Assembly (NCBI RefSeq): GCF_030409875.1
Contig: NZ_JAUFQR010000001.1
Span: 1,860,001 to 1,924,000, forward strand
Reading direction: 5' to 3'
DNA from: Chryseobacterium tructae
Lineage (GTDB): Bacteria > Bacteroidota > Bacteroidia > Flavobacteriales > Weeksellaceae
Length of the DNA: 64,000 bases
The notes beneath the pieces were generated by a model that worked only from the letters and a program-made list of their open reading frames with translations, had not been told where the DNA came from and ran no database searches. Of this stretch, positions 1-64,000 are shown piece by piece; positions within the stretch are counted from its first letter, which is position 1; every line of letters begins with the position of its first letter. A program made the translations under genes and the position numbers.

Positions 1-214
1 TTGTATTGTCATAAATTTTAAATGCAGAAATTCCCAATGAAGAATTTTTGCTGAGATACCGTTCAAAACCTACTTCTACAGCACCGGATAACGGCGCGAT
101 TAAGTTTAATTTAATTTCATTATTTTTCTGATAAGGATTTACATCAGTTTCACTTTGAGCTTTAACAGAATAAAAAGCAAACAAAGTGATGAGTAAAAAA
201 ACCGTTTTTTTCAT
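1..214 (-). CDS. Outer-membrane/secreted protein, N-terminal part (gene runs off the window)
   Basis: Reading leftward from an ATG at 214, about 71 codons stay open to the window edge. The protein begins with a clear signal peptide (MKKTVFLLITLFAFYSVKAQ) followed by a segment with alternating polar and hydrophobic residues (E-I-K-L-N-L-I-A-P-L, then V-E-V-G-F-E-R-Y-L), typical of the first strands of a small outer-membrane beta-barrel. Only the N-terminus is visible, so the family is inferred. The gene is oriented like the AraC gene at 304-1491, 89 nt downstream of that gene's stop codon. Confidence 0.7.
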   Translation of the reverse strand, partial: MKKTVFLLITLFAFYSVKAQSETDVNPYQKNNEIKLNLIAPLSGAVEVGFERYLSKNSSLGISAFKIYDNT

Positions 215-303
215 AAAAAAGTTATTTGAATTATTGAAATGCAAAACTCAATTAATTCAAATTAGAACAGGTTTCAAAAGCTTAAAAATGGAGAAAATGG
301 TAC

Positions 304-1491
304 TTATTTGAGGGTGTTTTTATATTCATTGGGTGTCTGGCCAGTCACTTTTTTAAAGGCGTTATAAAAAGTTGTTTTTGAAGTAAATCCGGATTCTAAT
401 CCTATGGTCAGCAAAGTATAGTTTTCATATTCCGGATCTGATATCATTTCCTTCACAGCTTCCACACGATATTGGTTGATATAATGGGCAAAGTTGTCGC
501 CCGTTATTGTGTTTACAATTTGGGAAACATATCCAGGGCTTATTCCTAGTTTTTCAGCCACTTTTTCTCTGTTTAATGTACTGTCGGTATAAATATGCTG
601 ATCTCTGCAAAGAGCTTCCAGTTTTTGGAAATAAAGATTATCTGCCGTGATAGATTCTTTATATTCTTGTGGAGTGCTATTCTGTACAATTTGCAAATCC
701 ATATGCGAAATAACTGAATCTTGATTTAAAAGATTGTAGACAGCATCTTTGTTTTTGGCAAGCTTGTACTTGTAAATGCCTATATAGGCTGTCCAGTGCA
801 TGATAAATGTTGCCGCTAAAGCCAGCCCACTCATGGTAGAGGAAACGTCTATTCCTAAAAAGAAGCCAGCCATATACGTAATGAGCCAGGTAGATAATAA
901 TAAATAGAGAGTCGTTAATAAAGTAATTACCCATTTTTTCTCTTGTGGATCTTTTAAGTGTCTTATCATAAAATAAGAATAAAAAGGAGGAAACAGGATA
1001 ATGATAAAAGCAAATAAAAGCTGAATCAGTCTAAGTATATTGATGATGAAAATACCAAAACCTTCGATTTTATAGATTCCTAAAATATCATTAAGATGGT
1101 ATAAAATGGTAAAAGTAGAGGAGTAGGCAAACGGAATGTAATACAAATAGGTTCTTTGTTTGTTCTTTACAGTATCATCAATTCGGTTTATTATAAAAAG
1201 GAAGATGAAGACGGGTGGTAAAAATATCCACTCAATATAGTCCAGAAAACATAGCAAAGGATAGGATTTAAATGCGCCTTCAAGTTCAAAAACGTAATTC
1301 AATAAAACAAAGGAAAGTGCAAACAACAAGTAGGCTAAATATCTATTTGACTGACTATTGAAGAGGGAAGATTTTAAAATAACCAAGCCTAATATTAATC
1401 CCTGAAAAATCGCGATATTTAAAAGTGTAGTATAAATCAATTTTTTATAAGCTTGTTCTAAAGATTTTTTAAAGATAGCTCTTTCATGCAA
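304..1491 (-). CDS. Membrane-anchored AraC-family transcriptional regulator
   Basis: A 395-residue protein. Roughly residues 20-240 hold six or seven hydrophobic helices, and residues 300-395 form an AraC-type double helix-turn-helix ending in the usual second-helix signature (G-L-E-S-G-F-T-S-K-T-T-F-Y-N-A-F-K-K, then T-G-Q-T-P-N-E-Y). This multi-TM sensor plus HTH_18 layout is common in Bacteroidota. It probably senses an envelope signal and controls the adjacent outer-membrane gene at 1-214. The exact start is uncertain: the first 15 residues are polar and internal starts are possible. A decayed copy of its last codons and downstream region occurs at 9386-9515. Confidence 0.85.
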   Translation of the reverse strand: MHERAIFKKSLEQAYKKLIYTTLLNIAIFQGLILGLVILKSSLFNSQSNRYLAYLLFALSFVLLNYVFELEGAFKSYPLLCFLDYIEWIFLPPVFIFLFIINRIDDTVKNKQRTYLYYIPFAYSSTFTILYHLNDILGIYKIEGFGIFIINILRLIQLLFAFIIILFPPFYSYFMIRHLKDPQEKKWVITLLTTLYLLLSTWLITYMAGFFLGIDVSSTMSGLALAATFIMHWTAYIGIYKYKLAKNKDAVYNLLNQDSVISHMDLQIVQNSTPQEYKESITADNLYFQKLEALCRDQHIYTDSTLNREKVAEKLGISPGYVSQIVNTITGDNFAHYINQYRVEAVKEMISDPEYENYTLLTIGLESGFTSKTTFYNAFKKVTGQTPNEYKNTLK

Positions 1492-1915
1492 ATTGACACA
1501 ACAAATTTATAGCACAGCTGATGATTTCTTTTTTTAAATTGAGAAATAAGTTCAATTAAGATTATTTATTAAAAAAGAAATGGAAATAAGAACTGTGGAA
1601 ATTTAAAAAATAACCCCTTTTAAAATAAGCAGTACTGTTTTTGTTGTAGGTAGGACGTTATCCAAACTCTTTTTCCTGATATGGAAATCTTGTTAGCACT
1701 ATGTTTTGAAAATAAGCGATTTAAAATTGGTGTAGTTGGGGTAAATCGTCTTGCTTTTTTGCCTTAAGACAATACCATATTTAAATCGTACATTAAAGTA
1801 TATAGTCATCTGAAAATTCATTAATATTGTTTAAAATATTCAGAATGCACATTGCGTGTCTTTTTTTAAATTAACAGTAATTGTAAGATCTGATACTTAT
1901 ACCCAATCAAAAAAG
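1492..1915. other. Intergenic stretch without a recognised gene
   Basis: AT-rich spacer between the leftward AraC gene and the rightward hydrolase. It must hold the promoters of both. I see no convincing ORF, hairpin terminator or repeat. Confidence 0.5.
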
Positions 1916-2857
1916 ATGAAAGCTCTAATAATATCTTTATGTATTACTTTTTTTTCAACAACATTAGTTTTTTCGCAAACTTCTGAGAGAAAATTTGTAT
2001 CCGTTAACAATAAGCAAATTGCATATAAAACTTTTGGACTTGATGAAAGAAAAGCTAATGAACCCATAGTAATCTTTGAAAGCGGTCTCGGTTCAGGAGG
2101 TGGAGGCTATGGAAGTTTGCTTCCTTTCATACAAAAAAGTTTTGTAGGGATCGTTTATGACAGAAATGGAATTGGAGAGTCAGAAATCGATACCTCCATA
2201 AAGACAGATGAAGATGTTATCAAAAGACTTCATGATTTGTTAGTGGTTTTAAAAATAAATCCACCTTATCTATTAGTGGGACACTCTATAGGTGGCCCGT
2301 TTATCCGTCTGTATGCCTCAATGTATCCAAATGAAGTTTGTGGTCTGTTTTTTATAGATCCTACAGATTTTATGCTTACAAAAGATGAAGACAACAAAGT
2401 GAAAATAAATACATCAAGTTCTACAGGCTATAGGGAACTATTTATGATAAACCTTAAAAATATTATAAATGATCCCTCAATATCAGATGGTTTTCGAAAT
2501 GAGGCAAAGAGAGAGTTAAATGAAAGTTCACCGGAATTCTTTAAAAAATATAAATCCTTACAACCTCTTAAAGATATCCCTGTAACCGTAATGATTTCAT
2601 ACAACAAGCATATTGAACATTATGAAACAGAGATGAATGAAAACCTGAAATTAGGGATCAATTTAATCCCGTGGTGGAAAGAATTAGATGAATTGAGAAT
2701 AAACCATTATGCCGGAATGATAAAAAATAACAATAGTAGCCAGCTTATCTTGTTGCCGCGTTACAGTCATGGAATACACCAACAAGATCCCAAAATTGTA
2801 GCAGAAGCTTTGATTAGTACATACAAGAACTGTCTAACTTCCTTAAAAAACAAGTAG
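1916..2857 (+). CDS. Secreted alpha/beta hydrolase
   Basis: I chose the ATG at 1916 because it gives a standard signal peptide (MKALIISLCITFFSTTLVFSQ); a GTG at 1856 only adds a polar extension. The mature protein shows the alpha/beta-hydrolase fold: an oxyanion region (E-S-G-L-G-S-G-G-G-G), the nucleophile elbow G-H-S-I-G-G, a D in F-F-I-D-P-T-D and a late H in R-Y-S-H-G-I-H. It is probably an esterase or proline-iminopeptidase-like enzyme of the periplasm; the substrate cannot be read from sequence. It stands alone, followed by a hairpin repeat copy. Confidence 0.85.
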   Translation: MKALIISLCITFFSTTLVFSQTSERKFVSVNNKQIAYKTFGLDERKANEPIVIFESGLGSGGGGYGSLLPFIQKSFVGIVYDRNGIGESEIDTSIKTDEDVIKRLHDLLVVLKINPPYLLVGHSIGGPFIRLYASMYPNEVCGLFFIDPTDFMLTKDEDNKVKINTSSSTGYRELFMINLKNIINDPSISDGFRNEAKRELNESSPEFFKKYKSLQPLKDIPVTVMISYNKHIEHYETEMNENLKLGINLIPWWKELDELRINHYAGMIKNNNSSQLILLPRYSHGIHQQDPKIVAEALISTYKNCLTSLKNK

Positions 2858-2970
2858 AAAGAGTTCAATAAACGTTTTGAATCAGATGTAATGCTCTCAC
2901 TCATCAAAATGAGATAATTGTATTCTTTTAAGACTGTACTTTTTTTGAAATTATACTTTGCTGCTGCCAA

Positions 2971-3048
2971 GTCTTCCAACCTTGAGCTCGTAAATAAGAT
3001 CATCTCCTTTAAACTTGATCCAAAGTAAGGAGATTTTGGAGAGCAGGG
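2971..3048. repeat. Dispersed hairpin repeat, family R copy 1
   Basis: Degenerate copy of the family seen best at 7858, 8649, 9321 and 16969. The left part ends in CTTGAGCTCGTAAA and the right part reads TGATCCAAAGTAAGGAGATT then TTGGAGAGCAGGG. It is closest to copy 7 at 16969, with which it shares the TTGAGCTCGTAAA block and the right end. The rest of 2858-3241 shows no gene. Confidence 0.65.
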
Positions 3049-3241
3049 AAGCCTCGTAAAAGAAAACCTGAATTATTCCTAAACAGTTTAGTTACTGATA
3101 ATGGTCATCACCGCTATAAGTAGTCAAGTTATTAAATTGTTTAAAGAAAGCATTATATAAAATGAAAAAGATGCTTTTCTAATAACAGCAGATGCAAAAT
3201 AAACATCTATGGATTTGTTTATAGATTTTGCTAAACTTTTA

Positions 3242-4198
3242 TCAATTATTTTGTCTCTTATCTCTCTGCAGTTCTTTTTCAATTTCATTAATTTCAGCTA
3301 AAGGGACAAGATAAGTATCACTTATATATTTTAGAATACTTTTACTTGTTTTATGATTCAATTTTCTAATAAAAAGATGATTGCTGGATTTTAAGATTTT
3401 AATGAAATTATCAGCATATAGCTCTTTATTAAAAATTGTTTTTTCGATAATTGCTCTTTTATCATCATTCACAATAATATCATTAAATGTTGTATTGAGA
3501 AGAACAGTCTGGAAAAATGATTCAGCTGGTAAAAGGGTATGAAGGTAATAGTCTTCAAAGTCCATTACCCTTTTATTATTGGTCAAAAAGAAACAGGTAT
3601 CTCTTGTAAGAATCAGCCATTTCCCGCCAATATAAGGGATAACCCCTTTCATAAATTCTCTTTTATAAATTAATGAAGAGATTTTATGAGTCAGCTCTGT
3701 AAAATGATTTTGTATTCGTTGAAGGGTGTCAGGCCTGTAAAATTTCTGGTCATAATAAAAAAGATAATTTTTGCCATTATTAACTGTCAGAAAATTACGG
3801 ATAATATTTTGTGATTTCAAGGGATAATCTTCACCGCTTAAATTGATGAAATAATCCCACTCATGGCTTGCATTCAACAGGTATTCCATTGCATTGAGTT
3901 CAGCCTGGATCATACTAAAGCCTCCAGCCACAATATTCATACTTTCCAAAATATATACATTAGGAAAATGTACCAGGTATAGTTGTATTTCTTCGGTGAG
4001 TTCTGCCGTAGCTTTTCTGTCAATATGGATAAGGTAGAATTGATCCCTTGTATAAATCTTCTGGAACATTGCTTTAAATACATCAGACCTATGATGTATC
4101 ATAATAAAATAGGCAATTCTAACTTGCGGAGTTGCAGATTGTTCTAATGCCTGTAAATGAGGATGAGTTATGGGGAGTGACGTTTGCAAAGGATTCAA
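3242..4198 (-). CDS. Beta-1,6-N-acetylglucosaminyltransferase-like protein (GT14, Branch family)
   Basis: A 318-residue soluble protein without signal peptide. Family marks: R-I-A-Y-F-I-M-I-H-H near residue 30, H-I-D-R-K-A near 60, and I-N-L-S-G-E-D-Y-P-L near 117-126, the conserved core of core-2/I-branching enzymes. Bacterial members transfer a sugar, often xylose or GlcNAc, onto a glycan or lipid-linked acceptor in the cytoplasm. No glycan cluster surrounds it, so its target is unknown. Monocistronic; a weakly AT-rich leader lies upstream at 4199-4280. Confidence 0.85.
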   Translation of the reverse strand: MNPLQTSLPITHPHLQALEQSATPQVRIAYFIMIHHRSDVFKAMFQKIYTRDQFYLIHIDRKATAELTEEIQLYLVHFPNVYILESMNIVAGGFSMIQAELNAMEYLLNASHEWDYFINLSGEDYPLKSQNIIRNFLTVNNGKNYLFYYDQKFYRPDTLQRIQNHFTELTHKISSLIYKREFMKGVIPYIGGKWLILTRDTCFFLTNNKRVMDFEDYYLHTLLPAESFFQTVLLNTTFNDIIVNDDKRAIIEKTIFNKELYADNFIKILKSSNHLFIRKLNHKTSKSILKYISDTYLVPLAEINEIEKELQRDKRQNN

Positions 4199-4286
4199 TT
4201 TTAAAAATCATCCGCGTGGGCAAACAATTCAGTTATGGGTGTAAGCTACGAATATATTTTTGATAATCAATTGATTAAATTAATTA

Positions 4287-4313
4287 TTGCTCAGCTATTT
4301 TGTTGTACATTTG
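4287..4313 (+). promoter_or_regulatory. Promoter and long leader of the cold-shock helicase
   Basis: TTG at 4287-4289 and TACATTTG at 4306-4313 fit the Bacteroidota -33 and -7 elements. Transcription would start near 4320, leaving a leader of about 300 nt before the helicase ATG. Long leaders are typical of cold-shock genes, where they act as RNA thermosensors. The promoter match is seen; the thermosensor role is inferred. Confidence 0.5.
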
Positions 4314-4526
4314 CAGAACATTTATAAAACAGGTTTCTGCCTTTGCCATTCTGTAATAGTTTAAAATCACAATTTTTTCTTTCAGTCTCTGCTTTTTCAG
4401 CTACCCAATTATCAATCGGGGTTCAAATGTGAAAACGATATACAGGTCTTTTCATCCTAGAATGGTACGCTATTGCAACTCATGAATATTACATAATAAT
4501 GTATCGGAAGTGAAGCAAGTAAAATA

Positions 4527-4700
4527 ATGAATAGAAAAAATTTCTTTGTTCATCCTAATAATACACCCATTCAAATTCCAGAAAGTGAATTTGCTTACAA
4601 AATATCGGAACCCGAAAATTATGATGAGTTTCAAAAATTTAAATTTAATCAATCCGATTATCCGTGCTGTTACAGAAGCAGGGTATTCAAAGCCTACTGA
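4527..4700 (+). other. Possible upstream ORF overlapping the helicase start
   Basis: A 57-codon ORF in another frame starts 97 nt before the helicase ATG and ends inside the helicase gene. Its first 35 codons have plausible composition and include P-N-N-T-P-I-Q-I-P-E-S. It could be a leader peptide that tunes helicase translation, or chance. No family recognised. Confidence 0.25.
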
Positions 4701-5742
4701 AATACAGTGTAATGCGATACCTCATGTTCTTGCCGGAAAGGATATTATTGGATGTGCTCAGACAGGTACGGGAAAAACAGCAGCATTTGCAATGCCTATC
4801 CTGCAGCTTCTAAAAAAATATACTCCTGAACATAAAGAGATAAGAACATTAATACTTACTCCAACCCGCGAATTGGCGATACAGATTGAAGAGAACTTTG
4901 CTGTTTACAGCAAATATTTGCCTTTATCACAACTCTCTGTTTTTGGAGGAGTTCCGGTAGGTAATCAGCTGGCTGCTCTTAGAAAAAGAGTAGATATTCT
5001 GGTGGCTACACCGGGTAGATTGTTGGATTTGGTCAATCAAAGACATATTGATCTTTCTAAAATAGAAATATTTGTTTTGGATGAAGCAGACAGAATGCTT
5101 GATATGGGGTTTATCAATGATGTAAAAAAAGTTTTGAGACTCATTCCTCAGAAAAGACAGACATTGTTTTTTTCAGCTACAATGCCCGCAACGATAAGGA
5201 AATTTGCAGAAACCATTCTGAATAAACCTGTAGAGGTTACTGTTTCTCCGGTGTCTTCAACGGCACAAACGGTGAAGCAATCTGTTTATTTTGTTGAAAA
5301 AAGGGATAAAACAGGTTTACTGATTGATTTGTTGCAAGACGAAAACATGAGACGTTCATTAGTTTTTACCCGTACTAAACATGCAGCCAATAAGCTGGTT
5401 CAGCAATTGGAAGGGGTAGGGATTTTTGCCGCAGCAATTCATGGGAATAAATCTCAGACAGCACGACAGAATGCACTTGATGATTTTAAGAGCAGTAAGA
5501 TTAAAGTATTGGTCGCTACAGATATTGCAGCCAGAGGAATTGATATTGATGATCTTCCGCATGTAGTAAACTATGAGCTTCCCAATATTCCGGAAACTTA
5601 TGTTCACAGGATTGGAAGAACCGGAAGGGCAGGAACGGAAGGTACCGCCATTTCATTTTGCGATGCCGATGAGCGTTTAGATCTTAAGAATATTCAAAAA
5701 CTGATTGGCTTCACAATGCCGGTCAGATCATTTTACAAATAA
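4624..5742 (+). CDS. rhlE: DEAD-box ATP-dependent RNA helicase (RhlE-like)
   Basis: Starting at the second of two adjacent ATGs (M-S-F-K-N-L-N, the usual RhlE opening) gives 372 residues. All core motifs are present in order: Q motif (G-Y-S-K-P-T-E-I-Q), I (A-Q-T-G-T-G-K-T), Ia (P-T-R-E-L-A), Ib (T-P-G-R), II (D-E-A-D), III (S-A-T), V (A-T-D-I-A-A-R-G-I-D) and VI (H-R-I-G-R-T-G-R). It lacks the long basic C-terminal tail of many relatives. It unwinds structured RNA, probably during ribosome assembly or cold adaptation. The cold-shock gene 49 nt downstream and the long leader support a cold-shock operon. Confidence 0.93.
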   Translation: MSFKNLNLINPIIRAVTEAGYSKPTEIQCNAIPHVLAGKDIIGCAQTGTGKTAAFAMPILQLLKKYTPEHKEIRTLILTPTRELAIQIEENFAVYSKYLPLSQLSVFGGVPVGNQLAALRKRVDILVATPGRLLDLVNQRHIDLSKIEIFVLDEADRMLDMGFINDVKKVLRLIPQKRQTLFFSATMPATIRKFAETILNKPVEVTVSPVSSTAQTVKQSVYFVEKRDKTGLLIDLLQDENMRRSLVFTRTKHAANKLVQQLEGVGIFAAAIHGNKSQTARQNALDDFKSSKIKVLVATDIAARGIDIDDLPHVVNYELPNIPETYVHRIGRTGRAGTEGTAISFCDADERLDLKNIQKLIGFTMPVRSFYK

Positions 5743-5791
5743 AATCTGTAGAGTTTACAGAAAATAATATATAATTTTAATACTCATTACA

Positions 5792-5986
5792 ATGCAACAA
5801 GGCACAGTAAAATTTTTCAATGAAGCAAAAGGCTTCGGATTTATTTCTCCTTCAGACGGGAGTAAGGATATATTTGTACATTCATCAGGGTTAGCCACAA
5901 GAGAAATCCGTGAAAATGATAAAGTCGTTTTCGATGTACAGAAGAGTGATAAAGGTTTAAATGCTATTAATGTAAAACTGGCATAA
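5792..5986 (+). CDS. csp: CspA-family cold-shock protein
   Basis: A 64-residue single OB-fold protein. RNP1 (K-G-F-G-F-I) and RNP2 (D-I-F-V-H-S) are intact. Binds single-stranded RNA/DNA as an RNA chaperone and antiterminator. It lies 49 nt after the helicase in the same direction and is followed by a terminator at 6153, so the two likely form one transcript. Confidence 0.96.
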   Translation: MQQGTVKFFNEAKGFGFISPSDGSKDIFVHSSGLATREIRENDKVVFDVQKSDKGLNAINVKLA

Positions 5987-6152
5987 GTTACCCTTTAATA
6001 TCATCTGTTTGAAATAATATTATTTTCAATTTCAGTATCATATTTTTATATTTTTATCAATTCAAAGTCCAAGAACCTTTGGTTTCCGGACATATTGTTT
6101 GAAAGAACATGGATGCAAATTAGATTACTTTTTATTTTCATTATGTTCATTG

Positions 6153-6182
6153 GCCTCTCACACGTTATGTGAGAGGCTTTTT
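6153..6182 (+). terminator. Rho-independent terminator after csp
   Basis: Perfect 9-bp stem GCCTCTCAC / GTGAGAGGC with a 7-nt loop, followed by TTTTT. Confidence 0.9.
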
Positions 6183-6227
6183 AGGAAAAGAATACGAGCC
6201 AGCTTACTATAAAAACAAGAGAATAGA

Positions 6228-6686
6228 ATGATTATCATCAACAATTTTATTGAATATAAAGCTTTGGAAGGCCAACTGGTTGGGTTTTCTGACTGGCACA
6301 CCATAGACCAAAAGCAAATCAACAAATTTGCTGAAGCTACTTTAGATGATCAGTGGATTCATATTAATAAGGAAAGGGCTGAAAAAGAAAGCCCCTTTCA
6401 ATCTACCATTGCTCATGGCTATTTACTATTATCATTAATTCCTTATCTCTGGAAACAAATTGCCGATGTAAGAAACGTAAAAATGGAAATCAATTATGGG
6501 ATTGAGAACCTCAAATTTGGTCAGGCTGTAACGGTAGACAGCGATGTAAAACTTCAAGCAACCATAAAATCGGTTACTGACCTCAGAGGAACCGTAAAAG
6601 TAGTGGTTGAAGCAAAGCTTTTGATAAAAAATCAGGGTAAACCTGCTTATACAGGAGATGTAATCTTTCTATATCATTTTTTGTAA
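6228..6686 (+). CDS. MaoC-like (R)-specific enoyl-CoA hydratase / dehydratase
   Basis: A 152-residue hot-dog-fold protein. The hydratase-2 signature is visible: A-T-L-D-D-Q-W-I-H-I-N, giving the catalytic Asp40/His45 pair, and downstream A-H-G-Y-L-L-L-S-L. Members hydrate trans-2-enoyl-CoA to (R)-3-hydroxyacyl-CoA, or are NodN-like relatives. Cytosolic. It stands alone between the csp terminator and a secreted hydrolase, so its metabolic partner is not evident. Confidence 0.88.
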   Translation: MIIINNFIEYKALEGQLVGFSDWHTIDQKQINKFAEATLDDQWIHINKERAEKESPFQSTIAHGYLLLSLIPYLWKQIADVRNVKMEINYGIENLKFGQAVTVDSDVKLQATIKSVTDLRGTVKVVVEAKLLIKNQGKPAYTGDVIFLYHFL

Positions 6687-6918
6687 GCAAAAAAACAATG
6701 GTTTTTGACAATGAGTTGTATGCTTATTGGTGGATATATAACAATTGAGAAGAAAATTTCTACCGAAAAAAACTTCGCCAACTTTAAACTGTTAAAATAA
6801 GAATAATACCTTTAAATTTGCTTCGAAGCCAGGAGATTCCGGAACGCAAGAGTGTCCTTTTTATGAATCAAATATTTTTTTGAGAACAGCGTTATAATCA
6901 ATAATAAACTATTTAATT

Positions 6919-7833
6919 ATGAAGATCAGATACTTTACCCTTCTACTGGGAATGTTTTGTGCTCCCCTTTTTGGACAGACTCCTGAAAAGATCACTTTTA
7001 AAGATACCCAGAACCATTATTTGAAATTGGTTCCGAAGGATAAAGCTGAAGGGATACTTGTTATTTTACCCGGAGGAGGTGAAAATGGCGAAAAAGTAAT
7101 GAATCAGATTAATCTGGATGATCTGGCATTGGAAAAAAATCTCATCGTATTACTTCCAACCTGGGAAGATGGGGATTTTGGATTTCATACAGAGCAGAAG
7201 TTTTTAGACAGGATTGTAAAAGATACAGTGGAAAAGCATAAAATTTCCAAAGATAAAATATCAATTGGAGGACTTTCCGGCGGTGGAATGCTGGCGGTTA
7301 CCTATGCTGAAAGAGCAATCAGGGATAAAAACACTTACTTTACACCCAATTCTGTATTTGCTCTTGATCTGCCCTTAGATTACGAGAATATGTACTACAG
7401 ATTGCAGAGAGAGATCGAAAGAAACTACTCTGATATTGGAACTAATGAAGCTAAGTTCTTAACTGCCGAAATGGTTGCTGCCATCGGTACACCGGATAAA
7501 AACAGAGTCAATTATCTAAGAGAATCTATGTTTTCTTATCGTGAAAAAGATGGTGGCAATGCAAAATATCTTCTGAATATTCCTGTTCTGATTTATACAG
7601 AACCGGGGATTATATGGCAGATGGAAAACAGAGGAAGGGATATTTACGACCTTAATGTGGCAGATATTACAGCGATGATTAATCTATTGCGACTAAAAGG
7701 CCACAAAAACGCTGATCTTGTCATCACCAATGATCGTGGAATTCGTCCGGATGGTACAAGACATCCTCATTCCTGGAGCATCATGGATTCTAAAGAGTGT
7801 TTAAACTGGATATTAAAACATATGAAGGCATAA
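6919..7833 (+). CDS. Secreted alpha/beta-hydrolase-like protein
   Basis: A 304-residue protein with signal peptide (MKIRYFTLLLGMFCAPLFGQ). Features: an oxyanion stretch I-L-P-G-G-G-E-N-G and an elbow-like G-G-L-S-G-G-G-M near residue 118, then the conserved late motif R-H-P-H-S-W-S-I. This resembles poly(3-hydroxybutyrate) depolymerase/feruloyl-esterase-like folds, but the exact family is uncertain. Monocistronic; the 3' side carries repeat family R. Confidence 0.75.
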   Translation: MKIRYFTLLLGMFCAPLFGQTPEKITFKDTQNHYLKLVPKDKAEGILVILPGGGENGEKVMNQINLDDLALEKNLIVLLPTWEDGDFGFHTEQKFLDRIVKDTVEKHKISKDKISIGGLSGGGMLAVTYAERAIRDKNTYFTPNSVFALDLPLDYENMYYRLQREIERNYSDIGTNEAKFLTAEMVAAIGTPDKNRVNYLRESMFSYREKDGGNAKYLLNIPVLIYTEPGIIWQMENRGRDIYDLNVADITAMINLLRLKGHKNADLVITNDRGIRPDGTRHPHSWSIMDSKECLNWILKHMKA

Positions 7834-7857
7834 AGTTGTCACAGCTCCACTGCACAA

Positions 7858-7934
7858 AGTCTCCTGACTTTGAGCCATGCAATTAAACATATTTTGTAAA
7901 ACACGCTCCAAAGTCAGGAGGCTTCGCAGAGCGG
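7858..7934. repeat. Dispersed hairpin repeat, family R copy 2
   Basis: Nearly intact copy. CTCCTGACTTTGAG and CTCCAAAGTCAGGAG are inverted repeats that would form a long hairpin around a spacer of about 30 nt, followed by GGCTTCGCAGAGCGGGG. The same unit recurs at 8649 and 9321. The rest of 7834-8148 shows no gene. Confidence 0.8.
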
Positions 7935-8148
7935 GGTGAAAGAAGTTATAAGAAGGAATAAATAGTTACAATAGTTTTGAGGTTTAATTGCCTACAATTA
8001 GCAGGTACGGTAATGATATACTTTTTTTGTTTCAACGTTAAATTTTGCAATAGTTTGAATGTCATAACAAAAATGATAATTTAGTCTTAGATAAATATCT
8101 TATAAGACTAATGCATTCAATCATTAAAAAATAACTAAACAAAATAAT

Positions 8149-8631
8149 ATGAACAAAATAATATTGATTCGATTCTTCTTATTGGCAATATGCTTTGTAT
8201 CAGGGGCTAGATACCATTCACAATCCAAAACTTATGAACCCGTTTCAAAGGAACTTTATAATACGATTATAAAGAAAGATAGTCTTCTTTTCAGTGCAGC
8301 CAATGCAGGAGATATTAGTACGCTTAAAACTTTTTTTACTAAAGATCTTGAATTCTTTCACGATGTCGGAGGTTTAGCAGGATATGATGAGACCATTGAT
8401 AATTTTGAAAGAGTAGCCAAAAATTATGGATACACCAGAAGGATTCTTGTTCCTAAGAGTGTTGAAGTATACCCAATAAAAGAGTATGGAGCAATACAAA
8501 CAGGTCTTCATCAGTTTTGCCGTCTGGAAAATAAAAAATTAATTAATTGTGGAACTTTCAAATTTGTACATATTTGGAAACAAACTCCTGATGGCTGGAA
8601 AATTTCGAGAGTAATCAGTTATGGACATTAG
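8149..8631 (+). CDS. Secreted SnoaL/NTF2-like protein (DUF4440)
   Basis: A 160-residue protein with an N-terminal signal peptide (hydrophobic to about residue 23). The mature part has the NTF2-like cone pattern: a D-S-L-L-F-S-A-A-N-A-G-D helix, F-F-T-K-D-L-E-F-F-H-D-V-G-G, and the C-terminal strand F-V-H-I-W-K-Q-T-P-D-G-W-K-I-S-R-V-I-S-Y. DUF4440 proteins bind small ligands or act as non-catalytic partners. Function here unknown. Flanked by repeat copies on both sides. Confidence 0.85.
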   Translation: MNKIILIRFFLLAICFVSGARYHSQSKTYEPVSKELYNTIIKKDSLLFSAANAGDISTLKTFFTKDLEFFHDVGGLAGYDETIDNFERVAKNYGYTRRILVPKSVEVYPIKEYGAIQTGLHQFCRLENKKLINCGTFKFVHIWKQTPDGWKISRVISYGH

Positions 8632-8648
8632 TATACCCACTGCGTAAA

Positions 8649-8722
8649 GTCTCGACTTTGAGCCATGCAATTAAAAATATTTTGGGAAACATACTCCAAA
8701 GTCATGAGACTTCGGAGAGCGG
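8649..8722. repeat. Dispersed hairpin repeat, family R copy 3
   Basis: Shares with copy 4 (9321) the block TTTGAGCCATGCAATTAAAA and the right arm ATACTCCAAAGTCATGAG, then ACTTCGGAGAGCGG. The near identity to copy 4, about 670 nt away, suggests recent local duplication. A shorter related piece, AGACTTTCCGCAGAAGGCTT, follows at about 8743. Confidence 0.8.
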
Positions 8723-8876
8723 ACTTTAGGTATTGATAAGGCAAGACTTTCCGCAGAAGGCTTCGGCAGCAAAAACCTAATGACAGATAATATTTCTGAA
8801 CAAGGGAAGGCGAAAAGGCGTAGAGTGGAGCTAGTGAAAAAATAATGATAAATACTATAATAATAAAGATAACATT

Positions 8877-9239
8877 ATGAAAAGCATTCTTTTTTTAATT
8901 TTTCCTGCTATTATGTGTAATTGCCAAACAAATAATATTAAGATCAGTTCAAAGCCAATTAATATTACAAGAAAAATAATTTCTGTTAAACAAGATAAAA
9001 CGGTAAGCGTCCTAATAGCTGATAATAAAGATGTCATAGAAATATTCAAACCGAATACCAATGATGTTTGTACTAAAATTGAATTAGGGAAAAAACATTC
9101 TTTTAAAGCAATATGTGTAAGTTGCTTAATACAGCAAGGTGTTGACTCTCCCAAAATATATATATTAAATGATTCGACCATAATAAAGTATAACAATTAT
9201 TATACAGCAGAGGAGGCTCAAAATATTTGTATTAAATAA
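8877..9239 (+). CDS. Small secreted protein of unknown function
   Basis: A 120-residue protein with a short hydrophobic N-terminus (MKSILFLIFPAIMCNC), a probable signal peptide or lipoprotein signal. Four further cysteines follow, including C-V-S-C near residue 81. I recognise no family. It sits between repeat copies 3 and 4. Confidence 0.65.
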   Translation: MKSILFLIFPAIMCNCQTNNIKISSKPINITRKIISVKQDKTVSVLIADNKDVIEIFKPNTNDVCTKIELGKKHSFKAICVSCLIQQGVDSPKIYILNDSTIIKYNNYYTAEEAQNICIK

Positions 9240-9320
9240 TTTTTTACGAATATTGTCTATTGCATAAAGTTTCCAGACTTTCAGCAGAAGGCTTCGGTAG
9301 CAAAAATCGCCCGCTGGGCA

Positions 9321-9386
9321 AAGTCTCCTGACTTTGAGCCATGCAATTAAAAATATTTTGGGAAACATACTCCAAAGTCATGAGCG
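9321..9386. repeat. Dispersed hairpin repeat, family R copy 4 (right end lost at a junction)
   Basis: Same sequence as copy 3 up to CCAAAGTCATGAG, but the usual ACTTCGGAGAGCGG tail is missing. The repeat runs straight into the last codons of an AraC gene (GCGGCCAGACC). The repeat therefore marks a deletion or recombination breakpoint. Confidence 0.75.
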
Positions 9387-9424
9387 GCCAGACCCCAAAC
9401 GAATATAAAAATACCAGGAAATAA
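9386..9424 (+). pseudogene. Remnant of an AraC gene: last 12 codons plus its downstream region
   Basis: Codons G-Q-T-P-N-E-Y-K-N-T-R-K-stop match the C-terminus of the intact AraC gene at 304-1491 (G-Q-T-P-N-E-Y-K-N-T-L-K-stop). The similarity continues through the intergenic DNA: both loci have TTTTAAGCTTTTGAAACCT soon after the stop, then GAATTAATTGAG or a close variant, TTTTGCAT, ATAATTCAAAT and ATGAAAAA. The serine-hydrolase gene at 9513 thus occupies the position the outer-membrane gene has at 1-214. The body of the AraC gene has been deleted. Confidence 0.75.
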
Positions 9425-9512
9425 GTGCCAATTTATGCACTTTTAAGCTTTTGAAACCTCTTCTCATTTTTGTTATATGAATTTTGCATGTAAATAATTC
9501 AAATTACATGTT

Positions 9513-10631
9513 ATGAAAAAGTTCTTATTACTAGTTGTTGTTATTTTTATCACCTCGTGCAGCAATGACGATTCAAACTCCTCAGCCGATAGAAAAGCAC
9601 AGGCACAGCAAAAACTTGATAAAGCTTTGTCCAACTTCCCGGGCTTAAGCCTTAGTGTAAAGACAGCTTCCGGGAATTATACCCTGGTTGCAGGAGACGC
9701 GGTAATTAATGAAAAGCCGATGGTTGCTTCTGCCCTTCACTATATGCAGAGTATTTCAAAAACCTTTACCGCAGTGGCTGTCCTAAAACTGAAAGAGGAG
9801 GGCAAAATTAATCTCGATGCCAGGGTAAACACCTATCTTCTTGATATTTGTAATCATCTGCCAAACGGAAATATCATTACAGTAAGGCAACTGCTTACGA
9901 TGACATCAGGCCTTCCTGATTATTTAGATAACGATCAGTTTTTAAACGATGCTGTTACAGGGCCACTGCCTATGACGAGCGAACAGGTATTGAGCTATAT
10001 ATACAATCAACCTGCAAAATTTGCACCCGGTACTTCATTTGGGTATTGCAATATAAACTATCACTTGCTGGCTCTTATTATAGATAGGGTTACTCCAAAC
10101 GGGCATCGAAAGTATATTACGGACAAAATAATTAACACCATTGGACTTTCCAGCACCTATTATATAGCGGGCTCGGCAAGCATTACGGCTCCTCAGGGGA
10201 CGACGGCCAGCTATCTGGAAATAGATGGTGCTTTTATCGATATGAGCCACTTGCAGTTGGGTACAGTCCTTACGTTCATTGGTGATGACGGTATTGTGGC
10301 TTCTGTTCAGGATATCGCGGGATTTTATTACAAGCTGCTCCATGACAAAACGGTATTGTCACCCGCATCACTGGAAGAAATGAAGGTTGCGGTGAGTGAT
10401 CAGGGTACTCCGATATATGGTTTAGGGCTGTATTTTTATAAAACCAATAGTGGCCTGCAAGCCATCGGCCACGAAGGTAGTGGGATCGGAGCCGGTGCCT
10501 ATGCTTTTTATTTTCCTTCCAAAAATACCAGCGTCGTCCTGTGTACAAACGCGGGAACGCTTACCGATGCTATAAAAGAGAAACAATTACGAACATTGTA
10601 TGAGGAAATTACAGGGATATTGCTTGAGTAA
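9513..10631 (+). CDS. Surface lipoprotein, beta-lactamase-fold serine hydrolase
   Basis: A 372-residue protein. The lipobox I-T-S-C gives Cys16, followed by S-N-D-D, the acidic pattern that sends Bacteroidota lipoproteins to the cell surface. Class-C beta-lactamase/DD-peptidase motifs: S-I-S-K (Ser80, Lys83), Y-C-N (tyrosine motif) and H-E-G near residue 320. Likely an esterase or D-aminopeptidase-like enzyme; beta-lactamase activity is not implied. Its promoter region is a relic of an AraC-controlled locus (see 9386). Confidence 0.9.
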   Translation: MKKFLLLVVVIFITSCSNDDSNSSADRKAQAQQKLDKALSNFPGLSLSVKTASGNYTLVAGDAVINEKPMVASALHYMQSISKTFTAVAVLKLKEEGKINLDARVNTYLLDICNHLPNGNIITVRQLLTMTSGLPDYLDNDQFLNDAVTGPLPMTSEQVLSYIYNQPAKFAPGTSFGYCNINYHLLALIIDRVTPNGHRKYITDKIINTIGLSSTYYIAGSASITAPQGTTASYLEIDGAFIDMSHLQLGTVLTFIGDDGIVASVQDIAGFYYKLLHDKTVLSPASLEEMKVAVSDQGTPIYGLGLYFYKTNSGLQAIGHEGSGIGAGAYAFYFPSKNTSVVLCTNAGTLTDAIKEKQLRTLYEEITGILLE

Positions 10632-10734
10632 AAACTAATTTAAACCGCTGCATCTCGTTCCTTATTTACGAAGATATCTGATAATAACGAGCCATTAGCA
10701 AGCAGTAATGGAAAGAGGAGTGAAGAAATTGCCA

Positions 10735-10790
10735 ATAGTCTCTCTGCTGCGCAACGTCTTCTGATTTTGAGCTGGGAGCGGAGGATTTAA
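10735..10790. repeat. Dispersed hairpin repeat, family R copy 5 (degenerate)
   Basis: Contains GTCTTCTGATTTTGAGC and GGGAGCGGAGG, recognisable pieces of family R with the hairpin arms eroded. The rest of the 10632-10917 spacer shows no gene. Confidence 0.45.
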
Positions 10791-10917
10791 TTTCCATCCA
10801 TGGAATAGTCAGGTGAATGTATGTTTGGTGTACTCAATCTTGTAGTTGGCTGAATGTATTATGAATAACATATTTGATTTATTATTACATTAGTACTACG
10901 TTAATTTTAAATCAATT

Positions 10918-11835
10918 ATGAAAGCATTGGTCATTTCAGGAGGAGGGAGCAAAGGTGCTTTTGCTGGTGGGGTAGCTGAACATCTTATAGAACATCATAA
11001 AAACGACTATGAACTCTTTGTAGGAACTTCAACCGGAAGTCTTCTGATTCCTTTTCTGGCTCTTGGAGATATCCAAAGAATTAAAAAGTTGTATACCACC
11101 ATCGAGCAGTCCGATATTTTTACGGTTTGTCTGTTTAAAATAACGAAGAAGAACGGTAAAGTAAAAGTAGGGATCAACCATCTTGGGATTATCAGGCAGT
11201 TTATAAAAAGACAAAAGACATTAGGAGACAGTACCAACCTCAGAAATCTTATCCGCAATAGTTTTACAAAGCAGGATTTTGAAAGAATAAAAGAACTGAA
11301 AAAAGAAATTGTAGTCACAGTAGCCAACCTTACAACGCAGCAAATAGAGTATAAGTCTTCTAATGAACACCGTTATGAGGATTTCTGCGACTGGATCTGG
11401 GCTTCATCCAATATGGTTCCTTTGATGAGCTTATGCCAGAAAAACCGAAATGAATATGCCGACGGAGGCTTTGGAAACCTTATCCCTTTACAGCATGCCC
11501 TGGAAAAAGGAGCATCATCCATAGATACCATTGTATTGCGGCTGGAAAAAACGTCATACAATAATCCACCTCTCCAGAATGTATTGGATGTTTTTGCCCG
11601 TACCACAGATTTTATGCTGAATCAGATTGCCAGTGACGATCTTATTATTTCACAGTTGGAAGCGGCAACCACCAACGTACACATCAATTTCTTTTTTATC
11701 AACAGGATACTCACCACCCATTCATTTATATTTGATAAAGAAGAGATGACGAAATGGTGGCAGGAAGGACTGGAGCTTTTCCAAACCACCGAATGCAAAA
11801 GTTTATTGTTAAAAGCGAAGCCTGTTGATCTATGA
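10918..11835 (+). CDS. Patatin-like phospholipase
   Basis: A 305-residue cytosolic protein. Patatin marks: glycine-rich oxyanion loop G-G-G-S-K-G (residues 8-13), nucleophile elbow G-T-S-T-G (Ser38) and catalytic D-G-G near residue 182. It hydrolyses acyl ester bonds of lipids as a Ser-Asp dyad enzyme. No signal peptide. Monocistronic; followed directly by a family R repeat. Confidence 0.92.
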   Translation: MKALVISGGGSKGAFAGGVAEHLIEHHKNDYELFVGTSTGSLLIPFLALGDIQRIKKLYTTIEQSDIFTVCLFKITKKNGKVKVGINHLGIIRQFIKRQKTLGDSTNLRNLIRNSFTKQDFERIKELKKEIVVTVANLTTQQIEYKSSNEHRYEDFCDWIWASSNMVPLMSLCQKNRNEYADGGFGNLIPLQHALEKGASSIDTIVLRLEKTSYNNPPLQNVLDVFARTTDFMLNQIASDDLIISQLEAATTNVHINFFFINRILTTHSFIFDKEEMTKWWQEGLELFQTTECKSLLLKAKPVDL

Positions 11836-11849
11836 ATTTTGAATCGTAA

Positions 11850-11925
11850 AGTCTTTGGATTTGACAGGTAAATAAGGTTGTTTTCTTTAAGCTTGCTTCA
11901 AAGTCAGGAGACTTCGGAGAGCGGG
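11850..11925. repeat. Dispersed hairpin repeat, family R copy 6
   Basis: Right half is canonical: TTCAAAGTCAGGAG, ACTTCGGAGAGCGGG. The left half is eroded (TTTGGATTTGACAGG). It overlaps the 3' end of the leftward ORF at 11904-12266 and marks the left edge of the AT-rich island. Confidence 0.7.
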
Positions 11926-12266
11926 TTTGTCCAATCATCATTATTTGTGTTTTCAAATATACTTATTAATTTTTCAGCTAAAACAATGTTTGCTTCGTCT
12001 GAACTTACTCCTTCAACAAGATTTATTTCTCCTGTTGGCATATTTAATATATTCTCTTGAGCATAATTGATGTAAGCCCTGTAGGTATTGTTTTGAATAT
12101 TTGCAACAATTCCAATTGCAATTCCATATTGATTCAAAAATATATTAAAGAAATCGTAGTAATCCAGTTGAGCTTCCATATATCTAGAATGGATGAATCT
12201 TTTTACATCATTACTACCGTCAAAAAAGTATTTTAACATTTTTGAATTAAAATTTGGATTTCCCAT
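11904..12266 (-). CDS. Hypothetical protein, 3' end formed by a repeat
   Basis: A 120-residue soluble protein rich in aromatic and acidic residues (for example Y-M-E-A-Q-L-D-Y-Y-D-F-F-N-I-F). I recognise no family. Its last residues (P-L-S-E-V-S) are encoded by the inserted hairpin repeat, so the native C-terminus may have been replaced. First gene of the leftward island 11.9-15.6 kb. Confidence 0.65.
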   Translation of the reverse strand: MGNPNFNSKMLKYFFDGSNDVKRFIHSRYMEAQLDYYDFFNIFLNQYGIAIGIVANIQNNTYRAYINYAQENILNMPTGEINLVEGVSSDEANIVLAEKLISIFENTNNDDWTNPLSEVS

Positions 12267-12398
12267 AATTATAAGTTTTTATTTTTAATACATTAAACTT
12301 ACTACATTAATTCTAAATTTTAAAATTAGTGCCTGAAAATGAAAAATTATAAAAAGAATGTTAAGTGTTTTTTCTAGAAAAACAAACAAAATATAAAA

Positions 12399-13394
12399 TT
12401 AATTGTAATTGTTTTTTCTTAAAAAAATTTCAAATTCACTCTTTATACTTTCAATTTTTTCCTCTGTAATTTGTTTCAACGCAGATGAGTGAATCAAATG
12501 GTACATAGAACCTCCTTTAAAAGAACTAGCGCGATATAGAGCCACAGATTCTCTATATTTTTTCCACTTCTGAATACTTGTTTTAAACAGTTCAATATTC
12601 ATTGAGTGATCTTCATCAACATTTTCTTTATTATGAATAATAAATTCAATTAGAAGATTTAACTCTTCATCTTTTTGTTTAAAACTATTATCTGCTTCTT
12701 CATTCATTTCTATTTGGGTTTCAGGTGAATTTGGATATAAAATTTCCCAAACAAAATTGTTGACTAACTCTAAAAAATCTTTACAATTGTTGAAATTTTT
12801 AATAATTACATCTTTTTCTATATTTATATTTGTAGCAAATTCATGACAAAAAATATGTCTAAATTCATAAGTATCCTTTATACTTTTTACAATCTCTGGT
12901 ATACGATTTCTTCTACTATCATTTAAAATATTTGAAATCTTATATACTGAAGTTTTATTAAAGTTTTTAAGTTCATCTAGAAAATCTTTACCAATAATAA
13001 CCGATAAATTTGAATTTATATCCTCAAAATTGTTGAATGACAATATATGACCTACAAGCTCTCCTACAGTTATAGACTTTGTTTGTATAGCTGCAATTAT
13101 TTCAAAATCTAATTTTATATTTTTTGATTGATTAAAATTCGAAACATTTTTATTATATGGTTCTCCGAAATCTACAAACTCTTTTACTATTGATTTGAAA
13201 AAAGCTTCAAAACAAGCAACCGTTGAAATTGGTATATATTTTAAAATCTCAATATTATAATCTCCGTTATAATTAATAAACTCACTTAATGCATACTCAA
13301 TATGATTAAGTCTCGAGCTAAAATCATGTCTAGAATTAAATTCTGTTCTAGATTTTATTGCCTTTATTTCTTGTATAAAATCTCTTTTTGCCAA
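12399..13394 (-). CDS. HEPN-like domain protein (possible RNase)
   Basis: A 331-residue, mostly helical protein. Residues 179-184 read R-H-I-F-C-H, an R-x4-H motif within the helical context E-F-R-H-I-F-C-H-E-F, the active-site signature of HEPN ribonucleases. An earlier segment, A-C-F-E-A-F-F-K-S-I-V-K-E, resembles the first helix of RiboL-PSP-type HEPN domains. HEPN proteins often act in toxin or anti-phage systems. Family assignment is inferred from the motif, not proven. Neighbours: an unknown protein, an FRG protein and a GNAT. Confidence 0.6.
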   Translation of the reverse strand: MAKRDFIQEIKAIKSRTEFNSRHDFSSRLNHIEYALSEFINYNGDYNIEILKYIPISTVACFEAFFKSIVKEFVDFGEPYNKNVSNFNQSKNIKLDFEIIAAIQTKSITVGELVGHILSFNNFEDINSNLSVIIGKDFLDELKNFNKTSVYKISNILNDSRRNRIPEIVKSIKDTYEFRHIFCHEFATNINIEKDVIIKNFNNCKDFLELVNNFVWEILYPNSPETQIEMNEEADNSFKQKDEELNLLIEFIIHNKENVDEDHSMNIELFKTSIQKWKKYRESVALYRASSFKGGSMYHLIHSSALKQITEEKIESIKSEFEIFLRKNNYN

Positions 13395-13538
13395 TTTTCA
13401 ATTTATGTTAAAGTTTTTTTTCATTGGGTTCTTAAAATGATCTACTCCATTATTTCCAAGTTTTTGTAATTCAAGTGTCCAATTTTTAAACGATTTGAAC
13501 ATTTCATCGGAGGTGTAGGATTAATGAAAACAACATAT

Positions 13539-14150
13539 TTATTGTAATATAGTAAAGTTAAAATATTCTAGTCTACTATACATTTCCTTAATTTCACTGA
13601 AATTAATTTCTATTTTACCGCTAAAGCTAATTGTTATAATATTCGAATTTGTTTTTGTGAAAAGGTGTATTAGCATTTCCATGCCGTTATTTCCTTCGAA
13701 TTTTTTAGCCCAATTTTCAAAGAAAGTAACATAATCAAAATAAATGAAATTTTCGTCAGAAGTTATAAAGCCTTTTAATCTTTCTTTAGCATCATCCAAT
13801 TCGTTTATAAAAATTTCCAATTCTAAACTAAACGAAAACAAAATATAGTAAAGAATAATCTGCCCTAACCCATCAATGATGCACACTTTGTCTTCATGAA
13901 ACATTACTAGAAAACTATCTAGATAATGTTGAGGAAACCCTATTTCTTCTTTATACTTACTTGAATAAATATCTCCGATTTTAATTGTTGATAGTTTTTC
14001 TAAAAACTCTCTTTTTTCATCTCGTAGAAAGAAATATTTTCCGTTATAACATTTATAGAGCCCGTCATAATGATAATCCGAATATTTTGAAAATCTTTCT
14101 GTTAAAGAAACATATAAAAATTGTAATTCATTATAAAAATTTTTATTCAT
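13539..14150 (-). CDS. Hypothetical protein of the HEPN/FRG island
   Basis: A 203-residue soluble protein, rich in Phe, Tyr and Lys, with no motif I recognise. Its start lies 37 nt downstream of the stop of the FRG gene and its stop is about 145 nt upstream of the HEPN-like gene start; all share one direction. Base composition is very AT-rich like its neighbours, unlike the genes beyond 16.1 kb, suggesting acquisition as a block. Confidence 0.7.
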   Translation of the reverse strand: MNKNFYNELQFLYVSLTERFSKYSDYHYDGLYKCYNGKYFFLRDEKREFLEKLSTIKIGDIYSSKYKEEIGFPQHYLDSFLVMFHEDKVCIIDGLGQIILYYILFSFSLELEIFINELDDAKERLKGFITSDENFIYFDYVTFFENWAKKFEGNNGMEMLIHLFTKTNSNIITISFSGKIEINFSEIKEMYSRLEYFNFTILQ

Positions 14151-14187
14151 TTTGCTTATTATTAAATATTTTGTATTGAATGACTTT

Positions 14188-15012
14188 CTATTTATTCCAA
14201 TAAATTTTATTATTACTTTCAGAAGTTATTTTTCTAATCCTTTCTACCTCTGTTGTGTTATCTTCAGTTGAAGCAAAATAAATAAATTCTTTAAAACCTT
14301 CATCTAAATAGTTAGAAATTTCAGCTTTTACTGCTGGTGATATATATATTTTTGTCAAATAATGATTGATATAAGGAATTTCTTCGATCGGCTTATTAAT
14401 ATCTTCTGATGTTAAAATAATGAAACTTCCATCTTGTCTAAATCTTCTAATTTCTCCAGCGTAATTTTCGAAGTCATCAGGAAACTGAGAATGGTGTTTC
14501 ACCATATAAGCTTTATCAAGATCAAATGGGTTTTGATTAAAAAACTTGTAGTCTTCTTCTCTTTGAAAATTAATTAATTGATCACCATAGTAAGGACATT
14601 CGTACAAGTATATCACGCCGTCATGATTAATATATGTCTTCGATTCATCGTCAATTGCAAAAAACATTGCACTGTTAAAATCTTGACTCCAATCAGTTAG
14701 CCTGGTATAAAATCCCAAATGTTGTGCTTGAAATAGATTATGCCATTCCTGCGCATATTTGGTATAGTCTTTATCAAAGTGTTCTAAAACGTTTATTTTA
14801 AGTGTTTCTTCATTATAATTTTCAAAAAAGATTTTTTCTTTTTCAAGAATATCAGCATCACTGAGGTCAGGATTTCTGGTAATGCTTGGTTTTATTGGCC
14901 AATCATTGATCTGCCCTCTAAAGAATGCTAAGTATGGAGAGAATCCGTCTTTTCTTATTTTTGTGCTGAAAGAGAGTAATTCTTCCAAAGTATTAGGTCG
15001 AAATGTTTTCAT
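14188..15012 (-). CDS. FRG-domain protein
   Basis: A 274-residue protein. The FRG domain covers about residues 20-220: A-F-F-R-G-Q-I-N-D-W near residue 30, then H-L-G-F-Y-T-R-L-T-D-W-S with S-A-M-F-F-A-I following, the domain's second conserved block. FRG domains occur in mobile and defence-associated genes of many bacteria; their biochemical activity is not settled. It ends 37 nt before the 203-aa gene and starts 26 nt after the GNAT stop, consistent with one operon. Confidence 0.88.
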   Translation of the reverse strand: MKTFRPNTLEELLSFSTKIRKDGFSPYLAFFRGQINDWPIKPSITRNPDLSDADILEKEKIFFENYNEETLKINVLEHFDKDYTKYAQEWHNLFQAQHLGFYTRLTDWSQDFNSAMFFAIDDESKTYINHDGVIYLYECPYYGDQLINFQREEDYKFFNQNPFDLDKAYMVKHHSQFPDDFENYAGEIRRFRQDGSFIILTSEDINKPIEEIPYINHYLTKIYISPAVKAEISNYLDEGFKEFIYFASTEDNTTEVERIRKITSESNNKIYWNK

Positions 15013-15038
15013 GATTAAATTATAAATATGATTTGGAG

Positions 15039-15524
15039 TTATTTTAATGGCTCAGTTTTTTTAAAGCCTAATTTATTATTAATATCTATAGTAGTAAAAT
15101 TATTTTGCTGAGTTATTGCTTTAACGATTTTTATTTGTTCTTTTTCAAAAGCTTTTTGTATAATTCTAATCTTGATTTCTGTACCAATTTTACGATTTCT
15201 GTATTGAGGATGAACTCCAACTGTGTCTATATAAAACATATTTTTGTGTTCAAAGTCTGTATTTCCATATCCATAGCCAACGCATCTTTCACCCTCCAAA
15301 GCCAGACAAAAAAATAAATCTTCTGAACGAAACGAGTTTAATTCTAATAATGATTTTTCGGATAAGAGATTTATTTCTTCAGAAATTTCATTATTAATTA
15401 TTTCTTGGATCTCTAAAAGATCTTCAGCTTCTGTTTTACTGAGAACCTCTCTAATAACAATATTATTATTTAATTGTGCATGATTATTAAAGTTTTCTCT
15501 ATGTAAAAGGTATACTTCTCCCAT
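15039..15524 (-). CDS. GNAT-family N-acetyltransferase
   Basis: A 161-residue protein with the acetyl-CoA pyrophosphate loop R-N-R-K-I-G-T-E-I preceded by the strand D-T-V-G-V-H-P, and a C-terminal N-N-K-L-G-F-K-K. Substrate unknown. Its ATG overlaps the stop codon of a 37-aa ORF upstream (TAATG), indicating translational coupling. Part of the FRG/HEPN transcript. Confidence 0.85.
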   Translation of the reverse strand: MGEVYLLHRENFNNHAQLNNNIVIREVLSKTEAEDLLEIQEIINNEISEEINLLSEKSLLELNSFRSEDLFFCLALEGERCVGYGYGNTDFEHKNMFYIDTVGVHPQYRNRKIGTEIKIRIIQKAFEKEQIKIVKAITQQNNFTTIDINNKLGFKKTEPLK

Positions 15525-15637
15525 TATTGATTATTTTTAAATTGTTCTTTACTTTTCTTAAAACCAATCTGTTGAAAGCTCCAAACATTCAATGCAGCAG
15601 AAATAATTATTATTAAATTCAATTTCATTTTTTGCAT
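15524..15637 (-). CDS. Short hydrophobic ORF coupled to the GNAT
   Basis: A 37-codon ORF encoding one hydrophobic helix (L-N-L-I-I-I-I-S-A-A-L-N-V-W) and a basic tail. Its TAA shares a base with the ATG of the GNAT gene. It may be a leader/coupling peptide, a small toxin-like membrane peptide, or the remnant of a secreted protein. No recognised family. Confidence 0.4.
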   Translation of the reverse strand: MQKMKLNLIIIISAALNVWSFQQIGFKKSKEQFKNNQ

Positions 15638-15804
15638 ATCATGAAAATAAAATTGGTTGTAAATCAATTTATAGATTATTCAGATTCAAATGTATTAATC
15701 CTCTAAATAATGGCGTTATGGCTTCCCGTAAACAACAAAAATAAAAAGGACTTCCAAATTTTTAATCAGTACTTTCACTGTATTTCTAGAAAATTTTCAT
15801 CACA

Positions 15805-15831
15805 AAAAAATCCCAACTTTCGTCAGGATTT
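15805..15831 (-). terminator. Terminator of the XRE gene
   Basis: On the minus strand AATCC and GGGATT pair around TGACGAAAGTT, followed by TTTTTTT. It overlaps the XRE stop codon. Confidence 0.6.
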
Positions 15832-16063
15832 ATTCATTTATAAGTTTAAAGAAATCAGATAAACTAATTTTTCTTGCTTCACATATTTTAAAAAGTGTTT
15901 CAACAGGTATTCTGTAGGTTTCTTCACTTTTAATTTTTCTAATGGTACTTTCTTCTACACCATGACTTTTGGCAAAAGAATTTTGTGACTTGCCTTCTTG
16001 AAGCCAAGGTATCAACCATTTTTTTGTAATGTATGAACAAATTTTTTCGTTTATATCTGTCAT
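15830..16063 (-). CDS. Small XRE-type helix-turn-helix regulator
   Basis: I chose the internal ATG at 16063 (M-T-D-I-N-E-K-I), giving 77 residues. The upstream extension is a translation of the operator region. The HTH reads N-S-F-A-K-S-H-G-V-E-E-S-T-I-R-K-I with the C-terminal P-V-E-T-L-F-K-I-C. A 24-bp perfect palindrome lies 30 nt upstream of the start, between this gene and the divergent gene at 16155, so it probably represses itself and its neighbour. Confidence 0.8.
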   Translation of the reverse strand: MTDINEKICSYITKKWLIPWLQEGKSQNSFAKSHGVEESTIRKIKSEETYRIPVETLFKICEARKISLSDFFKLINE

Positions 16064-16092
16064 ATAACAAATGAAATAATTAAATAATAAAA

Positions 16093-16116
16093 AATTACGG
16101 TCGATCGACCGTAATT
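16093..16116. promoter_or_regulatory. Perfect 24-bp palindromic operator
   Basis: AATTACGGTCGA is followed by its exact reverse complement. The GC-rich centre (CGGTCGATCGACCG) stands out in AT-rich DNA. It lies between the divergent XRE gene (start 16063) and the 179-aa gene (start 16155), a standard regulator-operator layout. Confidence 0.75.
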
Positions 16117-16154
16117 GAATTTCTTTTATTACATTTATAAAAAAATACAACCTC

Positions 16155-16694
16155 ATGAAAAAAATAAAAACAGATTTTGACACCCGGTTTCGGGCGGATA
16201 AGAAGCATTCAGGATTCCAGCTGATAGAAAATTTCTTTCAGTTCAATGAGCTGGATGTTTCCAAAAAAAGGCTCAGCAATATTATGAATTATGCAATAAA
16301 AAAGAATAGTTGGATCAATGAAGATCCGGCGGTTATCTTTCAGTTTCATCAGTCGATGCGGTCGTTGATCCGGGCAGGGTACCTCATCATGCTGAAGGAA
16401 AGAAAATGGACTGTAGATACCCAGCCGGAAAAGATTTCCCCGTGGCTTCTGGGCCTGCTTTCGGAGAAGGAATACCGGAATCCGCTGCTGGTTTTCAAAA
16501 AAGCATTCAGAGCATACACCCTCAAAGAATTTGATTATTTTATGTCCGGAATCGTCTATTTCTCCATGGGTGTCTATGAAAATCTACCGGAAAGAAATAT
16601 GGTGATGCCCTACATTCATACTGTTAAAATGCTGGATGCAGCACATCTTATCATTCAAAGAAGGCGAGAAAAGAAAATGGCTGACATTAATTGA
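16155..16694 (+). CDS. Hypothetical protein, divergent from the XRE regulator
   Basis: A 179-residue basic soluble protein; no family recognised. Codons such as CGG, CCG and CTG are clearly more GC-rich than in the island to its left. It includes R-S-L-I-R-A-G-Y-L-I-M-L-K-E-R-K-W and ends in a charged helix Q-R-R-R-E-K-K. Control by the palindrome at 16093 is likely. Confidence 0.75.
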   Translation: MKKIKTDFDTRFRADKKHSGFQLIENFFQFNELDVSKKRLSNIMNYAIKKNSWINEDPAVIFQFHQSMRSLIRAGYLIMLKERKWTVDTQPEKISPWLLGLLSEKEYRNPLLVFKKAFRAYTLKEFDYFMSGIVYFSMGVYENLPERNMVMPYIHTVKMLDAAHLIIQRRREKKMADIN

Positions 16695-16796
16695 GGATAG
16701 GAGGGTTGTGTATAAACTATTGATTCAGATGGTTAATGTATTGATGATATGTCTTTAAACGCAAAGTTTTAGCTACATTATGCGTATTTTCAGGGA

Positions 16797-16935
16797 GCAA
16801 AAGATAGGATCAACTTTGTTGATTCGTCGAAGCATGCGGATAAATATACCGTTTAATCAGCGACAAAGTCATATTCCTTTGCCTCCTTACAATAAGGCGG
16901 AATTACTCATATACTTTGCGTTTCTTTTTACTCAA
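16797..16935. repeat. Dispersed repeat, family S copy 1
   Basis: Shares with 18840-18965 the blocks ATCAACTTTGTTGATTC, TTTGCCT-CTTAC-ATAA-GC-GAAT and ACTTTGCGTT, in the same order. Non-coding; function unknown. Confidence 0.6.
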
Positions 16936-16968
16936 GAAATAATTTCAATATGATCTCCAGCTGAACAA

Positions 16969-17049
16969 GTTTCTTGACTTTGAGCTCGTAAAGTCGTAAG
17001 ATTATTTTCTTTAAACTGCTCCAAAGTGAGGAAACTTCGGAGAGCAGGG
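16969..17049. repeat. Dispersed hairpin repeat, family R copy 7
   Basis: TTTCTTGACTTTGAGCTCGT on the left; CTCCAAAGTGAGGAAACTTC then GGAGAGCAGGG on the right. Closest relative is copy 1 at 2971. Confidence 0.7.
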
Positions 17050-17122
17050 AGCAAGTGATGTGAGCATCCCTTATGTTTTCACATCCATAAATGTATTGTA
17101 AACTTTGCCGATAAATAAGAAA

Positions 17123-17155
17123 TGCCCCTAAAAAGTGTCTAACTTTTTGGGGGCA
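17123..17155 (-). terminator. Terminator hairpin after the fibre gene
   Basis: TGCCCCTAAAAAGT and ACTTTTTGGGGGCA pair almost fully around a 5-nt loop. On the minus strand it directly follows the stop of the gene at 17177. Confidence 0.75.
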
Positions 17156-17176
17156 GTCTATTTTAAGAGCATTATA

Positions 17177-18393
17177 TTATTGTGCTCTTACTTGCTCTAT
17201 CTTGATGTATATTTTAGAAAGGTTGGGCTGGGCACTGCCTGAAGTGGGTGCTCCTGCCATAATGGTTGCAGTATAAGCGGTTTTTGAAGAAGCATTACTG
17301 TCTATCCAGGTATATCTTCTATGCTCAGGCCCGCCACTGGCTCCATCTATAATCCCTACGTTCCCCCAGTAAGCGTTTCCTACTGCCCCTGTGCCTTGGG
17401 GATACCATGTAGCTGAAGCATCTGCCATACCGCCCCATACTCCTGAAGTAATATTGTTTGTTGTTACAGCTGCGCCAATATAACCACCATATTCGGTGTT
17501 ATAATTCCAATATAGGTTAACGGTAGCTCCTGTATTATTATACAATTGTACATTAGGAATTGCAGCGGTTGTCCCACTTGTGGTATCAAATATTACCCTG
17601 ATCGAATACTTACCATCTGGGGTAGTTAAAGGAAAGGTATAGGCTTGTTTCCCGTTGGAATCGGTTGTGAGGGTAGAATATCCCATCGCAGCAAGATCTG
17701 AAATGTCTGCACGGCTGGTATTTCCCACTGTAGCAGTACAGTTTTGTGCAGCTGTTAAGAAAGGAATTGCAGTGCTGTTCATAGGAAGAGTCATATTATT
17801 ACCAGTGGTAGGAGTTCCAGTCACTGAGAATACCAATTCGCCATCACCAAACTCTAAAATTCCGGGTCTTAGCTGGAAGGTTAATCCGTTCACTGTAAAA
17901 GGTGCTCCTGAATTATAAGTGCCTCCGTTTCCTTGGGTATAGGTAACTCTCAGGTTTCCGTTGAAAGGAGTACCAGCAGTATAAGTAGAGGGATTTAAAT
18001 AAGCTGTGGTACATTGTAACGCTGAAATCACCGGAGCGATGGTGTTTGTAGCCTGTGTAAGTCTTTGCCATACTGCGCCGTCAAAATAATAATAGCCCAT
18101 AGCAGTAACATTAATACGTTGTCCTGTAGCATCGCCACCAGTTACATCCGTAATATAAATTAATGCTCCTTGCTGATCGCTGTTATAGGTTGCTGTATTG
18201 ACGGTAAGCTCAGCTCTTGTAAGCCTCGGAGCCTGCAATCCGAATGTTTGGGAGTTATCCGTAATCACTCCTGAAGTATCTCTTTAGCAGATACATCCAC
18301 AGTTGTTTTGGGTAAAGTTGTATTAAATCCTACTTGGGCAGATGAGAATCCAGTAATAAGAATAGCACTGAATAGTGTAAATTTTGTTTTCAT
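17177..18393 (-). pseudogene. Secreted fibre-type protein, one-base frameshift near the start
   Basis: From ATG 18393 the protein opens with signal peptide MKTKFTLFSAILITGFSSAQ and V-G-F-N-T-T-L-P-K-T-T-V-D-V-S-A-K, then hits a stop. Adding one base to the A-run at about 18282 restores R-D-T-S-G-V-I-T-D-N-S-Q and the 363-codon frame to 17177, about 405 residues in all. The Q-V-G-x-N-T...T-x-D-V opening and the later Y-Y-Y-F-D-G-A-V-W-Q-R-L are typical of large families of secreted Bacteroidota fibre-like proteins. Probably intact in vivo. Unlike the 31-41 kb paralogues it lacks the GAGGG promoter element. Confidence 0.8.
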
Positions 18394-18571
18394 GTTAAGG
18401 TGTTATTTGGGTAAGTCAAATATAACTTTTTTTTAATAAAAAAATAAAAAAAAGGCTTTATAATTGAATAAAATTAATTAATTCGTAATATTATATTGAA
18501 ATATAGGGATTTTTAATGCGTTTATAATGTTTTTAATGCCAGTGTTTTATGTTTGGTTAGAGCTGTTTATG

Positions 18572-18805
18572 TCAAATTCTGTCAAATTCTATTTTCTCTA
18601 TAATAAGATGATTTTTTTTAGATATACAGATATTTGTATTTATTCTAATGTCTTGAAGATTATAACATAATGTATTAAATTGTGCTAGGTCTAAAATATC
18701 CAGTTGAATTCCCTTGACAGAATTCTCAATCATAACATTCTTCGAGTGTTCTTTGATTGAAAATATAATGGGTTGATAATACATTTTATGACACAAAGGT
18801 TTCAT
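18572..18805 (-). CDS. Short hypothetical ORF
   Basis: A 77-codon ORF with an ATG and plausible composition (Q-L-D-I-L-D-L-A-Q-F-N-T-L). No recognised family, no obvious promoter, next to repeat family S. It could be real, a gene fragment or chance. Confidence 0.3.
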   Translation of the reverse strand: MKPLCHKMYYQPIIFSIKEHSKNVMIENSVKGIQLDILDLAQFNTLCYNLQDIRINTNICISKKNHLIIEKIEFDRI

Positions 18806-18839
18806 TTTTGAAACTGTTGATGATAAGAGGGGAAAGCAT

Positions 18840-18965
18840 TACAACTTCGTTGCCGATTAAGCGTGAGGCAAAAATGGCTGTTTCATCGAATCAACTTTGT
18901 TGATTCTGTTCTTTGCCTACTTACGATAAAGCAGAATAATTAATGAACTTTGCGTTCATTCTTTT
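18840..18965. repeat. Dispersed repeat, family S copy 2
   Basis: Same ordered blocks as 16797-16935, including AATCAACTTTGTTGATTCTG and AACTTTGCGTTC. The two copies bracket the fibre gene at 17177-18393, in direct orientation. Confidence 0.6.
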
Positions 18966-19077
18966 AATGCAAAAAACAAATCAAATAATTAAAAAATAGC
19001 ATTTTTCCGCATTATTCTACAGGCTAATTTTGCAGGAATAAATAGATGGGTTGAACTATGAATGGAAAGTATAAAAT

Positions 19078-20048
19078 ATGGAAATAATAATAACAAAAAT
19101 TACAGAAAACGATATAACAGAATTACAGGAGATCAGTAAAAAAACATTCTTTGAAACCTTCTCCGAGGATAATACAGAAGAAAGCATGGCGCAATATCTT
19201 GAAACAAGTTTGCAACAGAAAAGCTTCATGCCGAACTTAACGATAGAAACTCCGAATTCTACTTTGCCAAGCTTGATCATAAAGTCATTGGATATTTAAA
19301 ACTCAATACCGGCTCATCACAAACTGAAATGAAAGGAGATGATGCGCTTGAAATTGAAAGGATATATGTTTCTAAAGATTTTCACGGAAAAAAAGTGGGA
19401 CAGGCTCTTTATGACAAAGCGATTGCTATTGCCAAAGAAAAAAATGCAGATTATGTTTGGCTGGGCGTTTGGGAAAACAATCGACGGGCGATTAGCTTTT
19501 ACCGGAAAAATGGGTTTAAAGAATTTGATCAACATATTTTCATGCTCGGAAATGAAGAACAAACCGATATTATGATGAAACTGGATTTGAAAAACAACAC
19601 CCCGAAAATTGAATTTTTTATAAAATCATTCGAAGAATTATCCACTATCGAACTCTACAACATATTAAAATTAAGAAGCGAAATATTTATTATAGAACAA
19701 AACTGTGTGTATCAGGACATTGATGATAAAGATTTAAAATGTCATCACCTGATGTGTTTTGTTGATGGAAATCTGGCGGGTTATACCAGAATTGTTCCAC
19801 ATGGTTTGACCTACGAAGATGCTTCCATTGGTCGCGTTGTGATCGGTACAGCATATAGAGGATTGGGACTTGGAAAACAACTGATGGAAAACTCGATCAA
19901 AGGCTGTCAGGATATTCTTAAGGAATCAAGAATTCGAATCAGCGCACAATTGTACCTGTTGAAATTTTACAATTCACTGGGTTTTAAAGAAGTAGGAGAT
20001 CCTTACGATGAAGACGGAATTCCGCACATAGAAATGGTGTTAAACTAA
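19078..20048 (+). pseudogene. Tandem double GNAT (N-terminal GNAT + ElaA-like GNAT), one-base frameshift
   Basis: The first ORF (19078-19299) reads as a GNAT N-terminus, then loses frame in the AAAA run at 19219. Restoring one A gives K-K-L-H-A-E-L-N-D-R-N-S-E-F-Y-F-A-K-L-D-H and joins the 19329 frame, about 323 residues in total. Domain 1 carries F-H-G-K-K-V-G-Q-A-L-Y and E-N-N-R-R-A-I-S-F-Y-R-K-N-G-F-K. Domain 2, from about residue 175, is ElaA-like, with I-G-R-V-V-I-G-T-A-Y-R-G-L-G-L-G-K-Q. Both are acyltransferases of unknown substrate. The joint (D-L-K-N-N-T-P-K) shows no linker, so a second lost stop between originally separate genes is possible. Confidence 0.8.
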
Positions 20049-20897
20049 TTCCAGAATGTTTTTAAGAATTGGATTAGGGTCGTCTTTTCGCCATTGGATG
20101 TACAAATCGGTAACAAAGGGGAGTGGTATAAAATGGATTCCGGTATTTTGGTGAAGATGATAAGAATGCGGCAGAATCGAAATACCTAATCCGTTTTTAA
20201 TTAATGAAATAATGGTAGATCCAAACTCACAGCGAATATAAGAATCAGGATTGATTGTATAAAAATCAAGAACTTCCTGAACCAATACATTGTAACTGCT
20301 GCCATCATCTCCTGTGGTTAAAAGAAATTTTTGCTCTTTTAATGTTTCTGCCGAAATATCAGATAAGGTTTTAAAATGATGATCTTCGGGAACTACTAAA
20401 GACAGATTTTCCTGGCATAATTTCTTTTCATTAATTCCTGAATACGTATTGATATCACGGGAAAAAGCAAGATCTATCTTATAATTTTTAAGATAATCCT
20501 CCTGAATCTCATTAGTAAGCTGAAACAATTCCAGATTCAGATTGGGAAAAGCAGCAGAAACCCTTTTTACAAAATCAGGTAAAACGGAAGAGGAAATAGA
20601 ATCGGGATGTGCAATTCTTATCGTTCCATATTCGCCTAAATGAATTTGTCGGGCTAGCTGATGAAAAGACTCCATTTGACTAAGCTCTTCACCCCATTTC
20701 TCCTGTAAAAATTTTCCTGCAGGAGTAAGCTTCACATTTCGTTTGTCACGATAAAACAACTGAACACCCAGTTCACTCTCTAAAGACTGAATGTTCCGGC
20801 TCAATGCAGATTGTGTAATATTCATTTTCGCCGACGTATTCCAGAAATGAAGTTCCTTTGCTAATGCCAGAAAATATTTGAGCTGTTGTAAATCCAT
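20040..20897 (-). CDS. LysR-family transcriptional regulator
   Basis: 285 residues. N-terminal winged HTH (M-D-L-Q-Q-L-K-Y-F-L-A-L-A-K-E-L-H-F, then I-T-Q-S-A-L-S-R-N-I-Q-S-L-E) followed by the effector-binding domain. The effector is not predictable. It converges on the GNAT gene with a 9-nt 3' overlap. No divergent target gene is adjacent, because a long hairpin and the 3' end of the DUF2182 gene lie upstream. Confidence 0.93.
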   Translation of the reverse strand: MDLQQLKYFLALAKELHFWNTSAKMNITQSALSRNIQSLESELGVQLFYRDKRNVKLTPAGKFLQEKWGEELSQMESFHQLARQIHLGEYGTIRIAHPDSISSSVLPDFVKRVSAAFPNLNLELFQLTNEIQEDYLKNYKIDLAFSRDINTYSGINEKKLCQENLSLVVPEDHHFKTLSDISAETLKEQKFLLTTGDDGSSYNVLVQEVLDFYTINPDSYIRCEFGSTIISLIKNGLGISILPHSYHLHQNTGIHFIPLPFVTDLYIQWRKDDPNPILKNILELV

Positions 20898-20980
20898 TGA
20901 TGCAAATTAATCATTAATTAGGCAAATTTAATAAGTAAATTGAATTAAAAACCACCTGATTGAAAATTATACAAATACAA

Positions 20981-21033
20981 AAATGAGGCTGTCTCAAAAG
21001 TCAAATAATTTGACTTTTGAGACAGCCTCATTT
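20981..21033 (-). terminator. Long perfect inverted repeat, terminator of the tyrosinase operon
   Basis: Two 25-nt arms match perfectly around the loop TAA; the outer part reads AATGAGGCTGTCTCAAAAGT. The stem is far longer than a terminator needs. Short relatives (AGGCTGTTTCAA at 55528) occur elsewhere in the window. It follows the DUF2182 gene on the minus strand. Confidence 0.75.
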
Positions 21034-21066
21034 GGATATAGTAATCTAATTTTTTTTAACAGCAGA

Positions 21067-21813
21067 TCAACGTCTGATAGGATTTTCAGGGATTATGATT
21101 CTCAGTAATTTCAACCTCAAATCTATACGCCAACGGGGAGCTTGCGGATGTTCCATATGCTCACTCAGCATAATAAAAGTGACGATCAGCATCGCCAAAT
21201 GATGTCCTTGTGGTAATAACATCGGGAGAAGCATTAATGCCCAGCCTGCGCCAACACACCAGAAACCGTGAGTAATCCCAAATGAAAAAGCATCCTGATA
21301 AGCTTTTGAACCCCACGCTGCCAAAACTGGATGATAATGTCCCCTGTTAAGGCACTTTTGCTTAACGGGAGAAAATTGCCAGATTAAGGTGATGATTCCA
21401 AAAATAACTGCCGGAATAAAAGATCCAGGCATCTGAATACTCACAAAAATGATGAAAATGTTTAATAAAAACCCGGTTACAGTCCACATCAAAACATATC
21501 CTGTTATAAAAAGAATGACCAATAAAAAGCTCATACTTTTAAAACTTTGATTAATGATGCTCTGAATAGGAATAATAAGCTTGGGAAGCATCATGGCCAA
21601 TACTATCAATATCCATCCGGTCATCATTTCAGAGAAAGGATTTATTTTGAGGATCATTTTTAATGAAACGCTGCTTCCGTTACATAAATTCATCTGACAA
21701 TGTGCTGCTGTAAGCAAATTGCCGGGATTGAAAAGCAGGATAAACCAACAGATAATGCTGAAACTCCATACACTGTAACTTATGAGGTTCCGATTAGCAT
21801 TTGATCTTTTCAT
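21067..21813 (-). CDS. DUF2182 membrane protein
   Basis: A 248-residue protein with about six TM helices. DUF2182 features: M-M-T-G-W-I-L-I-V-L-A-M-M-L-P in an early helix, and G-F-W-C-V-G-A-G-W-A-L-M-L-L-P-M later, where Cys and Met residues could bind metal. It starts 2 nt after the tyrosinase stop, so the pair is one operon. A role in copper supply or maturation of the tyrosinase is a reasonable inference. Confidence 0.85.
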   Translation of the reverse strand: MKRSNANRNLISYSVWSFSIICWFILLFNPGNLLTAAHCQMNLCNGSSVSLKMILKINPFSEMMTGWILIVLAMMLPKLIIPIQSIINQSFKSMSFLLVILFITGYVLMWTVTGFLLNIFIIFVSIQMPGSFIPAVIFGIITLIWQFSPVKQKCLNRGHYHPVLAAWGSKAYQDAFSFGITHGFWCVGAGWALMLLPMLLPQGHHLAMLIVTFIMLSEHMEHPQAPRWRIDLRLKLLRIIIPENPIRR

Positions 21814-21815
21814 TG

Positions 21816-23354
21816 CTATTGTTTTTCTCTGTAAACACTTATTCTTCCTACTGTAATTTTCGTATCGGATAAGATTTCGTTATCAGGAGTAATGGCAACA
21901 TCTAAAGATTTTAGATTCTCAAGATCATTTTCAAGATGCAGCTCATCAATGATATTGGTAATGTCTAAAGAAAAGCTAAGTCCGTTACCTCCTCCGTGAG
22001 AATCGTCCAGTGATGCATTGCGAAGTCCAAAAAGCGATATAAATCCTATATGTTGATTGTTTACAGAAACTTCAAGCGTATTGGCGTTGATATTTCCCTT
22101 CACATTCTCCAGAACCAAATAGATACGGTCAGGAATTTCATCTGCAGAAGCTCTTAAAAGGCTTGTAGAAACTTTCTTTAATCCTTTATCAGAAAAATTA
22201 ACGGTAGTTTTGGTTACTGCATTCTTAATTTCAAAAGAACCTTGGTTGGCAGCGACTAATTCTGTTGGTTTCTCATTATTATCCATAGTAGATTCAGTTA
22301 GTTGAGCATCATCCAAAATCGGAATTCCTAGTTTTCTCAATCTTTCAGAAGTCGTATCGGCAGCGGCAGGTTCTACTTTTGTTTTAAGATCATCATAGCT
22401 GTAATCCAAAAGATCAAGATTGGTTACATCATTGGGAGTATACGTCCATTCTTTTCCATCAAGTAAAGGCATTACAAACTCACGTTCTCCAATTTCCTTC
22501 GGGTCTCCCAGCCATTTTTTCTCTGATGGATTCTTGTTTCCCCTGGCATTCCACGATGCCCACATTCTGTCAATATTACAGTGGTGAAGATAAAAGATAG
22601 GATCCAGTGCTGCAGCGTTAGGATCAGACATAAGACCTTCATTTCCTTTAACAACTCCTCCTACGTCATTATGAACAAAATTGTGAGGATTGGTTTCTAA
22701 ACTTTCTTCAGGAAATATCGTTCCATAATGTGAAAAATCAGTTTCAGGCCCTCCGAAACAATTTTGATTACCAGTGTATACTGTCTTAAGTTCACAATTT
22801 TGTGTAACTCTTGGCTTGCCGTCCTTGAATAATTTGATGTAAATATTTCCGTCATTATCAGGGCCGTGTCTTTCTGTAACAAAAAGAGGATTAGGAGTAT
22901 CGCGGTCTAAAAACGGCCTAGTAAATGCCGGAGGTATTTTATTTTCTTTCTCTCCACCAAAATAGTTCCAATACGGTAAAGCCCAGTCATCAGGCCCATT
23001 AAGTTCTATCACTATTGCTCTGATCTGAATTTCCAAAGCCATAAGATAGCCACGATGCCATGGGGCAAAATACCAGGTTTGGTGCTGACATTGATTCCAA
23101 TACTTATCTTTTATATCTTTAGACGGAAAAGGGCTTGTAGGTACCTTTGGCGGAGCTTTAATAGTATTCCAGTCAATACCATCAGGATCCCCGGCAAAAT
23201 TTTCACCGTGAATGGCAGCAAAAAACCACCAGCTCGTCGGATCATCCAATTTTCTGGATTGCATTTCAGCAACTGCTCTTGCATACCAGTATAAATCGGG
23301 ATTATCAAACGTTCCTTCCTGATTCCACGCGTTTTTTCGTAAGAATTTTTTCAT
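21816..23354 (-). CDS. Tyrosinase / polyphenol-oxidase-type copper enzyme
   Basis: 512 residues. CuA histidines lie in H-G-E-N-F-A-G and H-Q-T-W-Y-F-A-P-W-H-R-G-Y-L (residues about 50-110). CuB lies in H-N-F-V-H-N-D-V-G-G and D-P-I-F-Y-L-H-H-C-N-I-D-R-M-W (about 225-265). Residues after about 370 form a beta-rich C-terminal domain like the plant polyphenol-oxidase tail (A-D-E-I-P-D-R-I-Y-L-V-L-E-N-V-K-G). No signal peptide is evident. Oxidises phenols to quinones with a type-3 dicopper centre. Operon with DUF2182. Confidence 0.93.
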   Translation of the reverse strand: MKKFLRKNAWNQEGTFDNPDLYWYARAVAEMQSRKLDDPTSWWFFAAIHGENFAGDPDGIDWNTIKAPPKVPTSPFPSKDIKDKYWNQCQHQTWYFAPWHRGYLMALEIQIRAIVIELNGPDDWALPYWNYFGGEKENKIPPAFTRPFLDRDTPNPLFVTERHGPDNDGNIYIKLFKDGKPRVTQNCELKTVYTGNQNCFGGPETDFSHYGTIFPEESLETNPHNFVHNDVGGVVKGNEGLMSDPNAAALDPIFYLHHCNIDRMWASWNARGNKNPSEKKWLGDPKEIGEREFVMPLLDGKEWTYTPNDVTNLDLLDYSYDDLKTKVEPAAADTTSERLRKLGIPILDDAQLTESTMDNNEKPTELVAANQGSFEIKNAVTKTTVNFSDKGLKKVSTSLLRASADEIPDRIYLVLENVKGNINANTLEVSVNNQHIGFISLFGLRNASLDDSHGGGNGLSFSLDITNIIDELHLENDLENLKSLDVAITPDNEILSDTKITVGRISVYREKQ

Positions 23355-23692
23355 GTATTAATAGATTTATGATTATAGTTATGGGATTAAAGCCAAATGT
23401 TATTTTGTCTTCATTCTCACTGTAAAATTATTATTAAAAAAAATCTTGTCTATCAGTAGTTATACCTAATCTTGTATTGAAAGAAGGTTTTGTGATCAGA
23501 AAGAAGAACAGGTTATTGTCTTGCAGGCGCCGCTTTGTAAAGTTTAATTTGCTTTGAATTAACAATTTTATAAAATATGATCAGGCCTATCCAGCTATAT
23601 AATGTCATAATTTTTTCTATATTTAGAAAAAAATGGCTTATGTCTGCATTTTGCGTTCTACAGCCTTTCTATGAACCCATATAAAAAGGACA
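23355..23692. other. Intergenic stretch between divergent genes
   Basis: 338 nt between the tyrosinase start and the CREST-like gene. It must contain both promoters. I see no ORF or hairpin of note. Confidence 0.5.
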
Positions 23693-24367
23693 ATGCCAAT
23701 AAATCAATTACCTCCGGATGGAGGTATGCTCTATAAAGAAACAGATATGGCTCATTTCTTTCCTGAGCCGTTAAATGCAATCACTGCTTTATTATTTTTA
23801 GCCATAGCTATTTTTTGGACCCTTAAAATGAAAGGCAATCTTAAAGAATATCCTTTTTTAACCTACTGCCTGGTGTTGTTATATATTGGTGCCATAGGGG
23901 GAACTGTTTATCATGCATTCAGACAATGGCCGGTGTTTATCATGATGGATTGGATGCCCATTATGATATTGTGCTTCTCTGCCGGATTTTATTTTTTAGC
24001 GCAGAGCCTCAAATGGTACTATGCTATTGTAATGGTTCTTGTATATCTGGTGCTCACGTTAGGGTTGAGAAATTGGATTTTGGTAGATAACCCTTCTCTC
24101 TTTATCAATGTAAACTACGCCATCATGGCTTCATTTGTACTTTTCTCAGTATTAAGTTATCTGATTTATACCCAATGGAAAGCTGGCAAATGGGTAGGCT
24201 TTGCTTTATTGTCGTTTGTTTTCGCTCTCACTTCCCGAGTCATTGATAAATGGGAATGGTTGGACTTCGGAACCCACTTTTTATGGCATACCTTTGGAGC
24301 GATAGCCACATTCTGTATGTTTAATTATATCTATCTTACACGGGATGTAATTAGAAAAAATAAGTAG
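23693..24367 (+). CDS. CREST-like (ceramidase/PAQR-type) membrane hydrolase
   Basis: A 224-residue protein with seven predicted TM helices. The CREST metal-site pattern is visible: H74 in G-T-V-Y-H-A-F, D86 in M-M-D-W-M-P, and a late H-x3-H in T-H-F-L-W-H-T-F. An N-terminal F-F-P-E-P-L-N-A resembles the E-P/W-N entry of alkaline ceramidases. Such enzymes cleave amide or ester bonds of lipids within the membrane using zinc. Family placement is by motif; the substrate is unknown. Confidence 0.65.
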   Translation: MPINQLPPDGGMLYKETDMAHFFPEPLNAITALLFLAIAIFWTLKMKGNLKEYPFLTYCLVLLYIGAIGGTVYHAFRQWPVFIMMDWMPIMILCFSAGFYFLAQSLKWYYAIVMVLVYLVLTLGLRNWILVDNPSLFINVNYAIMASFVLFSVLSYLIYTQWKAGKWVGFALLSFVFALTSRVIDKWEWLDFGTHFLWHTFGAIATFCMFNYIYLTRDVIRKNK

Positions 24368-24439
24368 CTTTTATTTTCTTTAAAAAAATGAATATATAAG
24401 TATCAATCCTCGAATTTCTTCTAAATTTGTCGAACCTCT

Positions 24440-24680
24440 GGATTTGTGATTGAAGGAGTTTTCCACAGCTCTGCAGATTTTATAGATAGTTGTAGATGAT
24501 TTCTCTCGCAGATTTTGCAGATGGCGCTGATTTTATAAAGGGGCTAAACCTTATAGGTTTTAAAATTTATGCATATTAAAAACCTATAAGGTTTGATCCG
24601 ATAATTCCCAAAAGATCTCAGAATTCTTATGGAGAATTATCTGCTCAATCTGCTGTATCTTAGAGGATGGTGTAAATTTT
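24440..24680. repeat. Nested intergenic inverted repeats
   Basis: An inner pair, AAACCTTATAGGTTTT at 24546-24561 and its reverse complement at 24579-24594, sits inside an outer pair (CGCAGATTTTGCAGAT near 24509 and ATCTGCTCAATCTGCTG near 24638). This nesting resembles non-autonomous intergenic repeats of Bacteroidota. No ORF in 24368-24815. Confidence 0.6.
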
Positions 24681-24815
24681 TATAAAAAATAAAAACTTTT
24701 GTATCTTTTGTGATTAATAAAAATTAAACAGTTTTTTTATGAAATTCACAGTTTAACTATTTTACTATTGAAAGAAAGATGATTTACTTATATTTGTCCT
24801 GCAAAGTAAAATTAA

Positions 24816-27319
24816 ATGTTCAAAAAAGTAAGCACTGTATTTATCCTTGGATTTTATACGGTTTTTTGTTCGGCCCAGCAGGTCCGGCCTTCAAAATCAT
24901 CTGAAATTTACCGGGAACTCAAAACCCTTAAACAGTTACCTAAAGTTTTATACCTTGCCGCTCATCCTGATGATGAAAATACAGGATTACTCTCCTGGTT
25001 AATTAACGATCAGAATGTAGAAACGGGCTATTTGTCTTTAACGAGAGGAGATGGTGGTCAGAATTTATTAGGTACAGAACAAGGTGCTGCATTGGGCTTA
25101 ATAAGAACGCATGAGCTTTTAGAGGCAAGAAAGTTAGACGGTGCTCAACAGTTTTTTACCCGTGCGATTGATTTCGGATTCTCTAAAAATACGACCGATA
25201 CCTTTAAACAATGGAATGCAGACAGCATTACGGCGGATGTAGTCTGGGTAATCCGTAAATTCCGTCCTGATGTTATCATTTGTCGTTTTCCTCCTACTGC
25301 TGCGGCAGGCCACGGGCAACATGCAGCTTCGGCTGTAGTTGCTGAAAAAGCTTTTAAGCTGGCAGGTGATAAAAATGCTTTTCCAGATCAGCTAAAATAT
25401 GTCAATGTATGGCAACCCAAACGCGTATTATGGAATACTTTCCGCTTTGGTGGGGTCAATACAACAGCTGAAAATCAACTGAAAGTTACCGTTGGGCAAT
25501 ATGATGCACAATTGGGAATGGGCTATGGTGAGCTGGCAGGATTAAGCAGAAGTTTGCATAAAAGCCAGGGGGCAGGAACACAATCTGTAGCTGGTATCAG
25601 AACTGAATATTTTTCTCATGTTATTGGTGAACCGGCAAAAACAACACTTTTTGACGGAGTGGTGAAAACCTGGACTTCACAGGGGAATACTGACATTGAT
25701 CAATCTTTAGATACAATTATTTCTGCTTTCAATTTCAATAATCCGGATCTTAGTTTGCCTGCTTTACTTGCTTTGCGAAAAAAGGTGATGGCGCTAAAAG
25801 ATGGAGATCAAAAAAAGGATAAACTTAAATCTCTTGATAGTATTATATTAAGCTGTGCCGGATTTATGGGTGAGGTGGTTACCAATCAGGCTGAAGCTGT
25901 TGCCGGAGAGCATTATAATTTCAGGTTAAATTTGATTTCAAGAGCTGCAAGTCCTGTTGTTTTAGAAAATGTAAAATGGTTAGGTCAGTCAGAAAGCTTG
26001 AATAGAAAACTATCCAAAGATTCTTTAATTACCATTCAGCATGACATTCAGATTCCTGCTGATGCAGCACTCACAGAACCTTACTGGTTGGCAAAGCCAG
26101 CTACGAATGCGGCAACATTCTCTGTTCCTAATGATACTTTAGTCGGTTTGCCTGAGGCAGAATCACCATTGAATGTCTTGCTTGGTTTAAAAATCGGTTC
26201 TGAGAATTTTGAGGTTCAACTTCCTTTATCTTTCAAGAAATTAGATCCTGTGCGTGGGGATGTCGTAGAAGCTTTGCGTATTGTTCCTGCATTGGAACTG
26301 AAATTTACACAACCCTTGTATGTGGCCAAAGAAATGAAGATTTACATTTGAGTTTAAATGTTAAGGTTAATTCTAACAAACAGTTTAATAAAGGGGTTCT
26401 AAACCTGATGTATAATGGAGAGCGATTAGGCAGTGCTAATGTAAATTCACTCAATGGAAAAGATACCGCCATCGATTATGTTATTCCAAAAACTAAGCTT
26501 GCTGCCATACACTCATCTCGTTTACAATTGGATGCTAATTTTGTTGCAGATGGAGCCACTTATCATAAAAAACAAGTATTAATTCAGTATCCGCATTTGC
26601 CTTCCTTACAATATTTTACGCCTGCAACGGTAACCGTCATGAAAGGTGATATTCAGGCGAAGGTTAAAAAAGTGGGATATATAGAAGGAGCGGGTGATTT
26701 CATTCCAGAGTTCCTACGCATTGCAGGTATCCAGGTTGATGTTCTGAAAGACGAAGATTTTTATGGTACCATAGATCAATCCGGTGGAAATGGTAATCAA
26801 AATAAACTATCTCAATATGATGCCATCGTATTGGGTGTTCGTGCCAATAACACAGAGAAAAAACTGGGTCGCTGGATGCCTTTCTTATGGTCTTATGCAA
26901 AAGCAGGAGGTAATTTGGTGATGCAGTATAATACCAATCAGGATACCACCGTTGATCAATTGGGAATGTATAATTTCAGTATTGCCAATAAGAGGGTGAC
27001 CGAAGAAAATGCAGCGGTTAAGTTTTTAAATCCAAATCATAAATTACTGAACTTTCCGAACAAAATTACTACGGATGATTTTAAAGGCTGGGTACAGGAG
27101 CGTGGTGCCTATTTCCCTGTTCAATGGGATGCGGCATATGAACCGCTTTTTGAAATGCACGATACGGATGAAGAGCCTCTGCAGGGATCAACTTTATATG
27201 CTAAATACGGAAAGGGTAATTTTATTTATACCCCGTTAGCATTTTTTAGACAGCTGCCAGCAGGAAATGTTGGGGCGGCACGTTTATTTTTAAACTTTTT
27301 ATCTGCACAAAAAAACTGA
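24816..27319 (+). pseudogene. Secreted PIG-L family deacetylase, one-base frameshift
   Basis: Two adjacent frames (24816-26351, 26348-27319) join if one T is added to TTT at 26347, giving I-Y-I-L-S-L-N-V and about 834 residues. Signal peptide (MFKKVSTVFILGFYTVFCSA), then the LmbE/PIG-L zinc site A-A-H-P-D-D-E-N at about 50 and H-G-Q-H-A-A-S-A near 168. The C-terminal third (F-I-P-E-F-L-R-I-A-G-I-Q-V, A-K-Y-G-K-G-N-F-I-Y-T-P-L-A-F-F-R-Q-L-P) is a GATase-like domain common in long members. Deacetylates N-acetyl sugars. Operon with a small membrane protein, a symporter and DUF2911. Confidence 0.88.
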
Positions 27320-27423
27320 TGAACAAGCAACTTAAAAATTGGAATATCTGGTACATACTATTAGCTGTTGCATTAGTATTGCAGATCGTATTTTATTATT
27401 GGTTTACTAAATTTTGGGCATGA
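27319..27423 (+). CDS. 34-residue single-pass membrane protein
   Basis: The ATG overlaps the stop of the PIG-L gene and its TGA overlaps the ATG of the symporter (ATGA at 27420), so it is translationally coupled on both sides. The peptide is a basic N-terminus followed by one TM helix (Y-I-L-L-A-V-A-L-V-L-Q-I-V-F-Y-Y-W-F). Possibly a symporter subunit or stabiliser; the coupling is seen, the role is inferred. Confidence 0.75.
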   Translation: MNKQLKNWNIWYILLAVALVLQIVFYYWFTKFWA

Positions 27424-29111
27424 GTACTATAGATTGGACAGTTCTTATTTTTACACTTGTTGTAGTGGTGGTTTACGGCGTATTGATCGGTCGTGGGCAA
27501 AAAAGCAACGAATCCTACCTGAAAGCAGATAATAAAATGCCTTGGTATATTGTGCTTTTAGGGATTATGGCTACCCAGGCGAGTGCGATTACATTTCTTT
27601 CAGCACCAGGCCAGGCTTATACAGACGGCATGCGTTTCGTGCAGTATTACTTTGGTTTGCCTTTGGCGATGATTGTGATCTGTATCACTTTCATTCCGAT
27701 ATTTCAGCGCTTAAATGTTTACACTGCTTATGAATACTTAGAAAATCGTTTTGATAAAAAAACAAGAGTACTCACTTCATTGCTATTCCTTTTTTCCAGA
27801 GGTTTATCAACGGGAATCAGTATTTATGCTCCGAGTATCATTTTGTCAAGCGTTTTAAACTGGAATATTTACTTAACCAATGTTTTAACAGGGGGTATTT
27901 TGATGATTTACACTTATGTTGGTGGTGCAAAAGCGATCGCTCATACCCAAAAGTTACAGTTTCTCATTATTCTGGGAACCATGGCTTTTGCAGGGTATCT
28001 GCTTATTCAGAATATGCCGAATGGAATTGGTTTTAACGATGCACTTTACCTGGCAGGGAAATCCGGAAAGCTCAATGTCATCACCACAGAATTCGATTGG
28101 AAAGATAAATACAACATCTGGAGCGGGCTGATAGGTGGGTTTTTTCTGGCTCTTTCTTACTTCGGTACGGATCAGAGTCAGGTGGGGAGGTATATTACTG
28201 CGAAGGACAATACCAATGCAAAAATGGGCTTACTGCTGAACGGATTGGTTAAAATTCCAATGCAGTTTGCTATTCTTTTGATTGGTGCTTTGCTTTTTGC
28301 TTTCTTTTCGCTAAAACCGGCTCCCATTTATTTTAATGAAAGATCTTATCAATATTTAAAGGAAACAAAACCTGAACAGGCTGCAGTTTTTGAAAAAGAA
28401 CATCAGGATTTACAATTCAGATTTAATGCTGAATCGAAAGAAATTTTAAAATTAAAAGAGACTAATTCTCCTGAGCTTAATAAAACAATTCAAGATTTTA
28501 AAAACACACAAACCGAGGTGAAAGAGCTTCACGGAAGAGTAGAGGAAGCGATTAATAAATCCAACTATAATGCTGAGAAAACGGATACCAATTACATTTT
28601 CCTGTATTTCGTAAAAAATACATTGCCTGTAGGAATGATCGGATTACTGTTTGCCGTCATTTTTCTGGCCAGTTGGGGTTCTATTTCGGCAGCGCTCAAT
28701 TCTCTTGCTGCCTGCTCATTAAAAGATGTTCATCTGATATTTAAAAAAGATATTCCTGATGATGCCACCGAATTGAGGTATAGCCGTCTGCACACTTTAG
28801 CCTGGGGGATTTTCTCAATTGGTGTAGCTATGTTTGCCACGCAGATGGGCTCCCTTATTGAAGCCGTTAATGTATTAGGCTCTCTTTTCTACGGTCCGAT
28901 ATTGGGGATTTTCCTTGTCGCCTTTTACTATAAAAAAATCACAGGCTCCAATGTATTTATTGCGGCGATATTATCAGAAATTACGGTTATTTCCGTTTAT
29001 CAATTTGATATCGTTTCGTTCCTTTGGCTTAACGTAATTGGGGCAGCGGCAGTCATTATATTTTCTGCAATCGGGTTATTGTTTTATAAGCCGAAAGAAG
29101 TAAATTCGTAA
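27420..29111 (+). CDS. Sodium:solute symporter (SSS family)
   Basis: From ATG 27420 the product is 563 residues with about 13 TM helices. SSS marks: G-R-G-Q-K-S-N-E-S-Y near residue 25, S-A-I-T-F-L-S-A-P-G-Q-A-Y, and S-Y-F-G-T-D-Q-S-Q-V-G-R-Y near 245. A charged, coiled-coil-like loop of about 80 residues (around 310-390) is inserted between late helices. Couples Na+ to uptake of an unknown organic solute. The upstream deacetylase suggests an amino sugar or conjugate released outside the cell. Confidence 0.92.
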   Translation: MSTIDWTVLIFTLVVVVVYGVLIGRGQKSNESYLKADNKMPWYIVLLGIMATQASAITFLSAPGQAYTDGMRFVQYYFGLPLAMIVICITFIPIFQRLNVYTAYEYLENRFDKKTRVLTSLLFLFSRGLSTGISIYAPSIILSSVLNWNIYLTNVLTGGILMIYTYVGGAKAIAHTQKLQFLIILGTMAFAGYLLIQNMPNGIGFNDALYLAGKSGKLNVITTEFDWKDKYNIWSGLIGGFFLALSYFGTDQSQVGRYITAKDNTNAKMGLLLNGLVKIPMQFAILLIGALLFAFFSLKPAPIYFNERSYQYLKETKPEQAAVFEKEHQDLQFRFNAESKEILKLKETNSPELNKTIQDFKNTQTEVKELHGRVEEAINKSNYNAEKTDTNYIFLYFVKNTLPVGMIGLLFAVIFLASWGSISAALNSLAACSLKDVHLIFKKDIPDDATELRYSRLHTLAWGIFSIGVAMFATQMGSLIEAVNVLGSLFYGPILGIFLVAFYYKKITGSNVFIAAILSEITVISVYQFDIVSFLWLNVIGAAAVIIFSAIGLLFYKPKEVNS

Positions 29112-29146
29112 ACAAATAATAATAAAAACAAATAAATAAAAATAGT

Positions 29147-29665
29147 ATGAAAACAATGATTAAATCTGCTACCTTACTTTTTGCTGCAATGACGATTTCA
29201 GTGAATGCTTTTGCTCAGGATACTAAAAAACCTGCCAGCCCTCCGGCTACTGCTACGGGAAAAATTAAAGATGCAACTATTACCATTGCTTATAGCAGTC
29301 CTTCTGTTAAAGGGCGTACGATTTGGGGTGGTTTAGAAGCTTATAATAAAGTTTGGCGTGCGGGTGCCAATGAAGCCACTACTTTTGAAACAGATAAAAA
29401 TATTACTGTTCAGGGTAAGCCGCTTCCTGCAGGTAAATATAGCTTTTTCTTGATTCCTAAAGAAGGTGGAACCTGGACTGCGATTTTTAACAAAGAGCCA
29501 AAACAATGGGGTGCTTATAAATACGAAGAAGCTAAAGATGCTTTACGTGTTGATGTAAAAACAAAAGCTTTACCAGCAACACAGGAAACGTTGGTGTATA
29601 AAATAAACAATAATGGATTCACAATGGATTGGGATAAAATCTCAGTTCCTGTAGAGATCAAATAA
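29147..29665 (+). CDS. Secreted DUF2911 protein
   Basis: 172 residues with signal peptide ending in V-N-A-F-A-Q. The DUF2911 core is clear: [17 protein letters not shown], then [13 protein letters not shown] and L-P-A-G-K-Y-S-F-F. Biochemical function unknown. Last gene of the PIG-L/symporter operon, 35 nt after the symporter, closed by a terminator at 29684. Confidence 0.92.
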
Positions 29666-29683
29666 ATCTCAGTATAAGAAATT

Positions 29684-29712
29684 AAAATCCCGTATAATTC
29701 GGGATTTTTTTT
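29684..29712 (+). terminator. Terminator of the PIG-L/symporter operon
   Basis: AAATCCCG, 7-nt loop, CGGGATTT, then a run of T. Confidence 0.9.
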
Positions 29713-29842
29713 GATATTGTTTCAAAGCTTACTGGTGCAGTAATTTCAGACTGTCTATTTAATACAGATTAAGTATTTTACGTTTAAAGCTTGATCAAGA
29801 GATGCTTATGATTTAAAAAAGAGATAACTATCAAATTAAGTA

Positions 29843-29937
29843 AAAGACGAGCGTATCTTCAAACATTTTTATAGATGATTTGATTCGTTTGATTCAGATT
29901 AATAGATAATTACGAACTTCTTTTATATCAAATAATT
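29843..29937. repeat. Dispersed repeat, family D copy 1
   Basis: Shares with 61592-61692 the ordered blocks ATCTTCAAACA, GATGATTTG-TTCG-TTGA, TCA-ATTAA, AATTAC-AACT and TATCAAATAATT. Most of 29713-30018 is this repeat; no gene seen. Confidence 0.65.
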
Positions 29938-30018
29938 ATTTATAATATTATTCTACTGTGATACACTAAAATGATTCGGAATTGCTGATCTGATAAAATA
30001 GTTTTCCTGTTGCATTTT

Positions 30019-31317
30019 TTATTTGTTTATAAATTCAAAAATTGAATTGACAAATTCTTCTGGCTGTTTCTGCCATTGCCAATATGTATAGAGCCCGTTT
30101 TTTTGTGCATCATTCACCTTACCTTGTGTAATCATGTCGTGTCCGCAATCTTTTAGGGTAATGATCTTGTGTTTCACACCTGCCTTTGTCAGGTAAGTTT
30201 CCATTTTCTTTTTGTTCTCGACAGGTGGCACCAATACATCTTTCTCCCCGAAAATACTTAATACAGGGCATTTTATTGTACTTAAAGCTTCTTTAGGATC
30301 ATACTTATTTTTTCTCCACCATAAGACATCGTCCCCGGTTTTCGATTGAGGGATGTCTAGCTGATCTATCCATTTTTCATCTTTTATTTCAGAGGCATAT
30401 TTCTTAAGGGCTTCCCAGTCTTTTGCAGCATTGCTCTGAATATATTTAAAAAAAAGTCCGGAATAATGAAGGGCGGAGTTAACGGATTCTTTTGAGTATC
30501 CTTCCTCGGTCAAGGTATACTGAACTCGGTTAATATCCTGTTCGTAAAGAGAAACTGCAGGCCCTACAATTAAAACTGCAAAGCCGCAGTCGGAGACTTT
30601 ATTAGCAGCCAATGGTACGATCCATCCGCCCTGGCTTGCGCCTAGGAAGCCTATTTTGGCATAATTCAGATCATTTCGTGCTTTCAGATAATGAAAGGCA
30701 GAAGCAGCATCTTCTGCAAAGTCATTAAAATCAGCCAATGAAAAATTACCTGTTGATGTACCGGTGCCACGTTTATCATAAAGTAAAACACCTATTCCTT
30801 TGCTGGCCAATATATAAGCCAGGGAATGATACCATGGTGTATTCCTGTCTTCCCATCCGGAGCGATGTACCAAAATAACATAAGGAGCAGGCTTATCGGA
30901 TTTTTTTGGTTTGTACAAAACGCCTGCAAGTGAGATGTCTGCATTCGAAAATTTAATTTCTTCTTCTGTAAAGCTTTTTTCTTTTGCCTCTGTTTTTTTC
31001 AGGTGGATTCTTATCTCAGGTTTTGTATTCTTGCTTACCCCACTTAGATCTCCTGTTTTAGGATCTAAAAAACAATAGAAATCACCATAGAATATCTTTA
31101 TATTTAATGTGTCCTTATTCTGCGATATTTTTTCTGGAGTCACATCCATATAACCAATTTCCGGTATATCGTAAGTGGTTTTATCATTATTAAAATCAAA
31201 TGAAATTAACTGAACAGCTCCGTTCCTTGTTAGGGAACCTTTATAATGACCTTGTGGTGTTTGACTGTGCCCAATTTGGGCTATTAAAAGTAAAAGAATT
31301 AAATATAAGGGTTTCAT
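30019..31317 (-). CDS. Secreted alpha/beta hydrolase with N-terminal domain
   Basis: 432 residues with signal peptide MKPLYLILLLLIAQIGHSQ. Residues 20-115 form a beta-rich domain like the DUF-type prefix of long secreted esterases. The hydrolase domain follows: V-L-V-H-R-S-G-W-E-D-R-N, D-K-R-G-T-G-T-S-T-G, nucleophile G-A-S-Q-G-G near residue 220, Asp in F-G-E-K-D-V-L-V-P, and His in D-C-G-H-D-M. Probably a periplasmic esterase or peptidase. Monocistronic. Confidence 0.9.
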   Translation of the reverse strand: MKPLYLILLLLIAQIGHSQTPQGHYKGSLTRNGAVQLISFDFNNDKTTYDIPEIGYMDVTPEKISQNKDTLNIKIFYGDFYCFLDPKTGDLSGVSKNTKPEIRIHLKKTEAKEKSFTEEEIKFSNADISLAGVLYKPKKSDKPAPYVILVHRSGWEDRNTPWYHSLAYILASKGIGVLLYDKRGTGTSTGNFSLADFNDFAEDAASAFHYLKARNDLNYAKIGFLGASQGGWIVPLAANKVSDCGFAVLIVGPAVSLYEQDINRVQYTLTEEGYSKESVNSALHYSGLFFKYIQSNAAKDWEALKKYASEIKDEKWIDQLDIPQSKTGDDVLWWRKNKYDPKEALSTIKCPVLSIFGEKDVLVPPVENKKKMETYLTKAGVKHKIITLKDCGHDMITQGKVNDAQKNGLYTYWQWQKQPEEFVNSIFEFINK

Positions 31318-31637
31318 ATTTGTATATCTTTAGGTGAGTATTACTAAAAGACAAAGATGATAATTAATTAGTTACACTACCTTTAAAAAATAGTGATAAC
31401 CAACTTTTTCTACATAACCCTAAAATATAGGCAATACTATGCTGTATAAATTCAATGATATTCCTAAATCAATCTTTTTAGGGAAATTACTTTTTTTACA
31501 TCATATTATACTTGGAAAAGTGGAGTCTATTATCAATTATTTTAATTTATTTATTATTAAATTCATTAATATATTAGAAAAAAAATATAATTTAACATTG
31601 CTATTATATTTGCATACTCTGAAAAAATATTACAAAA
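31318..31637. other. Intergenic stretch before the first TPR-HTH regulator
   Basis: Very AT-rich. A 70-codon ORF at 31439-31651 overlaps the start of the regulator, has biased Ile/Leu/Phe composition and no family, and I do not accept it as a gene. The promoters of both flanking genes must lie here. Confidence 0.45.
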
Positions 31638-33151
31638 ATGTTATATTATAAAAAATATTATTTTTTAATATTTTGGGTACTGAGTGAATTGCTATACTCT
31701 CAGCAAAACCAAAAAGAATTAGATGTTAATTTATTACTAAAACGATCTGATTCTTATATTTATGTAGATTTTGAAAAATCACTGAAATTATCAAAGACAG
31801 CTCTGGCTAAGGCAGAAAAATTAAATAATTCTCAGAAAAGATCAGAGTCGTATCTGTATGTTGCTAAGTCTTTGATTTTTTTCAGGAGGTTTGATGAGTG
31901 TTTTCCCTATCTGGAAAAAGGAATTCAGGAAAAAGCATCTCAGAAAGATATTATATTGAAAGCATCATTCCTAAGTCTTCAGGCAAGTTATTACAGCAGA
32001 ATGTCATTGCCAAACAGGCCTATAGAAGGATTAATGAAGTGCTGCATCTGTTAAAATATAGGAATGATGTGGAATCCCAACTTATTAAATCCAATATGTA
32101 TATGGGACTTTCAGACTATTATGCAGAATTGGGAAATTATGAAACTTCACATTTATATATTGATAAATCAATTACAATTTCTGAAAAAATTAGTCAGATT
32201 CATTATTTTTCATCTAAGCGAATCCATAGGATGAGAGCATTTATTTATTTTTATAAAAGCAGTTTTTTTCTTGAAGAAAATAAGCCTGTTTTGGCTTATC
32301 CTTTTATTCGAAAGGCATATAATCAGGCTGTTCTTGAAAAATATAAATATATGGTTCCGTTCCATGAAATCTATGGAGATTATTACTTTAAGACTCAAAA
32401 CTATCAAAAAGCTATTGATTTTTATTTAAAATGTTTAGAAGAAAAGCGTAAGTTCAAGTGGCAGCATGCTTCCGGTTTAAATACTAAGATATCTAGGGCA
32501 TATAAGATGCTGGGAGATCATGAAAAACAAATCTACTATCTTGAAAAAGCAGAAAAAAGGCACAGTTTCGATTTAAAAAATGACCACAAAATTGTGGAGG
32601 GAGAAATGGATAGAACTTTAATAAAGAAACAGGTAACAGAAAGCAAATTAGTGAAAAATAATATTTTGTTTGTTGTTTTTTTGTTTTTGCTTTTTACTGT
32701 ATTGTTGGTAATTATTATAGCACACCATCAAAGCGTAAAAAAGAAAAATAGTGAGCTTATGGATGCACAAAAAATGATATTATACAAAAGAGAATCCGAA
32801 ATAAAAGAAAGAGAGGAAACGATTGGAGAATTACAAAGGAAGGTTAATGATTCCTTCTCTGAGCTTATTAATCTGGCTAAAAATAACTCCCCTTATTTTT
32901 TTTGCCGTTTTCAGGAGGTATATCCTGATTTCTGTACAAAAATGCTGGAAATAAATCCTATGCTAAAATCTTCTGAACTTATTTTCTGTGCCTATATATA
33001 TTTAAGATTTTCAACGAAAGAGATTGCTGAATATACATTTAAAGCAATTAAAACAATTGAAAATAATAGGTATAATCTAAGAAAAAGACTAAGGTTAGCT
33101 CCACAGGAAGATCTAATGATCTGGATCAGAAAGTATATAGATGCTAGGTAG
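31638..33151 (+). pseudogene. Membrane TPR-HTH transcriptional regulator, copy 1 (one-base frameshift)
   Basis: Frames 31638-32054 and the downstream frame ending at 33151 join if one A is added to AAA at 32012 (giving M-S-L-P-K-Q-A-Y-R-R-I-N-E-V-L), about 504 residues. The alignment to copy 2 at 37720 runs straight through the joint. Order: signal peptide/N-terminal helix, several TPR-like helical repeats (about 25-330), one TM helix (I-L-F-V-V-F-L-F-L-L-F-T-V-L-L-V), a coiled coil (E-I-K-E-R-E-E-T-I-G-E-L-Q), and a LuxR-like HTH (S-T-K-E-I-A-E-Y-T-F-K-A-I-K-T-I-E-N-N-R-Y-N-L-R-K-R-L). A periplasmic sensor wired to a cytoplasmic DNA-binding domain; it probably drives the fibre gene downstream. 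Confidence 0.82.
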
Positions 33152-33321
33152 CCAATGAGGCTGTTATTGGTTATAAATGAATCTGTCTCAGTAACGAGGT
33201 AGATTTTTTTTGTTAAAATGATATCAGCTACTGGTAGAAAAAGACAATTCGAATTATTTTTTGCCATATCTGAGTTTTGACTCTTTCAATATTTTGATAA
33301 TGACCATTAATGTATCTATAG

Positions 33322-33376
33322 AGGGATTGATGGGGGCTTCCTTTTTTTTCCTTTTTATATAAATCTCGTTCATTTG
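33322..33376 (+). promoter_or_regulatory. Fibre-module promoter A
   Basis: AGGGATTGATGGGGGCTT at 33322-33339 followed by a T-rich stretch. TTCATTTG (-7-like) starts at 33369, 33 nt after the last G of the motif. Same layout as promoters at 34963, 36379 and 39294. Lies between regulator copy 1 and the fibre gene at 33485. Confidence 0.7.
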
Positions 33377-33484
33377 TACTTATGGTTCTTGTATTATAAA
33401 CATTATTTAGAAATACAGAACATATTTGTAAGAACCTCAAAAGATCTTAGTTTCCATTTTTAAATTTAATAATTATTTAAACAA

Positions 33485-34614
33485 ATGAAAAAGACTTTAT
33501 TAATAGGAATACTGCTTTCGGCTACTCACGCTCATTCTCAAGTAGGTATCAATAATACTGCACCTAAAGCCACACTAGATGTAACAAATAGAACCGCAGA
33601 TGGCAGTAAACCCGAAGGAATTATTGCCCCACGTCTTTCAGGTAATCAGATTAAAGCGGCAGATGCTCAATATAGCAATGATCAGAAGGGTACACTTGTT
33701 TATGTCACAGCAGCTGTAAGTTCACCAACAGTAGGGAGTAAAACAGCCAATATTACTACAGAAGGGTACTATTATTTTGATGGTAATTTTTGGCAAAAAT
33801 TGAGCATAGGTACTTTTCCTGTAGATGCTGATATGACTAATGATGCTTGGTTAAATGATCCCACCAGCAGTATGGTAAAACTAAGCACTAAAGCTGACGG
33901 TACTACAAGGACTGCAGGTACTGAGTTTGTAGCTAAAGATAATGGAAATGTGGGAATAGGTACAAATAATCCCTCTGGGGCATTAGATGTAAGCAGTATA
34001 ACAGATGGTTTCTGATGCCACGAATGACAACTGCCCAGCGAAATGCAATATCTTCACCGGCAAAAGCAACCTTAGTCTTTGATACCACCTTAAATCAATA
34101 TTATTATTTCTCAGGACTGCAATGGGATCCCTTAGTTCCTGTAACAGCCAGTTCAAAAATATTTCAGATTGTCCGTAAGAATACAAACCAGACCATACCA
34201 GCAGCTGATGTTGCTGGAGATATTACTTTTAACTCATCTTCAGGACAAGGCGATGGGGTAATTATAGATGGATCTACTATTAGTCTTCCGGCGGGGAAAA
34301 CATTTCTTCTTACTGGATATTTAGCAATAGGAAAAAACTCCAATAGCACACAAAGCTGGGCAAGTTATGAAATTGTGGATTCAACATCGAATAATTCTTC
34401 AGTTTGCACAGTTGCTTCAAGGGGATATAGTGAACCTTCCACGGAAGTAAGTAATGATTCACAAGGAGGCCCTGCTTTATGTATGATTAATACCGGAACC
34501 TCAATAAAAAAAATAAAACTTCGTATAACTAATAAAAGAACAGACGCTAATATAGTTACAACATCAATAGAAGATCCTTATGCAGAAACAGCAGTATTAA
34601 TACAAGAATTATAA
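33485..34614 (+). pseudogene. Secreted fibre protein with C1q-like C-terminus (one-base frameshift)
   Basis: Frames 33485-34015 and 34015-34614 join if one base is added at 34012, restoring D-G-F-L-M-P-R-M-T-T-A-Q-R-N-A-I, a standard motif of this family; about 376 residues. Signal peptide (MKKTLLIGILLSATHAHSQ), fibre start V-G-I-N-N-T-A-P-K-A-T-L-D-V, a second fibre motif N-G-N-V-G-I-G-T-N-N-P-S-G-A-L-D-V, then a beta-sandwich-like C-terminus (L-P-A-G-K-T-F-L-L-T-G-Y-L-A-I-G). Such proteins resemble phage-tail-like trimeric fibres; I infer a cell-surface or secreted adhesin. Confidence 0.8.
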
Positions 34615-34820
34615 TTGGAGATCTCCTAAACCATATTCAATCATCTCTAATCATCTATATAAACAATAAAAAACAAAACCGGAAATAAAAAGAAAGAAAA
34701 GATAAGGAATAAAGATTTGTGAAGTATGCCATTGATTCTTACTCCGTGCTCTTTGATTGAGTAAATGAATCAGAAGGTTATCGATGGTACTCCATGAGAT
34801 GATTGTTAGTTATAGTAATT

Positions 34821-34847
34821 AGGAACCTGAAAAAGGTTCTTTTTTTA
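34821..34847 (+). terminator. Terminator downstream of the fibre gene
   Basis: GAACC, TGAAAAA loop, GGTTC, then TTTTTTT. It is 200 nt after the stop codon. The 34615-35184 gap otherwise holds only promoter B. Confidence 0.7.
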
Positions 34848-34962
34848 TAGCAAAATGTGTAATTGCTTAGTGAAAAAAGGTGTAATTTTTTTTAATTGTT
34901 TGTCTTAATATATTTAAATTTTATTCTATTAATTGGTTGGTAATGAGGTTTTTTTTTAATAG

Positions 34963-35017
34963 AGGGTCTGATGAGGGTTTGATTTTTTTCTTTTTTTGAA
35001 TGCATTTTGTTCTTTTA
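34963..35017 (+). promoter_or_regulatory. Fibre-module promoter B
   Basis: AGGGTCTGATGAGGGTTT at 34963-34980, then T-rich DNA. TTCTTTTA at 35010-35017 occupies the position of TTCATTTG, again 33 nt from the last G. Lies 168 nt before the gene at 35185. Confidence 0.65.
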
Positions 35018-35184
35018 CAATCAGCAGTTTTTAATATTGATATTCATTATAGATGTGATTTTATTATAGTGATAAGAAATAGGATGATATATATTAAAAT
35101 TACCATGTAATATATCTTGTCATTAAATAGAGAATCAAAAGAATAAATTAAATATAAATGTCTTAATAATTAAAAAATGTAAAA

Positions 35185-35919
35185 ATGAGAGAAAAAATAA
35201 ATTTTAGTATTTTTTTACTGATAAGTCTATCCATATTTGGACAGGTAGGTGTTAATACCGCAACTCCTCAAAAAACTTTGCACGTTAACGGGTCTTTGCA
35301 GCTTGTAAAAGAATTGAATGTAGGAGGAACTTCTTCTACAGCCGGTTCTGCAGGAGATGCTGGCCAGGTACTTAAATCTAATGGGCCGGATGCCGCGCCT
35401 ACATGGCAAAACCTTGCAGGGGTTCCAAGCTCTACCGGAACTGTGATTGTAGTGAATGGTCAGTTTCTGGTGGCCCAAGAAATAATAGAGCAAATGTCTG
35501 CTGATTATACAGAAATCGGTACAGGTCCTGCAGTTTCAATAGGAAATTTAAATAATGAAATTGTAGATAATGAAAACCTTTATACGGGTTCAGGTACTAC
35601 TAATTCATTTAAAATATCAGCTGACGGTGTTTATCAAATCACAATCAATGCACAATTATCAACAACTAATGGAACATATCCAACAATAGGGATCTGGGAT
35701 AATACAAATACCAAATGGGTAGCAAGAGTTAACGATCAATTTGCAGCTCCAACCGGTGGTTTACAGACTTACACTCTGCTAACCTCTATTCCTATGTTAG
35801 CCGCTAATATATATTCATTCCGAATAGCAAATACATCCAGCGTAACTATAAGACACCTAAGCTCTGGTACTACGGGCTCAGGGCCAATTACTCAAATGTC
35901 TTTGAAAAGATTAAAATAA
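35185..35919 (+). CDS. Secreted fibre protein with C1q-like C-terminus
   Basis: 244 residues, intact. Signal peptide, then Q-V-G-V-N-T-A-T-P-Q-K-T-L-H-V-N-G (fibre start), a glycine/serine stretch ending G-Q-V-L-K-S-N-G-P-D-A-A-P-T-W, and a C-terminal beta-sandwich with the C1q/TNF-like pattern S-A-D-G-V-Y-Q-I-T-I-N-A-Q-L. Predicted trimeric and extracellular. It has its own promoter B. Confidence 0.85.
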   Translation: MREKINFSIFLLISLSIFGQVGVNTATPQKTLHVNGSLQLVKELNVGGTSSTAGSAGDAGQVLKSNGPDAAPTWQNLAGVPSSTGTVIVVNGQFLVAQEIIEQMSADYTEIGTGPAVSIGNLNNEIVDNENLYTGSGTTNSFKISADGVYQITINAQLSTTNGTYPTIGIWDNTNTKWVARVNDQFAAPTGGLQTYTLLTSIPMLAANIYSFRIANTSSVTIRHLSSGTTGSGPITQMSLKRLK

Positions 35920-35980
35920 GTAAATAATTAGATTATTTATACTCAGACATTAAAAATATCGTAGTCAGAAAATCAATTTT

Positions 35981-36249
35981 GTGAAAACGGGCTTATTTGT
36001 TTTTTTACCCTCTTGTCTCAAATTTTTCAAATACAAGAAGTTTATTATAAGTCGTTTAGCTTTATATTATATTTATTTTACTTTCCTCTTTTATGATGAT
36101 TATAAAACATTTAACTGGTTTGCAATTTCAATAATAATTGGAGCATTGCTTTCTTTTTAATACTTGTTGGCAATAGGCTATATATTTTAAATCTCCCGAT
36201 CATAATATGGTATCCCAAGACTGTGCTTGTTTTAGTAACACCCCCTTAA
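35981..36249 (+). pseudogene. Possible small membrane protein with a one-base frameshift
   Basis: From a GTG at 35981, 59 hydrophobic codons end at TAA 36158. Adding one T to the TTTTT run just before it continues the frame as F-L-I-L-V-G-N-R-L-Y-I-L-N-L-P-I-I-I-W-Y-P-K to 36249, about 89 residues with two or three TM helices. No family. The start is unsupported, so this is tentative. It occupies half of the 35920-36550 gap; promoter C lies in the other half. Confidence 0.3.
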
Positions 36250-36378
36250 AATGAGTTTTTATGGTATGGAAGATTATAGAAATATTTTATAAAAAACTAA
36301 AGGTTAACTCTTTTCTTTTTATTCTATGGTGGGTTTTAATATTTGTAAATATTTGTTAATCAGTTTATTATTTTAATG

Positions 36379-36433
36379 AGGGATGGATGAGGGCTTCTTA
36401 TTTTTCTTTTTTTTGTCAAATTATGTTCATTTG
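36379..36433 (+). promoter_or_regulatory. Fibre-module promoter C (in front of the HTH gene pair)
   Basis: AGGGATGGATGAGGGCTT at 36379-36396, T-rich DNA, TTCATTTG at 36426-36433, 33 nt from the last G. Overlapping second box: TAATGAGGGATGG. It lies upstream of the HTH gene at 36551, tying that pair to the fibre regulon. Confidence 0.7.
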
Positions 36434-36550
36434 CCAGTGTAATTAACACGATGGATGATCATAAAGAAATGGTAAAGAGTATGGCTGATTTTATTATAGT
36501 TCTTTAATAGAAGTTGTTATACATATAACCATTCTAAAAAATATAAAAAC

Positions 36551-36970
36551 ATGGAAGCTTTTAAAGATATTCATATCGGAATTATCATTAAACAAAGGGT
36601 TATAGAAAAAAAAATAGAAATTTCAAGAATCTGCAGTTTTATGAAATGTTCTGAAAATAATTTATTGCAGGTATATGACACAAAAAGTATAGATACTGAA
36701 GCCCTATTGAGATGGAGTAAACTTTTAGAATATGATTTTTTCAGAATCTATTCACAGCATCTTATACTGTATGCTCCACCATCTTCAGAAATCAAAAAAG
36801 AAATTAAAACAGAACTGCCACAGTTTCGTAAAAATATTTATACCAAAGAAGTCATTGATTTTATCCTGGAAAGAATTCAGACAAATAATATGACCAAAAA
36901 AGAAGTAATGGATCGTTACAAAATACCTAAAACGACTCTTTTTAGATGGGTTGAAAAATATAGTAAATAA
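36551..36970 (+). CDS. HTH protein A of a two-gene module
   Basis: 139 residues. The N-terminal half is XRE-like (I-K-Q-R-V-I-E-K-K-I-E-I-S-R-I-C-S-F-M-K-C-S-E-N). The C-terminal 45 residues are a second HTH (T-K-E-V-I-D-F-I-L-E-R-I, then Y-K-I-P-K-T-T-L-F-R-W-V-E-K-Y) resembling transposase OrfA-type domains. No catalytic transposase follows, so I read it as a DNA-binding regulator. The C-terminal part recurs at 61919-62062. Paired with the gene at 37019. Confidence 0.8.
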   Translation: MEAFKDIHIGIIIKQRVIEKKIEISRICSFMKCSENNLLQVYDTKSIDTEALLRWSKLLEYDFFRIYSQHLILYAPPSSEIKKEIKTELPQFRKNIYTKEVIDFILERIQTNNMTKKEVMDRYKIPKTTLFRWVEKYSK

Positions 36971-37018
36971 AAGAACTTTAATAATAATGTATTGATTAAT
37001 AAGAAATTTAAACAGGAT

Positions 37019-37345
37019 ATGGGGAAATATCAACGACCTGATTTCAGACAAATTTATCTGGATATTATTACTTCTAAGCATCCAGATAAATATGATCAGT
37101 GTAAAGACCTATTAGAAAAAAGAGAACTTTTTGTAATGGATATTCTGAAGATTAATATGTTTATTTTTTCTTCCTCTGAAAAAAATAGCCAGAAATACCG
37201 GGCCTATCAAAAATCTGACATTTTGCAAATACTAGACTTTCAAAAGAAAAATAAAATAAACAACACTCAATTGGCAGCGCACTTTAAGATGAGCAGAAAT
37301 ACCATCACGAGATGGAAAAAGATCTACTATAGTAATGAGTGTTGA
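37019..37345 (+). CDS. HTH protein B of a two-gene module
   Basis: I use the ATG at 37019 (M-G-K-Y-Q-R-P-D-F), giving 108 residues; the TTG at 36992 has no support. C-terminal HTH: I-N-N-T-Q-L-A-A-H-F-K-M-S-R-N-T-I-T-R-W-K-K. The front part D-I-I-T-S-K-H-P-D-K-Y-D-Q-C-K-D-L-L-E-K matches the paralogue at 62065 (D-I-I-K-L-Y-P-D-K-M-N-I-C-D-H-L-L-K-K). Co-directional with protein A, 48 nt after it. Confidence 0.78.
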   Translation: MGKYQRPDFRQIYLDIITSKHPDKYDQCKDLLEKRELFVMDILKINMFIFSSSEKNSQKYRAYQKSDILQILDFQKKNKINNTQLAAHFKMSRNTITRWKKIYYSNEC

Positions 37346-37453
37346 GTAAATATTCTTTTAATGAATATAAATATAGAAACATTGCATTTGAATCATCTGT
37401 TCATTAAACACAAAGCTAAATTAAAATTATTTTAACAATAAAAACTTTGCTTT

Positions 37454-37564
37454 ATGAAAAACATTATTTTCTTACTGAGTGTCATCAGGCCATATTTTTT
37501 TGAACAGGTTGGAATTTTGAATACTTTCTCTATGGTGACTTTAGGTGATACAGATAAAAAATGA
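37454..37564 (+). pseudogene. Remnant of a fibre gene start
   Basis: A 36-codon ORF with a signal-like start (MKNIIFLLSVIRPYFF) followed by E-Q-V-G-I-L-N-T-F-S, a decayed version of the fibre opening Q-V-G-I-N-T. It ends after 36 codons with no continuation in other frames that I can follow. Evidence that this locus once held another fibre gene just before regulator copy 2. Confidence 0.5.
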
Positions 37565-37719
37565 ACATGATATACTTTTGATGGGTTAGCTGGATTCAAA
37601 CAACGTTTTTCAATTCAGCCTATTATAAATTCTTTGATTTGAAAACGTTAGTTAAATCTACCATCACTTCAATCATACATAGGTCTTACAATCTATTATT
37701 ACCTTAAATCCATAGTACT

Positions 37720-39230
37720 ATGTTAACATATCAAAAGTTTTGTTTTCTACTATTTTTGATATTGAGCCCGCTTCTGTATCCTTTTCAAAACCAGAGGGAT
37801 TTAGATATTGATAAATTACTGGAATTATCAGATGCTACGATTTTCGTAGATTTTGAAAAATCCTTGAGTTCAGCAAAAATGGCTCTATCTATGGCTGAAC
37901 AGTCAGATAATTCTCAGAAAAGAGCAGAGTCTTATTTTTATATAGCTAAGTCATTAATTTTTTTCAGAAAGTTTGATGAGTGTTTTCCTTATTTGGAAAA
38001 AGGTCTTCAGGAAAAAGCTTGTCAGAATGATATTATATTGAAAGCATCTTTCCTGGGTCTTCAGTCAACTTACTATAGCAGAATGTCTCTCTTCGAGCAG
38101 GCATACCAAAAAAACTTAGAAGTGTTGAAGTTGTTAAAATCCAGACATGATTTGGAATCCCAACTTATCAAATCCAATATGTACATAGGAATTGCTGACT
38201 ATTATACAGAATTGAGTAATTATAAAATGGCACATCACTATGCTGATATCTCTATTGCCATTTCTGAAAAAATTGATCTCAAAGATTATCTTTCTGCTAA
38301 ACATATTTACAGGTATAGGGCATTTATATATTTTTATAAAAGCTGGATTTTTCTTGAAGAAAATAAACCTGATTCCGCCTATTCTTTTATTCAAAAGGCT
38401 TATGATCAGGCTATTTTTGAAAAATATAAATTTCTGGCTCCGTTCTATGAAACCTATGGAGATTATTATTTTAAGGTTCATAATTTCAAAAAGGCAGTTA
38501 GTTTTTATTTAAAGTGTTTAGAAAATAAACATAAGTTCAGACAAAATGCAGCTAATGTAAATGCTAAAATATCTAAAACTTATAAGCTGTTAGGTGATCG
38601 GGAGAAAGAAATCTATTATCTTCAAAAAGCAGAAAGTATGCGTACACTAGATTCGAAGAGTGATAGTAAGATTGTTCAAGAAGAATTGAACCGGACTTTG
38701 GTAAAGAAACAGACTGAAGAGAATAAATTAATGAAAAACAATACCTTGTTTATTGTCTTTATAATTTTATTTTTTACTGTTTTTTTGGTAACCATTATCG
38801 TTCATGAGCGAAGGATAAAAAATAAAAAGAGTGAGATCATTAGTGCACAGAAAATAATAATACACAAAAAAGAATCAGAAATAAAAGAAAGAGAACAAAA
38901 AATTGGAGAGTTGCAAAAAAAAGTAACTGATGCCCTCCCTGAGCTTATTGATTTGGTTAAGAATAATTCCCCTTATTTTTTTGGACGTTTTCAAGAAGTA
39001 TACCCTGAGTTCTGCTTAAAAATGTTAGAAATAAACCCGATGCTAAAATCTTCTGAACTCACTTTCTGTGCCTATATTTATTTAGGGATTTCTACCAAAG
39101 AAATTGCAAATATACCTTTAAATCAGGTAAAACAATTGAAAATAATAGATATAATATTAGGAAAAGGCTGAATCTTCAGTCACAAGAAGATCTTATGGTA
39201 TGGATCAGAATGTATATAGATGGAGCGTAA
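37720..39230 (+). pseudogene. Membrane TPR-HTH transcriptional regulator, copy 2 (one-base frameshift near the 3' end)
   Basis: Paralogue of the gene at 31638 with the same order: signal/N-terminal helix, TPR-like repeats (for example A-K-S-L-I-F-F-R-K-F-D-E-C-F-P-Y-L-E-K-G), TM helix (L-F-I-V-F-I-I-L-F-F-T-V-F-L-V-T-I-I-V), coiled coil, LuxR-like HTH. The frame breaks in the AAA at 39108. One added A restores Y-T-F-K-S-G-K-T-I-E-N-N-R-Y-N-I-R-K-R-L and a natural C-terminus at 39230, about 503 residues. Directly upstream of promoter D and two fibre genes, which it probably controls. Confidence 0.82.
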
Positions 39231-39293
39231 AGAGATTCTTGCTCTTACTATATTGGGGTTTTTAGTTTTCTGATATTTAGTCATTTATATATC

Positions 39294-39350
39294 GGGTGGC
39301 TAATGAGGGATGGCTTTTTCCCTTTTCTTATTAAGGATTTCATTCATTTG
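39294..39350 (+). promoter_or_regulatory. Fibre-module promoter D
   Basis: GGGTGGCTAATGAGGGATGG at 39294-39313, T/C-rich DNA, TTCATTTG at 39343-39350, 34 nt from the last G of GAGGG. Between regulator copy 2 and the fibre pair at 39399 and 40331. Confidence 0.65.
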
Positions 39351-39398
39351 TAATCGAAAATGATATTAGAATTTATAATCTTCTTTAACCACAATAAA

Positions 39399-40327
39399 AT
39401 GAAAAGAATAGTATTTTTTTTTAAGGTATTGGTTTCTGTTCCATTACTTTCTCAGGTAGGCATTAATGAAATTAACCCTAGTGCTACATTAGACATTAAA
39501 TCTAAAGGAAATACCAATGGAACCAAAGCATTGGAAATAAATAACTCTAATGGGCAGGAGATGGTAACTGTTTTAGATAATGGAAATGTTGGGATTAATG
39601 TTCCTTCTCCTAAAGCGAAATTGCATACGAATGGAAGTCTCAGATATGAAAATTTACCTGTAATTTCAGGTAACTTGTCTCCTTTGGCAATAAAAGGAGA
39701 TGGAACAGTAGGAACCTACGTCCCTGCACCTACCAAATACCTTTATATGACAATAGCTTCAACGGTAGCTATACCAAATTTCCCGCTTGCAGATCAAAAT
39801 CAATATACCAGTATTCCTCTTACATCTGCCCAGTCAGTTACGAATACAATTAATGCGGGATTTGGTACAGATAGTTCTGTGATGTTTAACATAAATGGTA
39901 TTACAAGTTCTGGATCGAATGTCAATTGTATATCATTTCCTGAAGCAGGCGTCTATAAAATAAATTTAAATTATTATACTTCCTGTACAGGAGAGCCTAC
40001 TGCACATTCAGGATTTAATTTTCTGGGAATAGGCACTGTCCTCTTTAAGGCAGATGCAGGGAGTACTGTTTATAATGGCTTGGCGGTTGTTCGCTATAAT
40101 GCTTTGACTATTAGAACTAATGCTGGCGAAGTGGCACCAAACTCTTATAATTTTGCACTTCCTCATAATGTTTTTTTGATTTTGAGACGACTGCTGCAAA
40201 TCAAAAAATAGCTTTTGCCGTAAACTATGGTGTAGGTGATAAATTCTCATCCAACTCGTGTTCATTTGTAGATCCTCCAGGACTTCCCAATAAAGTTACT
40301 TTGAATGTTCCAAACTGTAATGCTTAA
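39399..40327 (+). pseudogene. Secreted fibre protein with C1q-like C-terminus (one-base frameshift)
   Basis: ATG 39399 gives a signal peptide, then S-Q-V-G-I-N-E-I-N-P-S-A-T-L-D-I and the repeat motif N-G-N-V-G-I-N-V-P-S-P-K-A-K-L-H. The frame slips in T7 at 40171. One added T restores F-F-D-F-E-T-T-A-A-N-Q-K-I-A-F-A-V-N-Y and a stop at 40327, about 309 residues. The C-terminal region (F-P-E-A-G-V-Y-K-I-N-L-N-Y-Y) is C1q/TNF-like. Four nucleotides before the next fibre gene, clearly one operon. Confidence 0.82.
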
Positions 40328-40330
40328 GCT

Positions 40331-41245
40331 ATGAAAGAAAAAATCATCAGACTTACCATTTTAATATGCCTGAAAGTTTCTGGGCAGATAGGAATTAATA
40401 CATCAACTCCCTCAGCAATGGTAGATGTAGTTTCTAAGAGTAATACATCAACTACTAAAGCTATGATTCTTAAAAATTCTGATAATCTGGAATTGTTAAA
40501 GGTTCTCGATAATGGAAATGTAGGAATCAATACAGGGACGTCTTCCCCTTCAACTATTCTTGACGTCAATACAGATGTAAAACATGAAAATTTACCTGTT
40601 TTAACATCCCCTTATCAAACTTTGGCTCTAGATGCTAATGGAGGAATAAAGATTATCCCTACCAAAACTCAATATTTCTATTTTAAACGCAGTGGTTCAA
40701 AATTTGGAAGTTTTTCATTGTATGATCCCAATATATATAGTAATATTCCCTTTTCTGCGGGTAGTAATGTACTTGGTAATACTATTGGGATTAGTTTTGG
40801 AAATGACTCGTCCGGGAGTATTAATGGACAATCTGTGAATAATATTGACTATTTGATTATTCCCGAACCCGGAGTTTATGTTTTTGAAATGTATCAGACT
40901 GCGACCTGTAATGGTAGCCCAAGCACCTTAGCGAATATAGGACAGATTATGGTAAATACGATTTTTGGGACTGCTGCTAGTGGCACTTCCGTTTATTCAG
41001 TGAATAACACTTTCAGAAATTACTTAACTGCAAGAAGGAATATTCATGGAAAAGTATCTGTGGAGCCGTATACTCATGCTAATCCTCAAATGTTAAGTGT
41101 CGTTTATCAAAGTACTAAACCGAATGAAAAAGTTGCTCTTTTTATTAATTATGCAGGAGGGGATGCCTTTAATACAAAATCATGTTTTATGAGAATGCCT
41201 ATTAATAGTGATAATTTTGGTTATTTAATAATGACCAAGCTTTAA
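40331..41245 (+). CDS. Secreted fibre protein with C1q-like C-terminus
   Basis: 304 residues, intact, paralogous to the preceding gene. Opening S-G-Q-I-G-I-N-T-S-T-P-S-A-M-V-D-V, second fibre motif L-D-N-G-N-V-G-I-N-T-G, then H-E-N-L-P-V-L as in the upstream copy. C-terminal half with I-P-E-P-G-V-Y-V-F-E-M-Y-Q-T. Two adjacent, diverged copies suggest a hetero-oligomeric or antigenically varied fibre. Confidence 0.87.
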   Translation: MKEKIIRLTILICLKVSGQIGINTSTPSAMVDVVSKSNTSTTKAMILKNSDNLELLKVLDNGNVGINTGTSSPSTILDVNTDVKHENLPVLTSPYQTLALDANGGIKIIPTKTQYFYFKRSGSKFGSFSLYDPNIYSNIPFSAGSNVLGNTIGISFGNDSSGSINGQSVNNIDYLIIPEPGVYVFEMYQTATCNGSPSTLANIGQIMVNTIFGTAASGTSVYSVNNTFRNYLTARRNIHGKVSVEPYTHANPQMLSVVYQSTKPNEKVALFINYAGGDAFNTKSCFMRMPINSDNFGYLIMTKL

Positions 41246-41325
41246 ATGATTCAATCAGGAAACTGTCATAACGTGGGCTACTCATTTTGATAAGGTTCTA
41301 AAGACACAATATTTTTTTATTTTGA

Positions 41326-41372
41326 AAACTCCTGTCAATTTTCTTCAATTTGTCATAGTATGACAGGAGTTT
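41326..41372 (+). terminator. Terminator after the fibre operon
   Basis: AAACTCCTGTCA pairs with TGACAGGAGTTT across a 23-nt loop. The rest of 41246-41656 shows no gene. Confidence 0.6.
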
Positions 41373-41656
41373 ATCAAAGAATATGAATTTCTTTATTCAT
41401 CGAAATTTAGAAATTATCCTGTATCAGATTATGTGTCAATTTTTTGTAAATGATGACATGAAATACATAGATTTGAAAAAGATGTCAACTCTGAAGTACG
41501 TACCTTTAATTGTTAGTACGTTCAATATCTTATTCTTGAATTGAAAAACAACAATAATATATAGAAAGATGAAAGAAAATATTTCCCTTACAGCTGAGAT
41601 AATATTTTTGTCTCTAACCTGTTTGGCTTTGAGGATAGTATGCTTCTACTTCCTTG

Positions 41657-42619
41657 TTAAACATTCTGCTGTTCTAACCATTTTAAAATTGCCTGGGTCG
41701 TTTCTTCCGGCTTTTCCTGTTGAATCCAATGGCCACAATCCAGACTCACAACATCCAGATTAGGAACAATATTTTTTAGATTTTCAGATTTTGGAATGGT
41801 GTCCTGTTCTCCATATATCATAAGAGTCGGCTGATGAATGATTGGGGCTACATCTGCCATCAGGTGCCAGTTTCTATCAAGGTTCCTATACCAATTTATA
41901 CTTCCTGTAAATCCTGATGTTTCGAAAGCAGAAACAAATACAGCCAGTTCGTTGTCTTCCATTAAGGGTTCTCCCTGTGGATTTTCTGTTCTTGCAAGAT
42001 TGATCATTAGCATTCCCGGTTCTGGAGGTGCTGGCGGTATATTTTTACGGAATATGTTATGGAAGAACTGAGAGGTGTTTTCATTCATTATAGCATCTGC
42101 TACTCCCGGTTGTCGATTGAAGTGAACAAAATAGAAGTCTCCTCCAAATATTGCTTCCATAAACTCAATCCATGGTTGTTCTCCACGCTCTTGATAAGGC
42201 AAAGCCAGATTTATTATTTTATTTACCCGCTCAGGATGCAATAGTGCCAGATTCCAAACGACATTTGCTCCCCAATCGTGGCCAACAAAAGTGGCATTTT
42301 CATATCCAAAGTGATCGAGTAGTGCGACCAGGTCACCTGTCAGATGTACAATATCATATTCAGTTACTTCAGCCGGATGGGATGAGTTGCCATAACCTCT
42401 CTGGTTTGGGATGATGACATGATAACCCGCTGCAACAAGTGCTGGTACCTGATGACGCCAGGAAAAAGCATGTTCCGGAAAGCCGTGGCAGAGTACGATA
42501 GGTTTTCCCGCATTTTGTTTACCTGCTTCAAAAACTTCCAGTTCTACACCATTGACTGAAATAAGAGTGGGGTTGGGAAAATTAGTTAAGTTAGACACTA
42601 AGTTCATTTCGTTTGTCAT
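41657..42619 (-). CDS. Epoxide-hydrolase-like alpha/beta hydrolase
   Basis: 320 residues, no signal peptide. H-G-F-P-E-H-A-F-S-W-R-H-Q oxyanion region, nucleophile elbow G-H-D-W-G-A (Asp nucleophile, as in epoxide hydrolases and haloalkane dehalogenases), Asp in Y-G-E-Q-D-T, and His in D-C-G-H-W-I-Q-Q-E-K-P. Likely hydrolyses epoxides or related electrophiles in the cytosol. A 16-bp inverted repeat sits in its promoter (42658). Confidence 0.9.
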   Translation of the reverse strand: MTNEMNLVSNLTNFPNPTLISVNGVELEVFEAGKQNAGKPIVLCHGFPEHAFSWRHQVPALVAAGYHVIIPNQRGYGNSSHPAEVTEYDIVHLTGDLVALLDHFGYENATFVGHDWGANVVWNLALLHPERVNKIINLALPYQERGEQPWIEFMEAIFGGDFYFVHFNRQPGVADAIMNENTSQFFHNIFRKNIPPAPPEPGMLMINLARTENPQGEPLMEDNELAVFVSAFETSGFTGSINWYRNLDRNWHLMADVAPIIHQPTLMIYGEQDTIPKSENLKNIVPNLDVVSLDCGHWIQQEKPEETTQAILKWLEQQNV

Positions 42620-42638
42620 TTTATTTTAATTAATGATG

Positions 42639-42673
42639 CAAACTTACACCCGTATAGTGACAGCAGCGTGTCA
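42639..42673 (-). promoter_or_regulatory. Promoter and inverted-repeat operator of the hydrolase
   Basis: On the minus strand TAAGTTTG (42646-42639) fits the -7 element. TGACA-GCAGCG-TGTCA at 42658-42673 lies just upstream, a position where a repressor would block RNA polymerase. The regulator is not encoded nearby. Confidence 0.5.
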
Positions 42674-42751
42674 GGAGTCAAAAATAAATGAGGATAATTA
42701 TACATAGTTACCTAAATGAGATCTGTTATCTTCTTTCAGTATGTTGAATAA

Positions 42752-43459
42752 TTATCTAATCCCCAAAACCTGATACAACTCCTCTTTCTTATTCAGGGCA
42801 ATAGAAATGTTTTTTCCATTGGTTAATTCAACCATATTTCCATTAAGACTTCTGATGGCTTCCAGATTAACAATGAATGATCTCTGAACCCGGAAAAATT
42901 TGGGTAAAGCCAGAACTTCATCCATGGATTTCAACGTGGCAAGAGTGGTGTAAGATTCATTATTAATAACGATTTTCAGATAATCTCCTTGCGCTTCAAC
43001 ATAAAGGATTTCATCTAAAAGAATCTTCGTGAGTTTCCCGTCTGATTTGATGAAAATCCGGTCAGAATTAACCTGATGAACCGTTGAATTTTGTTTCAGA
43101 TTGAGATAATCTTTTGCTTTATTTACAGCTTTTATAAAACGATCAAATCGAACAGGTTTCACCAGATAATCAGTAGCTCCTGTTTCGAATCCGTCCAAAG
43201 CAAAATCTCTGTGAGCCGTAATGAAAATAATAACCGGTGGATTTTCCAACGTCTTGACCAAATCCAAACCATTGATTTTTGGCATCTGAATATCACTAAA
43301 AATAATATCCACAGAATTATTTTGAAGAAACATAAGCGCTTCCACAGAATCTCCAAAAGAATCAGTTAATTCCAGGAATGGAATTTCCTTAACGAAATTC
43401 TCAATAATTTCTCTTCCAATCGGTTCGTCATCCAATACGACACAACGTAATTTTTCCAT
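42752..43459 (-). CDS. LytTR response regulator
   Basis: 235 residues. Receiver domain with acidic D-D-E (10-12), phospho-acceptor Asp56 (I-I-F-S-D-I-Q-M-P) and Lys in L-V-K-P. LytTR DNA-binding domain from about 135 (Y-V-E-A-Q-G-D-Y-L-K-I, F-F-R-V-Q-R-S-F-I-V-N). Starts 2 nt after the sensor kinase stop, so the two form a two-component system. Confidence 0.95.
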   Translation of the reverse strand: MEKLRCVVLDDEPIGREIIENFVKEIPFLELTDSFGDSVEALMFLQNNSVDIIFSDIQMPKINGLDLVKTLENPPVIIFITAHRDFALDGFETGATDYLVKPVRFDRFIKAVNKAKDYLNLKQNSTVHQVNSDRIFIKSDGKLTKILLDEILYVEAQGDYLKIVINNESYTTLATLKSMDEVLALPKFFRVQRSFIVNLEAIRSLNGNMVELTNGKNISIALNKKEELYQVLGIR

Positions 43460-43461
43460 CG

Positions 43462-44646
43462 TTATAAGTTAATTTTTAGTTCAATTCTGAAGCTGTTTTC
43501 CAAAGTTTGGATATTCAGAATATGTTGGTTCGGGTAGAGTAGTTGTAATCTCTTTTTGATGTTTTTCAGCCCGATTCCCCCAAACTCTTTTTTGATTTCT
43601 GCTGGGTCAATATCATTTTCCAAAACAAAATAAAATAGGCCATTTCTGATTTCGATTTCTTGTTTGATGAACTGATTTTGAGAGCTTCGTAAACCATATT
43701 TAAAAGCATTTTCTATAAAAGTAAAAGTCATTAGAGGCGCAATATAAAGTCCGGAAATTTCATCTTCTCCAGAGATTTCCAACTGAATGTTTTTATCTTT
43801 TGGATAACGCATTTTTTCGAGTTCAAAATAATTTTTGATGAAATCGATTTCCTTTTCCAGCGCTACTTTTTCAGAATTAGATTCATAAAGGGTGTAGCTC
43901 ATGATGTCGGAAAGGTTAAGGATCACTTCTGGTGCAAGGTCATCTTTCTTGACACTAAGACCATAAAGGTTATTCAACGTATTGAAGAGAAAATGCGGGT
44001 TCAATTGCGATTTCAGAAAGTCTTTTTCTATATTGATATTCTGGATTTCAACTTCTAATTTTTGTTGTTGTAATTCCGTAGTTCTGTTATAAATTTTGAT
44101 GATTTCCAACAAAATCTTAACGAAGAAAAATGGCAGCATTGAAAAGATGACAAGAACTGAATTGGCGACAACTGCCTTTACATTTATGGCTTCCATCAAG
44201 CTTCTGGAACCATTTCGCTTGATGATGTCTTTATAAACCGGAAAATTGATTTCGAAGCCTAAATGATAGTAAATTTTAAATATAAAATGATTGACTGTCA
44301 CCCAAATGTAAATCAAAACCGGTATACTAAGAATCAGTAAGACAACAGATACCTTTCTGTTTAACAGAAGTATTTTCGGAACTAATAAGTAAAAGAAGGC
44401 GTAGAAAACAACCATATTGTTTACTGCATTTCTTATGGTCAAAATAACGCTGTCAAAAACAGGCAATTTGAGTTCCCAATAATAATTAAGATATAGCAAA
44501 ACCGAAAATACAAACCACATCAGAAAATGGAAAATTATTTTGGGACTTTTGTTATAGAATTTCTCAAAATCCACTAAGAAATTTTGATTAGCAATAATTT
44601 CGATCTGTTTCTGTTCTGTGTGCATTTTTCTTTTGTTGAAAGGCAT
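43462..44646 (-). CDS. LytS-type sensor histidine kinase
   Basis: 394 residues. Four TM helices in the first 200 residues, then the His_kinase domain with Q-L-N-P-H-F-L-F-N-T-L-N-N-L near 220 (phosphorylated His) and an N-box (F-I-E-N-A-F-K-Y-G-L) near 310; G-G-I-G-L-K-N closes the ATP site. Partner of the LytTR regulator. Signal unknown; the upstream CPBP protease and DUF5694 genes may be part of the same transcript. Confidence 0.94.
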   Translation of the reverse strand: MPFNKRKMHTEQKQIEIIANQNFLVDFEKFYNKSPKIIFHFLMWFVFSVLLYLNYYWELKLPVFDSVILTIRNAVNNMVVFYAFFYLLVPKILLLNRKVSVVLLILSIPVLIYIWVTVNHFIFKIYYHLGFEINFPVYKDIIKRNGSRSLMEAINVKAVVANSVLVIFSMLPFFFVKILLEIIKIYNRTTELQQQKLEVEIQNINIEKDFLKSQLNPHFLFNTLNNLYGLSVKKDDLAPEVILNLSDIMSYTLYESNSEKVALEKEIDFIKNYFELEKMRYPKDKNIQLEISGEDEISGLYIAPLMTFTFIENAFKYGLRSSQNQFIKQEIEIRNGLFYFVLENDIDPAEIKKEFGGIGLKNIKKRLQLLYPNQHILNIQTLENSFRIELKINL

Positions 44647-44696
44647 TTCAAAAATAAGCTTTTGAGATTAGAATTAATAACCGGATTGAGATTATT

Positions 44697-45539
44697 CTAC
44701 AAAATATCACCCACTTCAATTACATTAAAATTTTCATCATTTTCAAAAAATTCTTTGAAGATGGCAGCATGTCCGGTGCCGACCAGAACAAAAATATTCT
44801 TAGCTTTAGGTTCCAGCTGATTCTGAATATTAGCATACATGATCAGGTTTCTTTTGTACCAATCTGCAACCAGATTTGAACCGAAATATTTACCGTCAGA
44901 ATTGATTTTGTTAGCCATAGAAATATAAAAACCTTTATTCCTAGCCAGATCTTCTTTTTCATTGAAGCAAATGAAAACATCCCTTAATGATTTTTTTTCC
45001 ATACATCTATTACTTGATTGGGTCATTTTGGCTAGTTCTTTTTCAAAAAGTACCTTTGTTTCATTCTTTGAATACATTTCTTTCTTAAGGATATCCAATC
45101 TCATTTCTATAAGGCTGTCGATTGGGTAAATCTGTTTGATATGGGCTCTTTTTGCTAATCTGAAAGCCAGTTGAGAGGTTTCTCCTTCTATATAATATCG
45201 CTTATACCGTGGTTTTTTTACAGTGTCTGTAAACTTGCTGTATTGATTATTGAGATACAGTTGATACTGGTTGTTTAAATCATCTTTTTTATTAAAATTA
45301 CTTTCCACAAATATCTGATCCGGTTTGAATTTTGAAATAATAGATTGAGTGATTTGATCCAGATCTTTCTGGTTTTCTGGAGTTAAAATATTGCGTTCAG
45401 CATTTTTGACGGCATCACTTCCCGGATTGTTAAAATGATAGGTTCCTAATAACAGAACATTGATTTTTTCCTGAGAAAAACTAAAGCTGAAAACGAATAA
45501 AACAATAAGTAGTGAAACTTTTTTGAGTGTGATAAGCAT
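44697..45539 (-). CDS. Secreted DUF5694 (TraB-like) protein
   Basis: 280 residues with signal peptide ending in F-S-F-S-Q. The motif L-L-L-G-T-Y-H-F-N-N-P-G at about 28 and the C-terminal L-V-G-T-G-H-A-A-I-F are typical of DUF5694, distantly related to TraB/EreA-type hydrolases. Activity unknown. Lies between the CPBP gene (18 nt gap) and the kinase (50 nt gap). Confidence 0.85.
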   Translation of the reverse strand: MLITLKKVSLLIVLFVFSFSFSQEKINVLLLGTYHFNNPGSDAVKNAERNILTPENQKDLDQITQSIISKFKPDQIFVESNFNKKDDLNNQYQLYLNNQYSKFTDTVKKPRYKRYYIEGETSQLAFRLAKRAHIKQIYPIDSLIEMRLDILKKEMYSKNETKVLFEKELAKMTQSSNRCMEKKSLRDVFICFNEKEDLARNKGFYISMANKINSDGKYFGSNLVADWYKRNLIMYANIQNQLEPKAKNIFVLVGTGHAAIFKEFFENDENFNVIEVGDIL

Positions 45540-45557
45540 AATTATATATTTTTAAAA

Positions 45558-46292
45558 TTAAAGAATTCTGATAATAGCGTTCATTAGGTTGATTACATTG
45601 TGACCCACAACAGGGTAGATAAGATTTCCGGCGAATTTTCTAAGAATTCCAACGCTTAAAGATGAGATCAAGGTGAGGTAAACAATCGTGATAATATCGA
45701 ACTTGAATTGATGATCCGAAGTCAAAACAATGCCATGAGCAACTCCGAAAAGCACTGTCACAATAACAAATGACCAACCGAATTGGATTCCTTTGAAATT
45801 CCAATGGGGTAAAAAGACTTTGTCAAAAATCCATAGATAGATTCCACGGAATAATAATTCTTCCGTCAAACCTGGCATTGTGGCTTGAAAAACAAATGTT
45901 TCCCAATCAAATTCCCCGCCTTTTGGAAATAGAATGAGTTTGAAAATAAAATCGAAAATCAAGAATCCCAGAAAAACGAAAATTCCGTATTTGATTTGAC
46001 TTTTTGAAGTAGTGGAAGTCGTGAATCCAATTTCTTTTCTGTCATTTTTATTCACGAAATTGATGACCGATAAAGACAAGATTAAACTTAGAAGTTTTCC
46101 AACCCAGGCGAACTTTAATCCTAAAAAAGGAGGAATCAATTCTTTGCTGAATATCTGTAAATAATTATCAGCTAAAAATAGAGCTAAGAATAACAAAAGA
46201 AATTTCAGGTTTCCTTTTTTAGATTTGAAGAAAGCTAGAATGAAAATTGGCGATATGAGCAGAAGCCAAATGAACGGAGTAAATAAAGACAT
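45558..46292 (-). CDS. CPBP-family intramembrane metalloprotease
   Basis: 244 residues, about seven TM helices. CPBP/Abi motifs: E-E-L-L-F-R-G near 145, F-G-V-A-H-G near 185, and G-H-N-V-I-N near the end. Intramembrane glutamic-type endopeptidase, often linked to peptide export, bacteriocin immunity or protein prenyl processing. First gene of a leftward four-gene set ending in the two-component system. Confidence 0.92.
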   Translation of the reverse strand: MSLFTPFIWLLLISPIFILAFFKSKKGNLKFLLLFLALFLADNYLQIFSKELIPPFLGLKFAWVGKLLSLILSLSVINFVNKNDRKEIGFTTSTTSKSQIKYGIFVFLGFLIFDFIFKLILFPKGGEFDWETFVFQATMPGLTEELLFRGIYLWIFDKVFLPHWNFKGIQFGWSFVIVTVLFGVAHGIVLTSDHQFKFDIITIVYLTLISSLSVGILRKFAGNLIYPVVGHNVINLMNAIIRIL

Positions 46293-46714
46293 AGTGATCG
46301 TTTTAATTTCTGATTCAAAAGTAGAATGGAGAGAAACGAATTCAAATCAAAATCGGTGAAAGAGAAATTTTATCGGTTAGAATTTTATTTTCTTCCGATG
46401 AAAGAAATTTTATTTTCTAATGATTCACATTTTCTCAGCAAGGATCAATGTTAGATTGTGATGACGTAAATAATAATGTAAACTGTGGTAACATTTTGTC
46501 TGCAAGCTATACTAGAGAAGCTTGGATCCATTGTCTATAAGGCAATAGGTTAGTCAAATAGTGTAAACTAAGACTAAAACAAACTATATTTTGGTATTTC
46601 AAGAACTGGAAATTGATTAAAAATATCTTTAAAAAAATAGCGCCACTTGTTTTAAAGTGGCGCTTTCTAGCTTTTTATAAAATTAAATTTCTGTCGATAA
46701 TAGCTTAAAAAAAT
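46293..46714. other. Intergenic stretch
   Basis: 422 nt holding the promoter of the CPBP gene and the XRE terminator at 46639. No ORF or repeat of note otherwise. Confidence 0.45.
46639..46668 (-). terminator. Terminator of the XRE gene next to the peptide cluster
   Basis: AGCGCCACTT and AAGTGGCGCT pair around a 6-nt loop. On the minus strand a run of seven T follows. Confidence 0.9.
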
Positions 46715-46987
46715 CTAAATACTCTCCTGCAAACTGAGTGCTTTTAGTTGTAGTTTTAAGATTTCTATCTTTTTTTGTATTACAAGATATTGACTAGTAT
46801 ATTCTTCAAAAATTTCTTCTACAGAAACATCCAACAATCTGGCAATATCTACCCATTCTTGATCTGAAATTTTAATTTTTCCTGTTTCTCTTTTTTGATA
46901 TTGAGTCTGGCTTATTTTAAGGTAAGTTGCAATATCTGCCTGCGTCATTTTTTTTGCTTTTCTTACAGCAATTAGCTTTCTATTCAT
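46715..46987 (-). CDS. XRE-family regulator
   Basis: 90 residues. HTH (M-T-Q-A-D-I-A-T-Y-L-K-I-S-Q-T-Q-Y-Q-K-R-E-T-G) and a short coiled C-terminus (Q-K-K-I-E-I-L-K-L-Q-L-K). Divergent from the peptide precursor at 47226, with the direct repeat GCTATAA-AAA-GCTATAA between them, so it may regulate the peptide cluster. Confidence 0.9.
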   Translation of the reverse strand: MNRKLIAVRKAKKMTQADIATYLKISQTQYQKRETGKIKISDQEWVDIARLLDVSVEEIFEEYTSQYLVIQKKIEILKLQLKALSLQESI

Positions 46988-47048
46988 GGTTTCGTGAAAA
47001 GTTTAGTAAAACGAAAGTATACAATTTTTTTTAAACACAAAATAATAG

Positions 47049-47103
47049 GCTATAAAAAGCTATAATTTTTACTTTTTTGTGTGAATTATGTGTAATACAT
47101 TTG
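47049..47103 (+). promoter_or_regulatory. Promoter of the peptide cluster with a direct repeat
   Basis: GCTATAA repeated with 10-nt period (47049-47065), then TTTG at 47076-47079 and TACATTTG at 47096-47103, with the same 16-nt spacing as the csp promoter. Start expected near 47110. Binding of the XRE protein to the repeat is inferred. Confidence 0.5.
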
Positions 47104-47225
47104 AAAAATCTGATACGGAGAAATATCTTTTTGTATGTGTACAGTGCAGAAAGATAAACGCTGATCAGTAACCCATATCAGGGTTTGTATGACAAAATTA
47201 TTATTAAAATCTTAAAAATTATTTT

Positions 47226-47387
47226 ATGAAAAAGAAGTTAGAAAGCTTAAAGCTTAAAAAATTCAAAATGCAAACAGTAAAAGGAGGAGGAAGAGAACCA
47301 GAATTACCAGATGCTGAAGATTCTTATAAAGCTGAAAATAGCTATACCGGAACTCAGTATGTTAATGACACTGTTAAATATGACTAG
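47226..47387 (+). CDS. Grasp-with-spasm ribosomal peptide precursor
   Basis: 53 residues. Leader M-K-K-K-L-E-S-L-K-L-K-K-F-K-M matches the L-x-x-L-x-L-x-K-F leader of Bacteroidota peptides, ending in K-G-G-G. The core is about 30 residues rich in Asp/Glu and Ser/Thr/Tyr/Lys. ATP-grasp maturases link Asp/Glu side chains to Ser/Thr (esters) or Lys (amides); the core has both types. Immediately upstream of the ATP-grasp gene. Confidence 0.88.
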   Translation: MKKKLESLKLKKFKMQTVKGGGREPELPDAEDSYKAENSYTGTQYVNDTVKYD

Positions 47388-47408
47388 AATCCAAGGTAAA
47401 AACTAAAA

Positions 47409-47446
47409 TAGGCTATTTGTATTTTTATATACAAATAGCCTAATTT
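47409..47446 (+). terminator. Attenuator between precursor and maturases
   Basis: 13-bp perfect stem TAGGCTATTTGTA / TACAAATAGCCTA, 8-nt loop, then ATTTT. It would let the precursor be transcribed more than the enzymes downstream. Confidence 0.75.
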
Positions 47447-47459
47447 TAAGATTGACATT

Positions 47460-48452
47460 ATGATAATTATTTTTAGTAAAAATTACGGTGAGAATACAAC
47501 AGATAATGTTTTAAATTGGTTGTATCATCATAAACAAGACAATGAAGTAGTAGTTAGAATAAATGGTGATGATTTACTAAATAAAGACTTTTATATTGAT
47601 ATTTCCAATTCCGAATTTAATTTTAATAATCAAAAAATAGATAATCAAATTGTAAATACGATTTGGTTTAGACGCACTTTTGATGAAGATTTTTTAAATA
47701 TTGAACCTAAAATTTTTAATGAATTTCATAATAATAAAACTCTTGAAAATCATTTATTCTCCGAATTAAGAACTATATATAATTTTCTAGAATCGTTTTT
47801 AGAAAGTTCAGTCTGGATCAATAAATACAGTCAAAGTTTAAATAAGTTGAAAACGCTTAAACTTGCTGAAAAACATGGTCTCAATATTCCAGAAACCTAT
47901 ATAACTAATAGAATAGAGATTATTAACAAATTAGCAATAGAAAAAAATCTAATTACAAAGCCTATAAGTGATGCTGTAATGCTTTTTGATAATGATTCTC
48001 ATTATATGATGTATACAAGTGAAGTAAGTGAAATTAAAAATGAAGGCCACATTTTTCCTACCAAAGTTCAAAGTAAAATAGATAAAAAATTTGAACTTAG
48101 AATATTCTATATAGATGATGTTTTTTATTCTATGGCAATATTTTCTCAAAATGATAAGAAAACTAAGGTAGATTTTAGAAATTATAATTATAAGAAAAGT
48201 AACAGAAGTGTTCCCTATAAACTACCGATAAAGATAGAATCAAGTTTAAAAGAATTGGTTAAAGAATTAGATCTGAAAACTTGCTCGATAGATATGATCG
48301 TTTCAAAAGATGAAGAGTACTATTTTCTTGAAATAAATCCTGTAGGACAGTTTGGAATGGTTTCCCACCCATGTAATTATCATTTAGAAGAACAAATGTC
48401 ATTATATATATTAAAAAATCATGAAAAAAATAACAACGAAATTAAAAAATAA
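47460..48452 (+). CDS. gwsG: Grasp-with-spasm ATP-grasp peptide maturase
   Basis: 330 residues. N-terminal domain with I-I-I-F-S-K-N-Y-G-E-N-T-T-D and W-F-R-R; central N-K-L-K-T-L-K-L-A-E-K-H-G-L-N-I-P-E-T; and the ATP-grasp metal/ATP region C-S-I-D-M-I-V-S-K-D, F-L-E-I-N-P-V-G-Q-F-G. These are the hallmarks of the MvdC/MvdD-like graspetide ligases. It forms side-chain macrocycles on the adjacent precursor using ATP. Gene symbol follows the family convention; the assignment rests on motifs plus the SPASM partner. Confidence 0.9.
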   Translation: MIIIFSKNYGENTTDNVLNWLYHHKQDNEVVVRINGDDLLNKDFYIDISNSEFNFNNQKIDNQIVNTIWFRRTFDEDFLNIEPKIFNEFHNNKTLENHLFSELRTIYNFLESFLESSVWINKYSQSLNKLKTLKLAEKHGLNIPETYITNRIEIINKLAIEKNLITKPISDAVMLFDNDSHYMMYTSEVSEIKNEGHIFPTKVQSKIDKKFELRIFYIDDVFYSMAIFSQNDKKTKVDFRNYNYKKSNRSVPYKLPIKIESSLKELVKELDLKTCSIDMIVSKDEEYYFLEINPVGQFGMVSHPCNYHLEEQMSLYILKNHEKNNNEIKK

Positions 48453-48609
48453 AAAACTTCCTCTTTGTTATTGGAATATACAAAAAGAATTATCAGATAA
48501 AAAATTGGGTGATATACCGGCAATGATGTTTTCTAATTCAGATTTTTATCAGACAAGAGGTTATACTGTTGAAAGGTCTAGAATAGTTATCTCTAAAATT
48601 ATCGGTTAA
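48421..48609 (+). CDS. Small protein between the two maturases
   Basis: 62 residues starting 32 nt before the end of the ATP-grasp gene. Basic N-terminus, then L-P-L-C-Y-W-N-I-Q-K-E-L. No family recognised. It could be a small accessory protein or the front of a larger, eroded gene whose remains fill 48610-48905. Confidence 0.45.
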   Translation: MKKITTKLKNKKLPLCYWNIQKELSDKKLGDIPAMMFSNSDFYQTRGYTVERSRIVISKIIG

Positions 48610-48905
48610 TTGTGAAAAATAATATTTTTTTATTGCAAACTTTTTGTTTAAAAAACCAGTAACACAAAATTAATTTTAGAAAAGAAATATTGGAAGATAT
48701 TTCAAAAGCCTATCCTTAAGATAATATGCTTATCTGATAGATAGACAACTATATGGATGAAAATATGAAATGAAAATTTGGCAAACAGCTATAATGTAAA
48801 GCTGATACAAAAAAATAAGGGTCATATCCAATAGAAGACATGAAAAATACAGATTCTATAAGATATGAATATTATTTGCCAAATAAAATATGTTAATACA
48901 ATAAG
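48610..48905 (+). other. Eroded coding sequence in the peptide cluster
   Basis: Short open stretches in shifting frames, for example S-Y-N-V-K-L-I-Q-K-N-K-G and then S-Y-P-I-E-D-M-K-N-T-D-S-I-R-Y-E-Y-Y ending at TAA about 48896. This suggests a decayed gene, but no family can be named. Confidence 0.3.
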
Positions 48906-50006
48906 ATGACTTATTTCAATAGATTTGCTTGTTGCTTGGTGAGTTACGGGCATACAAGAAGCATAATTTGCGATACACAAAGAAATAATTACTACCTAAT
49001 TCCAAATTCTCTCTATACTTTACTTATTGAAGAGTTCCCCAATTTTTCCATTGAAGAAATTTATGACAGTTATGGAAAAGAAAATGAAAAATACTTAAAA
49101 GATTATATAAATTTTTTATTAGCCAATGAAATAGGGTTTATAGATAGCAGAATCATAGAAGAACTCATTCCTCTAAACTTAAATTATAAGGTTGCTGAAC
49201 CCATTTCCAGTATAATAATTGATGTAAGTAAAGAATCTTTTTTTCTTGAAGATTCCGTTCACATTGCACAATTTATCGATACCAATAGAGTAAAACAATT
49301 ACAAATTAGATGTTATGATGTCATTGATTTAAATATGTTTTTTAAATTTTTGAATAATCTATCCAGAACTACTCTAAAAGGTATTGAAATCATTCTGCCT
49401 TATGGGATAAAATTAGGAAATAGGTTGCTCAATAAAAACATGATTAAGTCAAATGATAAAATTAATAGACTGATTTATTTTGGATGTGGTAAATATAAGC
49501 AGGAGAAATATATGAATAGAATCATAACTTATGTTGAAGATAAAATTATAAATCAAAAAAGTTGTGGATTGATTTCTTCAAAATATTTTAATTCTAATCT
49601 CGAAACATATACTTTATCCAATAGCCACAACTCCTGTCTCTACAAAAAAATTTCCATAGATTCTGAAGGTAACATTAGAAACTGCCCTTCCATGCCTCAA
49701 AGTTTCGGGAATATTAAAGATATTACCTTAGATGAAGCAGTATCCCATCCTGATTTCAAAAAATACTGGAACCTGACCAAAGACAACATAGAAGTTTGTA
49801 AAGATTGTGAATTTCGATATATCTGTACAGATTGTAGAGCTTATACGGAAAGAACTCATACTAATTCCGGAGGTTTAGATACTTCAAAACCTTTAAAATG
49901 CGGATATAACCCATACACCAGTGAATGGGAAGAATGGAGTACCAATCCTCTTAAAGAAAAAGCAATCAATTATTACGAAATGCAAGAATTGGTAAAGGAA
50001 ATATAA
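48906..50006 (+). CDS. gwsS: Grasp-with-spasm SPASM-domain peptide maturase
   Basis: 366 residues. C-terminal SPASM cysteines: C-L-Y-K-K-I-S-I-D-S-E-G-N-I-R-N-C-P-S-M-P near 245, C-K-D-C-E-F-R-Y-I-C-T-D-C-R near 300, and C-G-Y-N-P-Y near 335, ready to bind auxiliary Fe-S clusters. The radical-SAM C-x3-C-x2-C motif is absent, as is usual for this family. Works with the ATP-grasp enzyme on the same precursor; its chemistry is not established. Confidence 0.9.
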   Translation: MTYFNRFACCLVSYGHTRSIICDTQRNNYYLIPNSLYTLLIEEFPNFSIEEIYDSYGKENEKYLKDYINFLLANEIGFIDSRIIEELIPLNLNYKVAEPISSIIIDVSKESFFLEDSVHIAQFIDTNRVKQLQIRCYDVIDLNMFFKFLNNLSRTTLKGIEIILPYGIKLGNRLLNKNMIKSNDKINRLIYFGCGKYKQEKYMNRIITYVEDKIINQKSCGLISSKYFNSNLETYTLSNSHNSCLYKKISIDSEGNIRNCPSMPQSFGNIKDITLDEAVSHPDFKKYWNLTKDNIEVCKDCEFRYICTDCRAYTERTHTNSGGLDTSKPLKCGYNPYTSEWEEWSTNPLKEKAINYYEMQELVKEI

Positions 50007-50089
50007 TACAACCATTGAGGGGAAAATTTCCCCATTTTACAACAATCCGATGCCAAAAAGTGCTGTTCTATTTGTTGATGTGGAAACAA

Positions 50090-51475
50090 TCAATGCTCTA
50101 TCATTGTATTTTTAAAAATCTTCTCTATGTCTAGGGCTATTTTTCTTGCCCCATAACTTGTTGAATAAATAGAGTTTGCTGTAAACACATCTCCCTGAAC
50201 AATTGAACCGTTTGCATATAATGGAATATCATTTCTCAGACGATGAGTCCATTCATCAATTTGCACACCACCATTACCATTGAACGTAAGTAAGTTCTTC
50301 TTTGAAAGACTCGATAAAAGTACATCGTTCTCTGCGGATTGAAGTCCTGTTGCATTGACTACAACATCGTATTTATTTATATCAGCTGTCAAAAGCTCGC
50401 CTGAACTTAGCATCATTAATTGGTTATTGTGAAATAATTTCAAAACAGTGACAGCATTACCCAACGGCATCGAGTGAGCTATCCGGCCAAACCAGGGATT
50501 AACCTCTCTATTAAATCTTGTTTTATCTTCTGATGGTAATGATGGCCAGACATAATTGAGTCCGTCAATAAGATCCATCAATATATTTTCCCAGATGTTA
50601 CGGTTTTCCTGGCAATTCCGGATATCCTGCTCCAGTTGTGTACCACCACTATTCCCATAAACAGCAATTATATCTCTTAATACCATTCCTTTTTTTGAAA
50701 GATAATCTTTAAACATCTCTAAAAAACAAGTTATTCGGGAGTAATTATTTGGAAGATTTTCAACAGCCTGTTGATATTGTTCTAAAAAAAAACGTTCACT
50801 TGGTTTTATCACATGATGTCGAACGGAAGGGAACAACTGGCTCTGGGAGTACACATCTATACGCCCTTTGTGGCCACTTTTTTCCAGATGAACCAATGTA
50901 TCGACAGCGGATAACCGGCTGCCAAGTATCAGAACTGAAGACGTTTTGTCAATTTTGGTTAAGTTCGTGGCGGGGTAAGGTGAAATGATATTTTTGTGAC
51001 GCACTATTACTGGAGGAGGAGAAAACTGCAAACCAGTAGTGATAATCACGCTATCATAGCAGATAGTCCGTTTATTGTAAGTAACACATAATTGTCCTGA
51101 ATGATTTATGCTAATATCATTAACTGTCTCTTTATAAAAATTAACGTTGGCACCATTCTTTTTTGCAAGTGTAAATTCGGATTCTAAAAAATAAACAGCC
51201 AGGTCACGGGAAACCACATCACCCGGCTGAACCTGTACTTTCTTATTTTTATTTATATAATCAATAAATCCATCAGGGTTGTCCGGATCAATAAAACTAA
51301 CCCCCACGCTTGTATTTAATAACATGTTCCCTGAGTGAGTGTTAAAAGATCTTCCACGAAATGGAGTTCCGAAGTCATAAAGATCTATAGATAAAAGTTT
51401 ATCCTTTACTTTGTTACAAATAGCAGTAGCGGTAATAACACCAGCAGGGCCGGCACCAATGATTGCAATGTTCAT
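50090..51475 (-). CDS. FAD/NAD(P)-binding oxidoreductase
   Basis: 461 residues. N-terminal dinucleotide motif G-A-G-P-A-G (7-12), G-T-P-F-R-G-R-S-F-N-T near 40, and C-terminal V-N-A-T-G-L-Q-S and Y-A-N-G-S-I-V-Q-G-D. This is the NAD_binding_9 type found alone or in peptide and siderophore clusters. Converges on the SPASM gene, so a tailoring role is possible but not shown. Confidence 0.85.
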   Translation of the reverse strand: MNIAIIGAGPAGVITATAICNKVKDKLLSIDLYDFGTPFRGRSFNTHSGNMLLNTSVGVSFIDPDNPDGFIDYINKNKKVQVQPGDVVSRDLAVYFLESEFTLAKKNGANVNFYKETVNDISINHSGQLCVTYNKRTICYDSVIITTGLQFSPPPVIVRHKNIISPYPATNLTKIDKTSSVLILGSRLSAVDTLVHLEKSGHKGRIDVYSQSQLFPSVRHHVIKPSERFFLEQYQQAVENLPNNYSRITCFLEMFKDYLSKKGMVLRDIIAVYGNSGGTQLEQDIRNCQENRNIWENILMDLIDGLNYVWPSLPSEDKTRFNREVNPWFGRIAHSMPLGNAVTVLKLFHNNQLMMLSSGELLTADINKYDVVVNATGLQSAENDVLLSSLSKKNLLTFNGNGGVQIDEWTHRLRNDIPLYANGSIVQGDVFTANSIYSTSYGARKIALDIEKIFKNTMIEH

Positions 51476-51576
51476 ATTAATAATTTTGTTTTTGATTTAG
51501 TCTATTAAAGATAAAGCTATATTTTTTAATTATAAATTATTTTATTGCGTGTTTAGTCAGATAATGGAATACGCAT

Positions 51577-51819
51577 ATGACACTGTGCCTACTGTTTTTT
51601 TACTGCCTCCAAAGCCATTTACATTTGATCAGTCTTGGCTTTCTGCTGTTAATGATTTCTTTTTTCTCCTTTACTTTCTTTCTTAGTTATAGTTTGGGGC
51701 GAAATATAAAACTGCGAACTGAACTGCCTGATCTTTCTTTGGACTTGAATCAAGCATTTTCAAAAATATTATTAAAGAAAAGTAACCGAAAAACTAATAA
51801 GAAAAATGAATTTCATTGA
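51577..51819 (+). CDS. Small membrane protein
   Basis: 80 residues: two hydrophobic helices (L-C-L-L-F-F-Y and F-L-L-L-M-I-S-F-F-S-F-T-F-F-L-S-Y) and a basic tail (K-K-S-N-R-K-T-N-K-K-N). Overlaps the next small gene by 14 nt. No family recognised. Confidence 0.45.
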   Translation: MTLCLLFFYCLQSHLHLISLGFLLLMISFFSFTFFLSYSLGRNIKLRTELPDLSLDLNQAFSKILLKKSNRKTNKKNEFH

Positions 51820-51961
51820 TAAAAATGTTTCAGTTGAGCAAGCAATTATTCTTCTTGCCAAGAATGGAATTCAGGTAAATGAGAAGGAAGCTAAAATTAT
51901 ATTGGAATTACTATATTTAGTATCAAAAATTTATAATAAGCCAAAAGAGAAAAAACACTAG
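51806..51961 (+). CDS. Small helical protein, conserved Bacteroidota type
   Basis: 51 residues, mostly one amphipathic helix pair: V-E-Q-A-I-I-L-L-A-K-N-G-I-Q-V, then E-A-K-I-I-L-E-L-L-Y-L-V-S-K-I-Y. Short proteins of this pattern are common in Bacteroidota, often near mobile or regulatory genes; function unknown. It ends 92 nt before the AraC remnant. Confidence 0.65.
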   Translation: MNFIDKNVSVEQAIILLAKNGIQVNEKEAKIILELLYLVSKIYNKPKEKKH

Positions 51962-52052
51962 AACCTTAATGGGATTTCAAACCAAGCGTCAATGCCGAGG
52001 ATATTTCTGCTATATTACTTTTAGACTATTTATTTCAGATTGATTAAGGGTT

Positions 52053-52435
52053 TTGTATCAAAGAAATCAAACCATAAACATTAAGGTGATAGACGAATTT
52101 GACAAAAATATTGAAGAGTATTTTAAGAAGAATGAAAATTTGACCGGATTACCTTCGGTAGCTTATTTTGCCCAGAAAAGTTTCCTTTCTCCCAACTATT
52201 TTGGGGACCTGATCAAGCATTTTACAGGAAAAGCACCTATTGATCACATTCATGACTATGTTATATTACAAGCAAAGGATAAATTAAAGGAAACCAATAA
52301 TTCAATAAGTGAAATATCTTATAGTTTGGGATTTGATTATCCCAATTACTTTGCTCGCTTTTTCCGTAAAAAAAAACCGAGCTTTCACCCAAAATATTCA
52401 GAAATCAATCCATTATCAATGAAAGCAACTCATAA
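52053..52435 (+). pseudogene. AraC-family regulator, C-terminal part (truncated and frameshifted)
   Basis: About 127 codons covering the AraC DNA-binding domain: S-V-A-Y-F-A-Q-K-S-F-L-S-P-N-Y-F-G-D-L, then S-I-S-E-I-S-Y-S-L-G-F-D-Y-P-N-Y-F-A-R-F-F. The frame slips in the A9 run at 52368-52376; one more A gives R-K-K-K-T-E-L-S-P-K-I-F-R-N-Q-S and a stop at 52435. The N-terminal cupin half is not visible; a stretch at 51995-52043 (A-I-L-L-L-D-Y-L-F-Q-I) may be its remains. Candidate regulator of the 21-bp direct-repeat promoters downstream. Confidence 0.75.
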
Positions 52436-52901
52436 TCTCATCATTTATTTTTCACACTCCGGCAATACACAAAGGATTGCGGAACTTATTGAAAACAATA
52501 TAGGAGCTGATATGCTGGTTATAGAAGCTGTACAGCCTTATCCTGAAGGATTTCAGGCAGCAGTTGATGAAATGTCACGCCAAAACAAAGGAAAAATACT
52601 TCCGGATTTCAAACAAGTGAATATTGATCCCCAACAATATAATCGGATTTTTTTTGGATATCCTGTATGGGACAGCAGGCTTCCTCCTATAGTAAGAACA
52701 TTTTTGAGAGACCATAATTTCAACGGATGTACAATTATTCCCTTCAATACCCATAAGGGATTTGGTACCGGGAAAAGTGTTAATGAAATTAAGGAATTTG
52801 CCGCAGGAGCAAAGGTTAAGGATGCGTTATCCATTAATGAAAAAGAGATTGAATCTGCAGCATCTATAGTAAAAACGTGGCTTAAAGAAATCAATAAATA
52901 A
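52419..52901 (+). CDS. Flavodoxin
   Basis: From ATG 52419, 160 residues. FMN-binding start L-I-I-Y-F-S-H-S-G-N-T-Q-R-I-A, then F-F-G-Y-P-V-W-D-S-R-L-P-P and P-F-N-T-H-K-G-F-G. Electron carrier or flavin reductase. The apparent fusion to AraC in the raw reading frame comes from the frameshift at 52368; normally the two genes overlap by 17 nt. Confidence 0.88.
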   Translation: MKATHNLIIYFSHSGNTQRIAELIENNIGADMLVIEAVQPYPEGFQAAVDEMSRQNKGKILPDFKQVNIDPQQYNRIFFGYPVWDSRLPPIVRTFLRDHNFNGCTIIPFNTHKGFGTGKSVNEIKEFAAGAKVKDALSINEKEIESAASIVKTWLKEINK

Positions 52902-52969
52902 AAGACTATCCGGAATACCTTTTAAGTCAGATTTTTTTTAGAGATAAAAATGTTAAAGATTCTTAATCT

Positions 52970-53033
52970 GTAAAATGTCTCTTTTATTGAGTAAAATGTC
53001 TCCTTTTAAAAGACTCTTCTCTTTTTACCTTTG
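52970..53033 (+). promoter_or_regulatory. Direct-repeat operator/promoter 1
   Basis: GTAAAATGTCTCT (52970-52982) and GTAAAATGTCTCC (52991-53003), a 21-bp period. After exactly 22 nt comes the -7 element TACCTTTG (53026-53033). Serves the hydrolase at 53083. Confidence 0.8.
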
Positions 53034-53082
53034 ACCTATCAAAAAGAACAATAATTAGTATAATACATAAAATTTAGAAATC

Positions 53083-54003
53083 ATGTCACAAGAAAAAATC
53101 ACTATCAAAAATGGTAACGGGCAAGGAATTATCTTATCAGCAATAATCAACTTTCCTGAAGGATTTGATCAAAACAAAAAATACCCGGCAGTAGTAGTAT
53201 CTCACCCAGGGGGAGGTGTTAAGGAGCAGACTGCAGGTTTATACGCAGGAAAACTAGCAGAAAATGGATTTGTTACCATTGCTTATGATGCCTCTTACCA
53301 GGGAGAAAGTACAGGAGAACCACGTCAGCTTGAAAATCCTTATGTAAGAACAGAAGATGTAAGTGCTGTCGTAGATTACCTGACAACACTTCCTTATATA
53401 GATACAGACAATATCGGAGCAATGGGTATTTGTGCAGGAGCAGGTTATACAGCCAATGCAGCGATCAATGATCATAGAATCAAAGCTGTAGGTATGGTAA
53501 GTGCTGTGAATATCGGGTCTATGTTCAGAAACGGTTGGGAAAACAACGTAAAAGATGCAGATGCACTTCCTTATCTTGTAGCAGGTTCCAATGCCAGAAC
53601 TGCAGATGCAAAAGAAGGAATCCAGAGCATTCCTTTGGCACCAATGAAAGAAGAAGATGCTCCTAACGAAGAATTGAGAGAAGCATGGGAATATTACCAT
53701 ACAGACCGTTGTCAGTATCCTACAGCTCCAGGATTTGCTACAGCAAGAAGCTTAACTCAAATTATCTCTTATGATGCCTATAACAAAGCAGAGGCTTTCT
53801 TTACGCAACCTTTATTAGCTATTGTAGGAAGTGTAGCAGGAAGCGCATGGATGAGTGATGATTTACTTAAAATTGCAGCTACTGCTGATAAGAGAAAATA
53901 TATTGTTGAAGGAGCCAATCACATGTCATTATACGACAGAGAAAATTATGTGAACGAAGCCGTTTCACAATTGGCGCCTTTCTTTACTGAAAAATTAGCT
54001 TAA
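53083..54003 (+). CDS. Alpha/beta hydrolase with Cys nucleophile (dienelactone-hydrolase-like), copy 1
   Basis: 306 residues. V-V-S-H-P-G-G-G-V-K-E-Q-T-A-G, Y-D-A-S-Y-Q-G-E-S-T-G and elbow G-I-C-A-G-A near 118, with Cys in place of Ser; His in G-A-N-H-M-S. The G-x-C-x-G elbow is known from dienelactone hydrolases and YcjY-like proteins. Paralogue of the next gene. Substrate unknown; the setting suggests quinone or electrophile stress. Confidence 0.87.
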   Translation: MSQEKITIKNGNGQGIILSAIINFPEGFDQNKKYPAVVVSHPGGGVKEQTAGLYAGKLAENGFVTIAYDASYQGESTGEPRQLENPYVRTEDVSAVVDYLTTLPYIDTDNIGAMGICAGAGYTANAAINDHRIKAVGMVSAVNIGSMFRNGWENNVKDADALPYLVAGSNARTADAKEGIQSIPLAPMKEEDAPNEELREAWEYYHTDRCQYPTAPGFATARSLTQIISYDAYNKAEAFFTQPLLAIVGSVAGSAWMSDDLLKIAATADKRKYIVEGANHMSLYDRENYVNEAVSQLAPFFTEKLA

Positions 54004-54127
54004 TAAGAAAAAATTCCGAGATTTTCTTACCAAATAAAGGTCTAGATTAAATAGTAACAAAATGTATCCCGCGTAGATACAGGTAGTCTAGCACTGAATC
54101 TAAAATTTTTTAAAAAAATAAAACATT

Positions 54128-55051
54128 ATGAAAAAAGTAACTTTCAAAAACATAGCTTGGGATAATGCTGCAATACTGCAATTCCCGGCAGATTTCGATC
54201 AGAATAAAAAATATCCGACAATTGTAACCATGCACCCGATTGGTAGTTGTAAAGAACAGACAGCAGGAAATGTTTATGGGAAAGCACTAGCTGAAGCCGG
54301 TTTTGTTGTCTTGACATTTGATGCTTCCTTCCAGGGAGAGAGTGGAGGTGCGCCAAGATACATTGAGAATCCATTCCATCGTACAGATGATGTGCGCTAC
54401 GCAATTGATTACTTAGAAACATTACCTTATGTAGATACCGATAAAATCGGAATTTTGGGAGTTTGTGGTGGCGGTGCTTATTCTTTGAACATTGCGATGA
54501 CAGAACGCCGTATCAAAGCAGTAGTTTCCATTACAGGAGTCAACTTTGGACGTTTATTACGGGATGGTTTTGCAGGAGGAAGTCCGATGGAAGTATTGAA
54601 TAATGTCGCTGGGCAACGTTCTACGGAAGCGAAAGGAGGAGATTTATTGACCATCAATATGTTACCGGAATCTGTTGAAGCAGGAAAAGCAGCTGGAATT
54701 GAAGACATAGATGTACTGGAAGCAACAGATTATTACAAAACGTCCAGAGGACAGACAACAGGTGGAGCCACCAGCGCCGTATACTCAAGGATGGGAGTAG
54801 GAATGGGATGGGATGCTTTTTACTTATCTGAAACCTTACTAACACAGCCTATTCTGGTAGTAATTGGTGACAAACCTGGTGGTTTCGGAGCTTATAGAGA
54901 TGGATATGAAATCATTCGTCGTGCGGCATCTGATAAAAAAGAATTACTTGTTGTAGAAGGATATTCGCATTATGATCTTTATGACCAGCCTGAGCCCGTA
55001 AGACAGGCTTTGGAAAAAGCGATCCCTTTCTTTAAAGAAAATTTAGCATAA
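54128..55051 (+). CDS. Alpha/beta hydrolase with Cys nucleophile, copy 2
   Basis: 307 residues, similar throughout to the gene at 53083: M-H-P-I-G-S-C-K-E-Q-T-A-G-N, F-D-A-S-F-Q-G-E-S-G-G, elbow G-V-C-G-G-G near 115, Y-S-H-Y-D-L-Y at the active-site His. Only a degenerate half of the operator lies upstream (54057-54069), so it may be read through from promoter 1. The cupin gene follows after 8 nt. Confidence 0.88.
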   Translation: MKKVTFKNIAWDNAAILQFPADFDQNKKYPTIVTMHPIGSCKEQTAGNVYGKALAEAGFVVLTFDASFQGESGGAPRYIENPFHRTDDVRYAIDYLETLPYVDTDKIGILGVCGGGAYSLNIAMTERRIKAVVSITGVNFGRLLRDGFAGGSPMEVLNNVAGQRSTEAKGGDLLTINMLPESVEAGKAAGIEDIDVLEATDYYKTSRGQTTGGATSAVYSRMGVGMGWDAFYLSETLLTQPILVVIGDKPGGFGAYRDGYEIIRRAASDKKELLVVEGYSHYDLYDQPEPVRQALEKAIPFFKENLA

Positions 55052-55059
55052 AAAGGGAA

Positions 55060-55466
55060 ATGAAAACATTTTCAGAAGAAGAAATTGAAGAAATGGGTTT
55101 TATCCCGGCTCCCAATGAATATTTTACAGGTAAAGCCTGGTTGAAAAATTATGTTTTTCCGGATGATAAAACCGATGCTTATGTGGGAGAAGTATTGTTT
55201 GCGCCAGGTACCCGTAACAATTGGCATACCCATGGTAGCAATCAGATTTACTGATTCGTGAGGGAGTATGTTATTATCAGCAGGAAGGCAGTTCCGTTCA
55301 AAAAATTGAAGCCGGAGGTTTTATCAATATTTTACCAGGTATTAAGCATTGGCATGGAGCCTCACCAGATGGCTTTATGATCCATACTGCCATCGGAATC
55401 AATGCGGAAAAAGGTTTGGTAAACTGGATGGAACCAGTATCGGATGAAGATTATAATGAAAAGTAG
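55060..55466 (+). pseudogene. Cupin-domain protein (one-base frameshift)
   Basis: The first 64 codons end H-T-H-G-S-N-Q-I-Y-stop. One added T in TTT at 55247 gives Q-I-L-L-I-R-E-G-V-C-Y-Y-Q-Q-E-G and the full cupin to 55466, about 135 residues. Metal ligands: W-H-T-H-G (motif 1) and H-W-H-G near 95 (motif 2). Similar cupins accompany carboxymuconolactone decarboxylases. Operon with the hydrolases upstream. Confidence 0.85.
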
Positions 55467-55527
55467 AATTTTTCGCAATATACCGAGATCCGTTTGCGGT
55501 TAATTAGATTGATCTATAATGATGAAG

Positions 55528-55560
55528 AGGCTGTTTCAATATTGTTGAAACAGCCTTTTT
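55528..55560 (+). terminator. Terminator after the cupin gene
   Basis: AGGCTGTTTCAA / TTGAAACAGCCT with a 5-nt loop, then TTTTT. Confidence 0.92.
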
Positions 55561-55583
55561 ACAAGCTGCTGTTTTTACAATAA

Positions 55584-55647
55584 GTAAAATGTATCCTTTT
55601 TAATGTAATCTGTTTCATGAACAATTATAGCTCTCCTGTTATTTTTG
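55584..55647 (+). promoter_or_regulatory. Direct-repeat operator/promoter 2
   Basis: GTAAAATGTATCC (55584-55596) and GTAATCTGTTTCA (55605-55617), 21-bp period; 22 nt later TATTTTTG (55640-55647). Serves the reductase at 55698. Confidence 0.8.
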
Positions 55648-55697
55648 TCTAACAGAAAATAGAGTAAAATAATAAATAGTAATAAAAGATAAGACTG

Positions 55698-56363
55698 ATG
55701 AAATCAAAAATAAAAGTAATCATAACAGGAGCTACCGGCATGGTAGGAGAAGGCATTTTACAGGAATGTATTTCCAATGATAAGGTAGAGAAAATTTTAC
55801 TGATCAATCGTAAGTCAAGTGGTTATGCTCATACTAAGATTGAAGAAATCCTGCATGATAATCTAAGTGATATTTCTTTATTTTCCGATAAGGTAAAAGG
55901 GTATGATGCCTGTTATTTTTGTTTGGGAGTTTCAGCAGTAGGAATGACTGAAGAGGCTTATACGAAGGTGACCTACGATCTTACCATGGGATTTGCAGGA
56001 ACATTGGCCAGAGTCAATCCTGGAATGACTTTCTGTTATGTTTCAGGCGGAGGTACAGACAGCAGCGAAAAAGGAAAGCAGATGTGGGCAAGGGTCAAAG
56101 GGAAAACGGAAAATAATCTGATGAAGTTGCCTCTGGATGTATATAATTTTCGTCCAGCATTTATGAAACCTTCTCCCGGAGCAAGAAATGTGAAAGGATT
56201 TTATAAGATTATTAATATGGTATTTCCCTTTTTAAGAATATTTAGTAAAACTTATTTTCTAACGCTCAAAGAAGTAGCAGAAGCAATGATCAATGTGTCA
56301 TTAAACGGATATCAGAAACGTATTCTGGAAGTGAAAGACATTTCTGAGCTTGTAAAAGGATGA
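55698..56363 (+). CDS. NAD(P)-binding epimerase/reductase (HTATIP2-like SDR)
   Basis: 221 residues. Rossmann start I-I-T-G-A-T-G-M-V-G-E-G-I, N-R-K-S specificity loop, F-C-L-G-V-S-A-V-G-M, and C-Y-V-S-G-G-G-T-D at the SDR active-site position. The Y-x3-K pair is not obvious, as in atypical SDRs. Followed after 21 nt by the bestrophin gene. Confidence 0.85.
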   Translation: MKSKIKVIITGATGMVGEGILQECISNDKVEKILLINRKSSGYAHTKIEEILHDNLSDISLFSDKVKGYDACYFCLGVSAVGMTEEAYTKVTYDLTMGFAGTLARVNPGMTFCYVSGGGTDSSEKGKQMWARVKGKTENNLMKLPLDVYNFRPAFMKPSPGARNVKGFYKIINMVFPFLRIFSKTYFLTLKEVAEAMINVSLNGYQKRILEVKDISELVKG

Positions 56364-56384
56364 TAATACTAAAATAAATACAAT

Positions 56385-57392
56385 ATGCACACAGGAAAAC
56401 GTTACACCCCTCTTGAGTTTTTTACATGGAGCTTACGCGATACACTCTGGTTATTAGGTATTGCTACCGTTCCTACTGTTCTATATGCCTTAGGTTGGTA
56501 CTTTCTTTCCTTACCATGGCAACCGATAGCTATCCTGGGGACAGCTTTGGCTTTTGTTGTAGGGTTTAAGAACAATGCCAGTTACGGTAGATTATGGGAA
56601 GCCAGACAAATCTATGGAGCTGTAATCAATGATAGCCGCAGCTTTGCATTTACACTTCGTGATGCTCTTAACGGAAAGAAAGATGAAACAGTCCGAAAAA
56701 TGATTTACAGGCATTTGGCATGGCTTACAGCTCTTCGATTTCAGCTAAGGGAAAAACGTTCCTGGGAGAATACACAGAGAAGAACAAACCAGCAGTTTTT
56801 AAAAGGAAGATATGTCATTCCTGAATGGGAGGGTAAGTTGGATGATGAACTTTCCAAATATCTTTCAGAGGACGAACTAACCTATATTTTAGACAAAAAG
56901 AACAGAGCGACTCAACTTATTGCATTGCAATCGGAAGATCTTGGTAAGCTGAGAAAAGAAGGCGTAATTACTGATATCCAATGGGCTGAGCTTCAGCAAA
57001 GCCTCACCAGATTGATTGATGATCAGGGTAAGGCAGAAAGGATCAAGAATTTTCCGTACCCACGAAATTTTGCTTCAGTAACCACTTATCTCATGTTTGT
57101 TTTTATCTTTCTGTTGCCTTTCGGTTTGCTAAAGGAATATAGTGTACTGGGTAACGGAACTTTTTTGGAAGGATATACCATTTGGTTCAACATCCCTTTT
57201 TCAGCATTAGTGGCTTGGGCATTTCACATCTTAGATACGATTGGTGAAAGTTCCGTTAATCCATTTGAAGGAAGTGCAAATGATATTCCGATTACCCAGA
57301 TCAGTCGGATGCTCGAAATAGATCTCAAAGATATGCTGGATGAAAAGGAACTTCCTAATCCCATTACACCCATTCATAATATTTTAATGTAA
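56385..57392 (+). CDS. Bestrophin-family anion channel
   Basis: 335 residues. Bestrophin marks: Y-T-P-L-E-F-F-T-W near the start, F-V-V-G-F-K-N-N-A-S-Y-G-R-L-W-E-A-R near 65, L-P-F-G-L-L-K-E near 245, and N-P-F-E-G-S-A-N-D-I-P near 292. Pentameric ion channel of the inner membrane. Operon with the reductase upstream; closed by a terminator at 57449. Confidence 0.92.
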   Translation: MHTGKRYTPLEFFTWSLRDTLWLLGIATVPTVLYALGWYFLSLPWQPIAILGTALAFVVGFKNNASYGRLWEARQIYGAVINDSRSFAFTLRDALNGKKDETVRKMIYRHLAWLTALRFQLREKRSWENTQRRTNQQFLKGRYVIPEWEGKLDDELSKYLSEDELTYILDKKNRATQLIALQSEDLGKLRKEGVITDIQWAELQQSLTRLIDDQGKAERIKNFPYPRNFASVTTYLMFVFIFLLPFGLLKEYSVLGNGTFLEGYTIWFNIPFSALVAWAFHILDTIGESSVNPFEGSANDIPITQISRMLEIDLKDMLDEKELPNPITPIHNILM

Positions 57393-57448
57393 TTCTTAAT
57401 AGAATCATTTTTACTAAAATCATTTTATTTTTTAGATAAACAAATTAC

Positions 57449-57481
57449 AGCACTATAAGATACCATCTATAGTGCTTTTTT
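57449..57481 (+). terminator. Terminator after the bestrophin gene
   Basis: AGCACTATA and TATAGTGCT pair, then TTTTTT. Confidence 0.9.
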
Positions 57482-57539
57482 GTGATGTTTATTGGACTTC
57501 GGCTGCATCTGGATTTAACGAGTTTTAATCCAAAAATCC

Positions 57540-57603
57540 GTAAAAAGTATCCTTAATAAGGTAATTTGTCTCCAATTTTTTGCTTCTGAGTCCGGTAAAT
57601 TTG
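57540..57603 (+). promoter_or_regulatory. Direct-repeat operator/promoter 3
   Basis: GTAAAAAGTATCC (57540-57552) and GTAATTTGTCTCC (57561-57573), 21-bp period; 22 nt later TAAATTTG (57596-57603). Serves the SDR at 57639. Confidence 0.85.
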
Positions 57604-57638
57604 TTAACACAAACAAAATAACATTAAAATCATAAGAA

Positions 57639-58409
57639 ATGAAATTATTACTTGAAAATAAAACCGCTGTTATTACAGGAGGGAGCAGTGGAATAGGTTT
57701 AGCAACAGCAAAATTATTCGCTCAGGAAGGAGCAAACGTAGTGCTGACAAGTATCAATAAAGAAGAACTGGAAAAGGTTGTGCAGGAGATAACAGAAACA
57801 GGAGGAAAAGCTATAGGGCTTGTTGCAGACTCAGCAGATCCTAAAGCACCTAAAGAAGTTTTTGCTAAGGCTATAGAAACATTTGGCCAGGTGGACATCA
57901 TGGTCAATAATGCAGGATATGGTGATATGTACTCTATTGAAGAAACTACCGATGAACATTTTGAAAAGGTAGCCCAGATCAACTACTTTGGTATTTTCAG
58001 GTACTGCCGTGAAGCAGTCCAGCATTTTATGCCAAGAAATGAAGGGGTGATTGTTAATGTAACCTCAGTAAACGGCTCACTTCCTGTTTGTGGAGTAGCG
58101 TATACTTCCACAAAAGGAGCAGTTAATATCATGACAAAAAATATAGCAATTCGTTTTTCAGGAACGGGAATCCGTTGTAATGCAGTGGCTCCCGGGCATA
58201 CAGATACCCCTATGGCTAGAGCATGGGCAGCAGGAGATTTAGCGGGCGGAGATAAAATGCTGAAGTATAACTCTCTGTATGTGAATACCGAGGTGCCGCC
58301 TACCCAACCTGACGACCAGGCCAATGCAATTCTATATCTTGCAAGTGATATGAGTAAAGCGGTAACAGGAAGGGTTCTTACAGTAGATAATGGAGCTTAT
58401 ATGTATTAA
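57639..58409 (+). CDS. Classical short-chain dehydrogenase (glucose-1-dehydrogenase-like)
   Basis: 256 residues. T-G-G-S-S-G-I-G (13-20) cofactor motif, N-N-A-G near 90, catalytic Ser in N-V-T-S-V-N-G and Y-T-S-T-K (Tyr/Lys pair) near 155, P-G-H-T-D-T-P after it. NAD(P)-dependent reduction of a ketone or quinone-like substrate. Own promoter and a terminator at 58448. Confidence 0.94.
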   Translation: MKLLLENKTAVITGGSSGIGLATAKLFAQEGANVVLTSINKEELEKVVQEITETGGKAIGLVADSADPKAPKEVFAKAIETFGQVDIMVNNAGYGDMYSIEETTDEHFEKVAQINYFGIFRYCREAVQHFMPRNEGVIVNVTSVNGSLPVCGVAYTSTKGAVNIMTKNIAIRFSGTGIRCNAVAPGHTDTPMARAWAAGDLAGGDKMLKYNSLYVNTEVPPTQPDDQANAILYLASDMSKAVTGRVLTVDNGAYMY

Positions 58410-58447
58410 GTGTTTTTATTTTAAATATGAAGTATTGAGTTGATTGT

Positions 58448-58478
58448 AAAAATCTCTTCACATGGTGGAGGGGTTTTT
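58448..58478 (+). terminator. Terminator after the SDR gene
   Basis: AAAAATCTCTTCAC pairs with GTGGAGGGGTTTTT over 14 positions if G-U pairs are allowed; ACTTTTTT follows. Confidence 0.7.
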
Positions 58479-58524
58479 ACTTTTTTAAGATCAAACAGAT
58501 ACAGATATCAATAAGAAAAAATCC

Positions 58525-58588
58525 GTAAAAAGTATCCTTAATTAGGTAATCTGTTTCCCATTGAAAGGAATGGCGTGATGTAAATTTG
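58525..58588 (+). promoter_or_regulatory. Direct-repeat operator/promoter 4
   Basis: GTAAAAAGTATCC (58525-58537) and GTAATCTGTTTCC (58546-58558), 21-bp period; 22 nt later TAAATTTG (58581-58588). Serves the reductase at 58609. Confidence 0.85.
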
Positions 58589-58608
58589 TATAATAAAAAT
58601 TTAAAAAA

Positions 58609-59244
58609 ATGGCAACAAAAGTTTTAGTGCTGGGTGCAAGTGGAGCAATTGCACAGCACGTTATAGAAGATCTTAAAGATGATGAAAATATTGTACTGAC
58701 CCTGTTTGCAAGAAATATCAATGGTTTACAGGAGCAAGCCCCTAATGCTGCAATTATTAAAGGAGACGTATTGAACAAAGAAGATTTGCAGGCGGCTCTA
58801 AAAGGGCAGGATATCGTTTACGCTAATCTCATAGGCCAGATAGATAAAATGGCTGGTGAAATTGTAAAAACAATGGAAGCAGAAAAAGTTCAACGGTTAA
58901 TTTTTATTACTTCTTTGGGAATTTATCATGAAATTCCCGGAAAATTCGGGCAGTGGAATGATAGGATGATTGGTTCCGATCTGGTGCGTTACCGTCATGC
59001 AGCGGATATTATTGAAGGATCGGCATTAAATTATACGGTAATTCGTCCATCATGGCTTACCGATAAAAATGAAACAGATTTCGAGACTACTCAGAAAGGA
59101 GAGCCTTTTACCGGTACAGAAGTATCCCGTAAGGCAGTAGCAATGTATATCGTTAGCCTTCTGAAAAATCCGGGAAAAGATAATTATTCCAGTGTTGGTG
59201 TTCAAAAGCCCGGATCACAGGGTGATAAGCCCTCTTTCTATTAA
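58609..59244 (+). CDS. NAD(P)H-binding SDR-like reductase, copy 1
   Basis: 211 residues. V-L-G-A-S-G-A-I-A-Q-H Rossmann start, I-F-I-T-S-L-G-I-Y-H-E-I-P-G-K-F-G-Q-W-N, and V-I-R-P-S-W-L-T. NmrA/NAD(P)H-binding type, used as reductases or redox sensors. About 60 percent identical by eye to the next gene, including a shared T-Q-K-G-E-P-F-T-G-T-E-V-S-R-K-A-V block. Confidence 0.87.
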   Translation: MATKVLVLGASGAIAQHVIEDLKDDENIVLTLFARNINGLQEQAPNAAIIKGDVLNKEDLQAALKGQDIVYANLIGQIDKMAGEIVKTMEAEKVQRLIFITSLGIYHEIPGKFGQWNDRMIGSDLVRYRHAADIIEGSALNYTVIRPSWLTDKNETDFETTQKGEPFTGTEVSRKAVAMYIVSLLKNPGKDNYSSVGVQKPGSQGDKPSFY

Positions 59245-59468
59245 AATTACCTGAGTTCAGAATAAAGATTTCTGAATTAATAAGGTTTGAAGCTAGGTGC
59301 AGGAAGCTGAAAATTAGGAAGGTCATAAAGAATAACGATTCATCTATTTTATCTGCATTAAACTAAAATGAATAATGTCGTCGGTTGTCTGTAATGATAG
59401 CTGAAAGTAACTTCCATCCTGTTGCCCTTAAATTCTTTCACCCGAACTCAAATTAAAATATCATAAAA

Positions 59469-60113
59469 ATGACAAAGAAAATTATAATCATTGGTGCTAA
59501 TGGAAGAATCTCAAAGCATTTAATTGACTTCTTAAAAGATACTGAAAAATACAAGCTGACTTTATTTTCCAGAAATACAAAAGAGTTGGCAGAACAAGCT
59601 CCTGAAGCAGATGTTATACAGGGAGATGTATTAAATAATGAGCAATTGGATGCGGCTGTTAAAGGTCAGGATATTGTATTTGTAAATGTTGATGGTCCTA
59701 TGAATAAATTTGCAGATTTGATTGTAAGATCAATGGATAAAAATAATGTAAAACGGTTAATCTTTACAACTTCTCTAGGAATCTATAAAGAACTTCCGGG
59801 TAAGTTCGGAGAATGGAATGAGGCTATCATTGGAAAAGATTTGGTTCGCTATAAAGAAGCTGCCGATATAATTGAAGCATCAGATCTTGATTATACTATT
59901 GTGCGTCCAAGCTGGTTAACGGATAATGATGATGCGGATTTTGAAACAACGCAGAAAGGAGAACCATTTACCGGAACAGAAGTATCTAGAAAAGCTGTCG
60001 CAGCTTATATCATGAATATTATTGAGTCGGGAAAAGATATAAAAGCAAGCGTAGGTGTGAATAAGCCGGGTGTGTATGGTGATAAACCATCTTTTATTGA
60101 TTTCAATATTTAA
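59469..60113 (+). CDS. NAD(P)H-binding SDR-like reductase, copy 2
   Basis: 214 residues, tandem paralogue of 58609. I-I-G-A-N-G-R-I-S-K-H start, then the same L-G-I-Y-K-E-L-P-G-K-F-G-E-W-N and R-P-S-W-L-T. Its upstream region (59245-59468) has no clean 21-bp repeat pair; a possible decayed site lies near 59390. MdaB-like reductase follows after 20 nt. Confidence 0.88.
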   Translation: MTKKIIIIGANGRISKHLIDFLKDTEKYKLTLFSRNTKELAEQAPEADVIQGDVLNNEQLDAAVKGQDIVFVNVDGPMNKFADLIVRSMDKNNVKRLIFTTSLGIYKELPGKFGEWNEAIIGKDLVRYKEAADIIEASDLDYTIVRPSWLTDNDDADFETTQKGEPFTGTEVSRKAVAAYIMNIIESGKDIKASVGVNKPGVYGDKPSFIDFNI

Positions 60114-60133
60114 AATTTAAGAAAAAAAGAAAA

Positions 60134-60754
60134 ATGAGTGATAAAAAAACAGCACTATTGGTAAATACACATTTAACCTACCCTAACTGGTCTGAAGGAG
60201 TACTAAACAGAGCTTTTCAGGATAAAGCAAAAGAATTTTTTATTTCCAATGGGTACCAAGTGCTTGAAACATATGTGGAAAATGGCTATGATCCCACTGA
60301 AGAAGTTGAAAAGCATCTTGTAGCTGAGATCGTTATATTGCAGACCCCTATCAATTGGTTTGGGGCACCATGGATCTACAAGAAATATGTAGATGAAGTA
60401 TTTAATGCAGGTCTGTTTTCAAAGAAATTTCAGGAGGCAGATGGGCGAAGTCAAGAAGATCCGAACAAGCAGTATGGTACAGGGGGCAAAATGTATGGCA
60501 AAAAGTTTATGGTGTCTGCAACATGGAATGCTCCTAAAGAAGCATTTGGGAATCCTGAACAGGTTTTAATGCAGGGCAAGACAACCAGCGATTTAATGTT
60601 AAATTTAACCAGTTCATATCGTTTTGTGGGCTATGAGATCATGCCGGATTATGGAACATTTGATATATTCCGGGATCAGAAAATAGAATCAGATCTGGAA
60701 AAATATCCGGAATATCTGGCAGAAACATTTCAGATCACTGAAATAACTGCATAA
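60134..60754 (+). CDS. mdaB: MdaB-like NAD(P)H quinone reductase
   Basis: 206 residues. Flavodoxin_2 fold: T-H-L-T-Y-P-N-W-S-E-G, then Q-T-P-I-N-W-F-G-A-P-W-I-Y-K-K-Y-V-D-E-V-F and A-T-W-N-A-P-K-E-A-F. MdaB uses FAD and NAD(P)H for two-electron reduction of quinones, avoiding semiquinone radicals. Operon with copy 2 of the reductase; terminator at 60765. Confidence 0.92.
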   Translation: MSDKKTALLVNTHLTYPNWSEGVLNRAFQDKAKEFFISNGYQVLETYVENGYDPTEEVEKHLVAEIVILQTPINWFGAPWIYKKYVDEVFNAGLFSKKFQEADGRSQEDPNKQYGTGGKMYGKKFMVSATWNAPKEAFGNPEQVLMQGKTTSDLMLNLTSSYRFVGYEIMPDYGTFDIFRDQKIESDLEKYPEYLAETFQITEITA

Positions 60755-60764
60755 ATATGTTTTG

Positions 60765-60800
60765 AAAGGTTTGTATATCCTACTGCTTTACAAACCTTTT
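60765..60800 (+). terminator. Terminator after mdaB
   Basis: AAAGGTTTGTA pairs with TACAAACCTTT, 13-nt loop, then a single T and mixed sequence. The short T-run makes it moderate. Confidence 0.65.
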
Positions 60801-60818
60801 CAGTAATAAGGAAGGATT

Positions 60819-61454
60819 ATGAATAAAAAATATAGTCTTAAAAAGATGCTTTGGATAGCTTTAGGTATTATTGTCGCAGGTGTTTTTGCATTTGCGATAG
60901 CAATTGTGGGTATTGACAGTTACCAATATCACCGAAATAAAAACATCATTAAGTCGCTGAGTCAGAATGGAGGTCGTCATGAGAATCTGGTTGTTTTCTT
61001 TTCACGTTCAGGAAATACAGAATTAATGGCAAGAAAGATCGCTGAAATTAAACACGCAGCAGTGGTACCTATCCAATCTGACAGAGATCATATCGGATTC
61101 ACCGGATGGATTGAATCTTTACAGGATGCGAGGGAAACCGCCTCGGAAATTACCCCCGGTAAAATTGATGTATCAAAATATGATACAATCTATATTGGCT
61201 CTCCAATATGGCTGTACAGTCCGGCACCACAAATTTTTGAATTTGCCCGTAAAAATGATTTTTCAGGGAAGAGGGTGGTGTTATTCAATTCTATGAACAG
61301 TAAATTTGACCAAAAATATATTGATGCTTTTAAAACGATCATTGAAAAGAATGGGGGCACTTTTGCAAAACATATCTATATAATTAGAGGAAGAATGACC
61401 CAGCAGATGGCTGTGGAAGAATTTTTAAAGAAAACAGCTGAGTTGATGCACTAA
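60819..61454 (+). CDS. Membrane-anchored flavodoxin
   Basis: 211 residues. One TM helix at about 13-32 (A-L-G-I-I-V-A-G-V-F-A-F-A-I-A-I-V-G), then a flavodoxin domain: L-V-V-F-F-S-R-S-G-N-T-E-L-M-A, Y-I-G-S-P-I-W-L-Y-S, V-V-L-F-N-S-M-N-S. Probably holds flavin near the membrane for quinone or reductase chemistry. Last gene of the redox cluster. Confidence 0.87.
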   Translation: MNKKYSLKKMLWIALGIIVAGVFAFAIAIVGIDSYQYHRNKNIIKSLSQNGGRHENLVVFFSRSGNTELMARKIAEIKHAAVVPIQSDRDHIGFTGWIESLQDARETASEITPGKIDVSKYDTIYIGSPIWLYSPAPQIFEFARKNDFSGKRVVLFNSMNSKFDQKYIDAFKTIIEKNGGTFAKHIYIIRGRMTQQMAVEEFLKKTAELMH

Positions 61455-61552
61455 GCAGGTCAAATATTATTATAGTATTTGATCTCAATCGTTGTTTATG
61501 GTCTAAGGAGATTATTGTTAAACTGGAATAAGTTTTGAGATAATATAAATAA

Positions 61553-61586
61553 AATATGCGCAAATTATCCTAAATTTGCGCATATT
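61553..61586. terminator. Perfect 14-bp inverted repeat (bidirectional terminator or operator)
   Basis: AATATGCGCAAATT and AATTTGCGCATATT with a 6-nt loop. No T-run on either strand, so its termination strength is uncertain. Confidence 0.5.
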
Positions 61587-61591
61587 GTCGT

Positions 61592-61692
61592 TTGTGACCA
61601 ATACGAGCATATCTTCAAACACTTTCATCGATGATTTGGTTCGATTGAGTCAAATTAAACAAGAATTACAAACTCTATTATCAAATAATTTC
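61592..61692. repeat. Dispersed repeat, family D copy 2
   Basis: Matches 29843-29937 over about 95 nt with scattered differences (ATCTTCAAACA, GATGATTTGGTTCGATTGA, TATCAAATAATT). The copies lie 32 kb apart in the same orientation. 61693-61918 shows nothing else. Confidence 0.65.
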
Positions 61693-61918
61693 TTTTAGTT
61701 TTTGTATAAGGCTATTTAATTCTAAAATTTAGTAATAAACAGCAGTGGAATAGTAAGTCTTTAGTTGGTGTCAACTGTCTTTTACTGTTGAATTAAGATT
61801 TAGATTAGAAAATATAGTTTGGTATATTCAAATATATTGTTGTTTATTTTTGTTCCTAAATTATATATATTTCTATTACGCATTCTAGTTGCTTAAATCA
61901 TAGGTTTTAAAACATTGA

Positions 61919-62062
61919 ATTTGGAGGTCCAGAGGTCAACATCATCTAGATTTTATATTAAACTTAATTGAAGCCGGTGATAAAACAAAGAAGGAAGTAA
62001 TAGAAGAGTATCGAATTCCTAAAACTACTCTATACAAATGGATCAACAAATACAAAAAATAA
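61919..62062 (+). pseudogene. HTH protein A remnant (copy of 36551, N-terminus lost)
   Basis: A 47-codon open stretch without a start codon: D-F-I-L-N-L-I-E-A-G-D-K-T-K-K-E-V-I-E-E-Y then I-P-K-T-T-L-Y-K-W-I-N-K-Y. Clearly the C-terminal HTH of the protein at 36551-36970. The N-terminal 90 residues are gone. Confidence 0.7.
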
Positions 62063-62064
62063 AT

Positions 62065-62423
62065 ATGTCGGCGGATTTCAGCCGGATCTATAATGATATT
62101 ATCAAACTATATCCTGATAAAATGAATATTTGTGACCATCTGTTGAAAAAAAGAATTTATCAGCTCTTGATGTCATTCAGTTGAACAAACTCATATTTGG
62201 TGAGAACGATAAGAAATCTGAGTTGCTTAATAGACGACATCGATGTTATAAAGAGGCTGATATTCAATATGTTTTAGAAGAACAGAAAATACTTGGACTT
62301 AATGATACCCAAATTGCAAAACATTATAACATAAGCAGAGATACGATTGCCAAATGGAAGAAAATTTTTCGTAATAAAGTTGTGAACCTGCCTCTTTTAT
62401 TCCCCATTGATTTGTCCAGATGA
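62065..62423 (+). pseudogene. HTH protein B, second copy (one-base frameshift, altered 3' end)
   Basis: Starts M-S-A-D-F-S-R-I-Y-N-D-I-I-K, 2 nt after the remnant of protein A. The frame slips in A7 at 62146; one more A gives K-K-K-N-L-S-A-L-D-V-I-Q-L-N-K. HTH near the end: L-N-D-T-Q-I-A-K-H-Y-N-I-S-R-D-T-I-A-K-W-K-K. The last 12 or so codons (L-P-L-L-F-P-I-D-L-S-R) are antisense to the serine-hydrolase fragment, so the native end was lost at a junction near 62380. Confidence 0.7.
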
Positions 62424-62607
62424 CTTTATAATCTTCAAAAACAGCAACGCTTAACCCATTGAGCTTTTTTTGCTTCATTAATTTTTCTGCAGTGATTTTT
62501 AGGCTATCAAATTTTGAATTAGTCTGATTTTTAGATTCTTTTTTGTTCTGCCCGTATACTATTGTAAAAAAACATAGTAATAAAAGCATTATTATTCTTG
62601 GTTTCAT
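62383..62607 (-). pseudogene. Serine hydrolase (beta-lactamase family), N-terminal fragment
   Basis: Signal peptide (MKPRIIMLLLLCFFTIVYGQ), then L-N-G-L-S-V-A-V-F-E-D-Y-K-V-I-W-T-N-Q-W-G-I-K, the first strands of a class-C-type serine hydrolase. The reading frame then runs into the HTH module and lacks the S-x-x-K motif, so the catalytic domain has been removed. The open frame runs on to 62299 but is not hydrolase-like. Confidence 0.75.
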
Positions 62608-62767
62608 AAATTTTCTAGCTTAAAAATAGTTTCTATTATAATTTTTGAAATACATCTTTTAACGAATGACATTATTGTTAATTAATTAGTATTCGTTAGG
62701 TCTTTTAAAAATGGAGACTTCAATATTGATTTTAAATTGAGTTTTGGAAACTTAATTAAATCAATTT

Positions 62768-63598
62768 CTATTCAATCCAAACTTCTTTGTTTTTAAAATC
62801 GATTGTAAAAATATATTTGTTAATGGCATCAAAATTCAGAACTCCATCATAAATTATATCTCTTACGGAAGGCTTTATTTTCAAACTTTTATCGCCCATT
62901 ACAAATTCTGATTCAGAATTATTTTCAAAATTATCTTTTTGAAACTCCTTTTCTATGTTCCAAATTTTTGCACTTTCGTTCGATAAAAGCATTGGTCCAC
63001 TGTTGCCAGAATCGAAAAGAAACCAATAGAGATTGTTTTGTTTTGGGATTGCGATGAATATATTTAATTCGCCTCCTTCCAAACCGTTGGCGAATCTTGT
63101 TGTTAAAAGTGATTTTCCTTTTATTGCTTTCTTTGCGGAAGTTTTATTTTCTATTATTATTATATTTTTAGAAAGTTCGATGGTTAGAATGGTTTGAGCA
63201 AAAGATTTGAGTGAGATAACACCATCAATTTTTGGAAATTCTTTGGGTAGAATACTCATTAAATCCCAAACACCAACAGTTTGATGGAAAATTTTTGTTT
63301 TGCCCATTGAAAGTAAAACACTGTCTGATTTTTGAGCTTTAATCATTTCTCCACTCATTCTGAATCCTGTTGTACTCCCATAGATTTTTTTCTTGATTGT
63401 ATGAGCAATCTCTGGCGAAATAATTGTTTCTGAGCCCCCTGTATCAAACAGGAAATTATATTTTTTCCCTTCAATGAAAACATCGACCGTTTTCATATTT
63501 TCAATGTAAGGTTTAAGCTTAATCGTATCTTGTGCAAACACTTGAATTACAGTGCTTAAAAATAGAAAACTACATAACATTTTCTTTACAGTATCCAT
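62768..63598 (-). CDS. Secreted retropepsin-like aspartyl protease
   Basis: 276 residues with signal peptide ending at about residue 22. First active-site loop F-L-F-D-T-G-G-S-E-T-I-I (Asp52) and a second F-L-F-D-S-G-N-S-G near 197, so one chain carries both Asp motifs like pepsins. Related Bacteroidota proteins are annotated as aspartyl protease family. Periplasmic; substrate unknown. No partner gene evident. Confidence 0.82.
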   Translation of the reverse strand: MDTVKKMLCSFLFLSTVIQVFAQDTIKLKPYIENMKTVDVFIEGKKYNFLFDTGGSETIISPEIAHTIKKKIYGSTTGFRMSGEMIKAQKSDSVLLSMGKTKIFHQTVGVWDLMSILPKEFPKIDGVISLKSFAQTILTIELSKNIIIIENKTSAKKAIKGKSLLTTRFANGLEGGELNIFIAIPKQNNLYWFLFDSGNSGPMLLSNESAKIWNIEKEFQKDNFENNSESEFVMGDKSLKIKPSVRDIIYDGVLNFDAINKYIFTIDFKNKEVWIE

Positions 63599-63609
63599 TA
63601 TTTTGATTT

Positions 63610-64000
63610 TTATTTATTCTGAGATTGTAACCAAGTAAGCATTGTATCCATCCCAACTAAATTATTTTCTGCCAATAATTCTGTTGCTTTTTGAAGTTCT
63701 CCTTTTTATAATTGAAGAATGATATTTTCGCGTTGATTGCTGGATTTTTCAACTGTTTTGTTCATTGCCATATAAGCATATTCATAGCGTTGCGATTGGC
63801 GTTGCAAGGTTTTTATCATTTTTAAAAGTCTTTGATTTGGACAATTGGAAATCAATAATAAATGCCAGCTCTCGTCTAATTCAACTATTTCTTTAGGAGA
63901 TTTAGAATTGATAATTTTTAGGTTAATTTCATTCAGTTCTTCCAAAACTTTTTTATCCGGAACTCCTGATAATTCTAAAGCAAACGATTCTAATCTCGCT
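63610..64000 (-). pseudogene. GntR-family (FCD-domain) regulator, 3' part, in-frame stop, runs off the window
   Basis: Open from the window edge to a TAA at 63708-63706: A-R-L-E-S-F-A-L-E-L-S-G, then D-E-S-W-H-L-L-L-I-S-N-C-P-N-Q-R-L, the FCD effector-binding domain with its metal-ligand His. Beyond the stop, the same frame continues with K-G-E-L-Q-K-A-T-E-L-L-A-E-N-N-L to 63610, the expected final helix. A single G-to-T change (GAA to TAA) would explain it. The HTH part lies outside the window. Confidence 0.75.

Follow-up and report, generated by a model that had tools for sequence, protein, structure and literature searches.

What controls the surface-protein genes clustered in this window (the whole 64-kb stretch of DNA analysed), and does the GAGGG box that recurs ahead of them belong to the regulators encoded alongside? 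To our knowledge, few regulator–operator pairs have been described in flavobacteria, and a search of titles and abstract openings, with thin coverage of subscription papers and bioRxiv, returned no account of these regulators or boxes. According to the accessible text of PMC9723704, flavobacteria depart from most bacteria in their promoters and translation signals.

Results

A box at fixed distance from a promoter-like element

Exact matches to AGGGNNNGATGRGGG lie at 33322, 34963 and 36379. Read with one further base, these boxes are GAGGGATTGATGGGGG, GAGGGTCTGATGAGGG and GAGGGATGGATGAGGG, conforming to GAGGG-N6-GRGGG, a direct repeat with a period of 11 bp, and a degenerate fourth box begins at 39294. 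All four share one orientation, and each is followed by a T-rich stretch and then by a sigma-A-like -7 element, whose first base lies 33 nt (sites 1–3) or 34 nt (site 4) beyond the last G of the box (Table 1). The first-pass annotation had reported these boxes and spacings, and both were recovered on recounting; its statement that two sites lie directly downstream of TPR-HTH genes is true of sites 1 and 4. Absent from that annotation are the frameshifts in fibre gene A and in regulators A and B. Surface gene E is possibly co-transcribed with gene D. The 64-kb window alone proved uninformative about the significance of the box, as matches with up to two mismatches did not exceed those in shuffled sequence (3 versus a shuffle mean of 2.97).

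Table 1. Boxes, elements and genes of the window cluster
Feature	Position	Strand	Basis
Regulator A: TPR / transmembrane / LuxR-type HTH, frameshift in TPR part	31638..33151	+	sequence
Box 1, GAGGG-N6-GGGGG, proposed operator	33321..33336	+	sequence; matrix and spacing analysis
Element 1, TTCATTTG, proposed -7 element	33369..33376	+	sequence; likeness to sigma-A TAnnTTTG (accessible text of PMC9723704)
QVGIN-type surface ('fibre') gene A, split over two frames	33485..34614	+	sequence
Box 2, GAGGG-N6-GAGGG	34962..34977	+	sequence, spacing analysis
Element 2, TTCTTTTA	35010..35017	+	sequence, spacing analysis
QVGVN-type surface gene B	35185..35919	+	sequence
Box 3, GAGGG-N6-GAGGG, ahead of HTH pair	36378..36393	+	sequence, spacing analysis
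Element 3, TTCATTTG	36426..36433	+	sequence, spacing analysis
HTH1, small helix-turn-helix protein	36551..36970	+	sequence
HTH2, small helix-turn-helix protein	36992..37345	+	sequence
Regulator B: TPR / transmembrane / LuxR-type HTH, frameshift inside HTH	37720..39229	+	sequence
Box 4, degenerate, GGGTGGCTAATGAGGG	39294..39309	+	sequence, spacing analysis
Element 4, TTCATTTG, placed at +34	39343..39350	+	sequence, spacing analysis
QVGIN-type surface gene D	39399..40211	+	sequence
QIGIN-type surface gene E, own box not seen	40331..41245	+	sequence

The box accompanies one type of recognition helix

A blind search with a matrix trained on the four window sites only found the box at the loci of membrane-bound TPR/LuxR regulators in other species. 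Among the best 70 of the 83 hits above 13, the top 37 (score at least 19.2, with some loci fetched twice) were promoter sites at regulator loci; the maximum in reversed sequence was 18.0, and a non-promoter hit at locus L164 scored barely more (18.3). Of 32 fetched regulator loci with the recognition helix KTIENNR, 31 have the box, the exception being L161. The strict box occurred at none of the 13 comparator loci encoding related regulators with other helices, which were screened with the strict box and the four-site matrix rather than the loose regular expression, and at none of nine loci where the KTIENNR codons lie elsewhere.

In 173 genomes, the strict class-1 pattern gave 31 matches in 26 genomes, compared with none in the reversed control. 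Every match lay on a contig with a KTIENNR-type helix, 27 of them within 5 kb of it and all within 17 kb, and the 135 genomes without the helix contained none, in line with the enrichment near regulator genes that the first-pass annotation had expected of a genome-wide search. As the pattern was written after sites at these loci had been viewed, what makes it informative is that it matches nowhere else and that the reversed control is empty; Fisher tests on the genome counts treat related genomes as independent. No strict match was found in 12 of the 38 helix-bearing genomes, of which five have the codons in other proteins, six have variant boxes and one (G135) has no box. Half-sites of the form GRGTA pair with the helix TFKS(V/I)KTIENNR in G011, G058, G087 and G101, which form a single clade. 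The first-pass proposal, that these membrane regulators bind the site and that it marks out a local regulon with the HTH pair among its members, is supported, but the box is also used by related loci in many species.

Other patterns were tried and abandoned. The narrow pattern GAGGGNNNGATGRGGGNTT occurs three times in the 5.63-Mb genome, always in this window; the reversed control and the 172 further genomes of the genus contain no copy. It is too narrow because relatives have GCCT after the box, and the idea of a species-private motif was dropped once these different bases were seen. GAGGGNNTGATGAGGG with one mismatch matched 105 of the 173 genomes, mostly in DNA that appears unrelated judging by its sequence; the two exact matches that were opened, in L055 and L064, fall in coding sequence. 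With up to one mismatch, AGRGTAGTNNTTGGGGGG gave nine matches, five at regulator or fibre promoters and four in coding frames.

Geometry of the box promoters and their downstream genes

In 32 of 35 strict boxes the spacing to the start of the element is +33, and in the other three it is +34, a count that applies no preference where the G-run is ambiguous (the 48-site catalogue prefers 32 nt); where no further G follows the box, the value is +33 in 13 of 13. Class-1 elements read T[TC]nnTTT[GA], without A at position 2. Sigma-A promoters of Bacteroidetes have a TTG at -33. The lack of this TTG, noted earlier for the window, applies to all four window sites but does not extend to the catalogue, where 33 of 48 sites have a TTG 17–23 nt before the element.

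Downstream of the 48 catalogued sites are a regulator (17 sites), a QVGIN-type protein (16), another protein with a hydrophobic N-terminus (12), HTH1 (two: window site 3 and one in G133) or an unclear gene (one). Thus 33 of the 48 sites agree with the expectation of a fibre gene or a TPR-HTH regulator behind each hit; the remainder mostly precede other secreted or membrane proteins.

A second regulator class with its own box

Regulators of a second type are accompanied by a different box, TGAGTA-N4-TGCGTA, with equal spacing to the element. The pattern, derived from the L175 pair, gave 53 matches (that pair included) in 38 genomes, and each match lies next to a regulator whose helix is AVESKKYR, AVESRKYR or AIESRKYR; 24 of the 60 genomes with class-2 helix codons have no strict class-2 match. 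Spacing was +33 in 15 and +34 in 10 of 25 sites, a selection-biased sample because a pattern containing the element fetched all but L175 and L227, and also chose L227. Class-2 elements carry TAnnTTTG, mostly as TAATTTTG, a feature first seen without being required and later demanded by the search pattern. The one class-2 regulator tested has four hydrophobic segments. Box and helix classes were never crossed within 20 kb. Comparator loci with other helices had no recognisable box except L175, and perfect 6-base direct repeats upstream of TAnnTTTG formed no peak in 12 comparator stretches, with only L175 having one at 31–33 nt; boxes of other regulator types were therefore not found.

Architecture of the class-1 regulators

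One strong hydrophobic segment separates the TPR part from the HTH in eight of eight class-1 regulators. In the L084 protein, the C-terminal HTH spans approximately residues 425–518. The HTH was modelled (pLDDT 93.8) as four helices (36–46, 51–58, 62–75 and 84–94) in the arrangement of the GerE fold, with VraR, LiaR, EvgA, DosR and RcsB as top Foldseek matches (probability approximately 1; best E value 0.047, which is weak). Three regulators scored 16.9, 20.4 and 21.0 bits, below the Pfam GerE cut-off of 23.5, and a precomputed GerE domain is present in some homologues. The model supports assignment of the class-1 HTH to the NarL/LuxR-type (GerE) fold. A TPR fold for the sensor is likewise supported by structure comparison, in which this part forms a TPR superhelix similar to those of Rap from phage phi3T and of NprR.

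Discussion

Comparison of sequences between species establishes the boxes, their geometry and their linkage to the regulator. Our data are consistent with a model, which we consider very probably correct, in which the membrane-anchored LuxR-type regulator encoded next to the box uses it as its operator and activates surface modules and, in many cases, its own gene. The components of this model that we infer are binding, activation, transcription starts, membrane topology and the signal. The regulator would begin with a secretion or anchor segment, followed by a TPR superhelix that is probably periplasmic, a single transmembrane helix, a long coiled coil and the C-terminal NarL/LuxR-type HTH. 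Two HTH units would lie head-to-tail on the GAGGG-N6-GAGGG repeats, one helical turn apart and at approximately -60 to -45, from where the bound regulator could aid sigma-A RNA polymerase, the -7 element being weak (TTnnTTTG or TCnnTTTG, as opposed to TAnnTTTG); the window promoters would additionally have to manage without the -33 TTG. Transcription would begin just after the element (TTCATTTG/TCTATTTG). The regulator would act on 'VGIN' surface modules, on small HTH pairs and, through positive feedback in many species, on its own gene. The design recurs in the second regulator type, which combines another sensor and recognition helix with its own tandem-repeat box, equally spaced from the element.

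Some observations count against this model. Both window regulators are frameshifted, the 13 kb fetched around each of the box-promoters of G206 and G207, from outside the genus, contain no regulator, one box match (G288) sits in a coding frame, and L161 has a regulator and no box. NarL-type domains also often use inverted repeats.

The box could instead be bound by the small HTH1/HTH2 proteins, with the membrane regulator a mere neighbour, since HTH1 genes belong to the window cluster and to several related modules, and the box directly precedes HTH1 in the window, in G133 and in G207, where 13 kb contain no regulator. We give this only a slim chance: HTH1 or HTH2 is found at only 6 of the 31 loci with regulator and box (counted within the fetched stretches), and the class of box follows the LuxR helix, whereas HTH1 relatives occur with both classes. 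There is a small but appreciable chance that the regulator binds the box and represses, or does both depending on the signal. Regulator-adjacent, self-controlling operators would suit either sign, but activators usually sit where this box does, upstream of the polymerase site and with a constant spacing to a weak promoter.

Shared descent alone, in which duplicated modules have promoters yet to diverge and no dedicated regulator–operator link exists, would fit the 63% identity of regulators A and B and the duplicated appearance of the modules. It is very improbable, as 25 sites under 75% identity have kept the G-runs and TTTG while most spacer columns are near background, and unrelated genes are preceded by the same box. 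Hardly credible is a recombination site that shuffles surface genes: repeated copies do lie beside variable surface genes, and HTH1 relatives often carry the database name 'transposase', yet many genomes have just one copy, the four window copies are co-oriented, and recombination would not need a fixed distance to a promoter element. An RNA element or terminator was set aside by inspection only, because the box has no complementary arm.

The regulator–operator model could extend to a tentative generalisation, for which we rate the chances slightly below even. Flavobacteriia would possess a family of modular, membrane-tethered LuxR-type regulators whose sensors, TPR or multi-TM, are exchangeable, each with a clade-private tandem-repeat operator 32–33 nt before a sigma-A -7 element and each driving its own VGIN module and itself, forming parallel, mutually insulated and self-reinforcing surface switches. 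Such switches could sense the condition of the envelope or of the protein on display. Further regulators with the same C-terminus have the helices SVQQKK, AIQNRK and AVEIRK, and most clades of the family would have an undiscovered private box that could be found by the same geometry. For two separate clades, the sequence reveals a putative operator, its likely regulator, their rigid geometry and the probable targets. This provides directly testable DNA–protein pairs, a guide to further ones and a way into how these bacteria select the surface proteins that they display.

ToxR-type proteins have an N-terminal OmpR-type winged HTH and a C-terminal periplasmic domain. The class-1 regulators lack the N-terminal winged HTH of ToxR/CadC, and both classes differ in having a C-terminal NarL/LuxR-type HTH and an N-terminal sensor, TPR (class 1) or multi-TM (class 2). 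In common with that type, the class-1 regulators unite a sensor, one membrane helix and a DNA-binding domain in a single protein, together with a nearby promoter (CadC, as described in the accessible parts of PMC5430869 and PMC3096576). The likeness to NarL/LuxR (GerE) proteins such as VraR, LiaR, DosR, RcsB and NarL lies in the tetrahelical HTH fold of the model and the sub-threshold Pfam match; unlike them, these regulators have no receiver or autoinducer domain, are apparently membrane-tethered and would use a tandem direct-repeat operator at fixed distance. The RRNPPA peptide receptors (Rap, NprR) resemble them in the TPR superhelix, but here the HTH is at the opposite end with a membrane helix between. 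Lastly, the accessible text of PMC9723704 places the Bacteroidetes sigma-A motif TAnnTTTG at -12 to -5, and its TnnnTTTG core recurs in the box promoters, whereas position 2 of class-1 elements is T or C and the proposed operator ends 32–33 nt before the element.

Results

The first-pass annotation had placed boxes of the GAGGG type at three positions in the window; all three were confirmed, each box being one base longer than stated and forming an 11-bp direct repeat (class-1 box, GAGGG-N6-GRGGG). At site 4 the second GAGGG alone is cleanly kept. The proposed sigma-A-like -7 element starts 33, 33, 33 and 34 nt past the last G at sites 1-4, as had been claimed. Box enrichment within the window alone had no significance, and the genome-wide motif search that the annotation had called for matched the narrow pattern solely within the window (whole genome, 5.63 Mb), with no match in the 172 other genomes of the genus.

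Features of the surface-protein module in the window
Feature	Position	Sequence or state	Basis
box, site 1	33321	GAGGGATTGATGGGGG	window sequence
box, site 2	34962	GAGGGTCTGATGAGGG	window sequence
box, site 3	36378	GAGGGATGGATGAGGG	window sequence
box, site 4	39294-39309
regulator A	31638-33151	frameshift in TPR part
fibre A	33485-34614	split by frameshift
HTH1/HTH2 pair	36551-37345
short frame behind HTH2	37454-37564	MKNIIFLLSV...FFEQVGI
regulator B	37720-39229	frameshift inside HTH

The frameshifts in regulator A, fibre A and regulator B may be assembly indels, since the genome is estimated to be 97.3% complete, against 99-100% for most relatives; real decay and phase variation are also possible. 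The short frame behind HTH2 looks like a remnant of another QVGIN-type surface-protein gene.

Queried with regulator B, 14 of the 173 genus genomes matched at E <= 1e-60. In the three closest relatives outside the window (loci L031, L032 and L033; 56-61% identity), the regulator is followed, in this order, by TAGAGGGCCTGATGAGGG, an element of the TTCATTTG or TCTATTTG type and a gene for a secreted protein, and at 37-45% identity (L035, L038, L039, L040, L044) box variants such as AGGGTAGTTGTTGGGGGG or AGGGGTTGGTTGTGGGGG lie between regulator and fibre gene. No box variant was seen at L034, L036, L037, L042 or L043, whose helices are different. A scan of named genomes (Chryseobacterium, Epilithonimonas, Empedobacter, Elizabethkingia, Sphingobacterium) gave 14 loci, seven with class-1 boxes found by script (L084, L085, L087, L088, L089, L094, L095) and five with other helices and no strict box (L090, L092, L093, L096, L097). 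Similar repeats behind the regulator, seen by eye in L086 (GAGTAGTCGTTGAGTAGG) and L091 (GAGTACTTCTTGGGGGG; helix KTIENNR), were left out of every count.

Codons for the recognition-helix peptide KTIENNR were found in 38 of 173 genomes, 49 times in all. We fetched 41 stretches around such codons (L128-L168), together with 13 comparator stretches in which the regulator carries a different helix. A matrix trained on the four window sites only was applied to all 54 and to the 14 named loci as well, 866,707 bases in total. The top 37 matches (score 19.2 or more) were promoter sites at regulator loci, some fetched twice; the maximum was 18.0 on reversed sequence and 17.5 on comparators. The regulator was present in 32 of the 41 stretches and the box at 31 of these 32, the exception being L161, where a shortened regulator adjoins a shortened fibre gene; the nine stretches without a regulator lacked the strict box.

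For 35 strict boxes at regulator loci, examined without requiring an element, the start of T[TC]NNTTT[GA] falls at +33 for 32 boxes and at +34 for the other three. If the sigma-A -7 box occupies -12 to -5 (PMC9723704), the class-1 box would lie at roughly -60 to -45. A comparison of 25 sites with identities below 75% shows the strongest conservation in the G-runs and TTTG, and the spacer, T-runs excepted, is mostly near background.

The expectation that every match precedes a fibre gene or a TPR-HTH regulator held only in part: of 48 sites, 17 precede a same-type regulator and 16 a QVGIN-type gene, but 12 precede another protein with a hydrophobic N-terminus, two HTH1 (the gene behind window site 3) and one no clear target. 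Genomes G017 and G133 have multiple boxes and regulators within one cluster. A divergent class-1 clade (L128, L129, L136, L158, L160, L164) adjoins a common 346-aa gene (MRIENDIKLGFKDVMF...), presumably resembling GMP reductase, with the box just behind it.

Across whole genomes, GAGGGNNNNNTGRGGG-N31-33-TNNNTTTG matched 31 times, in 26 of the 173 genomes, and not at all in the reversed control. All 26 genomes carry helix codons, and the 135 genomes lacking such codons yielded no match; every match shares a contig with a helix, within 3 kb in 26 of 31 and within 17 kb in all. A family scan (320 genomes, genus included) added six matches in four genomes of other genera. Three are at a KTIENNR regulator in G201 and one, in G288, is inside a coding frame. 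In G207 (L204, C1:1909500-1922500) the box-promoter precedes an HTH1 gene, and in G206 (L203, C19:19000-32000) it has a similar place without HTH1; neither has a regulator in the fetched 13 kb.

The window's own genome holds a second surface module, the comparator L175 (G000:C3:307500-320000). This module has its own repeated box, TGAGTA-N4-TGMGTA (TACGCATGAGTAGTATTGAGTA before the regulator, TACGCGTGAGTAGTATTGCGTA before the fibre gene, each 32 nt ahead of TAATTTTG), which led us to define a second class. The pattern derived from this pair gave 53 matches, the training pair included, in 38 of 173 genomes, and none in the control. AVESKKYR-type codons lie within 1.5 kb of 50 matches, and the other three (L220, L225, L227) adjoin regulators with AVESRKYR or AIESRKYR; in all 20 loci inspected the box stands beside a regulator, a GAVGIN-like surface gene or both. 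Class-1 boxes and class-2 helices were nowhere found within 20 kb of each other, and neither were class-2 boxes and class-1 helices. Against a simple box-helix rule, 24 of the 60 genomes with class-2 helix codons lack a strict class-2 match.

By Pfam, the class-1 regulator has TPRs and a sub-threshold GerE HTH, and a single strong hydrophobic segment, around residues 327-377, is present in each of the eight regulators tested. An AlphaFold2 model (12 sequences, pLDDT 87.7) comprises a helical-repeat part (~32-306) likened to LGN, Rap and NprR, a single long helix (309-429) containing the hydrophobic segment, and the HTH (459-517). Modelled alone (pLDDT 93.8), the HTH is likened, at weak E-values but with a probability of about 1, to domains of VraR, LiaR, DosR, RcsB, NarL and ComA, and KTIENNR falls within its third long helix. 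The TPR part is probably periplasmic, given the hydrophobic N-terminus and single internal segment. The one class-2 regulator tested has four hydrophobic segments instead of TPRs; its C-terminus, retrieved by a class-1 query, is related to class 1.

Discussion

The LuxR domain encoded next to the box is the best candidate for its binder, judged by linkage, by specificity and by the way the box changes with the helix. Binding by HTH1/HTH2 instead, which are encoded at just 6 of the 31 class-1 loci with regulator and box, seems very improbable. The fixed distance of the box from a weak promoter suggests activation, and its position before the regulator gene suggests positive feedback.

These regulators may belong to a modular family of membrane-tethered LuxR-type proteins in which each clade has a private box and its own VGIN module, a reading we hold tentatively; the absence of a strict class-2 box from 24 genomes that carry the helix codons weighs against each clade having its own box, as do the box-less comparators.

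The HTH1/HTH2 pair recurs alongside VGIN modules. HTH1 has 3210 homologues, several of them called 'transposase' in their sources, yet the pair occurs here in non-transposon contexts.
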